From Deltaproteobacteria bacterium (GTDB lineage: Bacteria > Desulfobacterota > Binatia > UBA9968), in contig SHYW01000041.1 in NCBI GenBank assembly GCA_009692615.1, positions 1 through 39,284 on the forward strand: a stretch of 39,284 nucleotides of DNA, written 5' to 3'. The notes under the pieces were generated by a model. It made no database searches. It had not been told where the DNA came from and worked only from the letters and a program-made list of their open reading frames with translations. Both the position numbers and the translations under genes were made by a program. How positions within the stretch are numbered: the stretch's first letter is position 1; every line of letters begins with the position of its first letter. Of this stretch, positions 1 to 39,284 are shown piece after piece.

Positions 1-86
1 GCGGCCTCAACCACGGTGATCTCGCTGCGATATACTCGTTGAATTACGTCTAGTCGTTTCTCGTCTTTCATTGTCAGGGTTGTCAT
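1..86 (-). CDS. Transposase N-terminus, partial (runs off the window)
   Basis: From the ATG at 86, or the in-frame ATG at 71, the frame reads M-K-D-E-K-R-L-D-V-I-Q-R-V-Y-R-S-E and then I-T-V-V-E-A. This pattern opens many ISNCY-type transposases and leads into a helix-turn-helix. A purine-rich GGAAGG lies directly before the first ATG, so the second ATG (15 nt further on) may be the real start. Only about 28 codons are present; the catalytic domain is outside the window. It reads away from the interrupted ATPase gene. Confidence 0.65.
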   Translation of the reverse strand, partial: MTTLTMKDEKRLDVIQRVYRSEITVVEA

Positions 87-147
87 CCTTCCACCCTGAC
101 ATAATTACGTTGCCGTTAACCCCTGACATAATCACTTTGCTACAACA
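1..147 (-). mobile_element. Insertion sequence end (transposase-proximal), element continues beyond the window
   Basis: Read on the minus strand, the element starts TGTTGTAGC at 147 and carries two copies of a roughly 20-bp unit, GCAAMGTRATTATGTCAGGG, at 140-121 and 113-94. The same structure appears at 39139 onward. The boundary at 147/148 is set by the point where the AAA+ ATPase reading frame stops matching its family and by the TG terminus. A transposase start follows inside the element. TG ends with paired internal repeats are typical of elements whose transposase binds multiple terminal sites. The exact family (ISNCY or IS21-like) is not certain. Confidence 0.8.
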
Positions 148-1116
148 GACCACTTCTTCCATGTTGACCAAGCCGTCGAGTAGTGAAAGTAACTGCGTGC
201 CCATGCGCACGTCGGCTTGCAGACCGCTCTCGCCGCGCACCGGCGCGATGGCGTCGATCTCGTCGATCAAGACGATCGCCGGACGATGCTCCATGGCGTC
301 GTTGAAAATCTGCCTGAGATTGGCTTCCGTGCCGCCATGCAGCGAACTCACCACCTCGGGACCGTTGATGTAAAAAAAGCGCGCGCCGATCTCATTGGCC
401 AACGCCTTGGCGAGATAAGTTTTTCCCGAGCCCGGCGGGCCGCAGAGCAAAACCCCGCGCGGCACTTCGATGCCCAAGTTTTCGAAGACTTCGGGGAAGC
501 GCAAAGGCATCTCGACCAGTTCGCGAATCTGCTCGATCTGCGGCGCCAGGCCGCCGATGTCGGCGAAGGTCACCAGATTCGCCGCGGCGCCGGGCATCAG
601 CCGGCCGCTGCGCAAAACCACTCGCGTACCGTCAGTGACGCGGCCGCTCTCCGGCTCCACCGCAATAACGCGAAACATTATCGGGCGCGGCAAGAGCTTC
701 AACTCCATCGCCAACAGCATGCCGCTGCAAAGCAATTGCGCCCTAGCAGTCAGTTGCCCGGCGATTTCCTGTTCGATACTGGCGAGATTTTCGTCCAGCG
801 CCGAGAGCGGTTCGAGCATCACCCGCTTGGCATCGGCGATGTCAATGACGCGCACCGTCACCAGCTCGTCGAGGCTAGGTTTGAGCGCGGACAACTGATG
901 ACGATCGAGATAAACGACGCCGTTGGCATTGGAATTCCCCGCCGGCACGACCCACGCCACCAAGCGCCGGCCCCGTTCAGTACGCAATTCCACGGCGCTA
1001 CGTTCAGCGATCTGCGCGATTGACAGATCGCTTGCGGCGATGGCGACGAAATTATCGCGCGCCGCATCGCCATTCCCACGCACCGCTTTGAGTTGCAGTG
1101 AGACCCTCGCAGTCAA
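148..1116 (-). pseudogene. CDC48/VAT-like AAA+ ATPase, 3' part removed by IS insertion
   Basis: 323 host codons remain, from a TTG start at 1116 preceded by GGGGT. Residues about 1-90 resemble the double-psi-barrel N domain of CDC48/VAT proteins. The AAA+ domain begins near residue 183, with Walker A GPPGSGKT at 226-233 and Walker B IVLIDEID at 281-288. The family sequence ends at EEVV (residue 323), exactly where the IS terminus begins. Sensor 1, the arginine fingers and any second AAA+ ring are missing. Family members use ATP to unfold or remodel protein complexes, and full-length forms are about 700 residues. The remaining fragment cannot be a working ATPase. Reading on into the IS would add about 46 unrelated residues. 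Confidence 0.85.
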
Positions 1117-1262
1117 CCGTTACCCCTGCTCGTTTCGTTTGAAGCAACATTGACCGCGTCCGAAACTACGACTCCCTCGATGGGGATAAGATTTCGGATC
1201 GACTCAAACAAACCTATCATCATGCGGCTCCTATTTTTTCTACTACGCGATCGCAAGTCGAA

Positions 1263-2291
1263 CTATTTTTGCCAATCCGAGGCATCGCTCAACTGTTCGA
1301 TGCCGCCGAGAAACTCATGCCCCGGCTGGCGCGCCCAAACTGAAACCAGCCGCGCCATCTCATCTCCGTCGTTGACATGCTGATGGGCGATCATCGGCGG
1401 GATGCAGATCAAATCGCCGGCTTGCCAAGAGTGGCGCGTGCCTTCATGCAGATCGTGACCGCGCCCGCGCAGCACCAACAACAGCTCCTCAAAGATATGG
1501 CGGTGCTCGCCGCTCCGTTCGCCCGGCGCAATCTCCTGCTCCATCAAGTCCAGCGAGTGATTCGCCACCTCGGTCCAGCGGCTGATGAGAAATTTCAACC
1601 GCCCCTGCCGCGTCAGCTCCCACTTGCCATCCCGCCCTGACAAGACACGCGGACCGTTTTGTTCGAGCTGATTTTCTTCCGCGAGCCGGTTCAAAAACCA
1701 ATCGTAGCGGCTTTTCTCTGGGCGAATCGTTTGTACTTGGCGCCGCGCTTGGAAAATTTCCTCGAGCTTGCGGTCTTTCTGCGCTTGCAGCGGAATCTTC
1801 TCCTCGCTCTGTTGCTCGCGCCAGAGCAGTCCTTGATTGTGCCACAACCGCACTTGCGGTAGCCATGCGCGAAAGCCGTCGACCGCGATGGTCATAAAGT
1901 GATGCATCGTATAGGCCGGCACGATCACTGCGTCGCCGGCATGGAATGGAATCACTTTGCCATCCTGTATCGACTCGCCGCTGCCGTCGATGATGTATAC
2001 CAACTCAGAATGAATCGCCCGCTTGGGCGGATTTTTCTCGAGGGCGCAAAGCTCGACGAAACCGCAAGTGAGCGAACTCAGCGGCGCCACGGTGTAACGC
2101 GCGTTGATGTGAATATCGCCGAGAGCGAACTCCCCCGGCGCGAACATCGCAGGCTTGATCACCCGCGGCAGAAAATTGATCCGTTCCTTCTCACGTTTCT
2201 GCTTAACGAAGCGCGCCTCGTAATCGTAGTAATGCTCCGCGGCAGTTTCCTGCTCACGCAACGCTTCCCGTTCTCGTTCAATTTCAGCCAT
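1263..2291 (-). CDS. Bicupin, gentisate 1,2-dioxygenase-like
   Basis: 342 residues with two cupin barrels. The first (about 95-150) has the G-x5-P-x4-H end motif (PAYTMHH) but a poor first metal motif. The second (about 245-300) is complete: EHRHIFEE supplies His, His and Glu, and IPPMIAHQH supplies the last His. A charged helical N-terminus precedes the barrels. Bicupins of this kind include ring-cleaving dioxygenases (gentisate, salicylate, 1-hydroxy-2-naphthoate) and small-acid binding proteins. Its place at the end of a Rieske/UbiD cluster favours a role in aromatic-acid breakdown, but the substrate is unknown. ATG at 2291 has no obvious ribosome-binding site. Confidence 0.75.
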   Translation of the reverse strand: MAEIEREREALREQETAAEHYYDYEARFVKQKREKERINFLPRVIKPAMFAPGEFALGDIHINARYTVAPLSSLTCGFVELCALEKNPPKRAIHSELVYIIDGSGESIQDGKVIPFHAGDAVIVPAYTMHHFMTIAVDGFRAWLPQVRLWHNQGLLWREQQSEEKIPLQAQKDRKLEEIFQARRQVQTIRPEKSRYDWFLNRLAEENQLEQNGPRVLSGRDGKWELTRQGRLKFLISRWTEVANHSLDLMEQEIAPGERSGEHRHIFEELLLVLRGRGHDLHEGTRHSWQAGDLICIPPMIAHQHVNDGDEMARLVSVWARQPGHEFLGGIEQLSDASDWQK

Positions 2292-2606
2292 AAATTTTAT
2301 CTATCGTCGCGATTGCATCCCAATACGATTGACCACGAAGCCGCAACCAACCGGCGCGATAAATCGCGCCCCTGCGTACGAAGTTTCTTTGCCCTACAAT
2401 AGCTCAAAGGTTGCATGGCTTGCGCAAATTTTCCGCACCGGTACTCCTAAGTTGCCGTACTCAACAAGGAAATCCAATCTCACCACGAAGGACACAAAGA
2501 GCACGAAGTTCGCAGTATTAATTTTTCGAACCCTTCGTGGGCTTCGTGGTGAAAACTCTTTCTCATTTGGTTGCGGCTCTGCTGCGCTAAGCTCTTTGCG
2601 GTTAAA
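2292..2606. other. Intergenic region with a short inverted-repeat element
   Basis: This 315-bp gap between the bicupin and the molybdenum-enzyme gene has no convincing coding sequence. It contains the TIR element at 2480-2552. The rest is featureless on inspection. Confidence 0.6.
2480..2552. repeat. 73-bp element with 11-bp perfect terminal inverted repeats
   Basis: TCACCACGAAG at 2480-2490 is exactly complementary to CTTCGTGGTGA at 2542-2552. The inner part also has partial complementarity (GCACGAAG and CCCTTCGTG). No open frame is present, so it looks like a MITE-like or structural repeat. Confidence 0.7.
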
Positions 2607-4838
2607 TCATCCGAGTTTTTTGATCGCCCGCAGCACTTTCTCCGACGTAATAGGCAGATCGTAAATCCGCACACCCACCGCGTCGTGCACCGCATTGGCG
2701 ATTGCCGCGGCGGCGACCAACACCGGCGGCTCGCCGATGCTCATGCCGCCATAGGGACCGTTGCCGACGGGAAATTCTTGGATCACGGTCTTGAGCGGCG
2801 GAATGTCGCGTATCGTCGGAATCTTGCTCTCGCCGAAGTTGGTCGTCGTCACCTGACCGTGATCGATGATCAACTGTTCCATTAACGAATAGCCAATCGC
2901 GCTCACCACGCCACCGTCAATCTGCCCTTGATGCATCAAGGGATTGATCACCGTACCCGTGCTATGGGCTGTGGTGAAATGGCGCAACTTCACTTCGCCG
3001 GTTTCGACGTCGACTTCCACTTCCGCGACTTGCACAACCATCGCCGCCTGTGGCCCGTTGTCGAAATTTTTGTACGAGCCTTCAAAACGAATCGGCGCGC
3101 CGAGTTTTTTTACTATCTCACGATAAGTTACTTCCCTGCCGTTGGGAGCGCGAATCGCGCCGGCGCCGCTGAACGTCAATTGCTCTGTCGACACGCCGAA
3201 CATTTCACTGGCGCGGTGCAGCAATCTATCTTTCACTTGCAAGGCAGCGGCATAAACCGAATTGCCGAAGATGCGTGTCGCCCGGCTGGCGCCGACGCCG
3301 GTGTCCGCGGCTGCGTGGTTGGTGTCGAGAATTTCGAAGCCAACTTCGGTCACCGGGACATGCAGTTCCTGAGCGGCGATCTGGCGCATCGCCGTATAAG
3401 TTCCCGCGCCCTGATCGACCATTGCCGTGGAAACTGTGATCTCGCCGTGCACGCCGATGGCGACGAAGGCATGCCCTTCGCCGCCCAGCGGCAGCCACTG
3501 CGCCAGCGCCAGGCCGCGACCGAGATGTTTGCGCTTCGATTTGTTGTAGCCGGAAATTTGTAATGCTTCAGACAAAATCTCGTCGCTCTTGATATGCGGT
3601 ATAACGTGGCCCACCGGCGAGACATCGCCGTCATGCATCAAATTCTTCTTGCGAAACGCGATCGCGTCCATGCCCAGCCGGTGCGCGACTAAATCCATCT
3701 GCGATTCGTTGGCGAAAAAGCCTTGCGGCTCGCCGGGCGCGCGCATGTGGCCGCAGGGGATTTTGTTGGTGTAAACGATTTTCTCGTTGATCGACACGTG
3801 GGGAATTTTATACGGCCCCGCCGCTTCCTTCGGCCCGACCAAATAGCCTTGCGGTTTGAACGCGCCGTAGGCGCCGCTGTCGTAGAGATAATCCATCCGA
3901 TGCGCCACCAGCGTGCCGTCTTTTTTCACGCCGGTCTTCACTTTGACGATGGCCGCGTGGCGCGGATTGCCGGCGATAAACTCTTCCGCGTAATCCATCA
4001 CCATTTTCACCGGCCAGCCGCTCTTGAGCGACAACATGTAGCAAACCGGCACGTCCATAGAGTCGCCTTTGCCGCCGAAACAGCCGCCGATGTAGCAAGG
4101 ATGCATCGTGAAGTCGGGCAAACTTTTGTGAAACGCAGTAGCGACCTGCTCGCGCAACGCGAAGGGAACTTTCGAACAATGCCAAACATCGGCGCCGCCT
4201 GAGGCGTTCGCCTGCACGACGCAGGAATGGGGCTCGATGTAAGCCTGATGCATCGGCTGCGTGGTGAAAGTATTCTCGACGACGATATCGCTTTCGCGAA
4301 ACCCCGCGTCGATATCGCCCTTGGTCCAGGTCAAATCGACAAAGACATTGCTCGGCGTTTTGATCTCATGTAGCAAACCACGGTAGCCCTGCACGTCGGG
4401 ATGCAGCAAAGCCGCCTCCGGCTTTACGGCTGCGATGGGATCGAGCAGCGGCGCGAATTCTTCGTATTCAACCTCGATCGATTCCAGCGCCGCTTCGGCG
4501 ATCTCTTCGCTCTCCGCAGCCACGACGGCAACTTTCTCGCCGATAAAACGCACGACACCATCGGAGAGCACCGGCATGTCGTAAATCTTCCGGCCGATGA
4601 GCAAACCTTTGGCATCGGCGCCGGTCACAACGGCGCGCACACCCGCAAGCGCCTGAGCTTTGCTGACATCGATTCTTTTTATCCGGCCGTAAGCAATCGG
4701 ACTGCGCAGCGCCTTGGCCCAAAGCATGTTGGGCAGGACAACGTCCGTCGCGTAGAGCGCCGCGCCGGAAACTTTTTCCCGGCCTTCGGAACGGGTGGTG
4801 GAAACGCCGATGACGCGCTCGCTATTTTTTTTCCGCAT
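2607..4838 (-). CDS. Xanthine dehydrogenase/aldehyde oxidase-type molybdopterin-binding subunit
   Basis: About 743 residues from ATG at 4838; a TTG two codons upstream is less likely. An N-terminal a/b hammerhead domain (about 15-125: GREKVSGAALYATD, FIGEKVAVVA) is followed by two molybdopterin-binding regions. Motifs include GGCFGGKGD, HMRAPGEPQGFF, a GQGAGTYTAMRQ loop, GVGASRATRIFG, and near the C-terminus SIGEPPVLVAAAAIANA, whose Glu matches the catalytic glutamate of the family. Family members hydroxylate aldehydes, purines or aromatic/heteroaromatic rings with water as oxygen source. The usual 2Fe-2S and FAD subunits are not encoded next to it, so electron-transfer partners must be elsewhere. 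No signal peptide is visible. It is probably cytoplasmic. Confidence 0.88.
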   Translation of the reverse strand: MRKKNSERVIGVSTTRSEGREKVSGAALYATDVVLPNMLWAKALRSPIAYGRIKRIDVSKAQALAGVRAVVTGADAKGLLIGRKIYDMPVLSDGVVRFIGEKVAVVAAESEEIAEAALESIEVEYEEFAPLLDPIAAVKPEAALLHPDVQGYRGLLHEIKTPSNVFVDLTWTKGDIDAGFRESDIVVENTFTTQPMHQAYIEPHSCVVQANASGGADVWHCSKVPFALREQVATAFHKSLPDFTMHPCYIGGCFGGKGDSMDVPVCYMLSLKSGWPVKMVMDYAEEFIAGNPRHAAIVKVKTGVKKDGTLVAHRMDYLYDSGAYGAFKPQGYLVGPKEAAGPYKIPHVSINEKIVYTNKIPCGHMRAPGEPQGFFANESQMDLVAHRLGMDAIAFRKKNLMHDGDVSPVGHVIPHIKSDEILSEALQISGYNKSKRKHLGRGLALAQWLPLGGEGHAFVAIGVHGEITVSTAMVDQGAGTYTAMRQIAAQELHVPVTEVGFEILDTNHAAADTGVGASRATRIFGNSVYAAALQVKDRLLHRASEMFGVSTEQLTFSGAGAIRAPNGREVTYREIVKKLGAPIRFEGSYKNFDNGPQAAMVVQVAEVEVDVETGEVKLRHFTTAHSTGTVINPLMHQGQIDGGVVSAIGYSLMEQLIIDHGQVTTTNFGESKIPTIRDIPPLKTVIQEFPVGNGPYGGMSIGEPPVLVAAAAIANAVHDAVGVRIYDLPITSEKVLRAIKKLG

Positions 4839-4900
4839 GATCAATGAGAACTTAAAAAGATTGTGTTACCTTCAATAATTCAATCGACGCAATCTTACCT

Positions 4901-4997
4901 CCTCTCCCTCGACGGGAGAGGATAGAGGTGAGGGTGTTGTCTCATCACCTCTCAGCACTTACCCCTCATCCTAACCTTCTCCCGCAAGGGGAGAAGG
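4901..4997. repeat. Two adjacent palindromic hairpins (REP-like)
   Basis: CCTCTCCC at 4901-4908 pairs with GGGAGAGG at 4914-4921, and CCTTCTCCC at 4975-4983 pairs with GGGAGAAGG at 4989-4997. The same CTCTCCC/GGGAGAG and CTTCTCCC/GGGAGAAG modules recur at 10591-10675, and a related one occurs at 23088-23112. They lie between the ComE-like and molybdenum-enzyme genes. They could act as transcript stabilisers or weak terminators, but no T-run follows. Confidence 0.7.
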
Positions 4998-5014
4998 AAC
5001 GAACTCAGAAACCT

Positions 5015-5614
5015 CTAACCCCGCCCGCGGAAAATCGCCTTGCCTTCCGTGCGCTCCACATAGCGGACGAAGGCATATTTGTTCTCGAGCAGATCGACAT
5101 TCGTCCGTTCGATGCGCCGGTGGCCGCGGCTCTCTTCGACTTTAGCCACGACGAAGCGCAGTCCCGACTCGTTGATCGCACCGACAGCTTCGCGTTTGAA
5201 CGAATCGACATCGCGGACGGTCAACGCGTGGTCGATGCCGGCGCTCTTCGCCATGCCGGCGAGATCGGTCTTGCCCGCCGTCGCCGTGGGCTCGCTGATC
5301 TTGGTGCCGCTATAAGCTTGATTGTCGAAGACGAAAACCGCGAGATTGGCCGGGTTCATGTTCGCCACCGTCGGTAAATTGAACAGCGACAACAGCAAGC
5401 TACCGTCGGATTCGAGGACGATGACTTTGCGCTTCGGCAATGCCAGCGCCAAACCCAAACCCACCGACAACGCGTTGCCCATGGAGCCGAGCAGCAAACT
5501 GCCTTCGTGACGCGACAAATGCCCCCACTCGACGCGCTGTCCGCTGAGCGAAGTGACGACCAGCTGATTGGTAACTAGAGGAGCGAGCTGCTCCAAACAT
5601 TCAAAGCGCTGCAT
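5015..5614 (-). CDS. ThDP-binding subunit of a sulfopyruvate/phosphonopyruvate decarboxylase-like enzyme (ComE-like)
   Basis: 199 residues, the usual size of a stand-alone C-terminal ThDP (PP) domain. The diphosphate-binding region is GSMGNALSVGLGLALALP followed by ESDGSLLLSLFNLPTVA and ending FVFDN, the GDG-x(about 25)-N motif with the first G changed to S. Family members (ComE, or the C-terminal half of phosphonopyruvate decarboxylase) decarboxylate 3-substituted pyruvates together with a pyrimidine-binding subunit. That partner is at 6652-7158, separated by a solute-binding-protein gene. ATG at 5614. Substrate unknown; the name rests on domain architecture. The protein is probably cytoplasmic. 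Confidence 0.78.
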   Translation of the reverse strand: MQRFECLEQLAPLVTNQLVVTSLSGQRVEWGHLSRHEGSLLLGSMGNALSVGLGLALALPKRKVIVLESDGSLLLSLFNLPTVANMNPANLAVFVFDNQAYSGTKISEPTATAGKTDLAGMAKSAGIDHALTVRDVDSFKREAVGAINESGLRFVVAKVEESRGHRRIERTNVDLLENKYAFVRYVERTEGKAIFRGRG

Positions 5615-5642
5615 ACATCACAATCCGTTATTTCCCCCACGC

Positions 5643-6638
5643 TCACGACGCCTCGCCAAGTTCCTTGAGAATCTCGCGCACCAAACTGAAATCGAACACG
5701 TCGCCCAGCGCCACGTCGCGCTTGAGATCGATATTGAGCTTGGTGCTCTCGATGACTTTTTCCAGCGCGTCGCGCGGCGCCAACAAGTTGCGGCTGAAAT
5801 TGCTCACCGTCGAAGCGTAAGCTTGTTCGGCAACCGTCAGCGGCGTCCGGCTCCATTTTTGTAATATCTCGACGGCGCCTTTTTTGTCGTCGAGGATAAA
5901 ACGATTCGCTTTAAGCAGCGCGCGCAGCACACGCTTGACTTCGCCGCGCTGATTTTTCAGCTTTTGTTCGTGCACGCCCAAGCCGTTGACCGGGAAAAGC
6001 AAAATGTCGCGGGTGCGCACCAAACTCTTGAAACCGCGTGCTTCGGCTACTTGATCCGATGGCGGCGAAACCAGCGCACCATCGACCAGGCCCGATTCCA
6101 ACTGACTCAGCCGGGCCGAGCCGCTTCCCGCCGCGATGAACTGCACATCTTTTTGCGGCACCAACTTGAAATGCTCGACGGTCAAGCGCGCCAAGATGTC
6201 CGTCGCCGAGCCAAACGAACTGATGGCGATCTTTTTGCCCTTGAGGTCGGCGACGCGAGCAATCTTCGGATTCACCATCAAGACGTGATTGGGCCGTTCG
6301 ATGAGAATGCCGGCGACTTTGATCGGCAAGCCGCGTAAACTCCCGGTGACCACCGACTGCAAAATCAAATTGTAATCGACGTTGCCGCTGGCCAGCGCCG
6401 CGATCGAAACATTGGCGGTGATCTGCACCAACTCGGCGTCCAGTCCCTCTTCTTTGAAGAAGCCCTTATACTTCGCCACTCCGCCGCTGAGAAACGACAT
6501 ATCCGGATTGGAAACCGCAACGGTAATTTTCTGCGCCTGCGCCGAATTGAAAAACCATCCCAGGCAAATAATTGCAATACCGATCACGAATCGAACCTTG
6601 TGGAATTTTATCTTCACCCCTAACCCCTTACCCTTCAC
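5643..6638 (-). CDS. NMT1/THI5-like ABC solute-binding protein
   Basis: Exported protein of 331 residues from GTG at 6638, or 324 from an in-frame GTG at 6617. A Sec signal peptide covers the N-terminus (hydrophobic VIGIAIICLGWFF, cleavage likely after AQA). The mature part has the two-lobe type 2 periplasmic-binding fold signatures: YKGFFKEEGLDAELV, ALASGNVDYN and DLKGKKIAISSFGSATD. Relatives bind pyrimidine precursors, sulfonates, nitrate or aromatic acids. The gene lies between the two halves of the ComDE-like decarboxylase (13 bp after the alpha stop and 28 bp before the beta start), so its ligand may be linked to that enzyme. No permease or ATPase is nearby. Confidence 0.85.
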   Translation of the reverse strand: MKGKGLGVKIKFHKVRFVIGIAIICLGWFFNSAQAQKITVAVSNPDMSFLSGGVAKYKGFFKEEGLDAELVQITANVSIAALASGNVDYNLILQSVVTGSLRGLPIKVAGILIERPNHVLMVNPKIARVADLKGKKIAISSFGSATDILARLTVEHFKLVPQKDVQFIAAGSGSARLSQLESGLVDGALVSPPSDQVAEARGFKSLVRTRDILLFPVNGLGVHEQKLKNQRGEVKRVLRALLKANRFILDDKKGAVEILQKWSRTPLTVAEQAYASTVSNFSRNLLAPRDALEKVIESTKLNIDLKRDVALGDVFDFSLVREILKELGEAS

Positions 6639-6651
6639 CCCTTACGGCCAT

Positions 6652-7158
6652 TCAGATCGTAAACTCCCCGGTAAACAACAACACCACCGGCTGCTTCAGC
6701 CCATGCATCGTGCGCACGGCGTTCTCGATCTTCACTTCGATATTATCGTCATCGTGAACGATCTCGTATTGCAGACCCAGAGCTTCGAGCTGCGGAATCA
6801 TATGCGTGCCGTAGTGGGAATAAAGAAACGTGCTGCGCCGGTCGTCCATGCTGCCGATGTAGCTCACCAGCAAAAGCATCGGCACGCCGAACCGTTCACC
6901 GACGGTGAGCAGATTGTAGGCCGAGACAAACACGCCGGTGCCTTCCATATAAATCGCCGGCTGCTTGCCGCCCAGCGACGCGCCCGCGGCGATGCCGACC
7001 GCCTCGGCTTCGCTGGCGACCGGTACCAGCATAAAACTCTCGTCCGCCTTTAGCGGCGGCAGAATTTCACTGAGCCGGGTTTCCGGCAAATAGGCAACGA
7101 AGTCGATGCCCGCTTGCTTGAGTCCGGCGACAACTTTTTCGGCAGCTTCTGGTCTCAC
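6652..7158 (-). CDS. Pyrimidine-domain subunit of a sulfopyruvate/phosphonopyruvate decarboxylase-like enzyme (ComD-like)
   Basis: 168 residues from GTG at 7158, 9 bp after the UbiD stop. This is a ThDP-enzyme PYR domain: FVAYLPETRLSEIL at the start, then the conserved-glutamate segment ASEAEAVGIAAGASLGG, then YMEGTGVFVSAYNLLTV and PMLLLVSYIGSM. In this family the Glu of EAEAVGIAAG activates the ThDP aminopyrimidine, while the diphosphate site is on the beta subunit (5015-5614). The pair should form a heteromeric decarboxylase of a substituted pyruvate or related 2-oxo acid. No strong ribosome-binding site is seen; translation may be coupled to the UbiD gene. Confidence 0.78.
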   Translation of the reverse strand: MRPEAAEKVVAGLKQAGIDFVAYLPETRLSEILPPLKADESFMLVPVASEAEAVGIAAGASLGGKQPAIYMEGTGVFVSAYNLLTVGERFGVPMLLLVSYIGSMDDRRSTFLYSHYGTHMIPQLEALGLQYEIVHDDDNIEVKIENAVRTMHGLKQPVVLLFTGEFTI

Positions 7159-7167
7159 GGTTCGCGT

Positions 7168-8595
7168 TCAGTTGAGAATCTTCTTGCCCCATTTTTCTTT
7201 GACTTGCTTCGCCAAGTCTTCCGGCACGATCACCGAGGCGGGAAAATCCTTGATCCACTCGTAGGGCCGGCAGGCGTCGATGATGGCGCGGGAGTTAAAT
7301 CCCTTCTTGCCCCGTTGCACGATCGGATCGAGGGGGCCGCTCCAGCAGCGGCGCAGAATTTCGATATCTTCCGCCGGATCGCAGCGCGTCGTCATCGCCC
7401 ACCAGACATCTTTCATGTCGGTGGGATCGATGTCGCTGTCGACGACCACCGTGAAGCGGCCGAGATAAGCAGCGGCATGACACTGCGAAGCAATCAACCC
7501 CGCTTGGCGCGCGTGGCCCGGATAGCGTTGTTTAATGGCCACCACGGTGAGCAAACGCGTATTGCCCTCAGGTGGGCAATAAACACCAACCACATCCGGC
7601 ACGCCGGCGCGCTCCAGCTCTTCCCAGACCATCGCCGAGCGCCAGAAGCTTTTGTAAAAAGTCGCCTCAGTCGGCGGCCTGCTTGGCGGCGCTCCCGCCA
7701 TGATCGGATTGTTACGGAAGTACATGCGGCGAATCCGAATGACCGGCTCTTCACGCACGTGGCTGGCGTAGTATCCGGTCCACTCGCCGAACGGCCCTTC
7801 GGTCTTCACATCTCCCGGGATACACTCTCCCTCGATAATCATCTCCGCGGTCGCCGGCACTTGCAGTCCACTGCGCGCTAATGTCACCACATCGATGGGC
7901 TCGCCTTTCAAACCGCCGGCGAAATCGTACTCTGACAATCCGTAGGGCACCTCGAAGGCCGAGGCCATGAACAGCAACGGATCGTGACCCAAAGACAACG
8001 CCACCGGCATGGCGCGGTTTTGCGCGAAATATTTTTCCATCTGAATGCGCCCGTGGCGCCCGGGAGAAATGTACAGGCCCACCGACTTCGAATCATGCAC
8101 CATGACGCGGTAAGTGCCGATGTTGAGCCAACCTTCCTCTGGATCGCGGGTGATGGTCAAATGGCCGGTGCCGATATAGCGGCCGCCATCGTGAATATTG
8201 TAGCGCGGCGTCGGGAAACGCAGGATGTCGACGTCTTTTTCCTCCCAGACGTTCTCCATGAACGAGCCATCTTTGACCACCCGCGGAGGAATCGGTTTCA
8301 GCTCTTTGATCTTCGTGCGCATGGCCTTGACCAAATCCATGGTCTCCATGTCCGTCGGCATGCCGCAGGTGAGCGCGACGCGCTTGATCGAGTTGAGCTG
8401 CCCGGCGACCAACCGGAGTCCCTTGTCGAAGCCCTTAATCGAGTCGAACATGAGACAAGGCGCGACCTTCGACTCCTTGCGCGCCATTTCGATAATCGCG
8501 CCGATTTCCAAATCCCAATCGGCGCCGTCAACGTTTTTCAGCTCGCCCAACTGGTTGACTTGATCCAACCACTCGCGCAAATCCCGGTAAGCCAT
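7168..8595 (-). CDS. UbiD-family prenylated-FMN (de)carboxylase
   Basis: 475 residues from ATG at 8595, chosen because AGGAGG lies 7 nt upstream; a longer frame to 8670 would overlap the preceding gene. Family landmarks are IGTGHLTITRD, the prFMN/Mn-site arginine segment GTYRVMVHDSKSVGLYI, ALSLGHDPLLFMAS, and the acidic pair in EMIIEGECIPGD and EGPFGEWTGYY, which matches the E-R-E catalytic set. UbiD enzymes reversibly decarboxylate aromatic, heteroaromatic or unsaturated acids using prenylated FMN made by UbiX, which is not in the window. It starts 10 bp after a solute-binding-protein stop and is followed by the ComDE-like genes, suggesting one operon. Substrate unknown. Confidence 0.9.
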   Translation of the reverse strand: MAYRDLREWLDQVNQLGELKNVDGADWDLEIGAIIEMARKESKVAPCLMFDSIKGFDKGLRLVAGQLNSIKRVALTCGMPTDMETMDLVKAMRTKIKELKPIPPRVVKDGSFMENVWEEKDVDILRFPTPRYNIHDGGRYIGTGHLTITRDPEEGWLNIGTYRVMVHDSKSVGLYISPGRHGRIQMEKYFAQNRAMPVALSLGHDPLLFMASAFEVPYGLSEYDFAGGLKGEPIDVVTLARSGLQVPATAEMIIEGECIPGDVKTEGPFGEWTGYYASHVREEPVIRIRRMYFRNNPIMAGAPPSRPPTEATFYKSFWRSAMVWEELERAGVPDVVGVYCPPEGNTRLLTVVAIKQRYPGHARQAGLIASQCHAAAYLGRFTVVVDSDIDPTDMKDVWWAMTTRCDPAEDIEILRRCWSGPLDPIVQRGKKGFNSRAIIDACRPYEWIKDFPASVIVPEDLAKQVKEKWGKKILN

Positions 8596-8605
8596 GCCTT
8601 TCCTC

Positions 8606-9595
8606 CTATCGGTACAACGATTGAAACAATCCCTGCTGTTCGAGCTCCGCGACCAGACTATTGTCGACAAAGTCGCCAGCCTTCGCCACCGTGGCGCTTT
8701 TCACCTCGGAGCGCAATACTTCTTCCACCGCGTCCAATCTCACTCTTGGAATCGCTTCCTGATATTTCACGCCGTAGACGCGATAAAGCTCGTTGAGAAT
8801 TTCTCCATCCTGAACCTTGGTGTACTTGGCGAGCACTTTGATCGCGCCGTCCCTATCGGTGCGCACGCGATGAATCGCTTCACAGTAGGCACGCAGCAAA
8901 CGCAACGCCGTGGGGCGATTTTTTTCCAAGTAACTTTGCGTCGTCGCCAGCGGCGAATTGGGATAGATAATGCCGATATCGCCGAAGTCGACCAACTCCC
9001 TGAGGCCCAGTTTCGCCGCGGTCAAATTTGTCGGTGGCGAAACCACTCCGGCGTCGGCGATTCCACTCGTGATTGCGCCGAGCAACTGCGGCATGCCGCC
9101 GGTTTGAATCACCGCGACGTCAGAACCGCGACGCAAGCCCCATTTCTTCAGAGCTAAGTCCAACGCAAAGTCAGTGGACCCGCCAAGCCGCGTGAGACCG
9201 ATCTTTTTGCCTTTGAGATCTTTGTAGGTTTGAATTTCCGGCCGCGCCATCAGTGAAAACACCAGCGTGTTGATCGTGTTGGCGATCATTTTTAGGCTCA
9301 CGCCGCGCAATGACGCCTGAATCACTGGACTGGCGCCGAGCCGAGCGAACTGTACGTCGCCGCCGATCAACGCCTGGGTCACCACCGAACCGCCGCCGAT
9401 GTAGAGCAGTTGCACATCCAAACCGTGGCGGCGAAAATAACCGTAGTCCTGCGCCACCCAAAGCGATGCCATCGCGCCGCTGATCGAACTGTAGGCAATG
9501 CGCAATGGCTCGGCGCCGATGGCCGGGCGCGCCAATGAGAATTGTAGCGCCAATGCGATGAATAGACAGCCAGAAAAAGTCGTTACGTATTTCAA
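8606..9595 (-). CDS. NMT1/THI5-like ABC solute-binding protein
   Basis: About 329 residues if started at TTG 9595, which has AGGA 8 nt upstream and gives a clean signal peptide (MKYVTTFSG, then a hydrophobic core, cleavage after AIGA). An upstream TTG at 9619 has no ribosome-binding site. Signature stretches are LRIAYSSISGAMASLWVAQ, LLYIGGGSVVTQAL, IGLTRLGGSTDFALD, VIQTGGMPQLL and VLAKYTKVQDG. All recur in the protein at 16517-17488, so the two are paralogs. Predicted exported or periplasmic. Ligand unknown. No transporter membrane or ATPase gene is adjacent; neighbours are a DHDPS-family enzyme upstream and UbiD downstream. Confidence 0.85.
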   Translation of the reverse strand: MKYVTTFSGCLFIALALQFSLARPAIGAEPLRIAYSSISGAMASLWVAQDYGYFRRHGLDVQLLYIGGGSVVTQALIGGDVQFARLGASPVIQASLRGVSLKMIANTINTLVFSLMARPEIQTYKDLKGKKIGLTRLGGSTDFALDLALKKWGLRRGSDVAVIQTGGMPQLLGAITSGIADAGVVSPPTNLTAAKLGLRELVDFGDIGIIYPNSPLATTQSYLEKNRPTALRLLRAYCEAIHRVRTDRDGAIKVLAKYTKVQDGEILNELYRVYGVKYQEAIPRVRLDAVEEVLRSEVKSATVAKAGDFVDNSLVAELEQQGLFQSLYR

Positions 9596-9653
9596 GATGC
9601 TTGTCCTAATCGCAGTCAAAGGCCGCTTCGAGCAATCTTCACCGGTTGCGACT

Positions 9654-10544
9654 TCACTGCTCCAGGATCCCCGCGTCTCTCAGCTCGCGCTCGAGTTTGG
9701 CGATCTCGTCCTTCGGCATCTGCTCGGTTTCCCACTTGGGAAAACGTTTCACCGCGAATCCGCGCATGCGATAGACTTCTTGCAACGGCACCCGGCCCCA
9801 CTTGCGCAAGCGCGCCGCGACGATGCGCGTGGCGGTATCGACTTTCTTTTGCGCTGCCACCGCGCCGGCGTAATCCTTGCTATCGAGCTTGTTAAATAAG
9901 TCGACGCAAATCTCCGGCACGAAGCTGGTCGGTGGATTGATCATGCCGGCGATGCCGAAGGGAACCAGGCCGAATAGATCGGCATTGCCGGTGAATACCG
10001 AAACGTCGGGCAGCAAACGAACGTACTCCAACAATGCGCCTTGGCCATAGGCGACTTTGATGCCTTGCAACGCCGGCACCTGTTCCTTCATTCGGACGGC
10101 GAAACCGGGTGGAATAGAAATGCCGGAGTATTTCGGATTCTCGTAAATATAAATCGGCAGCGGCATCGCTTTGTGCACCGCTTTGTAGTGCGCCATGATT
10201 TCGAACTCGGTGTGGTCGGAATAATAATAGGGCGGCACGATCGCGACGGCATCCGCGCCATTGGCCGCTGCATGCTCCGCTAACTCCACCGCGCTGCCGG
10301 CGTCCGCCGTGCCGACATGAATCACCACGGGCACACGCTTCTTCGCTTGATCGAGCGCGATCGCCGCGGTGAATTTTCTTTCCTCGGTCGTCATCGCCGG
10401 TCCTTGTCCCGTCGAACCGAGCACGAACAAACCCTGCACACCGGCTTTGATGTGAAAGTCGACCAACTGGCGCATCATCTGTTCGTCGACACGAACCTTT
10501 TCATCGAACGGCGTAATGATCGGCAACAACACTCCACGAATCAT
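9654..10544 (-). CDS. DHDPS/N-acetylneuraminate lyase-family aldolase or hydratase
   Basis: 296 residues from ATG at 10544, with GGAGG just upstream (a longer frame would run through palindromic repeats). It is a TIM-barrel class I aldolase: GVLLPIITPFDEK, GLFVLGSTGQGPAMT (the pyruvate-carboxylate binding loop), IVPPYYYS, YIYENPKYSG and the Schiff-base lysine in LQGIKVAYG. Members condense or cleave pyruvate-derived substrates (DapA, NanA, KDG aldolase, hydratase-aldolases for aromatic side chains). The position inside a UbiD/Rieske cluster favours a catabolic aldolase rather than lysine biosynthesis. Length is normal. Confidence 0.85.
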   Translation of the reverse strand: MIRGVLLPIITPFDEKVRVDEQMMRQLVDFHIKAGVQGLFVLGSTGQGPAMTTEERKFTAAIALDQAKKRVPVVIHVGTADAGSAVELAEHAAANGADAVAIVPPYYYSDHTEFEIMAHYKAVHKAMPLPIYIYENPKYSGISIPPGFAVRMKEQVPALQGIKVAYGQGALLEYVRLLPDVSVFTGNADLFGLVPFGIAGMINPPTSFVPEICVDLFNKLDSKDYAGAVAAQKKVDTATRIVAARLRKWGRVPLQEVYRMRGFAVKRFPKWETEQMPKDEIAKLERELRDAGILEQ

Positions 10545-10590
10545 GATTCCTCCAGCCAATGCTACAAAAAATCTACGGCAAATTTTCCCA

Positions 10591-10675
10591 CCCTCTCCCC
10601 CAGGGAGAGGGCTCTCGTAGGGGCGACCGGCGGTCGCCCTTACCCTCATCCTAACCTTCTCCCAGAGGGAGAAGG
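10591..10675. repeat. Cluster of three perfect palindromes
   Basis: CCCTCTCCC/GGGAGAGGG at 10591-10611 (9-bp stem, 3-nt loop), GGGCGACC/GGTCGCCC at 10621-10639 (8-bp stem, 3-nt loop) and CCTTCTCCC/GGGAGAAGG at 10655-10675 (9-bp stem, 3-nt loop). They lie in the 166-bp gap between the Rieske gene and the aldolase gene. Related copies occur at 4901-4997 and 23088-23112. This is REP-like structure that could process or partially terminate the operon transcript. Confidence 0.8.
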
Positions 10676-10710
10676 AACCAGACACTCTAATGACAACTAT
10701 TGTATTTTTT

Positions 10711-11940
10711 TTATATCTTCTCGCGCACACCGACTTGCGTATCGAGTTTATAAACTTCGCCGGCCTTTTCAGGCGCAACCAACCCCTTCGGCCGTTTACC
10801 CCCACGAGCAGCTTCGATGGCGTCGACAACGATCTTGCGAAACTTGATCACGCCGCGATCGGACACGCCCAACTGCTCGTCACGCGCGCCGAGCAAACCC
10901 TGAGTTCCCTGGGTCATGAAATCCTCTTTGCGGACGTTGCCTTTATACGGCATGTGCTTGCGTTTGTCGTAGGGCTTCACTTCCTCGTTGGGGGTTTCCT
11001 TGGCGCGCAACTCCTTGAGCCGCTCGAAAAAATTCGCCACCGGCCCGAGATAATTGTCGGCGCTAAACAGCATGAAGTGATCATCGTCGTTGGGCGTGAC
11101 GAACATCCAATGCTCGCAGCGCGAGCCTTCGTTGATCAGCGCCGCCGCGTCCATCTTGGCGTGGACAAATTCGGTATCGCCCACTTGCACAATACTCGGC
11201 AACGCCAAACTCATCTCGTCAACGAATTCGGTCCCCGGCGTCGGCCCCGGCTTGGTCATCACCACCTTCATGCCGTAATCCATCTCGACGAATTCGTAAT
11301 CGGGCATGTCGGTGTAGCTAAAAAAATGATCGCCCCAAGACTGCTGGCCGTAACCGGCATGGCGATGGAGAATGCAGACATGGGCCGGGTCGGCGGAGTT
11401 TTCAAAAAAGTTGAACCAGTTGTAATCGGCATGGCGCACCGACTCGATCTGCCGTTGGCCGCCGCGCTCGAGCAGCGGGGCGTAGTTGGGCAGCGGCGGC
11501 GGATTTTTTTGATCAGGTCCGAGATAGGCGAAGATCAAACCGCCCAACTCGCGCACCGGATAGGACAACTGCTTTATCTTTTGACAGAACTTACTGTCCT
11601 TGGGCTCCGCCGGCATTTCCAAGCATTGGCCGTGGATATCGAACAGCCAGCCATGATAGGGACAACGCAGACCGCCGTCTTCGATATCGCCGTATTCCAA
11701 CGACGCGCCGCGATGCGGACAATGCTCGCCAAGCAAACCCAACCGGCCGTTCGGATCGCGAAACAACACCAGATCTTCGCCAAGAACTTTCACCGCTTGA
11801 GGAATATCGTAAAGATCCCGCGCCACGCCGACCACCAACCAGTAGCGGCGAAACCATTCGCCAGTCGGCGTGCCGGGGCCGACACGCGGGATGTCGGCAA
11901 CCGAAACTTTCTTTCTTGATTTTTTTTGCAGTGCTTTCAC
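10711..11940 (-). CDS. Rieske non-haem iron oxygenase, alpha subunit (copy 1)
   Basis: 409 residues from GTG at 11940, preferred because GGAG lies about 8 nt upstream; a TTG at 11979 has none. The Rieske [2Fe-2S] ligands are CPHRG and CPYHGW (about residues 74-96). The mononuclear iron site is ADPAHVCILH (D-x2-H-x4-H, about 184-192). The family hydroxylates or demethylates aromatic compounds with O2 and electrons from a reductase. No ferredoxin or reductase gene is in the window. A close paralog is at 17492-18709. It follows a UbiD gene (11990) and precedes the aldolase. Confidence 0.9.
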   Translation of the reverse strand: MKALQKKSRKKVSVADIPRVGPGTPTGEWFRRYWLVVGVARDLYDIPQAVKVLGEDLVLFRDPNGRLGLLGEHCPHRGASLEYGDIEDGGLRCPYHGWLFDIHGQCLEMPAEPKDSKFCQKIKQLSYPVRELGGLIFAYLGPDQKNPPPLPNYAPLLERGGQRQIESVRHADYNWFNFFENSADPAHVCILHRHAGYGQQSWGDHFFSYTDMPDYEFVEMDYGMKVVMTKPGPTPGTEFVDEMSLALPSIVQVGDTEFVHAKMDAAALINEGSRCEHWMFVTPNDDDHFMLFSADNYLGPVANFFERLKELRAKETPNEEVKPYDKRKHMPYKGNVRKEDFMTQGTQGLLGARDEQLGVSDRGVIKFRKIVVDAIEAARGGKRPKGLVAPEKAGEVYKLDTQVGVREKI

Positions 11941-11989
11941 AACGTAAACTCCGCGGGATTTCTCCAACGCTTCTGCCAACTAGAAACGG

Positions 11990-13363
11990 TCATTTAAATC
12001 CATACTCAGCCCACTTTTTCAAAACACTGGCGCGCATCTGATCCGTCGGCTCCGCCACCTCGCCGCGGAAGTTTTCTTTGATGGTTAGATCGAGCATCAG
12101 CTTCGAGGTGAGCCCGTCCGCTTCCGCCGAGGGTTCGAGAGAGCTGGTGATGCTGCGCGGGATCACGAACATATCGGTCGCCGGCTGGAAGCGTGTCGTC
12201 AGCGCCCAGAGCACCTCGTTGGGATCTTCCATGTTGATATCTTCGTCGACGACGATGACATGCTTCCATTTACCGCTGCGGGTGTAGAGCGATGAAGCTA
12301 GAATATTGTTGGCGATGCCGCGCCGCATCAGCCGTTTCTCCATCTGCAAAATCAAAACGATCGACACACCCCAGGGCGGCGCGTAGGCTTTTTTCAGCGC
12401 CGGATAGGCCGGCTTCAATTCTTGATAGGCCGCCACGGCGTAGGTCAGCGCGTCGACGTAGAGATGTTCGTGCGGCGGCTTGCCGAGCCAGATGTTGTGA
12501 TAGATCGGGTTGCGCCGATGGGTGATCGCCTTGATCGTCATGATCCGTTCGTTGGGAACCTGCGCCGTGGTGTAACCGCAAAACTCGCCGAACGGCCCTT
12601 CATCGCCGGTTTTCGCCGGGATCGTCAGTTCACCTTCGAGGATTATCTCCGCCAGCGCCGGCACCTCCAGATCGATGGTGCGGCACTTCACCACTTCCAC
12701 CGCTTCACCCGTCAAGCCGCCAGCGATTTCCAACTCGAAGACGCCGGCACGCGGTTCGAACTGCGAGGCAACGTAGACCGCCGGCGGCACGCCGATACAA
12801 ACCGCAACTGGAAACTTCTTGTCGCCCCGCTTCTCGGCAGCTTTGATGAAGTCGTGACCGTCATGGCCGGGCGTAAAGCGGATCGTCACCTGGTTTTTCG
12901 ACACCAACATCATGCGGTAAATCGCCAGATTGTTGCCGTACTCCGGATCGCGAATGATCACATGGCCGGCGGTAATGTACGGTCCGCCGTCGCGCGGGTT
13001 GTTGGTGCACAGTGGCAGCTTGGTGACATCGACATCGTCGCCCTCGAAAACAACTTCTTGGCAGGGACCGCTAGTGACCAACCGGGTCGGAATCGGTTTG
13101 CTCGCCCGGCGCACGGTTTCGTCGAAGACGTTTTCTTGGGACAACCCCAGCGCAAGAGCGACGCGCTTATCGCTGGCCAACAGCTGGCCGACGACTGGAA
13201 TTTTGTGGCCCTTAACATTCTCGAACAGCAGCGCCGGACTGTTGGGCCGCTCGTTGTGAATCTTACAGATCGCGCCGAGTTCATGCTTGGCATCGACCTC
13301 CGTGCCGATTTTGTGCAGCTCTCCCTCGGATTCCAGAACTCTCAAGAATTGCCGTAAATCCAT
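11990..13363 (-). CDS. UbiD-family prenylated-FMN (de)carboxylase (copy 2)
   Basis: 457 residues from ATG at 13363, with GAAGGA just upstream. An in-frame GTG at 13384 (464 residues) also has a purine-rich leader and is possible. Landmarks are DLRQFLRVLESEGEL at the start, ITAGHVIIRDPEYG, IYRMMLVSKNQVTIRF (prFMN-site Arg), IILEGELTIP and DEGPFGEFCGYT (acidic catalytic residues). The protein differs clearly from the UbiD at 7168-8595, so the two are unlikely to share one substrate. Expected reaction: reversible decarboxylation of an aromatic or alpha,beta-unsaturated acid. It lies upstream of a Rieske gene. Confidence 0.9.
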   Translation of the reverse strand: MDLRQFLRVLESEGELHKIGTEVDAKHELGAICKIHNERPNSPALLFENVKGHKIPVVGQLLASDKRVALALGLSQENVFDETVRRASKPIPTRLVTSGPCQEVVFEGDDVDVTKLPLCTNNPRDGGPYITAGHVIIRDPEYGNNLAIYRMMLVSKNQVTIRFTPGHDGHDFIKAAEKRGDKKFPVAVCIGVPPAVYVASQFEPRAGVFELEIAGGLTGEAVEVVKCRTIDLEVPALAEIILEGELTIPAKTGDEGPFGEFCGYTTAQVPNERIMTIKAITHRRNPIYHNIWLGKPPHEHLYVDALTYAVAAYQELKPAYPALKKAYAPPWGVSIVLILQMEKRLMRRGIANNILASSLYTRSGKWKHVIVVDEDINMEDPNEVLWALTTRFQPATDMFVIPRSITSSLEPSAEADGLTSKLMLDLTIKENFRGEVAEPTDQMRASVLKKWAEYGFK

Positions 13364-13523
13364 TGTTCCTTCGGTAGCGTTCACTTCATCCGCCTTTCTT
13401 CAGTAGCTTGTCAAAATTCAATTCACGCCCCGGCAAAGCTCAGTACGACGGAAGAAACCCAAGATTGCAAACTGCTCCCGCTCATGTCTAGCCCGTGGCA
13501 GAGTATCAAGCTCCACGAAACCT

Positions 13524-14507
13524 CTACCGAACCGACCCGCTTTGTTTCAACTCGCGCAGAAAGCGGGTGTCCAACAGATCTTCCGGTTTGATCTCACGCA
13601 CCTTGGGATTCTTGGATCCGAGATCTTCCAAGACCGTTTTTACTCCCGCCAATGTCGGCATCGGATAATCCAGTAAGAAATTTTTCGACAACAGGCTGTG
13701 GTACTCTTCGATATCGGCTCTGTCCGTCAAACCGCTGCTTTTGGCTATGATGTTATAGGCAACTTGCTTGTTGGTTTTGAACTGGCGAATCCCCTCGACG
13801 TAGGCCGCAAGAAAGCTCCGGATCAAATCGGGCCTCTTTTCGATCAACGACGACGCCGCATAAAGAACCCCCTGCGGATATTCGGTGTCGATCTGTGACA
13901 AATCCGCGAGCATGCGCAGACCCAATTTCTTTGCCCTCGGCGTCTGCGACAGCGAGAGAATCGAGCCATGCACTTTTCCGCCGACAATCGCCGCCAGTCG
14001 CTCGGGAGAATTGCCAATCTGAAGAATCGTCACGTCCTTCCCCGGTTCGAGGCCCCACGATTTCAGCGCCATGCGAGTGATAAAATCCGACCCGGAGCCA
14101 AACCGGCTGATCGCTACCGCTTTGCCCTTCAGGTCTTGCGGTTTGGTGATCGTGGCAGGAGTCACGAAACTATAGACGAACTTATTGATCAACGCGGCGA
14201 GAATTTTCAGCGGGAACCCGCCCATGTTCGCGCTCACGACTTCGGTGGCCGAACCACGTCCGAACTGAACCTCGCCCGATGCCATCGCCTGCACAACGGT
14301 TGACCCGCCGGGGATGTAAACGATCTCGACGTCGAGGCCCGCTTTATTGAACAAACCGACTTCTTTGGCGAAGTGATGAACCTCCTCGCCCGAGCCGACG
14401 CCGCTATAGCCCAGCCGGACCTTCTCCAAAGGCCAAGCGGTAGGCCCTGTGACAAGCAGCGCGAGCGGTAGCAAAATTGCGGAGATCAGGAAATGTCTTC
14501 GGTTCAT
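13524..14507 (-). CDS. NMT1/THI5-like ABC solute-binding protein with twin-arginine-like leader
   Basis: 327 residues from ATG at 14507, preceded by GAGGAGCC overlapping the end of the bicupin gene. The leader MNRRHFLISAILLPLALL has an RR-x-F-L pattern that fits a Tat signal, though Sec export is possible. Binding-fold signatures: GLFNKAGLDVEIVYIPGGS, AMASGEVQFGRGSATEV, DLKGKAVAISRFGSGSD and VTILQIGNSPERLAAI. It lies 10 bp after the bicupin gene and 139 bp before the second UbiD gene. Ligand unknown; no permease nearby. Confidence 0.85.
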   Translation of the reverse strand: MNRRHFLISAILLPLALLVTGPTAWPLEKVRLGYSGVGSGEEVHHFAKEVGLFNKAGLDVEIVYIPGGSTVVQAMASGEVQFGRGSATEVVSANMGGFPLKILAALINKFVYSFVTPATITKPQDLKGKAVAISRFGSGSDFITRMALKSWGLEPGKDVTILQIGNSPERLAAIVGGKVHGSILSLSQTPRAKKLGLRMLADLSQIDTEYPQGVLYAASSLIEKRPDLIRSFLAAYVEGIRQFKTNKQVAYNIIAKSSGLTDRADIEEYHSLLSKNFLLDYPMPTLAGVKTVLEDLGSKNPKVREIKPEDLLDTRFLRELKQSGSVR

Positions 14508-14517
14508 AAGAGGCTCC

Positions 14518-15600
14518 TCAACGCTGGTAGATGTGCGCCGGCATATTCACAGGTACGCCTTCTTTTCTAAGCTCCTCCTCGAACATAGCTCGCACCTTGG
14601 GATCTTCGTCGGGAAATTCGATCAGATGTCCGCCGCCGCCGGTGCTGACGAAAAGTCTGTCATAGTCCATAACCTGGAACTTCTGCCCAAACGGCTTGAA
14701 GGCGAGCATCTTCAGCGGCACCTTACCGGTGTTGAAGTGCTGATGAAACCACATGTGCGGCGGAGAAAATAGGCTGAACGGGCCCCAATCATAGCGTTCC
14801 ATGGCGGTGCCTTCGAGCCACATGAGCGAGTGGCCTTTGCCTTCGAGCACCAGGATATCGGCGCCGAGACCGTGGCGGTGCGCCTTCTTGTAGGCGCCCA
14901 CGGGAGACTTGGTGATGTGCGCCGAGATAATGTTGTCGCAGAATTCCAGCTCGACGTTGGTCGCCCCGGGACCTTTTTTCGTCCAGTCGTGAAACTCAAG
15001 CTTTTCTATGTCGGCGATAAAACTCGTGTCCCACACGCGCCGCTCCGGCAGCGCGGTTCCTTTACCGCTAAAGTAATTTTCTTCGCCGTGGTAGCGGTCC
15101 AGGAACTGGTACGGATTGTTAAAAACGAAATCGTAGTTGTGATACAGGTTAAAGACCGACGGGGAGTTGGTATAACCGATGTAGCGCACGGTCTCACCGC
15201 CTTGACCGTTGAAGTGCTGGTGCCATGCGTTCAGCGGAATCGAAAACATCGAGCGTTCCTGCCACTCGAAGGTCTGCTTTTTCCCGTTGTCGAGCCAGAC
15301 GCTCGTTGCGCCGCGTCCTTTGAGCACGAAAATCATCTCCTCGAACATTTGCTTTTGCGGCTTGAGGCTTTCGCCCGGTGGAATTTCGCAGACGTAGGCC
15401 GCCGAGTTGGGCGGCTCATTTGGATGGCCGAGAATAATGTAGCAACCTAAACCACCACGCCGGCGCCAGGGCGCAACCTCGAGTTTTCGGATGTCGCCGA
15501 CGACGAAGTTTCTGATTACCGGAAGCTCTTCCCATTCGAGAAATTGGTCGAAGGGGGTCGCACCGTAAGTCCTAGGCACGAATTCGCTTTGCGATTGCAT
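14518..15600 (-). CDS. Bicupin protein, possible ring-cleaving dioxygenase or metal-bound isomerase
   Basis: 360 residues from ATG at 15600 with AGGAGG upstream. Two cupin barrels: the first about 90-150 (EEMIFVLKGRG and NAWHQHFN), the second about 235-295 (KKAHRHGLGADILVLEGKG and MWFHQHFN). The second has HRH and a late H-x-H, but Asp occupies the usual Glu position (GADILVLEG). The two barrels share the closing H-Q-H-F-N, so they look like an internal duplication. It is not closely related to the bicupin at 1263-2291. Context (between an epimerase/dehydratase and a solute-binding protein) suggests catabolism. Reaction unknown. Confidence 0.75.
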   Translation of the reverse strand: MQSQSEFVPRTYGATPFDQFLEWEELPVIRNFVVGDIRKLEVAPWRRRGGLGCYIILGHPNEPPNSAAYVCEIPPGESLKPQKQMFEEMIFVLKGRGATSVWLDNGKKQTFEWQERSMFSIPLNAWHQHFNGQGGETVRYIGYTNSPSVFNLYHNYDFVFNNPYQFLDRYHGEENYFSGKGTALPERRVWDTSFIADIEKLEFHDWTKKGPGATNVELEFCDNIISAHITKSPVGAYKKAHRHGLGADILVLEGKGHSLMWLEGTAMERYDWGPFSLFSPPHMWFHQHFNTGKVPLKMLAFKPFGQKFQVMDYDRLFVSTGGGGHLIEFPDEDPKVRAMFEEELRKEGVPVNMPAHIYQR

Positions 15601-15615
15601 CGTTCCTCCTATCGG

Positions 15616-16512
15616 TTATTGCAGAGATCCATGACGAAACAAATCACGCGCGCGGAAGCCCAGTGTCGCCGCGGCTTTCTCTGTAGCATAACCGCACCAG
15701 TTTCCTTCCATATCCATGCGCACTCTTTTGACTAGCGGCAAATAACGCTGGACAAGCTCGCGCGTCGGCGTATCCATGATCGTTGTCGACGCGCAGATAT
15801 TGAAGGTTTCATGGCCGGTGAAATCCACCTCAATCGCCAACCGGCAAGCGCGCGCCGCGTCGCGCACGTCGATGTAGCTCCACAGCGCACCGGTGCCGCG
15901 GATAGTGGGATTTTTCTTTCGTTCGGCGAGCAGCGCGCGATGTTCTTCGGTGTAGATTCCGGAGAAACGCAAGCTCGCGATCTGCATGGCGCTTCTCTGA
16001 GTCACCCCATCGCAAAGTTTTTCGCCGACGACTTTGCTAAGCCCATAAGGATCCTGCGGCCGCAGCGCATGCGCTTCATCGATCGGCAAATAATCCGGCT
16101 GCAAATCGGTCACCGGATAGTAAAGACCATAAATCGCCAGGCTCGAACCGCAGACGACTTTTTTCACGCCGGCTGCCTGCGCGGCACTGAGCACGTTGTT
16201 AGTCATCGCGATGTTCGCATTGAAACGGCCGGCGTCACCGGCGATATCGGGAAATTGCCAGCGCTGCGTCGCGGCATCGAAGCCGCTCTCGGTGTAAGGA
16301 AATCTTACGCGCGCCAAGTGAATCACCGCGTCGGCGTTTTTGAAATGATCGAAGAGCGCGTCGAATTTGCTCAAATCGACGAGGTAAGTCGGCGCCGGAC
16401 ACTCCCGCGGCTTGACCGCATCGAGGGCCGACACTTGGTGCGCATGGGTGAACAGTTCGCGCACGACGAATTGTCCGAGGCGACCCGATCCTCCGGTAAC
16501 TATGACGCGCAT
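15616..16512 (-). CDS. NAD-dependent epimerase/dehydratase (extended SDR)
   Basis: 298 residues from ATG at 16512, 4 bp after the upstream stop. The Rossmann nucleotide loop is VTGGSGRLGQFV at the N-terminus; DAVIHLARV and CGSSLAIYG follow, with the YGLSK active-site Tyr/Lys. The C-terminal part (GTGALWSYIDVRDAARACRL) is the usual extended-SDR substrate domain. Members oxidise, epimerise or dehydrate nucleotide sugars, but many relatives in catabolic clusters act on lactones or alcohols. Translation is probably coupled to the solute-binding protein at 16517-17488. Confidence 0.87.
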   Translation of the reverse strand: MRVIVTGGSGRLGQFVVRELFTHAHQVSALDAVKPRECPAPTYLVDLSKFDALFDHFKNADAVIHLARVRFPYTESGFDAATQRWQFPDIAGDAGRFNANIAMTNNVLSAAQAAGVKKVVCGSSLAIYGLYYPVTDLQPDYLPIDEAHALRPQDPYGLSKVVGEKLCDGVTQRSAMQIASLRFSGIYTEEHRALLAERKKNPTIRGTGALWSYIDVRDAARACRLAIEVDFTGHETFNICASTTIMDTPTRELVQRYLPLVKRVRMDMEGNWCGYATEKAAATLGFRARDLFRHGSLQ

Positions 16513-16516
16513 GGAT

Positions 16517-17488
16517 TCACTTCGCCTGAGCTTTGAACCAGCCGGATTTTTCCAGCTCTTGCAGCAAACTGTTATCGATGAAGTCCGCGCCCTTGGCCTC
16601 GCGCGCTTCTTTCCCCGGCGTGCGTTTGAGAATCTCGTCGATGCTTTCCGGCCGCACGAAAGGAATCCGGTCGCCGCTGTATTTGACACCGTAGGTTTGA
16701 TGCAATTGGCCGAGGGTTTCCACGTCGGTCACTTTAGTGTATTTCGCCAACACTTTCATGCTGAACTCTTTATCGACGCGCAGCCGCTGCAAACCGAGAG
16801 TAAAGCCGCGCAGAAAACGCAGCGTCACGTCGCGGTTGCCGCGAAGGAACGAGCGCGCCGTCGACAGCGGCGTATTGGGGAAAATAATTTTCAATTGGCC
16901 GACATCTTCCAACTCATGCATGCCGGCTTTGGCGGCGCGAAAATTACTCGGCGGCGACAGCACCACCGCATCCAAGGCGCCGGAAGCAAGCGCAGCCAGG
17001 CCTTCCGGCATGCCGCCGGTTTGAATGACGGTGATCTGTCCGCGTTTTAAGTTCCAATGTTTCAACGCCGCATCCAACGCCCAGTCGGTCGAACCGCCGA
17101 GGCGGGTCACGCCGACCTTCTTGCCGCGCAATTGCCCTGGCTGCTTGATCTCGGGCCGCGCCATGATCGAGAACACCAAACTGTTGCCGCTGTTGCCGAT
17201 CAAAACCAGATCGGAACCGCGCAGTGTCGCGTTGATCACCGGCACCGACGGCCCGTAGGCGAACGGCACATCGCCGCTGAGCATGGCTTGTATCAACAGC
17301 GAACCGCCGCCGATGTAAAGCAGCTCGGTGTCCAAACCTTCGCGCTTGAAGTAGCCGCCTTCCTGCGCCACCCAGAGCGACGACATGGCGCCGCTGATGG
17401 CGCTGTAAGCGATGCGCAGCGGCGCCGCGTTGCCCGTGGTCACTGACACGACGACCGACAAAATCACAAGTGCTATCCAGCGCGGCAT
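16517..17488 (-). CDS. NMT1/THI5-like ABC solute-binding protein (paralog of 8606-9595)
   Basis: 323 residues from ATG at 17488, 3 bp after the Rieske stop. Signal peptide MPRWIALVILSVVVSV, with cleavage likely after GNA. It shares long motifs with the protein at 8606-9595 (LRIAYSAISGAMSSLWVAQ, ELLYIGGGSLLIQAM, VGVTRLGGSTDWALDAALK, VIQTGGMPEGL, VLAKYTKVTD), so the two arose by duplication. Each sits close to a Rieske gene. It is exported and probably periplasmic. Ligand unknown. No cognate permease or ATPase is in the window. Confidence 0.87.
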   Translation of the reverse strand: MPRWIALVILSVVVSVTTGNAAPLRIAYSAISGAMSSLWVAQEGGYFKREGLDTELLYIGGGSLLIQAMLSGDVPFAYGPSVPVINATLRGSDLVLIGNSGNSLVFSIMARPEIKQPGQLRGKKVGVTRLGGSTDWALDAALKHWNLKRGQITVIQTGGMPEGLAALASGALDAVVLSPPSNFRAAKAGMHELEDVGQLKIIFPNTPLSTARSFLRGNRDVTLRFLRGFTLGLQRLRVDKEFSMKVLAKYTKVTDVETLGQLHQTYGVKYSGDRIPFVRPESIDEILKRTPGKEAREAKGADFIDNSLLQELEKSGWFKAQAK

Positions 17489-17491
17489 GAT

Positions 17492-18709
17492 TCAGCAAAT
17501 TCCTTTCTCACGCAGGCCGGTAAACGAATCGATCTTGACCGCGCCGGCCAAACTTCGCGGCCCTTGGCCGCGGCGCATCGCTTCGATGTCATCGAAAATA
17601 ATGTTTCGCAGCATGATCACGCCGCGATCCGAAGTCGCTAGATGTTCGTGCCGTTTATCGAGCCAAGGCTGAGTCGCCTGACAGGCGATGTCTTCTGTGC
17701 GCACGCTGCCGCGAAACGGCGCGAACTTGCGCCGGTCGTAGCTTTTCTTTGCCGCCTGGGTCTCAACTTTGCGGCTGGGCGCGAGTTTCGAAAAAAAATT
17801 CTCATCCGGCCCGGTGTAATGATTGACGGTGTAAAGCATAAAACTGTCGTCGTCGTTGGGCGTGACGAACATGATATGCGCGTTATGCGATCCCGCGCTC
17901 AGCGCTTCGCGCGGCTGCTCGAAATGGGTAAACTCGGTGTCGCCGATTTGCAGAATGCTCGGCAGGGCAAAGCTCTTCTCATCGACGTACTCGGTGTCGG
18001 CCGTCGGTCCCAGTTTGCGCGAGATCACTTTCATGCCATAGGAAGTTTCAATCGCATCGAACGGTGGAATGTCGCGAAAGTTGAAAAACCAACTGCGCCA
18101 AGTGCCGTCGTCAGGATCGGCGCGATGCAAAATCGAGAAATGCGCCGGGTCGGCGCCGTTCTCGATGAAGTTGAACCAGTTGTAATCGAAGCGCCGGGTC
18201 GCTTCCAAGGATCGTTGGCCGGCGCTGTCGGTGAGCGCACGATACTGCGGCAACGGCGGCGGAGAATCGCCGTCGGGCCCCAGGTAAGCGAAAATCAAAC
18301 CACCTTGCACTTGCACTGGATAAGACACATGTCGAACCTTGCCGGCGAAGCCGCGCTCAACGGGTTCGGCCGGCATCGCCAAGCACTGGCCACCAACGTC
18401 GAACAACCAGCCATGATAAGGGCAGCGCAAGCCGCCGTCTTCGATATCGCCATATTCCAGCGACGCGCCGCGGTGGGGACAATGCAAACCGAGCAGGCCG
18501 ATTTCGCCATTTTCCGCGCGAAACAAGACTAACTCTTCGCCGAGAATTTTTACCGAGACGGGAATGTCGCGCAGCTCGGCGGTCGTGCCGGCCACCAACC
18601 AGTGGCGGCGAAACCATTCGCCCACGGGCGTGCCGCCTCCGACATGGGGAAGATCGCCGAGTGAAAGCGGTTTCCCAGTGGTGGATTGAGATTTGCGCTG
18701 GCCGGCCAT
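17492..18709 (-). CDS. Rieske non-haem iron oxygenase, alpha subunit (copy 2)
   Basis: 405 residues from ATG at 18709; an in-frame extension to 18838 would run through the tRNA gene and is rejected. Rieske ligands CPHRG and CPYHGW; iron site ADPAHFSILH (D-x2-H-x4-H). Paralogous to 10711-11940: shared stretches include TPxGEWFRRxWLV, GASLEYGDIEDGGLRC and MFVTPNDDD. It should hydroxylate or dealkylate an aromatic substrate; electron-transfer partners are not in the window. It is the first gene of the tight run that continues with a solute-binding protein and the epimerase. The ribosome-binding site is weak. Confidence 0.9.
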   Translation of the reverse strand: MAGQRKSQSTTGKPLSLGDLPHVGGGTPVGEWFRRHWLVAGTTAELRDIPVSVKILGEELVLFRAENGEIGLLGLHCPHRGASLEYGDIEDGGLRCPYHGWLFDVGGQCLAMPAEPVERGFAGKVRHVSYPVQVQGGLIFAYLGPDGDSPPPLPQYRALTDSAGQRSLEATRRFDYNWFNFIENGADPAHFSILHRADPDDGTWRSWFFNFRDIPPFDAIETSYGMKVISRKLGPTADTEYVDEKSFALPSILQIGDTEFTHFEQPREALSAGSHNAHIMFVTPNDDDSFMLYTVNHYTGPDENFFSKLAPSRKVETQAAKKSYDRRKFAPFRGSVRTEDIACQATQPWLDKRHEHLATSDRGVIMLRNIIFDDIEAMRRGQGPRSLAGAVKIDSFTGLREKGIC

Positions 18710-18740
18710 GAATCGCGGGCAAAAAACTTTTTTAAGGAAG

Positions 18741-18817
18741 TGGTGGTCGCAGTAGGACTTGAACCTACGACCTCGCGCATGTGAGGCGCGCGCTCTAACC
18801 AACTGAGCTATGCGACC
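18741..18817 (-). tRNA. tRNA-Val (anticodon CAC)
   Basis: Minus strand, 74 nt plus an encoded CCA. The acceptor stem GGTCGCA/TGCGACC pairs perfectly. The D arm is GCTC/GAGC, the anticodon stem CGCGC/GCGCG carries loop CTCACAT (anticodon CAC, reads GUG), and the T arm is GTAGG-TTCAAGT-CCTAC. All family-conserved positions fit. It lies 31 bp upstream of the Rieske start. Confidence 0.97.
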
Positions 18818-18904
18818 ACTGGAACAGTTATCTAACACCTTGAAGTGAAAGCTTCAACAACGGCGCCCGCAACTCGCTGCCGATTTCAAACCGGGCAGGT
18901 TGCT

Positions 18905-19022
18905 GAAAAACCCTCTCAGAGTCCTTCGACATGGCTCAGGACGAACGGCGGGAATTTGATATCATGCGCATTTTTCGTTCATGCTGAGGCTCTCGAAGCA
19001 TTCCGAACCTTTTTGCAGCAAC
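18905..19022. repeat. Dispersed intergenic repeat, inverted relative to 26424-26533
   Basis: The segment contains GTCCTTCGACATGGCTCAGG plus ACGAACGG, and ends with TTTTTGCAGCAACCTGCTA. At 26424-26533 the complementary sequence (TTCGTCCTGAGCCTGTCGAA and GGACTCC) and TTTTTCAGCAACCTGCTA recur. It has no coding potential and sits downstream of the RidA-like gene. Confidence 0.6.
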
Positions 19023-19025
19023 CTG

Positions 19026-19469
19026 CTACGGCAGCACCGCGATCGGTTGGATCTCCATCAAACTCGCCGGCCGCGCCAGATGGCTCACTTCAACATAGGT
19101 AATTGCTGGGAAGCCTTTTTTGAAAAGCTCCCTCGCGAGCTTCGCGAATTCTGGAATGTAGCGCAGGTCGGTGAGAAACACGCCCATCGAGACGATGTCA
19201 TCGACGCTGCCGCCGGCTTTGCTTAACGTCAATTTAATTTTGTCGAAGGTCGCTTGAAACTGCGCCGCGAAATTTCCCAGCTCGGCATCGGGCCGCGGTT
19301 GACTCGCCGTATGGCCGGCAAGAAATAACATCGTACCGCCTTTCACTTTAACCGCCGTCGAGCGCGAATCCTGCGGCTGTGGCTCGATGAACTCTTTCTT
19401 CAGCTCTTGGCCGTGAGCGAAATCCAAGAAGCCAAGAAGCATCAATGCCAGCAAAATTTGTCGTTTCAC
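19026..19469 (-). CDS. Exported RidA/YjgF-like protein (copy 1)
   Basis: 147 residues from GTG at 19469, with GGGAGGAATC upstream. An N-terminal Sec signal peptide (MKRQILLALMLLGFLDFAHG) precedes a complete Rid domain (about 25-147; FLAGHTASQP, QATFDKIKLTLSKAGGSVDD, VEVSHLA, LMEIQPIAV). Cytoplasmic RidA deaminates enamine/imine intermediates with a conserved Arg in a PARSC-type segment. Here that segment reads FPAITY, so the Arg is absent, while the Glu of MEIQPIA is kept. Secreted Rid domains without the Arg are unlikely to be standard imine deaminases. It lies 19 bp after a second RidA-like gene. Confidence 0.83.
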   Translation of the reverse strand: MKRQILLALMLLGFLDFAHGQELKKEFIEPQPQDSRSTAVKVKGGTMLFLAGHTASQPRPDAELGNFAAQFQATFDKIKLTLSKAGGSVDDIVSMGVFLTDLRYIPEFAKLARELFKKGFPAITYVEVSHLARPASLMEIQPIAVLP

Positions 19470-19488
19470 GATTCCTCCCAGTTCCCGA

Positions 19489-19935
19489 TTATTCCTTCAC
19501 CACCGCAATCGCTTGAATCTCAATCATCGCGCCGGGCGTTTTCAACTTACGCGCTTCCATGAACGCGCTCGACGGATAGCCGGTCTTGCAAACTTCCTTG
19601 CGCATGTCGGTGAAGATCTCGCCCCAACGGCGCTCGGTGGTATAGACGGTCATGGTCACGATGTCATCCACCGAACCGCCCGCCTTCGCCATGACGCGCC
19701 GCATGTTCTCCCAAGTCGCGCGCACCTGACCGGCGTAATCGCCGGGCGCTTGCAGCTTGCCGTTCTCGTCCACCGGCCCGACGCCGGAGAGAAACACTAA
19801 GGCGCCGCCTTTGACTTTGACCGCTTGCGAATAGGCCGACTGCGGCACGGGCAAAATCATCTCGCGCTCCTGCGCCAAGGTGATTCCCCCTGGAGCAGCG
19901 GCGAGAAGGACAGCGATTAGAATCCAGCCAATCAC
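19489..19935 (-). CDS. Exported RidA/YjgF-like protein (copy 2)
   Basis: 148 residues from GTG at 19935; the GTGA start overlaps the TGA stop of the upstream metallo-hydrolase gene, so translation is probably coupled. A signal peptide (MIGWILIAVLLAAAPGG, cleavage after LAQ or nearby) is followed by a Rid domain (FLSGVGPVDENG, RATWENMRRVMAKAGGSVDD, MIEIQAIAV). The catalytic-Arg segment reads YPSSAFMEA, again without Arg. It is a paralog of copy 1. The role may be ligand binding or an altered reaction in the periplasm; this is inference. Confidence 0.83.
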   Translation of the reverse strand: MIGWILIAVLLAAAPGGITLAQEREMILPVPQSAYSQAVKVKGGALVFLSGVGPVDENGKLQAPGDYAGQVRATWENMRRVMAKAGGSVDDIVTMTVYTTERRWGEIFTDMRKEVCKTGYPSSAFMEARKLKTPGAMIEIQAIAVVKE

Positions 19936-20846
19936 TTGGCCGTCACCGCTCGGTAGGCAGCCTCGATATTATTCGCAAAGCGATCCTTGCCTTCCCAATC
20001 CTCGGTACCGGCCAATTCCAATTCTTTCTTGATCGAATCGAGAGATTTGCCCTGCTTCACCAGCTGCCGCACACCGTCCATAAGATTATTGTAGTACCGT
20101 TCCATGTCGTCGAGGATCTTGACCGTGCCGGGATCGCCGTGGCCGGGGATGACGATTTCGGGATCGAGTCCTTTCATCATCTTGATCGCGCTCAACGTGT
20201 CGGGAATGCTGACGAAGGGACGGTGATTGCCGAAACGCTTCACCGTTACCGACGCCGCCGCAAACACGATGCGCTCCTTGGGTAGCCAGATCGCCGTGTC
20301 CGCTTCGCTGTGCACATTTTTCAAATAGTAGAGATCCATACTCCGCTCGCCGACGTTGAGCGTCATCTTGTCGCGATATTCCACCTGCGGCGCGACCATG
20401 CGGTAGCCCTTGAAGGCATCGCGCAGCGCTGCCGATTCAGCCGTGCGTTTTTCGACGAACCCCGGCGCGTCCAAGCCTGCCTGCTTCATCGACGCGGTCG
20501 CGCCGGCATGGGCGATAACGACAGCCGGCGGTGAGAACAGAAAATCGCCAAGGACATGATCCGAATGCGGCTCGGTGTGAATGATGTACCGTACCGGCTG
20601 GTTGGTGAGCTTCTTCACCGCCGCCGCGATCACATGGGAATCCTTCGGACTCTGGCCGGAATCGATCAAGACGACGCCGTCCTGGGTTACAATGATCGTG
20701 CAGTTGGATTCGTTGAGGGCATCGGTATAGACGAAGATGCCGTCTTTGACCTTTTTGAATTTCGGCCCCAAGTCCTGCGCCGCGGCAGCGAGCGCCATCA
20801 GTAAGAAGCAAATGGCTGCCAAAGAAAATAGCAATTTTGTTTTCAC
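19932..20846 (-). CDS. Exported metallo-beta-lactamase-fold hydrolase (copy 1), Glu in place of first metal His
   Basis: 304 residues from GTG at 20846, with GGGAGGAATTC upstream. Signal peptide MKTKLLFSLAAICFLLMALA. MBL-fold landmarks are VVLIDSGQ, the metal loop TEPHSDH (residues 91-97), VHSEADTAIW and PGHGDPG. The normal loop is H-x-H-x-D-H; here Glu92 replaces the first His, while His94, Asp96 and His97 are kept. The paralog at 21063-21977 has the same change. Family members hydrolyse lactams, thioesters, lactones or phosphoesters. Substrate unknown. It overlaps the RidA-like gene downstream by 4 bp. Confidence 0.85.
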   Translation of the reverse strand: MKTKLLFSLAAICFLLMALAAAAQDLGPKFKKVKDGIFVYTDALNESNCTIIVTQDGVVLIDSGQSPKDSHVIAAAVKKLTNQPVRYIIHTEPHSDHVLGDFLFSPPAVVIAHAGATASMKQAGLDAPGFVEKRTAESAALRDAFKGYRMVAPQVEYRDKMTLNVGERSMDLYYLKNVHSEADTAIWLPKERIVFAAASVTVKRFGNHRPFVSIPDTLSAIKMMKGLDPEIVIPGHGDPGTVKILDDMERYYNNLMDGVRQLVKQGKSLDSIKKELELAGTEDWEGKDRFANNIEAAYRAVTAK

Positions 20847-20917
20847 GAATTCCTCCCTGGTATTCCTAGTTACAGCTCCCGATTAATGCCATCTCGCCGT
20901 TAGCCGACTGCAAGTCC

Positions 20918-21003
20918 GTCATGCCGGCGCAGGCCGGCATCCATCTTCGCTCGCGCTGCCAAGTTAAAAAAAGACCAGGCCTACCGGCCTACGCCGGAAT
21001 GAC
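20918..21003. repeat. 86-bp palindromic TIR element
   Basis: Starts GTCATGCCGGCG and ends CGCCGGAATGAC (imperfect terminal inverted repeats), with an internal perfect hairpin ATGCCGGC/GCCGGCAT at 20921-20940. The same hairpin family recurs as ATACCGGC/GCCGGTAT at 34643-34662 and 38133-38152. It fills most of the gap between the two MBL-fold genes. Confidence 0.75.
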
Positions 21004-21062
21004 GAACGAGAGGCTAATTGGGTCTCAACCAAGTACGGCCCTAAAATTTAGCAGTTAGCTAC

Positions 21063-21977
21063 TCATTTCCCGTGCATCCCTCTGAACGCCGCTTCGACGT
21101 TGGTGGGAAACCGCTCCTTGGTCGCCCAGTGATCGTACTCCGGCATTTTTACTTCCTTCTGAATTTCGTTCAGCGTCTTTCCCGCTTTGACCAGCTTGCC
21201 GACGCGTTCCAATAGCAGCGCATAATATTTTCCCGTGTCCTCGAAAATCTTCGCCGTGCCGGGAATGCCGTGGCCGGGAATCACATGCTCAGGATTCAAT
21301 GCTTTCATCATCTTCGCCGCCGCGAGAATATCGGGGATGGTCACGTTGGGACGAAAAATATTGAACTGGTTGACGACGATGCCCGACGCCGAGAACAGCA
21401 CGCGCTCCTTGGGCAGCCATACCGCGCTATCGGCTTCGCTGTGCACATCCTTTTGAAAGAACAGCTCGAAAGTCCGCTCGCCGACGTTGAGCGTCATCTT
21501 GTCGCGATACTCCACTTGCGGGGTGACGAAGCGATACCCTTGCAACGCCGCGCGCATCTCCGGCGACGCGCCGGCCAGTTTTTCCACTCGCCCGGGGGCA
21601 TCGCGCTCGCGGCCGCGCATCGACTCGCCGGCGCCTTGGTGGGCGATGATGATCGCTGGCGGTGCAAAGACGAAGTGGCCGGTGGTGTGATCGGGATGGG
21701 GCTCGGTGTCGATCAGATAACGGATCGGCAGCGGCGTGAGCTTTTTTACCGCAGCGAGGATCGCCTGGGAATCGGTCGGGTTATGGCCGCTGTCGATCAG
21801 CACGACGCCGTCTTGGGTGAGCACGATGCCGCAATTGGAATTGAGATCCTTGCCGACGTAAACATAAATCCCGTCGGCAATCTTTTTGAACTGCGGCCCG
21901 AGTTCCTGCGCCGAGACATTTTGCCACGACAACAGTCCGGCGAGCACGATTAAAACGAATAGAATTCTTACGCGCAT
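21063..21977 (-). CDS. Exported metallo-beta-lactamase-fold hydrolase (copy 2), Glu in place of first metal His
   Basis: 304 residues from ATG at 21977 with AAGGAGG upstream (an extension to 22040 has no ribosome-binding site). Signal peptide MRVRILFVLIVLAGLLSW, cleavage likely after VSA. Motifs align column for column with copy 1: VVLIDSGH, metal loop TEPHPDH at 91-97 with Glu92 instead of His, VEYRDKMTLNVGER, VHSEADSAVW, PGHGIPG. Conservation of the substitution in two diverged copies argues against a sequencing error. Likely periplasmic hydrolase of unknown substrate. It lies 65 bp downstream of a solute-binding-protein gene. Confidence 0.85.
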   Translation of the reverse strand: MRVRILFVLIVLAGLLSWQNVSAQELGPQFKKIADGIYVYVGKDLNSNCGIVLTQDGVVLIDSGHNPTDSQAILAAVKKLTPLPIRYLIDTEPHPDHTTGHFVFAPPAIIIAHQGAGESMRGRERDAPGRVEKLAGASPEMRAALQGYRFVTPQVEYRDKMTLNVGERTFELFFQKDVHSEADSAVWLPKERVLFSASGIVVNQFNIFRPNVTIPDILAAAKMMKALNPEHVIPGHGIPGTAKIFEDTGKYYALLLERVGKLVKAGKTLNEIQKEVKMPEYDHWATKERFPTNVEAAFRGMHGK

Positions 21978-22042
21978 CGAAGCCTCCTTGTCGAGATTGG
22001 AATGACCGCGAAGATACGAGGAAAGCTTTGCTGGTGTCAACT

Positions 22043-23077
22043 TTATTCGCTGCGCACGCCGTGCTCCGGCGGTTGGCGATAGAGCCGAGCAAAAAATCCT
22101 TCCTGCTCTAGCTCGCGCACCAAGGTCGAATCGGTCAGCGTCGCGGCGGATTTATTTTTAAGCCCCGGCTTGGCTGCGAACTCCTGGATGCCCAGCGCGA
22201 CGTTGTCCAGTTTGGGATATGGCCGCTCGGGAATCGCCTGCTGCACATACGTCCGGTACATGAAATCGAGCAAGGCAGAATCGGTCACTTTCAGATAGCG
22301 TTTATAAATATCATCCGCCGCCGCACGATCGCGCCGCGCCAGCGCAATCGCTTCGCTCAGCGCTTGGACGAATCCTTTGACCGCGCTGGGCGAGGAACTT
22401 AGATAACTTCGGGTGACGGCAAAGTCGACGCCGGCACCGATGAATAATTTCAAGCTCTCGTTATCGGCGAGCACGCGAACCTTGCCGATCTCGCCGCGCC
22501 GCTCCAGGTCGAAGATGTTATCTTCATTGCTGGTAGTCGCATCGATCTCGCCCTTGAGAAGCGCATTCAAGCGCAGCACGCTGCGGCTGCCGAAGGGAAC
22601 CAGAGTCATATCTTTATCGGCGTTGAAACCCAGCCGGCGCAAGGCCTCGCGGGTGATGCGGTCCTGGGAGCTGCCCGGCTCGCCGGTACCGATGCGCTTG
22701 CCTTTCAATTCACCGACGCTGGTGATATTTGGCCGCGCCACCAGCTTGAGCACGCTATAGCCAGTATTGGCGAAGAAAACCAAATCCGCGCCGTCGCCGA
22801 CGGCCGACACCATCCAGTTCGCCGTGGCGACATAGATGTCCGCAATATTTTTACTCGCCCCCGCGGCGATCGCCTCACCGGAGTCGGGAGTTTTGATTTC
22901 AACGTTGAGCCCGTACTTTTTGAAAAGCCCGGCGTCCCGCGCCAACCACAACGGCAGCTTCGCCGGCCGGTCGGGATAGGAAAGCACGCTGACAGTTCGC
23001 AGCTCCGCGGCAAAGGTTCTTGACGGCACCATCATCAAGACAATCGACACAGCTAAATGCCTACCGCTTCGTCCCAT
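22043..23077 (-). CDS. NMT1/THI5-like ABC solute-binding protein
   Basis: About 344 residues from ATG at 23077. A longer frame to 23239 runs through a palindromic repeat and is rejected. Signal peptide around residues 5-24 (HLAVSIVLMMVPSRTFAA). Binding-fold stretches: PLWLARDAGLFKKYGLNVEI, GELKGKRIGTGEPGSSQD, LKGEIDATTSNEDNIFDLE and YKRYLKVTD. It is more divergent than the Rieske-associated pair. It sits between an amidohydrolase and an MBL-fold gene, so it may bind a substrate or product of these exported enzymes. No permease nearby. Confidence 0.83.
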   Translation of the reverse strand: MGRSGRHLAVSIVLMMVPSRTFAAELRTVSVLSYPDRPAKLPLWLARDAGLFKKYGLNVEIKTPDSGEAIAAGASKNIADIYVATANWMVSAVGDGADLVFFANTGYSVLKLVARPNITSVGELKGKRIGTGEPGSSQDRITREALRRLGFNADKDMTLVPFGSRSVLRLNALLKGEIDATTSNEDNIFDLERRGEIGKVRVLADNESLKLFIGAGVDFAVTRSYLSSSPSAVKGFVQALSEAIALARRDRAAADDIYKRYLKVTDSALLDFMYRTYVQQAIPERPYPKLDNVALGIQEFAAKPGLKNKSAATLTDSTLVRELEQEGFFARLYRQPPEHGVRSE

Positions 23078-23087
23078 AACTCTTACC

Positions 23088-23112
23088 CCCTCGCCCGCGA
23101 AGCGGGAGAGGG
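23088..23112. repeat. Palindrome, REP-like
   Basis: CCCTCGCCCGC at 23088-23098 pairs with GCGGGAGAGGG at 23102-23112 (10 of 11 positions, 3-nt loop). A second imperfect CTCTCCCTCC/GGAGGGCGAGGAG hairpin follows at about 23157-23182. It lies directly upstream of the solute-binding-protein start. Confidence 0.65.
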
Positions 23113-23235
23113 CGGGGGTGAGGGCTCTTCTGAAATTAACCACCCTCACCTTCATCCTCTCCCTCCTCTGGAGGGCGAGGAGAAAGAAAGAAGAACTGAT
23201 TCGATCGTGTAGCGCAACATCATTGCCGCAGCGCT

Positions 23236-24672
23236 TCACTGCTCCGGCCGATCTTCAATCGGCCGCGGCAGCGGATTCTTATAATCCGCATGAAACGCCG
23301 TGTCGACCTTCTTACCGGCGCTAAATACCATCTCGACATTCTGCGTATCCGAAATATTCTTCAATGGATCGCCGCCGACAATCATGAGATCCGCGACTTT
23401 ACCGGTTTCGACGCTGCCAAAATCTTTCTCCTTGCTCCACGCCTCGGCGACGTTGAGCGCCGCAGTGCGTATCGCTTGCACCGGCGTCAGCCCAGCTTCG
23501 ACTAACATCTCCAGCTCGGCGTGCAGCGCGTATCCCGGCACGACATGATTGGGATCGGAACCGGAATGGATCTTACCGCCGGCGGCGGCAAACTTGCGCA
23601 CGAACTCTTGCAGCATCCTGTAGCCGGCCACCACTTCCTTGCGTTTTTCCGGCGCCATCTTTTCATACTTGGCGAAAAAACTTTCCGTGTCTTTGAGAAT
23701 ATACGGCGGTAAATACTTTAATTGCGGATTACGCAGCAGCGCCAACTCGCGTTTCTTCATGCCATCGGCGTAAGTCGACAGCGGCCGAAACCAAGTCGCC
23801 CAGGTCGTGCTCCAGTGAACATTTTTCTCGATCATGGCGCGAATGATCTTGTCGAACATCGCCGGTTCCATCTGCGCGTGCACGTCGGCGGTGTCGACTT
23901 TGCCGAGCATGCGGCCGATGTCGAGAGATTGTTTCTTCTTCGGATCTTGAATCGACGTATAGACCACCGACCAAGAATGCTCCACGGACTGATAGCCGTT
24001 GGCCGCCGCGGTGAAAATGTCGAGAGAATGGCCGAACACCGGCCGCCCAAGTTTATGCGCCTCGTCCGCCGCCGCCTTGGCGACATGGGGTTTTAGCCGT
24101 TCGAAAAGTTTGATGCCGTCGACACCCTGAGCGACTAAATCGCGCACCGCCTTGCGCGCCTCTTCTTCACTATCGACAATGATGCTGGTGCGCTGGCGCC
24201 GCAGCGTGCCGGTGCCCTCGGGCGGCGGCCCATCGATGATGTTTGCCGACGCCCACACCCGCGGCCCACGAATCGTGCCGTTTTTGACGCCGTCGCGCTG
24301 CGCCGTGATCCATTCCACCGGGTTGTTAGAAATGTTCGGACAGGTAACCACGCCATAAGCGAGATAGAGTTCGCCCATCCAATCGCGGTAGTGGCAATGA
24401 CCGTCGATCAAGCCAGGCAAAACAGTTTTACCTTTGGCATCGATCGATTCCGCATCCTGCGGAATCGCGACTTCGCCGCGCTTACCGACCGCCGCGAATT
24501 TCCCATCGCGAATGACGATGACGGAATCGGCAATCGCCGCGCGCCCCGTGCCGTCGATCAGCGTGCCACCTTGTATGACAATCGGCCGGCTCGGCGCCGT
24601 CGCTGAACAAGCGCCGAGCGTAAGCGTGAAAATAGATAAAGCCCAACGAGTGAGACAACGCTTTACGATCAT
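23236..24672 (-). CDS. Predicted lipoprotein amidohydrolase, imidazolonepropionase-like (copy 1)
   Basis: 478 residues from ATG at 24672 with GAGG upstream. The leader ends in a lipobox L-G-A-C (Cys22), so the mature protein is probably a membrane-anchored lipoprotein. A metal-dependent TIM barrel follows, with the metal-ligand motif GLIDGHCHY (His92, His94), then FGHSLDIF and SGSDPNHVVPG. Ends with the usual beta-sandwich domain (GKVADLMIVGGDPL). Family members hydrolyse cyclic amides, ureas, prolyl peptides or organophosphates. It is paralogous to 24692-26383, starting 19 bp after that gene's stop. Confidence 0.86.
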   Translation of the reverse strand: MIVKRCLTRWALSIFTLTLGACSATAPSRPIVIQGGTLIDGTGRAAIADSVIVIRDGKFAAVGKRGEVAIPQDAESIDAKGKTVLPGLIDGHCHYRDWMGELYLAYGVVTCPNISNNPVEWITAQRDGVKNGTIRGPRVWASANIIDGPPPEGTGTLRRQRTSIIVDSEEEARKAVRDLVAQGVDGIKLFERLKPHVAKAAADEAHKLGRPVFGHSLDIFTAAANGYQSVEHSWSVVYTSIQDPKKKQSLDIGRMLGKVDTADVHAQMEPAMFDKIIRAMIEKNVHWSTTWATWFRPLSTYADGMKKRELALLRNPQLKYLPPYILKDTESFFAKYEKMAPEKRKEVVAGYRMLQEFVRKFAAAGGKIHSGSDPNHVVPGYALHAELEMLVEAGLTPVQAIRTAALNVAEAWSKEKDFGSVETGKVADLMIVGGDPLKNISDTQNVEMVFSAGKKVDTAFHADYKNPLPRPIEDRPEQ

Positions 24673-24691
24673 CGATATTCCTCGCTGCGAA

Positions 24692-26383
24692 TCATTGGAA
24701 AGAGACCACGAGATAGAGCGGCGCCGACTCGGACGTCGGGATGCCGGGATCGATCACCGTGATCTTATGCGTGCCGGCCGCTAACGGCGGAACTTGGACT
24801 TCCACCTCGCGGCCGCTGACAAACTTGCTATCGGCTTTCTTGCCGTCGATCAGCACCTGATGCGTCGGACGAAAATTCGCGCCGTTCAATTTTACCAGCC
24901 CCGCGTTGCCCGCGACCAACGACGCCGGCGCGAGTTGATTCAAGTTCGTCACATAGCGATCGGCAATCGTTCGCGGAATCGGGTTGCGATAGTTGGCGTG
25001 AAACGAAGTGTCCACCGGCTTGCCGTCCATGAAAACTTTCTCGACGTTTTGCGTCGCCGAGATGTCTTTCATAACGTCGCCGCGCACGATCACCAAATCG
25101 GCGACCTTGCCGTTCTCGACACTGCCGTAATCTTTGTCTTTGCCCCAAGCCTTGGCGACGTTAAGACTCGCCGATTGAATCGCGAAAAGCGGCGTCAAGC
25201 CGGCATCGATGTCGAGTTCGAGTTCCGCGTGCAAGGCATAGGCCGGCAACAACGTGCCCGGATCGGAACCTGAATGCATCTTGCCACCGGCGGCGACGTA
25301 GCGGCGCGCGAAGTCCTGAACTAGTTTGTAAGCGCCGACCAATGTTTCGCGCTTTTCCGGCGTCATTTTTTCGAAGCCGGCGAAATATCCTTCGACCGAT
25401 TCCAAATTGTATGGCGGCAAGTAACTCAGACGGGGATTTTTGAGCAGCGCCAGCTCGCGCTTTTTCATCTCCGCGGCGCGCGGCGATAACGCGCGAAACT
25501 GCGTCGCCCAGGCTGGGCTCCAGTGAATGTCCTTGGCGACCATCGCTTTGATAATTTCATCGAACTGGTCCGGCACCATGTTGACATGCGCCTCCACCGT
25601 GCCGACTTTGCCGTTCATGCGGTCCATGTCGACTTCGGCGCGTTTCTTCACGTCGCGGATAGTCGTAAACATCACCGCCCAGGAGCGCTCGATCGAAGTG
25701 TACCCGGCGTCGATGGCTTCGAACATGTTGACCGAATGGCCGATCACCGGTTTTCCCAACTTCCGCGCCTCGTCGGCGATCGCCTTGGCAACCTCCGACG
25801 ACACCCGCTCGAGAACTTTGAAACCGTCCATGCCCTTCTCAACATGGGCGCGCACCGCTTTGCGCGCTTCATCTTCAGTGCGGACGATAATGCTGCCGCG
25901 TTGCCAGCGCTGCTCGGGCATCCCGACCGGCCGCGGCCCATCGAGCGCGTGACCGGAGATCCACAAGCGCGGCCCGCGAATCTTACCCTTTTGAATGCCG
26001 TCCTTTTGCGCGATGATCCATTCCGTCGGACTGTTATTGATGTCCGGGCACGTCGTCACGCCGTAGGCGAGATAAAGTTCCCCGAGCCACTCCCAATAGT
26101 GACAGTGGCCGTCGATCAGCCCCGGCAGAATAGTTTTACCCTTGGCGTCGATCACCTGCGCGCCGCGCGGCAACGCAACCTCGCCGCGCTTACCGACGGA
26201 TTGAATGCGCCCGTCCTGAAATACAATGACAGAATCCTCGACCGCGCTTCTGCCCGTGCCGTCGATCAATGTGCCGCCGACGACAGCGACGGGCCGCGTC
26301 TGCGCCGAAACGATTGGGTCGGCATACAGAATGAACAGTAAAATTCCGAAAGCCGCTCGCAGCGATGACTTACTATATTTCAT
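24692..26383 (-). CDS. Exported amidohydrolase with C-terminal IPT/TIG-like domain (copy 2)
   Basis: 563 residues from ATG at 26383 with GGGAGG upstream. Signal peptide MKYSKSSLRAAFGILLFILY, cleavage likely after VSA. The amidohydrolase core has GLIDGHCHY (His93, His95), IGHSVNMFEA and SGSDPGTLLPA. After the core (about residue 475) it carries about 85 extra residues absent from copy 1: LVKLNGANFRP, a V-x-V-x-x-P strand and a G-T-H-K-I-T-V pattern, resembling an IPT/TIG immunoglobulin-like domain. The extra domain could mediate surface attachment or protein binding. Copy 1 and copy 2 are tandem duplicates. Confidence 0.86.
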   Translation of the reverse strand: MKYSKSSLRAAFGILLFILYADPIVSAQTRPVAVVGGTLIDGTGRSAVEDSVIVFQDGRIQSVGKRGEVALPRGAQVIDAKGKTILPGLIDGHCHYWEWLGELYLAYGVTTCPDINNSPTEWIIAQKDGIQKGKIRGPRLWISGHALDGPRPVGMPEQRWQRGSIIVRTEDEARKAVRAHVEKGMDGFKVLERVSSEVAKAIADEARKLGKPVIGHSVNMFEAIDAGYTSIERSWAVMFTTIRDVKKRAEVDMDRMNGKVGTVEAHVNMVPDQFDEIIKAMVAKDIHWSPAWATQFRALSPRAAEMKKRELALLKNPRLSYLPPYNLESVEGYFAGFEKMTPEKRETLVGAYKLVQDFARRYVAAGGKMHSGSDPGTLLPAYALHAELELDIDAGLTPLFAIQSASLNVAKAWGKDKDYGSVENGKVADLVIVRGDVMKDISATQNVEKVFMDGKPVDTSFHANYRNPIPRTIADRYVTNLNQLAPASLVAGNAGLVKLNGANFRPTHQVLIDGKKADSKFVSGREVEVQVPPLAAGTHKITVIDPGIPTSESAPLYLVVSFQ

Positions 26384-26423
26384 CAGCGCCTCCCTACTTA
26401 GTTGCAAATTCAAATATGGAACA

Positions 26424-26533
26424 TGCTTCGACAGGCTCAGCATGAACGGGCTATTACAATCATTTCATTCTTCTATCCGTTCGTCCTGAGCCTGTCGAAG
26501 GACTCCTAAAGAGTTTTTCAGCAACCTGCTATT
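26424..26533. repeat. Dispersed intergenic repeat
   Basis: Contains CTTCGACAGGCTCAGCATGA and, in opposite orientation, TTCGTCCTGAGCCTGTCGAA, so the segment is itself partly palindromic. It ends with TTTTTCAGCAACCTGCTA, shared with 18905-19022, and overlaps the last codons and stop of the solute-binding protein at 26529-27527. Confidence 0.6.
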
Positions 26534-27527
26534 TATATAACTGATCGATAAATCCGCTCTGATCGAGCTGTTTCAAATAAGTCAGGTTGAACAACTCGTC
26601 GGCTTTTAATTTTTTCACCAACGGCTCGCGCGCGCCCATGATATCGAGCGTCGCTTTCACCGCGTTCATGTCGGGATAGGGCTTGCGTCCCATCTGGTGT
26701 TGCGGATGGCTCTTGTAGGCCAGCTCGATCATATCGCGGTCTCGGCTGCGCAGCAGATCGGCGAAATATTGGCTGCTGCGCTCTTTGTCGTTAAGAAAGA
26801 AGCGCACGCCTTCGAGATAACCGCGCAGATATCGATTCATCGCGTCCGATTTTTTCGCAACGATGGCGGGCGTGGTGACGATGGTGCTGCCGAAAAACGG
26901 CAGCGTCGGCATATCGAGCACGCGAAAGCCGTTGCGCTTGGCGTAGGCCGACTCCGCCGATGAAAGCACCGTCGCGTCGATGGCGCCTTTTTCCATCGCC
27001 ACGAAGCGCGCCTGGCCGACCTGCACGATAGCGATGTCTTTGTCCGCGTCCAATCCCAGTTTTTGAAACAGATAGCGCACCATCAGTTCCGAGATGCCGC
27101 CGAAGCGAATGATGCCGACTTTTTTATTTTTAAGTTGCTTGATGTCTTTGATCTCGGGCCGCGTCACTACGTCGTATTCGAGGGTATTCGATTGGGAAAG
27201 TAAGAAAGTCAGCTTAATGCCATGCGACATCGCTTGCAGCGCGGCGATCGGCGCGCGCAAGTCCAAATCGACATCGTTGTTGAGCAGCGCGCTGACCGCC
27301 GCCGGCCCGCCGGTGATCAAGATATGCTCGACATCGAGTCCGTATTTCTCGAACAACCCCGCGCGCTGCGCGATGTAGGAAATGACGACGGTGTTGCCGG
27401 TGACCGAAGCGTAAGAAATTCGGAGTTTTTCGGCGCGGAGCGGCGCTGTCGCGAAAAAAACGATGACCAGCAGCGACAGGCCGAATGGTAAGCGAATCCC
27501 CCGTCCACGTACCCAGTACCCCAACAC
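26529..27527 (-). CDS. NMT1/THI5-like ABC solute-binding protein
   Basis: 332 residues from GTG at 27527, preceded by GGAGTAATGGA. Signal peptide around residues 9-32 (IRLPFGLSLLVIVFFATAP, cleavage after LRA). Binding-fold stretches: AGLFEKYGLDVEHILITGG, LLNNDVDLDLRAPIAAL, KVGIIRFGGISELMVRYL and AMEKGAIDATVLSS. It begins 17 bp after the stop of the candidate selenoprotein gene, so both are probably on one transcript. Ligand unknown. Confidence 0.85.
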   Translation of the reverse strand: MLGYWVRGRGIRLPFGLSLLVIVFFATAPLRAEKLRISYASVTGNTVVISYIAQRAGLFEKYGLDVEHILITGGPAAVSALLNNDVDLDLRAPIAALQAMSHGIKLTFLLSQSNTLEYDVVTRPEIKDIKQLKNKKVGIIRFGGISELMVRYLFQKLGLDADKDIAIVQVGQARFVAMEKGAIDATVLSSAESAYAKRNGFRVLDMPTLPFFGSTIVTTPAIVAKKSDAMNRYLRGYLEGVRFFLNDKERSSQYFADLLRSRDRDMIELAYKSHPQHQMGRKPYPDMNAVKATLDIMGAREPLVKKLKADELFNLTYLKQLDQSGFIDQLYK

Positions 27528-27544
27528 TCCATTACTCCACTCTT

Positions 27545-27811
27545 CTACGTCTTATTCCGCGCCTTCACCCGTTGATTAAGCGACTGCAACACACCCGCGT
27601 CGATAGCCGCGATCACATCCACCGCCGCATCCAACTCTTCCTCCGTCATTCCCGCTTTCCTTGCGTCCGCAAGGCGCCGCTCCACTCACGGATCGCACAG
27701 CCGCATCATCGCGACGGATAAACCGATCAGCATCTTCTCGCGCTCAGTCAGACACTCGACGGCGTGAGCGTCTTTATAGAATGTTCGGAAATCGGCTTTT
27801 TTTGAAGACAT
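27545..27811 (-). CDS. Candidate selenoprotein: small CMD/AhpD-like redox protein with C-x-x-U motif
   Basis: 88 codons from ATG at 27811 (GGGAG 7 nt upstream) to TAG at 27545, with one in-frame TGA at codon 42 (27686-27688). Before the TGA it reads LTEREKMLIGLSVAMMRLCDP, split here as L-T-E-R-E-K-M-L-I-G and LSVAMMRLCDP; after it, VERRLADARKAGMTEEEL and VDVIAAIDAGVL. Both halves fit one carboxymuconolactone decarboxylase/AhpD fold. The TGA falls where the second cysteine of CxxC is expected, giving C39-D-P-U42. The AhpD histidine four residues on is Arg46. A hairpin suited to a bacterial SECIS starts 11 nt after the TGA. Likely a thiol/selenol peroxidase or disulfide reductase. The alternative is a nonsense-mutated gene. 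SelA, SelB and SelC are not in the window. Confidence 0.75.
27659..27674 (-). promoter_or_regulatory. Candidate bacterial SECIS hairpin
   Basis: On the minus strand, 11 nt after the TGA codon, CCTTGC (27674-27669) pairs perfectly with GCAAGG (27664-27659) around the tetraloop GGAC. The first loop G is the 18th nucleotide after UGA, inside the 16-37 nt range described for bacterial SECIS elements, which also want G in the first two loop positions. It lies entirely in coding sequence. Confidence 0.65.
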
Positions 27812-27986
27812 GATTCACTCCCTTAGGTTTTTTGCCCTCACCCTTCTCCTTCGACTTTGCTCAGGACAGGCTCTCTCCCATCGGAATGGGCGAGGGTTAA
27901 GAAGTCGAAACCAGAAACTCGAAACTGATATCGGGCATCTGACTTCTGACAACTGACTACTGACTTCTGGCTTCTGGCTACTGCCC
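27812..27986. other. Intergenic leader between methyltransferase and candidate selenoprotein
   Basis: The 175 bp contain repeat-like text (CTCACCCTTCTCC, GGAATGGGCGAGGG) and a run of CTGACTTCTG/CTGACTACTG/CTTCTGGCTACTG near-repeats at about 27941-27982. No ORF is evident. It could hold the promoter of the selenoprotein/solute-binding-protein transcript, but no clear -35/-10 pair was identified. Confidence 0.4.
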
Positions 27987-29021
27987 CTACGCCGGCTTCA
28001 CGCCGGTGATCAGCGCGTAAGAAAAACTTCCCTTCACATGCGCGTGGTCACCGTGGGAATGCCAGCTGAAATAATTTTTCTTCATGCGCTCGGCCAACTC
28101 CGGCGCTTCCTTTTCCAACTCCAACGCCGCTTCAAGCCAATGGCGTCCGGTGGGGATGCCGTCCATGCCTTCTTGGTTGAACGGATAGGAAATTACGCTC
28201 TTGCGCGGCACGCGGTAGCCGGCCTTGGTCAGCAAACGTTCGATGCTGCTGACGGTGTGAAAGCGGAAGCCGTCGCCATGGGTGCGGCGAAACACTTGGT
28301 TGATCTTGGCTTCCAGCGCCACGTCGATGGCGTCTTTCGATTCTTCGATGACCGGATCGAGGACAACGAAGCGTCCGCCCGGTTTGAGCACGCGCTGCAC
28401 TTCGCCGACGACGCCGGCGGGATTGCCGAAGTGATGCAAGCTGAACGACACGAAGGCGCGATCGAACAGACCGCTCTTGAACGGCAGCTTGTCGGCCTCG
28501 CCGGCGCTCAATTCATAGCGCTCGATGGGATCTTTATGATGATTGCCGACGTCGAGCATCGCCAGCGCTTCGTCGACACCGACGATGCGCCCGGACTGCA
28601 TCTGCTTCGACAACGGCCGGGCGACGCGCCCAGTGCCGGTGGCCAAATCCAAAATCGCCTCGCCGCCCTTGAGCGTCAACGCCTCGATCAACTTCACCGT
28701 CAATTGGCTGCGCATATCCGACATGCCGCGCTGGTCGAACTCGGCGGCGTGGGTCGGATCTTTGAAGCGCGACTTGTGATCGTGATCATGGCCGGCGTCA
28801 TGGGAATGGTCGTGATCGTGTCCGTGCTCGTGGGAATGCGCGGCTGGTTCGTGTGAGTGAGCAGCCTCGTGACCGTGCGAATGTCCGTGCCCGGAATCAT
28901 GCTCGTGACCGTGTTCGTGTCCATGCGCGTCATGCGCATGACCGTGATCATGCTTGTCGTCATGTGCTTCGTGCCCGTGCGCATGCTCGCCCTTATGCTC
29001 ATGCTTATGTTCGTCAGCCAT
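27987..29021 (-). CDS. SAM-dependent methyltransferase with His-rich metal-binding N-terminus
   Basis: 344 residues from ATG at 29021 with AGGA upstream. Residues 1-82 hold about 32 histidines in HxH, HGH and HDH runs with Asp/Glu, like the metal-storage tails of Ni/Zn/Cu chaperones. A class I methyltransferase domain follows: motif I ILDLATGTGRVARPL (about 123-137), VGVDEALAMLDVG, FDRAFVSFSLHHF and LKPGGRFVVLDPV. A second His cluster, FSWHSHGDHAHV, is near the C-terminus. UbiE-like domains of this type methylate quinones, arsenite or other small molecules. The fusion suggests a metal or metalloid link, which is inference. No signal peptide. It lies upstream of the candidate selenoprotein. 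Confidence 0.87.
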   Translation of the reverse strand: MADEHKHEHKGEHAHGHEAHDDKHDHGHAHDAHGHEHGHEHDSGHGHSHGHEAAHSHEPAAHSHEHGHDHDHSHDAGHDHDHKSRFKDPTHAAEFDQRGMSDMRSQLTVKLIEALTLKGGEAILDLATGTGRVARPLSKQMQSGRIVGVDEALAMLDVGNHHKDPIERYELSAGEADKLPFKSGLFDRAFVSFSLHHFGNPAGVVGEVQRVLKPGGRFVVLDPVIEESKDAIDVALEAKINQVFRRTHGDGFRFHTVSSIERLLTKAGYRVPRKSVISYPFNQEGMDGIPTGRHWLEAALELEKEAPELAERMKKNYFSWHSHGDHAHVKGSFSYALITGVKPA

Positions 29022-29076
29022 TTTCTTTTCCTATCTTTCTTACTGTTGCCTACTGCCTTTTGACTGTTGCCTACCC

Positions 29077-29487
29077 TCACTTCTTCGACATCGCTATCAT
29101 CGTATCCCACTGCTCCTCGGTCAGCTTCATGATCGACAAGCGCGAGTTGCGCACGAGATCGAAGTTGGCGAGCTTCTTGTCCGCTTTGACCTGCGCCAAA
29201 GTCACCGGCTTGGCCAACGCTTTCACCGCCTCGATATCGACCACAAGCATGCGCGGATTGTCTTTTTCCGGATCGGAGTACGCGCCGCCAAGCGCCCGCG
29301 CGATGCCCACGGCTTGGCGCTCGTCACCGGTGTGATAGATGAAAACCAAGTCGCCTTTTTTGATGTCCTTCAAGTGCATCAGCGCGAGATTATTCGCCAC
29401 GTTGTCCCACTTGGTCGATTTGTCTTTCACCAAGTCCTGATACGAATAAACACTCGGTTCGGTTTTGAATAACCAACGGGTTGCCAT
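29077..29487 (-). CDS. EVE-domain protein
   Basis: 136 residues from ATG at 29487 with GGAGG upstream; a frame to 29568 lacks a ribosome-binding site. It covers a full EVE domain: WLFKTEPSVYSYQDL at the start, WDNVANNLALMHLKDIKKGD, VFIYHTGDERQAVGIA and the hydrophobic end MKLTEEQWDTM. EVE/PUA-like domains bind modified bases in DNA or RNA, and many occur in genome-defence or housekeeping contexts. It lies 55 bp upstream of the His-rich methyltransferase. No restriction or defence genes are nearby, so a housekeeping role is more likely. Confidence 0.9.
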   Translation of the reverse strand: MATRWLFKTEPSVYSYQDLVKDKSTKWDNVANNLALMHLKDIKKGDLVFIYHTGDERQAVGIARALGGAYSDPEKDNPRMLVVDIEAVKALAKPVTLAQVKADKKLANFDLVRNSRLSIMKLTEEQWDTMIAMSKK

Positions 29488-29684
29488 GAAATATCCTCCG
29501 CTTCGTTTATAAATCAGCAACAGCCTCCAATACAATCCCTTGACGAAAGGCGACACATCGACCGCCACGATGTGAATGAGTTTGTCGACGGCATGCCAGT
29601 TGAAAAGTCGACGCGGAATAAATTTATTGAAAGACTTAGAAATTGATTGTCAGTCGGAAACTATGGACGCTCGGTTGGCAGCGA

Positions 29685-29945
29685 CTAAGATTTGGCAAGC
29701 TGTTGGCTTTTGCCGCGCGGTAATTTGGTTAATTGGATCACCAGCCGCAACGCTTCGTTGACCGCTTCCGAATTGTTCGCAAAAGCCCTGGCTACATCCG
29801 GCGCCAATAGCACCAAGTTAGTACCAGCCCGGTACCGTTCCGCGTACTTCCCTCTCACGCCACCTTTGAGCAGTTTCCGCATGTCGTATTCTGGCCGTAG
29901 CTCGTCAGCAAGTTCACTTAGGTCACTTTTTTGTTTCTTCTTCAT
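29685..29945 (-). CDS. Small hypothetical protein, possible antitoxin-like
   Basis: 86 residues from ATG at 29945. It has the conserved-looking pattern LRPEYDMRKLLKGGVRGKY followed by RYRAGTNLVLLAPDVARAF and VNEALRLVI. This pattern is familiar from many small bacterial proteins of unknown function that often sit next to toxin-like partners. None is seen here: the 197 bp downstream hold only short fragments. No clear ribosome-binding site. The basic C-terminus (PRGKSQQLAKS) looks disordered. Function is not assigned. Confidence 0.65.
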   Translation of the reverse strand: MKKKQKSDLSELADELRPEYDMRKLLKGGVRGKYAERYRAGTNLVLLAPDVARAFANNSEAVNEALRLVIQLTKLPRGKSQQLAKS

Positions 29946-30033
29946 ATGGTTCGATGAAAGGGTAGCAGCTTCATTCTTTTTTAAGAAGCGTAACTATGGC
30001 TCAAGTGATGGTCGCTTCGGCACCGATTCGGAA

Positions 30034-30055
30034 GGGCAACCACAGGGGGTTGCCC
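30034..30055. repeat. Short palindrome
   Basis: GGGCAACC at 30034-30041 pairs with GGTTGCCC at 30048-30055. It sits in the 244-bp divergent gap between the minus-strand hypothetical gene and the plus-strand VOC gene. The rest of the gap shows nothing recognisable apart from low-complexity text. Confidence 0.6.
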
Positions 30056-30189
30056 CTACAAATACGATTCCCTTTTGCGTTCTTTGCGGTTAACACTCCG
30101 AATCCGAATCTTCTTCTCTTTGACCTCTGTGCTTCGGTTGTGGCTTTGCCGCGCTGTGCTAACGTAGGGCCATCGTATCGGAGGAACCC

Positions 30190-30558
30190 ATGGCGCGCAT
30201 CCGACACATTGCGATACTCACGGAAGACGTGGAAAAGCTGGTGCAGTTTTACACCGAGGGATTTGGGCTCAAGATCGTTCACGGCGTCGGCACGGCGACT
30301 TATCTGACAGACGGGCATATCAACTTAGCGATCATCCCCGTCGGACCGGAGCGCGAGATAGAAGGACCGCAATTGCAGACGGGGATCAACCACTTCGGCT
30401 TCGAAGTCGAAGATGTCGCGGCAGTCCGCGAAGCGTGCAAAAATCTCAACGCCGCCACCGGCGTCGACAAACGTCCACCCAACCGCGAAGCCGAATACCG
30501 CGTCCTCGACCCCGACGGCAATCCCATCGATCTATCTCAACACGGTTGGCCGCATTGA
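30190..30558 (+). CDS. VOC/glyoxalase-family protein (copy 1)
   Basis: 122 residues from ATG at 30190 with GGAGG upstream. A single glyoxalase/bleomycin-resistance/extradiol-dioxygenase (VOC) module pair: RHIAILTEDVEKLVQFYTE at the start, LNLAIIP-type strand (INLAIIPVG), NHFGFEVEDVAAV and LDPDGNPIDLSQ at the end. Metal-ligand positions His6 and His in INHFGF are present; the last acidic ligand is Asp (PIDL). Members act as glyoxalases, dioxygenases, epimerases or binding proteins. A near-identical gene is at 34171-34539 and a decayed third copy at about 31650-31894. Function unassigned. Confidence 0.87.
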   Translation: MARIRHIAILTEDVEKLVQFYTEGFGLKIVHGVGTATYLTDGHINLAIIPVGPEREIEGPQLQTGINHFGFEVEDVAAVREACKNLNAATGVDKRPPNREAEYRVLDPDGNPIDLSQHGWPH

Positions 30559-30592
30559 CCGGCGAAAGATTTTCCACGCCAATGAGTTTCCC

Positions 30593-31441
30593 GTGAGCGC
30601 AACCCTCCTCCGCGTTGTCCTTATCGTCTTAGGATTTCTGATTGTTATCAGCCTTTGGGGGTTTTATGCTTCGATTCGCCCACCGAAGATTATTTTCTCG
30701 CGCACCCCGCGCGATTTAAAAATGAATTGTGAGGACGTGTCGTTCAGAACCGCGGACGGCCTCACGCTGCGCGGCCGGCACATCCCCTCCGCTAAAACGA
30801 CCGACAAGACCTTGATCCTGCTTCACGGCTATCCCGCGGACAAGGGAAACATCTTGCCTGCATTGGCGTTTCTCCAGGGAGATTTCAATCTCCTATTGTT
30901 CGATTTCCGTTATCTGGGCCAAAGCGAAGGGAGCTATTCCACGGCCGGCGCCAAAGAGGTCGAGGATCTCCTAGCGGCCGTGCAATTTCTCAAAACGAGA
31001 GGGGTAAAGGAAGTGGGCGTGTGGGGATTTTCCATGGGCGGCGCCGTGGCATTGATGGCCATCGAGAAAGCTCCCGAGATCAAAGCGGTCATTGCCGAAT
31101 CGAGTTACGCCAGCCTCGCGCACATGGCTTTGGAACTCTTCAGAATTCCCTTGCTCAATTATCCCGTCGCCTATCTTGTCGGTTTGTGGGCCAAGCTTTT
31201 TCTTGGCATCGACCTAAGAGATGTCTCACCGGCAGAACGAGTGCGCCATACCTTGGCGCCGATTCTCTTGATCCATTCGTCGGCGGATGCCGTGATCCCC
31301 TTTTCCCACGCGCGGTTGTTGCAAGAAGCGCTGAAACCCAATCCGCGCGCCGAATTTTGGTTCCACGAGGGATATGCCCATGGTCAGTTAGCTGCCGATT
31401 ACCAGAGCCGGGTGAGAAATTTTTTTCACAAAAACTTGTAA
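30593..31441 (+). CDS. Membrane-anchored alpha/beta hydrolase
   Basis: About 282 residues from GTG at 30593; an upstream in-frame extension to 30413 overlaps the VOC gene and is unlikely. One N-terminal transmembrane segment (LLRVVLIVLGFLIVISLWGF) is followed by an alpha/beta hydrolase: oxyanion-hole LLHGYPAD, nucleophile elbow GFSMGG, acid in HSSADAVIP and base in HEGYAHGQL. Members of this family are serine hydrolases or bacteriocin-activation-like proteins. The catalytic part probably faces the periplasm. It starts 35 bp after the VOC stop. The ribosome-binding site is weak. Confidence 0.82.
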   Translation: MSATLLRVVLIVLGFLIVISLWGFYASIRPPKIIFSRTPRDLKMNCEDVSFRTADGLTLRGRHIPSAKTTDKTLILLHGYPADKGNILPALAFLQGDFNLLLFDFRYLGQSEGSYSTAGAKEVEDLLAAVQFLKTRGVKEVGVWGFSMGGAVALMAIEKAPEIKAVIAESSYASLAHMALELFRIPLLNYPVAYLVGLWAKLFLGIDLRDVSPAERVRHTLAPILLIHSSADAVIPFSHARLLQEALKPNPRAEFWFHEGYAHGQLAADYQSRVRNFFHKNL

Positions 31442-31640
31442 GAGCGACGCCCGCAGAAGCCTGAGCCTGCCGAGGAAATGGGGAGCGAGCGAGCCGGCCA
31501 ATTCTTCCCGTCTGTCAAGCCTGACGTGGACTTCTTCGAACTTAAGAACTTCGAACTTCGTTTCCAGAATTTCGGAAACGTGGAAGCTCGCCCCACACTT
31601 TGAATCCAGGCTGAAGAGGCGATACCGGTCTTGCTTGGGG
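31442..31640. other. Non-coding gap with no recognised feature
   Basis: No gene is supported here. The short minus-strand frame covering it is the shadow of the decayed VOC copy downstream. It contains AACTTCGAACTT and CCAGAATTTCGGAAACGT stretches without clear meaning. Confidence 0.4.
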
Positions 31641-31649
31641 AATACCGAC

Positions 31650-31894
31650 GGACGTGCGAAAACGAGTATCAAGTTTGCCGGGCCTGAACTCGACGGGAAT
31701 GGCCGCAATTGCAGACGGGAATAAACCACTTCGGCTTCGAAGTCGAAGACGTAGCCGCTGTACGCGAAGCGTGCAAAAATCTCAACACCGCCACCGGGGT
31801 CGACAAACGCCCGCCCAACCGCGAAGCAGAGTACCGCGTCCTCGACCCCGACGGCAACCCCATCGATCTCTCGCAGCATGGCTGGCCGCATTAG
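31650..31894 (+). pseudogene. Decayed VOC/glyoxalase gene (third copy)
   Basis: From about 31706 the plus strand matches the 3' half of the VOC gene at 30190-30558 almost base for base (QTGINHFGFEVEDVAAVRE to the terminal DLSQHGWPH). Upstream, about 31650-31705 reads TDGRAKTSIKFAGPELDG in a shifted frame, which resembles TDGHINLAIIPVGPEREI of the intact copies. So the gene has lost its first part and gained a frameshift just before PQLQTG. Not functional. Confidence 0.75.
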
Positions 31895-31906
31895 CGAGAG
31901 AAACCT

Positions 31907-32191
31907 TTCTCACGCGCTGCAAAGGATATTGTCGAGCGAGCCGACAGCGAGCGCATCATCGCCAAGTACATGACGATCACCGACCCCAAGCTGATCGCCA
32001 CAGAGTTCGATTTCGTCTCGGCGCTGATGCCCGACTACATCGCGCCGACGTTGGATGGCATCAAACTCATCCTGGAAAATTTCGGCAAAAAATACCCCGA
32101 CGCCCCGCGGCACGATCCCAAGGAATTCGCCGACGGCTCGATCATCGAGCGTTTGAAGCAGGAAAAGTTTGCCGAAGGGCTGAAGTCTTGA
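31907..32191 (+). pseudogene. 3' remnant of an NMT1-like solute-binding protein gene
   Basis: From about 31907 an open frame without a proper start reads ERADSERIIAKYMTITDP, then DYIAPTLDGIKLILENFG and FADGSIIERLKQEKF, ending TGA at 32189-32191. This matches the C-terminal lobe of the window's other solute-binding proteins (compare KYTKVTD and FLRELKQSG). The signal peptide and N-terminal lobe are missing; the preceding sequence is the decayed VOC copy. It is on the opposite strand to the intact solute-binding proteins. Confidence 0.75.
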
Positions 32192-32474
32192 CGGGAGCGA
32201 AGTCGACAATTCAACATAGGGCGCGAGTACTCATCGAAATAAAGGTATCGCTTTGATTAGGAATGGTTATACTTCCGGTGCGCGCTGGGAGATCTGAAGC
32301 AGTCGCAAGCAGTTGGTAATACACTCGTCGCTTTGACTCGGCGGCTTCGATGGGTTGCGCTTTGCAAACCATTGATACAACGGGTAAGACTCACAACGTC
32401 ATGATCCTTAAGTACCGAAATACACGGGTCGGTAGGCTCGACAGTTAGTTCGCACCCGCCTCTCCGAGAGCTGT
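32192..32474. other. Intergenic region upstream of the SRPBCC/DoxX-like gene
   Basis: This 283-bp stretch has no coding potential I can support and no clear repeat. The only structure noted is the CCGCCTCTCCGAGAGCTGT stretch just before the start at 32475. A promoter is presumably here but cannot be pinned down. Confidence 0.4.
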
Positions 32475-33382
32475 ATGAGCATCTACGTCGAGATCGTTGT
32501 CCGGGCGCCGATGGAGACACTCTGGGCACACACGCAGACGCCAGAGCTTCACGAGCGGTGGGATCTCCGCTTCTCTCGAATCGATTACCTGCCGAGGAGT
32601 GGCGAGACCGAACCGCAGCGCTTCCGTTACGCCACGCGCATTGGTTTTGGACTAGCAGTCGCCGGCGAAGGCGAAAGCGTAGGCGAGGGAAGCCTTGCGA
32701 ACGGCAGCCGTTCCTCGGCTCTGAAATTCAGCTCGGACGATGCCCGCTCCATTATTCGCGAAGGCAGTGGCTACTGGAAGTATATTCCGACCGCGGAAGG
32801 CATACGTTTCCTCACCTGGTACGACTACCGCACACGCTTCGGTGCCTTCGGCGCACTATGTGATAGACTCGTCTTCCGACTCTCATGGGATGGGCCACCG
32901 CGTGGAGTTTCGACCGCCTCCGTCTTTGGCTTGAGGACGGCGTCGATCCGACCCAAGCTATGCGCCAGACGCTCGTCCATATCGTGGCACGCGTCGGCCT
33001 CGCGCTGATTTTCGCGTATCATGGCCTTGTACCGAAACTGCTCGCACCCTACGCCGACGAGGTTGCCATGCTCCGCGACGCCGGCATCGCCACTGAGGGT
33101 ACAGGCGCCGTGTTGACTCTTCTAGGTATCGCGGAAATATTGCTGGCGCTCGGCCTACTGCTCTTCTGGCACCGCCGGTGGCCGCCATGGGTCTGCTTTG
33201 GACTGATGTGGCCGGTGATCATCAGCGTGGCCGTGAGCTCTCCACAATACCTCGGTGCGGCCTTCAATCCGGTGTCGTTGAATCTGGCGGTCGCATGTCT
33301 TGCGGTCATCGATCTGATGGTGCTCAGAGGACTTCCGTCGGCGGCACGCTGTCGGAGGCGACCACTTTCCGAGACATCATGA
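32475..33382 (+). pseudogene. SRPBCC + DoxX-like protein, split by a one-base frameshift near 32873
   Basis: Two overlapping frames make one two-domain protein of about 300 residues. 32475 to about 32872 encodes an SRPBCC/polyketide-cyclase-like domain (ELHERWDLRFSRIDYLPR, EGSGYWKYIPTAEGIRFL, LCDRLVFR). From about 32880 frame +2 continues MGWATAWSFDRLRLWLED and a four-helix DoxX-like membrane domain (GLALIFAYHGLVPKLL, LLGIAEILLALGLLLFW, VIISVAVSS). Restoring one C (CGACTCTC to CGACCTCTC) would give the expected FRPLMGW junction. This is either a sequencing error or a real frameshift; if it is an error the gene is intact. Domain pairing is known in proteins adjacent to DUF4166. The stop overlaps the next start (ATGA). 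Confidence 0.75.
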
Positions 33383-34056
33383 CCTCCATCTATCAGCGCG
33401 TCCTTGGTTCCGACTTCGCTCGCTTGCATCCGGCGATCCAGCGTCGATTCGGATTCACAACCAGCGATAACATCGCCTCGATCGGGCGTGGCGTCATGGA
33501 AGAAGTCTGGAAAGGGCGGTTCTACACCATACCGTTCCTTTACGTTGGCACGTGGCGCCGCATCATGTTTCCTGAAACCGGACGCAATATCCCGTTCACG
33601 ATTGAGAACTATGCGTTTGTCGACCAGTTCGGCCGCGAGACGGTGTCCTGGATTCGTACTTTCCAGTCCCGGCGCACGCGCCGCTTCGACGCGTACATGA
33701 TCTACAGCGAAGCACGTGGCCGCATTGTCGATTATCTCGGCTCGCATGAGCACTTGGCTGTTGATATCGACCTGTCAGTCGATGAGGCAGGTGGACTTCG
33801 CCTCCGTTCGGGTGCACAGCGCTTTTACGAAGGGCCCATTAGCTTCAACTTTCCATTGTTCTTTAGTGGTATCGCGGACGTGCGCGAGTGGTATGACGAG
33901 AAGACGCAACGCTTCCGTATTGTAGTGAACGTTCAAAATAAGACTTGGGGCCCGCTGTTCGGGTATCACGGCAGCTTCGATGTAGAGTGGCGGAAAGTTG
34001 CAGACGGCGCCCTGCCCGGCCACATCCTGCCGAGCCGACAGGAACGTCGCGAATAA
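33379..34056 (+). CDS. DUF4166-like protein
   Basis: 225 residues from ATG at 33379, overlapping the stop of the DoxX-like gene by 4 bp, so translational coupling is likely. Regions that suggest the DUF4166 family: VLGSDFARLHPAIQRRFGF at the start, FTIENYAFVDQFGRETVSW, and near the end PLFGYHGSFDVEWRKV. No signal peptide or membrane segment. Family function is unknown, but the gene order DoxX-like then DUF4166 is a recurring pair. Base composition and codon use appear similar to the neighbouring island genes. Confidence 0.78.
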   Translation: MTSIYQRVLGSDFARLHPAIQRRFGFTTSDNIASIGRGVMEEVWKGRFYTIPFLYVGTWRRIMFPETGRNIPFTIENYAFVDQFGRETVSWIRTFQSRRTRRFDAYMIYSEARGRIVDYLGSHEHLAVDIDLSVDEAGGLRLRSGAQRFYEGPISFNFPLFFSGIADVREWYDEKTQRFRIVVNVQNKTWGPLFGYHGSFDVEWRKVADGALPGHILPSRQERRE

Positions 34057-34170
34057 TGGCAACCGCCGAAGAAGCATCATCCCCCCCTAACATGCGTTTC
34101 AGCCGCTGCGGTTGAAACTCGATGGTGAATCACTCGTGTTATCCTAATGTCGATTGTCGAGGAGAGACCC

Positions 34171-34539
34171 ATGGCGCGCATCCGACACATTGCGATACTC
34201 ACGGAAGACGTGGAAAAACTGGTGAAGTTCTACACGGAGGGATTTGGCCTAAAGATCGTTCACGGCGTCGGCACGGCGACTTATCTGACCGACGGTCATA
34301 TCAACTTGGCGATCATCCCCATCGGCCCGGAGCGCGAGATCGAAGGGCCGCAACTTCAGACCGGCATCAACCACTTCGGCTTCGAAGTCGACGATGTCGC
34401 CGCCGTGCGCAAGAGATGCAAGGGACTCAACGCAGCAGAAGACGTGAGGAAACGCCCGCCCAATCGCGAAGCCGAATACCGCTTGCTCGACCCGGACGGC
34501 AACCCCGTCGACCTATCGCAACATGGCTGGCCGCATTGA
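34171..34539 (+). CDS. VOC/glyoxalase-family protein (copy 2)
   Basis: 122 residues from ATG at 34171 with GAGGAGAG upstream. It is nearly identical to the protein at 30190-30558 over the first 75 residues and differs mainly in VDDVAAVRKRCKGLNAAEDV and VDLSQ. The start region (ATGGCGCGCATCCGACACAT) is identical in DNA. The two intact copies flank the 3.6-kb plus-strand island as direct repeats. Same VOC fold; substrate unknown. Confidence 0.87.
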   Translation: MARIRHIAILTEDVEKLVKFYTEGFGLKIVHGVGTATYLTDGHINLAIIPIGPEREIEGPQLQTGINHFGFEVDDVAAVRKRCKGLNAAEDVRKRPPNREAEYRLLDPDGNPVDLSQHGWPH

Positions 34540-34642
34540 GATTGAATCCAACTGCCAATTCAACACCTGGTTGATCCTGCTGGCTGCTGTAAGCCGAGAG
34601 AGATATTAATTCGTCAACTAGCGGTCAAATTTTCTCGTCGTC

Positions 34643-34662
34643 ATACCGGCGAAGGCCGGTAT
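34643..34662. repeat. Palindrome of the GTCATACCGGC family
   Basis: ATACCGGC at 34643-34650 pairs with GCCGGTAT at 34655-34662 around GAAG, preceded by GTC. This is the same module as at 38130-38152 and 20918-20940. It lies between the VOC copy 2 and the GMC oxidoreductase gene, whose 3' ends face each other, so it may help terminate both transcripts, although no T-run follows. Confidence 0.7.
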
Positions 34663-34731
34663 CCAGGGGCGGTTGGCCCGGGAGGGTCTCGACCCTCCCC
34701 TACATTCAGAGGACGAATGAGAATCCACTCA

Positions 34732-36435
34732 TTAGAACCACTGCTTCTGCTTCTGAATAAACTCCGCCAGCCGATAGCTCAGCGCCGCCACCGTCGCGGT
34801 TGGCGGATAGCCGGCCATGGTGGGAAACACCGACGAGCCGACGATGAACAGATTGTCGACGTCGTGAGTCTGGCAGTCGGCGTTGACCACGGAATTGTTC
34901 GGGTCGGCGCCCATGCGCGTGCCGCCGGCCCAACGGTTGGGGCGGCCTTTTTCGACGGTCCACACTTTATTCGCACCGGTGGCGCGCATGATTTTATCGC
35001 CGACGCCGGCCAGGTATTTTTGCAAGCGCTGTTCGTTCTGATGAAATTCGAAAGTCACCCGCGGCAGCGGCAGCCCCCAGCGGTCGCGATAACGCGGATC
35101 GAGATCGACGCGATTGTCCGGATGCGGCAGCGTTTCGGGCTGCATGTTCAAATCCATGATTCGCGTGTAGTAGCGCGTGTAAAAATCTTTGAACGCTTTG
35201 CCCCAGCCGGGCACCCCCGGCGGCAAAACATCGAAGCGGCTGATCGGCGTGCCGTCGCCGCTGGTGCCGATGGTCCCGCCGCGAATGAAACCTAGATCGT
35301 TATGATCGAAGTTGTTGCCGTTGAAATCGTCGATGCGCATCGCCGCCGAGCCCGGTCCGATGAAACCGTTGATGATGTAATCGTCGAAGGCGCCCATGGA
35401 GCGCACGTCGCCATGGGCCATGATATTGCGGCCGACGTAGCCGCTGCTGTTGGCCAGTCCCTTGGAGAATCGCCCCTTGCCGGTTTTGGAAATCAGCAGC
35501 AAGCGCGCATGCTCGAAGACAAAGGCGCTCAAGATCACCACCCGGGCGCGCTGCTCATGCGCCACGCCCTCGGGATCGAAATAGCTCACGCCGTTAACGC
35601 GGCCGGCGCTATCGACGTTGATGCGAAATACTTTTGAATTGGTCTTGAGATCGAAGTTGCCGGTTTCCAACGCGACGGGAATGGCGATGTAGAGCGACGC
35701 CGACTTGGCATGGATATGGCAGCCGTAAAAATTACAGTGGCCGCAGTAAACGCACGCCGGACGCTGGCCGATGCGCGTGTCGAATGGCGCCGCCGGTTTG
35801 TACGGCTCCGAAGCGATACCCGCCGACGTATCGTAAGGATGATAGCCGAGTTTTTTGCATGCTTCGGTGAACAGCTCCATCTTGCCGCTGTGACGCAGCG
35901 GCGGCAGCGGAAAACCGCGCTGGCGCGGTCCGGCGAAAGGATTGGCGCCGGCTTGACCGGAGATGCCGAACTCCCATTCGAACTTTTCATAGTAGGGATC
36001 GAGGTCGTCGTAGCTGAGCGGCCAATCGATGATATCGTAGCCGGTTAAATCTGCTTTAGCCCGTTCGGCGACGCCGCTGGCGATCTCATTGGTGTGAAGT
36101 TTAAAATCGCCCGGCATGTAGCGCGACGACTGGCCGGTCCAGTGCAGCAACGCGCCGCCTAAAACGTTGAGCGGGCTAGTGCGGAATTGCCGATCGGTTT
36201 TATCGCCCGCCTTGCGCCGGATCGTCGTCGGTTCATGGCGCACCCAGTCGAGGGTTTCTGGACGGATCAGAAATCGGACCGAATCGCGCGGCGCATAATC
36301 TTCTTTCTTAGGCGCCGGGCCGCGTTCGAAGCCGACGACTTTCAAACCGGCGGACGCGAGTTCTTTGGCGAGAATCCCGCCCATGCCGCCGACGCCGACG
36401 ATGCAAACATCGGCGATCTCTTGGGGCGCGCTCAT
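34732..36435 (-). CDS. GMC-type FAD dehydrogenase (gluconate-2-dehydrogenase alpha-like)
   Basis: 567 residues from ATG at 36435, overlapping the small-subunit stop by 4 bp. FAD-binding loop VGVGGMGGILAKELASAG at the N-terminus, VLGGALLHWTG, then a Cys cluster CVYCGHCNFYGC (Cys228, 231, 234, 239). In FAD-dependent glucose and fructose dehydrogenases a similar cluster binds an Fe-S centre, so one may exist here. The C-terminus has VFPTMAGYPPTATVAALSYRLA, where the usual catalytic-region Asn-Pro reads Pro-Pro. Members oxidise sugar acids, alcohols or aldehydes and pass electrons to cytochrome or quinone. No cytochrome c subunit is adjacent. No signal peptide was seen. Confidence 0.86.
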   Translation of the reverse strand: MSAPQEIADVCIVGVGGMGGILAKELASAGLKVVGFERGPAPKKEDYAPRDSVRFLIRPETLDWVRHEPTTIRRKAGDKTDRQFRTSPLNVLGGALLHWTGQSSRYMPGDFKLHTNEIASGVAERAKADLTGYDIIDWPLSYDDLDPYYEKFEWEFGISGQAGANPFAGPRQRGFPLPPLRHSGKMELFTEACKKLGYHPYDTSAGIASEPYKPAAPFDTRIGQRPACVYCGHCNFYGCHIHAKSASLYIAIPVALETGNFDLKTNSKVFRINVDSAGRVNGVSYFDPEGVAHEQRARVVILSAFVFEHARLLLISKTGKGRFSKGLANSSGYVGRNIMAHGDVRSMGAFDDYIINGFIGPGSAAMRIDDFNGNNFDHNDLGFIRGGTIGTSGDGTPISRFDVLPPGVPGWGKAFKDFYTRYYTRIMDLNMQPETLPHPDNRVDLDPRYRDRWGLPLPRVTFEFHQNEQRLQKYLAGVGDKIMRATGANKVWTVEKGRPNRWAGGTRMGADPNNSVVNADCQTHDVDNLFIVGSSVFPTMAGYPPTATVAALSYRLAEFIQKQKQWF

Positions 36436-36953
36436 TTCGCCACCGTCTTACGGCTGTCCACCGCGACAGGTTCGACATCGACGCGCTTATTGATGTACGG
36501 ATCGGGATAACCGAACTGCTGGCCGGGAAAATCCACCAAGCGCCAGCCGGCCATGTTTTTGTTGCCGCCATATTCCGGCTCGCAAAACACCCCTTCCAAA
36601 ACATGGCAGCGCACGGTCTCGAAAAATTCCGCCGCCGCTTTGAAACTGTCGGCATTGCCGGCTTCGAAGTCGCGCAACAGCGCATCCATGGAGTCCTCCG
36701 GCAGCTCGACAAATCGCTTGCCGAACTTGGTGCGGGCGTAACGTTGCAGCGCGCGCAGCCCTTGGCGATAGAGCGGCACGAGCGCGGCATAATCGCCGGC
36801 CAACGCCACTTCGATGTAATTCACCGCGCCGATCTCCACCGCGCCGGGCGTTTCGGTCTTTGGAAAAATCCGCCCAGCCATAGCCGCCAAAGTCGCGGCC
36901 TCTTCATCGTTCAGCACTTTCGCCGATGTCGTCTTGTTATCGCTCGTCGCCAT
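36432..36953 (-). CDS. GMC dehydrogenase small subunit (gluconate-2-dehydrogenase subunit 3 family)
   Basis: 173 residues from ATG at 36953, preceded by GGAG 13 nt away. It fits the subunit-3 family: AATLAAMAGRIFPKTETPGA at the start, VNYIEVALAGDY, FETVRCHVLEGVFCEP, GWRLVDFPGQQFGYPDPY at the end. Family proteins usually carry a Tat signal and escort the FAD subunit out of the cell. This copy has no visible leader, so the complex may stay in the cytoplasm. The 4-bp overlap with the GMC gene indicates one operon. Confidence 0.85.
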   Translation of the reverse strand: MATSDNKTTSAKVLNDEEAATLAAMAGRIFPKTETPGAVEIGAVNYIEVALAGDYAALVPLYRQGLRALQRYARTKFGKRFVELPEDSMDALLRDFEAGNADSFKAAAEFFETVRCHVLEGVFCEPEYGGNKNMAGWRLVDFPGQQFGYPDPYINKRVDVEPVAVDSRKTVAK

Positions 36954-37060
36954 GTAAATTTGATCCGCTCCCGTCGAATATCGTCCTACTTGCATAGCAG
37001 ATATCGCCGCCAAAAAGGTAGTGCAAGGCAGAAAAATTTAGCGCGGCGCGGCGCGCGACA

Positions 37061-38074
37061 TTAGCGGAAATAAAACTGGCGGAACTCACTGGCGTAGCGA
37101 TTGATATCGTCGGAGACGCTCGGATTGATGGCGGCGAGCTTGAGTTTACTATGATGCATTTCCGGCACCAGCGGCTCGACGTCGCTTCGTCCGGAAAGGC
37201 GATTGGCGCTGCGCAATTGCTGCTGCGATTCGTAGGACAACATGAAATCGAGGAGCAATTTGCCGGCGTTCGGATGAGGCGCTTTGGCGGCCAAACCGGC
37301 CGGCGACAGCGCGACGAAAACTGGGTTGACGGTTTTCACCCAATCGATCGGCGCGCCGGCTTTTTTCATCGACTCGACGCGGTGGGCGTAGACAATGCCG
37401 ATAGGAAATTCGCCGGCGGCGATCAGCTGGGAAATCAAGGTATGCCCCTTGCGCCAGTGAACTTGCTGCTGCGCCAAGGCGCGATGATAACTCTGCGCCC
37501 GCTCCCGTCCCCACACTTCAACGGTAGCGCCGAACCATTCATACTCTTCCTGATCCATGCCGATCTTGCCGCGCCATTTAGGGTGGAGCAGATCCTGCCA
37601 ATCCGCCGGCGCCTCCTTGGCGCTCACCAACTTGGGGTTGAAGCCGAGGACGTAATAATTATTGTTGACGCTCGCCCAATAACCGTCGGGGTCTTTGAAC
37701 TGTTCTAAATACGCCGCGTGTTCGGGCGAGCGATAGGGTTGCACCAGGCGCAGCTTTTTCAACGGATTGATCACCGTGATGTTGATCACGTCCACAAAGC
37801 TGCGCCCGGCGCGGTCCTCAGTGATGATACGATTGAGCAGCGGCTCGGCGCTCATGCGCAACAAGTCCGTTTTAATGAACGGATACTTCTGCTCGAAACG
37901 CTGCAACAGCGGCCGCGAGTCGTTGATGTTGAGCGGCGTATAGAAAACCACTTGGCCTTCTTTGTGCGCCGCCTCGATCAATGCGGTCGAAGGCGTTACC
38001 GTTTGCGCCGCCAGATGTTTGAGAAACAGACCCTGACTACCCAACAGGATTGCCAGACAAAGGAAGAGTTGCAT
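37061..38074 (-). CDS. Type-1 solute-binding protein (iron/spermidine-like)
   Basis: 337 residues from ATG at 38074 with GGAGGTG upstream; a longer frame runs into a TIR repeat (38130-38232) and is rejected. Signal peptide MQLFLCLAILLGSQGLFLK, cleavage likely after LAA. Stretches such as GQVVFYTPLNI, INPLKKLRLVQPYRSPE, WQDLLHPKWRGKIGM and VALSPAGLAAKAPHPNAGK match the extracellular solute-binding family that includes Fe3+ and polyamine binders. It is unlike the NMT1-type proteins of the window. Ligand unknown; no permease nearby. Confidence 0.83.
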   Translation of the reverse strand: MQLFLCLAILLGSQGLFLKHLAAQTVTPSTALIEAAHKEGQVVFYTPLNINDSRPLLQRFEQKYPFIKTDLLRMSAEPLLNRIITEDRAGRSFVDVINITVINPLKKLRLVQPYRSPEHAAYLEQFKDPDGYWASVNNNYYVLGFNPKLVSAKEAPADWQDLLHPKWRGKIGMDQEEYEWFGATVEVWGRERAQSYHRALAQQQVHWRKGHTLISQLIAAGEFPIGIVYAHRVESMKKAGAPIDWVKTVNPVFVALSPAGLAAKAPHPNAGKLLLDFMLSYESQQQLRSANRLSGRSDVEPLVPEMHHSKLKLAAINPSVSDDINRYASEFRQFYFR

Positions 38075-38129
38075 CACACCTCCGATCTTTACCGCCACCC
38101 ACTCATTTAATTCGTCGACTCTTCGTTTC

Positions 38130-38232
38130 GTCATACCGGCGCAGGCCGGTATCCATCTTTGTTGCCAACGCCACCACTCCCCTGGATGCCGGCCGGAGTC
38201 TATCCTGAGCAAAGTCGAAGGGCCGGCATGAC
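38130..38232. repeat. 103-bp TIR element
   Basis: Starts GTCATACCGGC and ends GCCGGCATGAC (10 of 11 terminal positions inverted), with the hairpin ATACCGGC/GCCGGTAT at 38133-38152 and a TCCTGAGCAAAGTCGAAGGG stretch inside. It sits between the LOG-family and solute-binding-protein genes. Related to 20918-21003. Confidence 0.75.
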
Positions 38233-38278
38233 GACGTGAAACACCGCACGATGCTATTTGAACTCCTGAGCTACTCCG

Positions 38279-38872
38279 TTACGTCACCTTCGCATCAAAT
38301 TTCTTCACCGGCTGCTCAGCCATCAATTTCGCGAAGCAATCGAGCAACCGCGCAGGCGCTCTTTCAACCACGAGCAACGCGCGATGCTTCGGCTTAATGA
38401 AATCTTGTTCAACGGCATGGTCGAGAAACTGAATCAGCGGATCGTAATAACCGGCAACGTTGAGCAAGCCGCAAGGCTTGGCATGAATCCCCAACTGCGC
38501 CCAGCTCAACACTTCGAAAAATTCTTCCATGGTGCCAATGCCGCCGGGCATAGCGATGAAGCCGTCAGACAGCTCGGCCATCAGCGCCTTGCGCTCATGC
38601 ATCGACTGCACGATACGCAATTCGCTCAAGCCTCGGTGCGCCACTTCTTTGCTGACTAAAGAATCGGGAATCACGCCTATCACCTGGCCACAGAGTTCGA
38701 GCACGGTATCGGCAATCACCGTCATCAAACCAACGTTGCCACCGCCGTAAACGAGACCGTAATTGCGCGCGACCAACTCGCGGCCAAGTCGTGTCGCCGC
38801 CTCGGCGTATTCACCGCGCGCGCCATGGCGCGATCCAGTAAAGACACAGATTCGCCCGGTCAAATTACTCAT
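38279..38872 (-). CDS. LOG-family protein (Rossmann, nucleotide-monophosphate phosphoribohydrolase-like)
   Basis: 197 residues from ATG at 38872, the normal length. Motifs: VFTGSRHGARGEY (about 10-22), YGGGNVGLMTVIAD, MHERKALMAELSD (about 91-103) and the signature PGGIGTMEEFFE (109-120). LOG proteins hydrolyse cytokinin riboside 5'-monophosphates or plain AMP-type nucleotides to a base and ribose phosphate. In bacteria the usual role is probably nucleotide salvage. No operon partner is adjacent. Confidence 0.9.
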   Translation of the reverse strand: MSNLTGRICVFTGSRHGARGEYAEAATRLGRELVARNYGLVYGGGNVGLMTVIADTVLELCGQVIGVIPDSLVSKEVAHRGLSELRIVQSMHERKALMAELSDGFIAMPGGIGTMEEFFEVLSWAQLGIHAKPCGLLNVAGYYDPLIQFLDHAVEQDFIKPKHRALLVVERAPARLLDCFAKLMAEQPVKKFDAKVT

Positions 38873-39138
38873 AGAAGTAAAACTCTCCGCAAAATCTCCT
38901 CATCGCCCTGCTTTACTACGGCGCCGATTGTAAATGGAAGCACCGCGTTCGTCCATGGCCTGAGAGCGACCCGAACAATTTGATTTGGCGGAACAGGTAG
39001 CGTTGACAAGTCGGTGGGAGCTGTTGGATATTGCAACCGATTTAGATTTTATTGTTGGAGCCTTCGCCGGAGATAAGCCGACCGGCTTTTATCGCCGCCT
39101 ACGACGGCTCACTTAATAATAGGCGTCATAGACAAACG
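38873..39138. other. Intergenic region between LOG gene and IS end
   Basis: 266 bp with no convincing gene. A 38961-39117 frame (EQFDLAEQVALTSRWELLD in its first part) lacks a start and shows no family resemblance. A small hairpin AAGCCGACCGGCTTTT lies at about 39076-39091 and may be a weak plus-strand terminator. Confidence 0.4.
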
Positions 39139-39284
39139 TGTCGTGGCAACGTCAATATGTCATGTTAACAGCAACGCGATTATGTCAGGGTAGTGCGTTG
39201 GGTTGAGGTCGTAAGTTAGAAACCTGGCCATAGCGGAACCCCACCTTGTTGGAGTTGGTTCGATATAGGCCAAGTGTGTGCGTC
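39139..39284 (+). mobile_element. Insertion sequence end, element continues beyond the window
   Basis: Begins TGTCGTGGCAACGTC at 39139, followed by the paired unit GCAACGCGATTATGTCAGGG at 39171-39190. Aligned with the reverse complement of 147-91, it matches at most positions over about 55 bp with one 2-base gap. So it is the inverted partner of the left IS end, again with its outer tip pointing into the window. Beyond about 39190 no transposase sequence is recognised, which suggests it is the opposite end of the same kind of element. Confidence 0.7.

Follow-up and report, generated by a model that had tools for sequence, protein, structure and literature searches.

CMD and AhpD-like selenoproteins containing a CxxU motif have been described previously from several sources. 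AhpD-like and CMD selenoproteins of this kind are reported from the Sargasso Sea in the available part of PMC1088965, two AhpD-like selenoprotein groups are listed in that of PMC2398784, and in the available part of PMC13188914 the families NF041047, NF041238, TIGR01926 and NF041537 are tabulated, as well as a PF02627 CMD entry with CxxU. As such entries are already catalogued, the statement in an earlier note on this DNA that AhpD-like selenoproteins constitute a known class is well founded. The gene considered here is located in the window, viz. the whole stretch of 39,284 nucleotides that was analysed, and the features of this locus to which reference is made below are as follows.

27545..27811, minus strand: putative selenoprotein gene of the CMD fold, ending in TAG and giving 88 residues if Sec is inserted at UGA 42 (from translation, Pfam CMD match and relatives)
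27686..27688, minus strand: in-frame TGA, predicted Sec codon 42, C-D-P-U motif (TGA in 22/22 copies)
27659..27674, minus strand: predicted SECIS hairpin of the bacterial type, with stem CCUUGC/GCAAGG and the GGAC loop at 27668-27665 (from folding and conservation in copies)
27818..27824, minus strand: ribosome-binding site AAGGGAG, 6 nt 5' of the ATG (read from the sequence)
27987..29021, minus strand: class I SAM methyltransferase (UbiE-like) with a His-rich N-terminus (Pfam Methyltransf_11, 66.1 bits), co-directional upstream in families f1 and f2
29077..29568, minus strand: EVE-domain gene, an open frame with the homologous part from near 29487 (Pfam EVE, 124.6 bits)

The Sargasso Sea/GOS CMD/AhpD-like CxxU selenoproteins (the PF02627 entry in the available part of PMC13188914) have the CMD fold, the CxxU motif and small size in common with the window protein; however, in this comparison, which is by description, EVE and methyltransferase neighbours are not among the features given for that set. 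The family NF041047 (GSU3128), a distant AhpD homologue, likewise consists of short CMD proteins with CxxU, but the window protein falls under its cut-off (27.7 bits against 110). In the NCBIfam search relatives were matched but none of them reached the cut-off, the other scores being 39.7 against 510 bits for NF041537 (ArsM_AhpD_UU), 38.9 against 380 for NF045649 (MduS) and 39.4 against 120 for TIGR04169 (arsenosugar biosynthesis-associated peroxidase-like protein), where the match is to its CMD-type domain. NF041537 and NF045649 both pair an AhpD-like selenoprotein domain with a methyltransferase, and the window domain matches their C-terminal part; however, these two are fusions, whereas the methyltransferase and the selenoprotein of the window are separate genes. 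The window protein also falls short of the cut-off of the AhpD family TIGR00777 (13.3 bits against 191.95), and the relay Glu and His of AhpD are absent from it. The AhpD of Mycobacterium tuberculosis (1knc, 1gu9) has in common with it a helix pair with a CxxC-type motif, at a Z of about 5.5 that is near those of unrelated helical folds, but it is about twice as long and possesses its own Glu118/His137 relay (available part of PMC3141380), which is missing in the window protein. The best solved relative is O27018 of Methanothermobacter (3bey; E 7.7e-9 by sequence), which has CxxC, and His where the window protein has Arg. As far as these libraries show, the gene represents a new subfamily within a known kind of selenoprotein; in the open-licence PMC literature no paper was found on GSU3128, or linking an EVE domain or Binatia with a selenoprotein, one was listed for Binatota with selenocysteine, and the subfamily may be published elsewhere. 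The shortness of the protein, regarded in the earlier note as a peculiarity, proves to be ordinary, as the related NCBIfam profiles are 84 and 109 positions long.

Reading frame, conservation of the TGA codon and the downstream hairpin

The gene reads on the minus strand from an ATG at 27811-27809, through the TGA of codon 42 at 27688-27686, to a TAG stop at 27547-27545, and when the TGA is read as Sec the motif surrounding it is C39-D-P-U42. The earlier note had described a strong ribosome-binding site, a single in-frame TGA at codon 42, and sequence on either side of it belonging to one CMD/AhpD-like domain. All three descriptions hold, with AAGGGAG present at 27824-27818 and the strand, which had been left out, being minus; the Pfam CMD match of the read-through protein (PF02627, 39.7 bits against a gathering cut-off of 23, E 4.8e-10) covers residues 8-72 and hence spans the UGA. 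Since TGA ends 8 of the 14 checked genes in the window, UGA also serves as a stop here, and the view that it is not reassigned genome-wide is borne out.

The residue at the UGA position was compared in 22 orthologous copies, which are not independent of one another; 20 of these are from one class (including "Candidatus Binatia" MAGs) and two from other MAGs. TGA is present at codon 42 in all 22 copies and Cys in none. In 193 genomes searched, 20 strong matches were obtained, inclusive of the window copy, with at least 68% identity and exactly one TGA each. When the 148 class genomes were searched with profile A1, these 20 copies were recovered once more, distributed over 19 genomes and again with one TGA each, and no TGA-free copy was found at E 1e-12. 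These 20 copies are confined to one order, where the gene is found in 10 of the 25 genomes of family f1, in the single genome of f2, and in 8 of the 9 genomes of f3; no match to profile A1 was obtained in G002 to G004, three genomes that belong to the same genus as the window. A scan of genome_contigs yielded 16 loci, of which 14 are Deltaproteobacteria or Candidatus Binatia records, mostly on the same contigs as copies from the 193-genome search, and two (L091, a Proteobacteria record, and L092, a bacterium record) are more distant, with 64-65% identity. All 16 have TGA at the Sec position, although one of the two search patterns spelled Cys there. Further, ten of the weaker matches from the 193-genome search were aligned as distant homologues, and in the nine of these that lack a TGA the residue at the UGA position is Cys in every case, while the tenth (L050) has a TGA. 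The check for homologues with Cys or U at position 42, which the earlier note had recommended, thus gave a positive answer on both counts. In one genome (G028) two copies of the selenoprotein gene are present about 20 kb apart (L068, C1:1621046; L069, C1:1641825).

Selection on the protein was estimated by the NG86 method with pairs of saturated dS dropped (74/231 upstream and 84/231 downstream without the hairpin), and dN/dS was 0.097 before the UGA and 0.114 after it when the hairpin was left out; protein-level selection is similar on the two sides. It will be incorrect to interpret this gene as a pseudogene whose TGA is a chance nonsense mutation, despite a broken copy in G007 and its patchy presence in f1 (10/25 genomes), as on the sequences compared this explanation is refuted by the conservation of both the TGA and the reading frame: the same TGA is found in 22/22 copies, their matched parts contain no further stop, and protein-level selection after the TGA is strong. 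Of the scattered stops and frameshifts in relatives, which the earlier note had named as a ground for doubt, further stops are absent from the matched part of the 22 copies, but the copy in G007 is indeed broken: about 18 codons remain behind the methyltransferase, followed by unrelated sequence. The truncated copy (L097, G007 C122) continues into a cytochrome c-like frame with a CSSCH motif, as judged by eye.

The hairpin CCUUGC-GGAC-GCAAGG begins 11 nt past the UGA, with its loop 17 nt past it, and folded alone it has an energy of -7.7 kcal/mol. Its loop of 4 nt, stem of 6 bp, GG at the first positions of the loop and spacing of 17 nt agree with the four published bSECIS constraints (available part of PMC13188914), which were applied by script. 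However, when the same rules are applied to all 1171 TGA triplets of the window, 17 (1.5%) prove to have behind them a hairpin with at least 6 Watson-Crick pairs, and the hairpin taken alone is weak evidence. It goes beyond chance because it is conserved across the copies. The stem is present in the minimum free energy fold of 21 of the 22 copies (the exception is G013), and five of the seven hairpin codons (+4 to +10) are identical throughout the 22/22 copies; codon +8 differs in one copy, where a U-G pair is retained, and codon +10, which varies, lies outside the stem. Among 56 other degenerate codons (excluding codons +3 and +11, and those whose majority residue occurs in fewer than 15 copies) only one is invariant and the mean pairwise synonymous difference is 0.49, the contrast with the hairpin codons having a Fisher p of 1.7e-5 for copies that are not independent. 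In agreement with this, the hairpin codons have a dS of 0.088 as against means of more than 1 elsewhere. No stem pair has changed on both sides in the 22 copies, because the stem hardly varies, and the evidence for the hairpin is one of suppressed synonymous change and not of covariation. The claim of the earlier note regarding a hairpin that obeys the bSECIS rules 11 nt after the TGA is therefore confirmed, and the hairpin is in addition conserved in relatives; its synonymous-site signature makes it an unusually clear SECIS example. The possibility that the hairpin is a repeat was discarded, as the window contains it only once, if its own match on the other strand with 2 mismatches is left aside. 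A 19-nt version of it had no exact match among viral contigs, and an Rfam search of 26500-28800 gave only two matches, both far under their gathering scores.

If the UGA were instead a true stop, then the gene would encode a 41-residue peptide and the hairpin would regulate the RNA. The conservation of the hairpin at the RNA level and the fact that other genes of the window end in UGA are compatible with this interpretation. However, the codons downstream of the UGA change in the manner of protein-coding sequence, as indicated by the dN/dS of 0.114 outside the hairpin, and they complete the CMD domain, which makes a true stop very improbable.

Selenocysteine machinery and probable decoding of the UGA

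The earlier note also called for a search for selA, selB, selC and selD in the same genome. In the window's own genome, which is 98.7% complete, all of these components were found (SelA, E 3.9e-161; SelB, 410 bits; SelD, 372 bits; tRNA-Sec, 74.9 bits), with selA, selB and selD clustered on contig C70. Among the 19 genomes that carry the gene, 18 give a strong SelA match, and SelB, SelD and tRNA-Sec are each over the cut-off in 17. G025 has neither SelB nor SelD over the cut-off and G013 has no tRNA-Sec over the cut-off, the other Sec parts being present in both. In G009 the gene is present, but SelA reaches only E 5.4e-4 and none of SelB, SelD and tRNA-Sec is over the cut-off; the part of its copy that could be read is intact, the match starting 24 nt from a contig end, and either the loci are missing from the assembly or the machinery was recently lost. 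SelA is also present in the genomes of the two distant loci (in that of L091 the gene is incomplete and begins a contig), and G007, with its broken copy of the gene, has the Sec machinery.

The presence of Cys at this site in TGA-free homologues, and the case of G009, could also be accounted for if some other kind of recoding inserted Cys, Trp or a different standard residue at the UGA. However, the complete Sec machinery, the bSECIS-like hairpin and the ending of other genes at TGA all speak against this, and such decoding is hardly credible. Based on these sequence comparisons, the region 27811-27545 on the minus strand is almost certainly a bacterial selenoprotein gene, in which UGA 42 would be decoded as selenocysteine by SelB and Sec-tRNA with the hairpin, 17 nt further downstream, as their guide. 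The predicted product would be a small helical CMD-fold protein whose C-x-x-U pair stands where a helix begins.

Some other genes with in-frame TGA codons were observed. The selD gene of the window's own genome (L011, C70:1609-2535, minus strand) has an in-frame TGA near its start, and SelD of this genome is probably a selenoprotein as well; a full-length selD with one TGA is found in 22 of the 28 genomes searched, and a partial one in G003. The same genome contains a second CMD-type Sec candidate (L024 1501-1692, minus strand; C13:15325-15516) with CPYU and a hairpin GCAUCC-AGUG-GGAUGC, which matches NF053654 (YciW-related (seleno)protein) as a fragment only (53.7 bits, cut-off 310). The distant homologue L050 (1501-1719, in G107) is likewise a CMD selenoprotein candidate, with CSPU and its own hairpin, and is under all NCBIfam cut-offs. 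The TGA in the CMD gene L022 was set aside, as it is not at the CxxC site.

Active site, neighbouring genes and possible function

In the AF2 model of the protein (mean pLDDT 86.8) the helix starts at residue 40, and in Foldseek 3bey ranks first and RclX (7y4r) second. As the VIA list also contains unrelated helical folds with Z near 5, matches to CMD structures were used only where they had sequence support. The proton relay of AhpD consists of Glu118, Cys130, His132, Cys133 and His137 (available part of PMC3141380), and the relay columns of the window protein were set by alignments to solved CMD relatives, in which M27 is opposite the Glu of 7y4r and 1vke, and R46 is opposite the His of 7y4r, 1vke and 3bey. 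Column 27 is M or I (11 copies each) and column 46 is R in 22/22 copies. The earlier note was thus correct that Arg takes the place of the relay His, and the relay Glu is absent as well, so that both residues are missing throughout the copies of the subfamily. The hairpin stem takes in just one base of the R46 codon, the third, and a His codon would also be compatible with the hairpin; the loss of the relay His is therefore apparently not forced by the SECIS element. Loss of the relay is also seen elsewhere, with Tyr in the His column of L050 and of several Cys homologues.

By analogy with AhpD, whose CxxC pair works in the same manner, U42 may attack a peroxide or disulfide and C39 may resolve the product, and a role as a thiol-selenol peroxidase or oxidoreductase of this kind is moderately likely. 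A selenol is ionised at neutral pH, and for this reason a Glu/His proton relay would be unneeded. However, if C39 and U42 bind a metal without turnover, then the absence of the relay Glu and His in 22/22 copies and the adjoining His-rich methyltransferase would also be explained. This interpretation is unlikely, as a second cluster of ligands was not found and Cys20 is present in just 19 of the 22 copies; H16 is conserved in 22/22 but may lie away from the site.

The genes that recur beside the selenoprotein gene are arranged, from 5' to 3', in the order EVE gene, methyltransferase, selenoprotein gene. In 18 of 20 copies the selenoprotein gene is preceded on its own strand by an EVE gene (the exceptions are G015, and G009, which has no upstream sequence), and the methyltransferase is upstream in 10 of the 11 copies from f1 and f2 (G009 again lacking sequence there) and in none of the 9 from f3. 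The methyltransferase is separated from the selenoprotein gene by 175 nt in the window and by 22 nt in G025, while in G013 the two overlap by 4 nt; in G017 an extra ORF, PIN-like by eye, is inserted between the neighbours. The solute-binding protein to which the earlier note drew attention does adjoin the gene in the window, but it is not a conserved neighbour, the recurring EVE and methyltransferase genes being on the other side; the solute-binding gene was dropped as a part of the unit, as ORFs that cluster with it occur near only 5 of 22 loci and in varying positions. A recurring motif, CCTGAGCNNNNTCGAAGG, has three exact copies in the window (18923-18940, 27848-27865 and 38204-38221), and three matches were reached in 0 of 100 shuffles.

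Due to this arrangement, another explanation is that the selenoprotein serves the upstream methyltransferase, e.g. in metal or metalloid handling, and is not a general peroxidase. The position of the methyltransferase upstream in 10/11 f1 and f2 copies and its overlap in G013 are in accord with this, as are its His-rich N-terminus and the fact that the best NCBIfam matches of the selenoprotein, albeit under cut-off, are methyltransferase/AhpD fusion selenoproteins. Further, within f1 and f2 the methyltransferase was found in 10 of the 11 genomes with an intact selenoprotein gene as compared to 5 of the 15 without it (Fisher p 0.005, phylogeny not controlled). The His-rich N-terminus extends for about 80 residues in the window enzyme, varies in length between relatives, is nearly absent in G012, G024 and G025, and is possibly metal binding. 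However, the methyltransferase is beside none of the 9 f3 copies and was not found in the genome G033 at E 1e-20; its best score is against the UbiE family (76.9 bits, under the family cut-off), with only 43.9 bits against the ArsM/AhpD fusion; and the window enzyme contains no Cys. Arsenite methyltransferases use Cys, and arsenite methylation by the neighbouring enzyme was not adopted in view of this lack of Cys and the score of just 43.9 bits. A partnership with the methyltransferase is therefore a tentative proposal of rather low probability. A more specific form of it, in which the EVE, methyltransferase and CMD-selenoprotein genes would form an operon that is the unfused counterpart of the methyltransferase/AhpD fusions, with the selenol replacing the Glu/His relay and serving a metal- or metalloid-handling methyltransferase, is more doubtful still.

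The preferred reading, viz. a selenoprotein gene in which UGA 42 is decoded as Sec and whose product is a CMD-fold C-x-x-U redox protein, is given a probability of about 0.9 as a whole. This protein would be missed or cut short by gene callers that stop at UGA, and a part of the selenium biology of a largely uncultured group would thereby be overlooked. In addition, with Sec in 22/22 copies and the relay residues absent from 22/22, this subfamily would be a clean natural system in which to test whether an active site with Sec can dispense with its proton relay.
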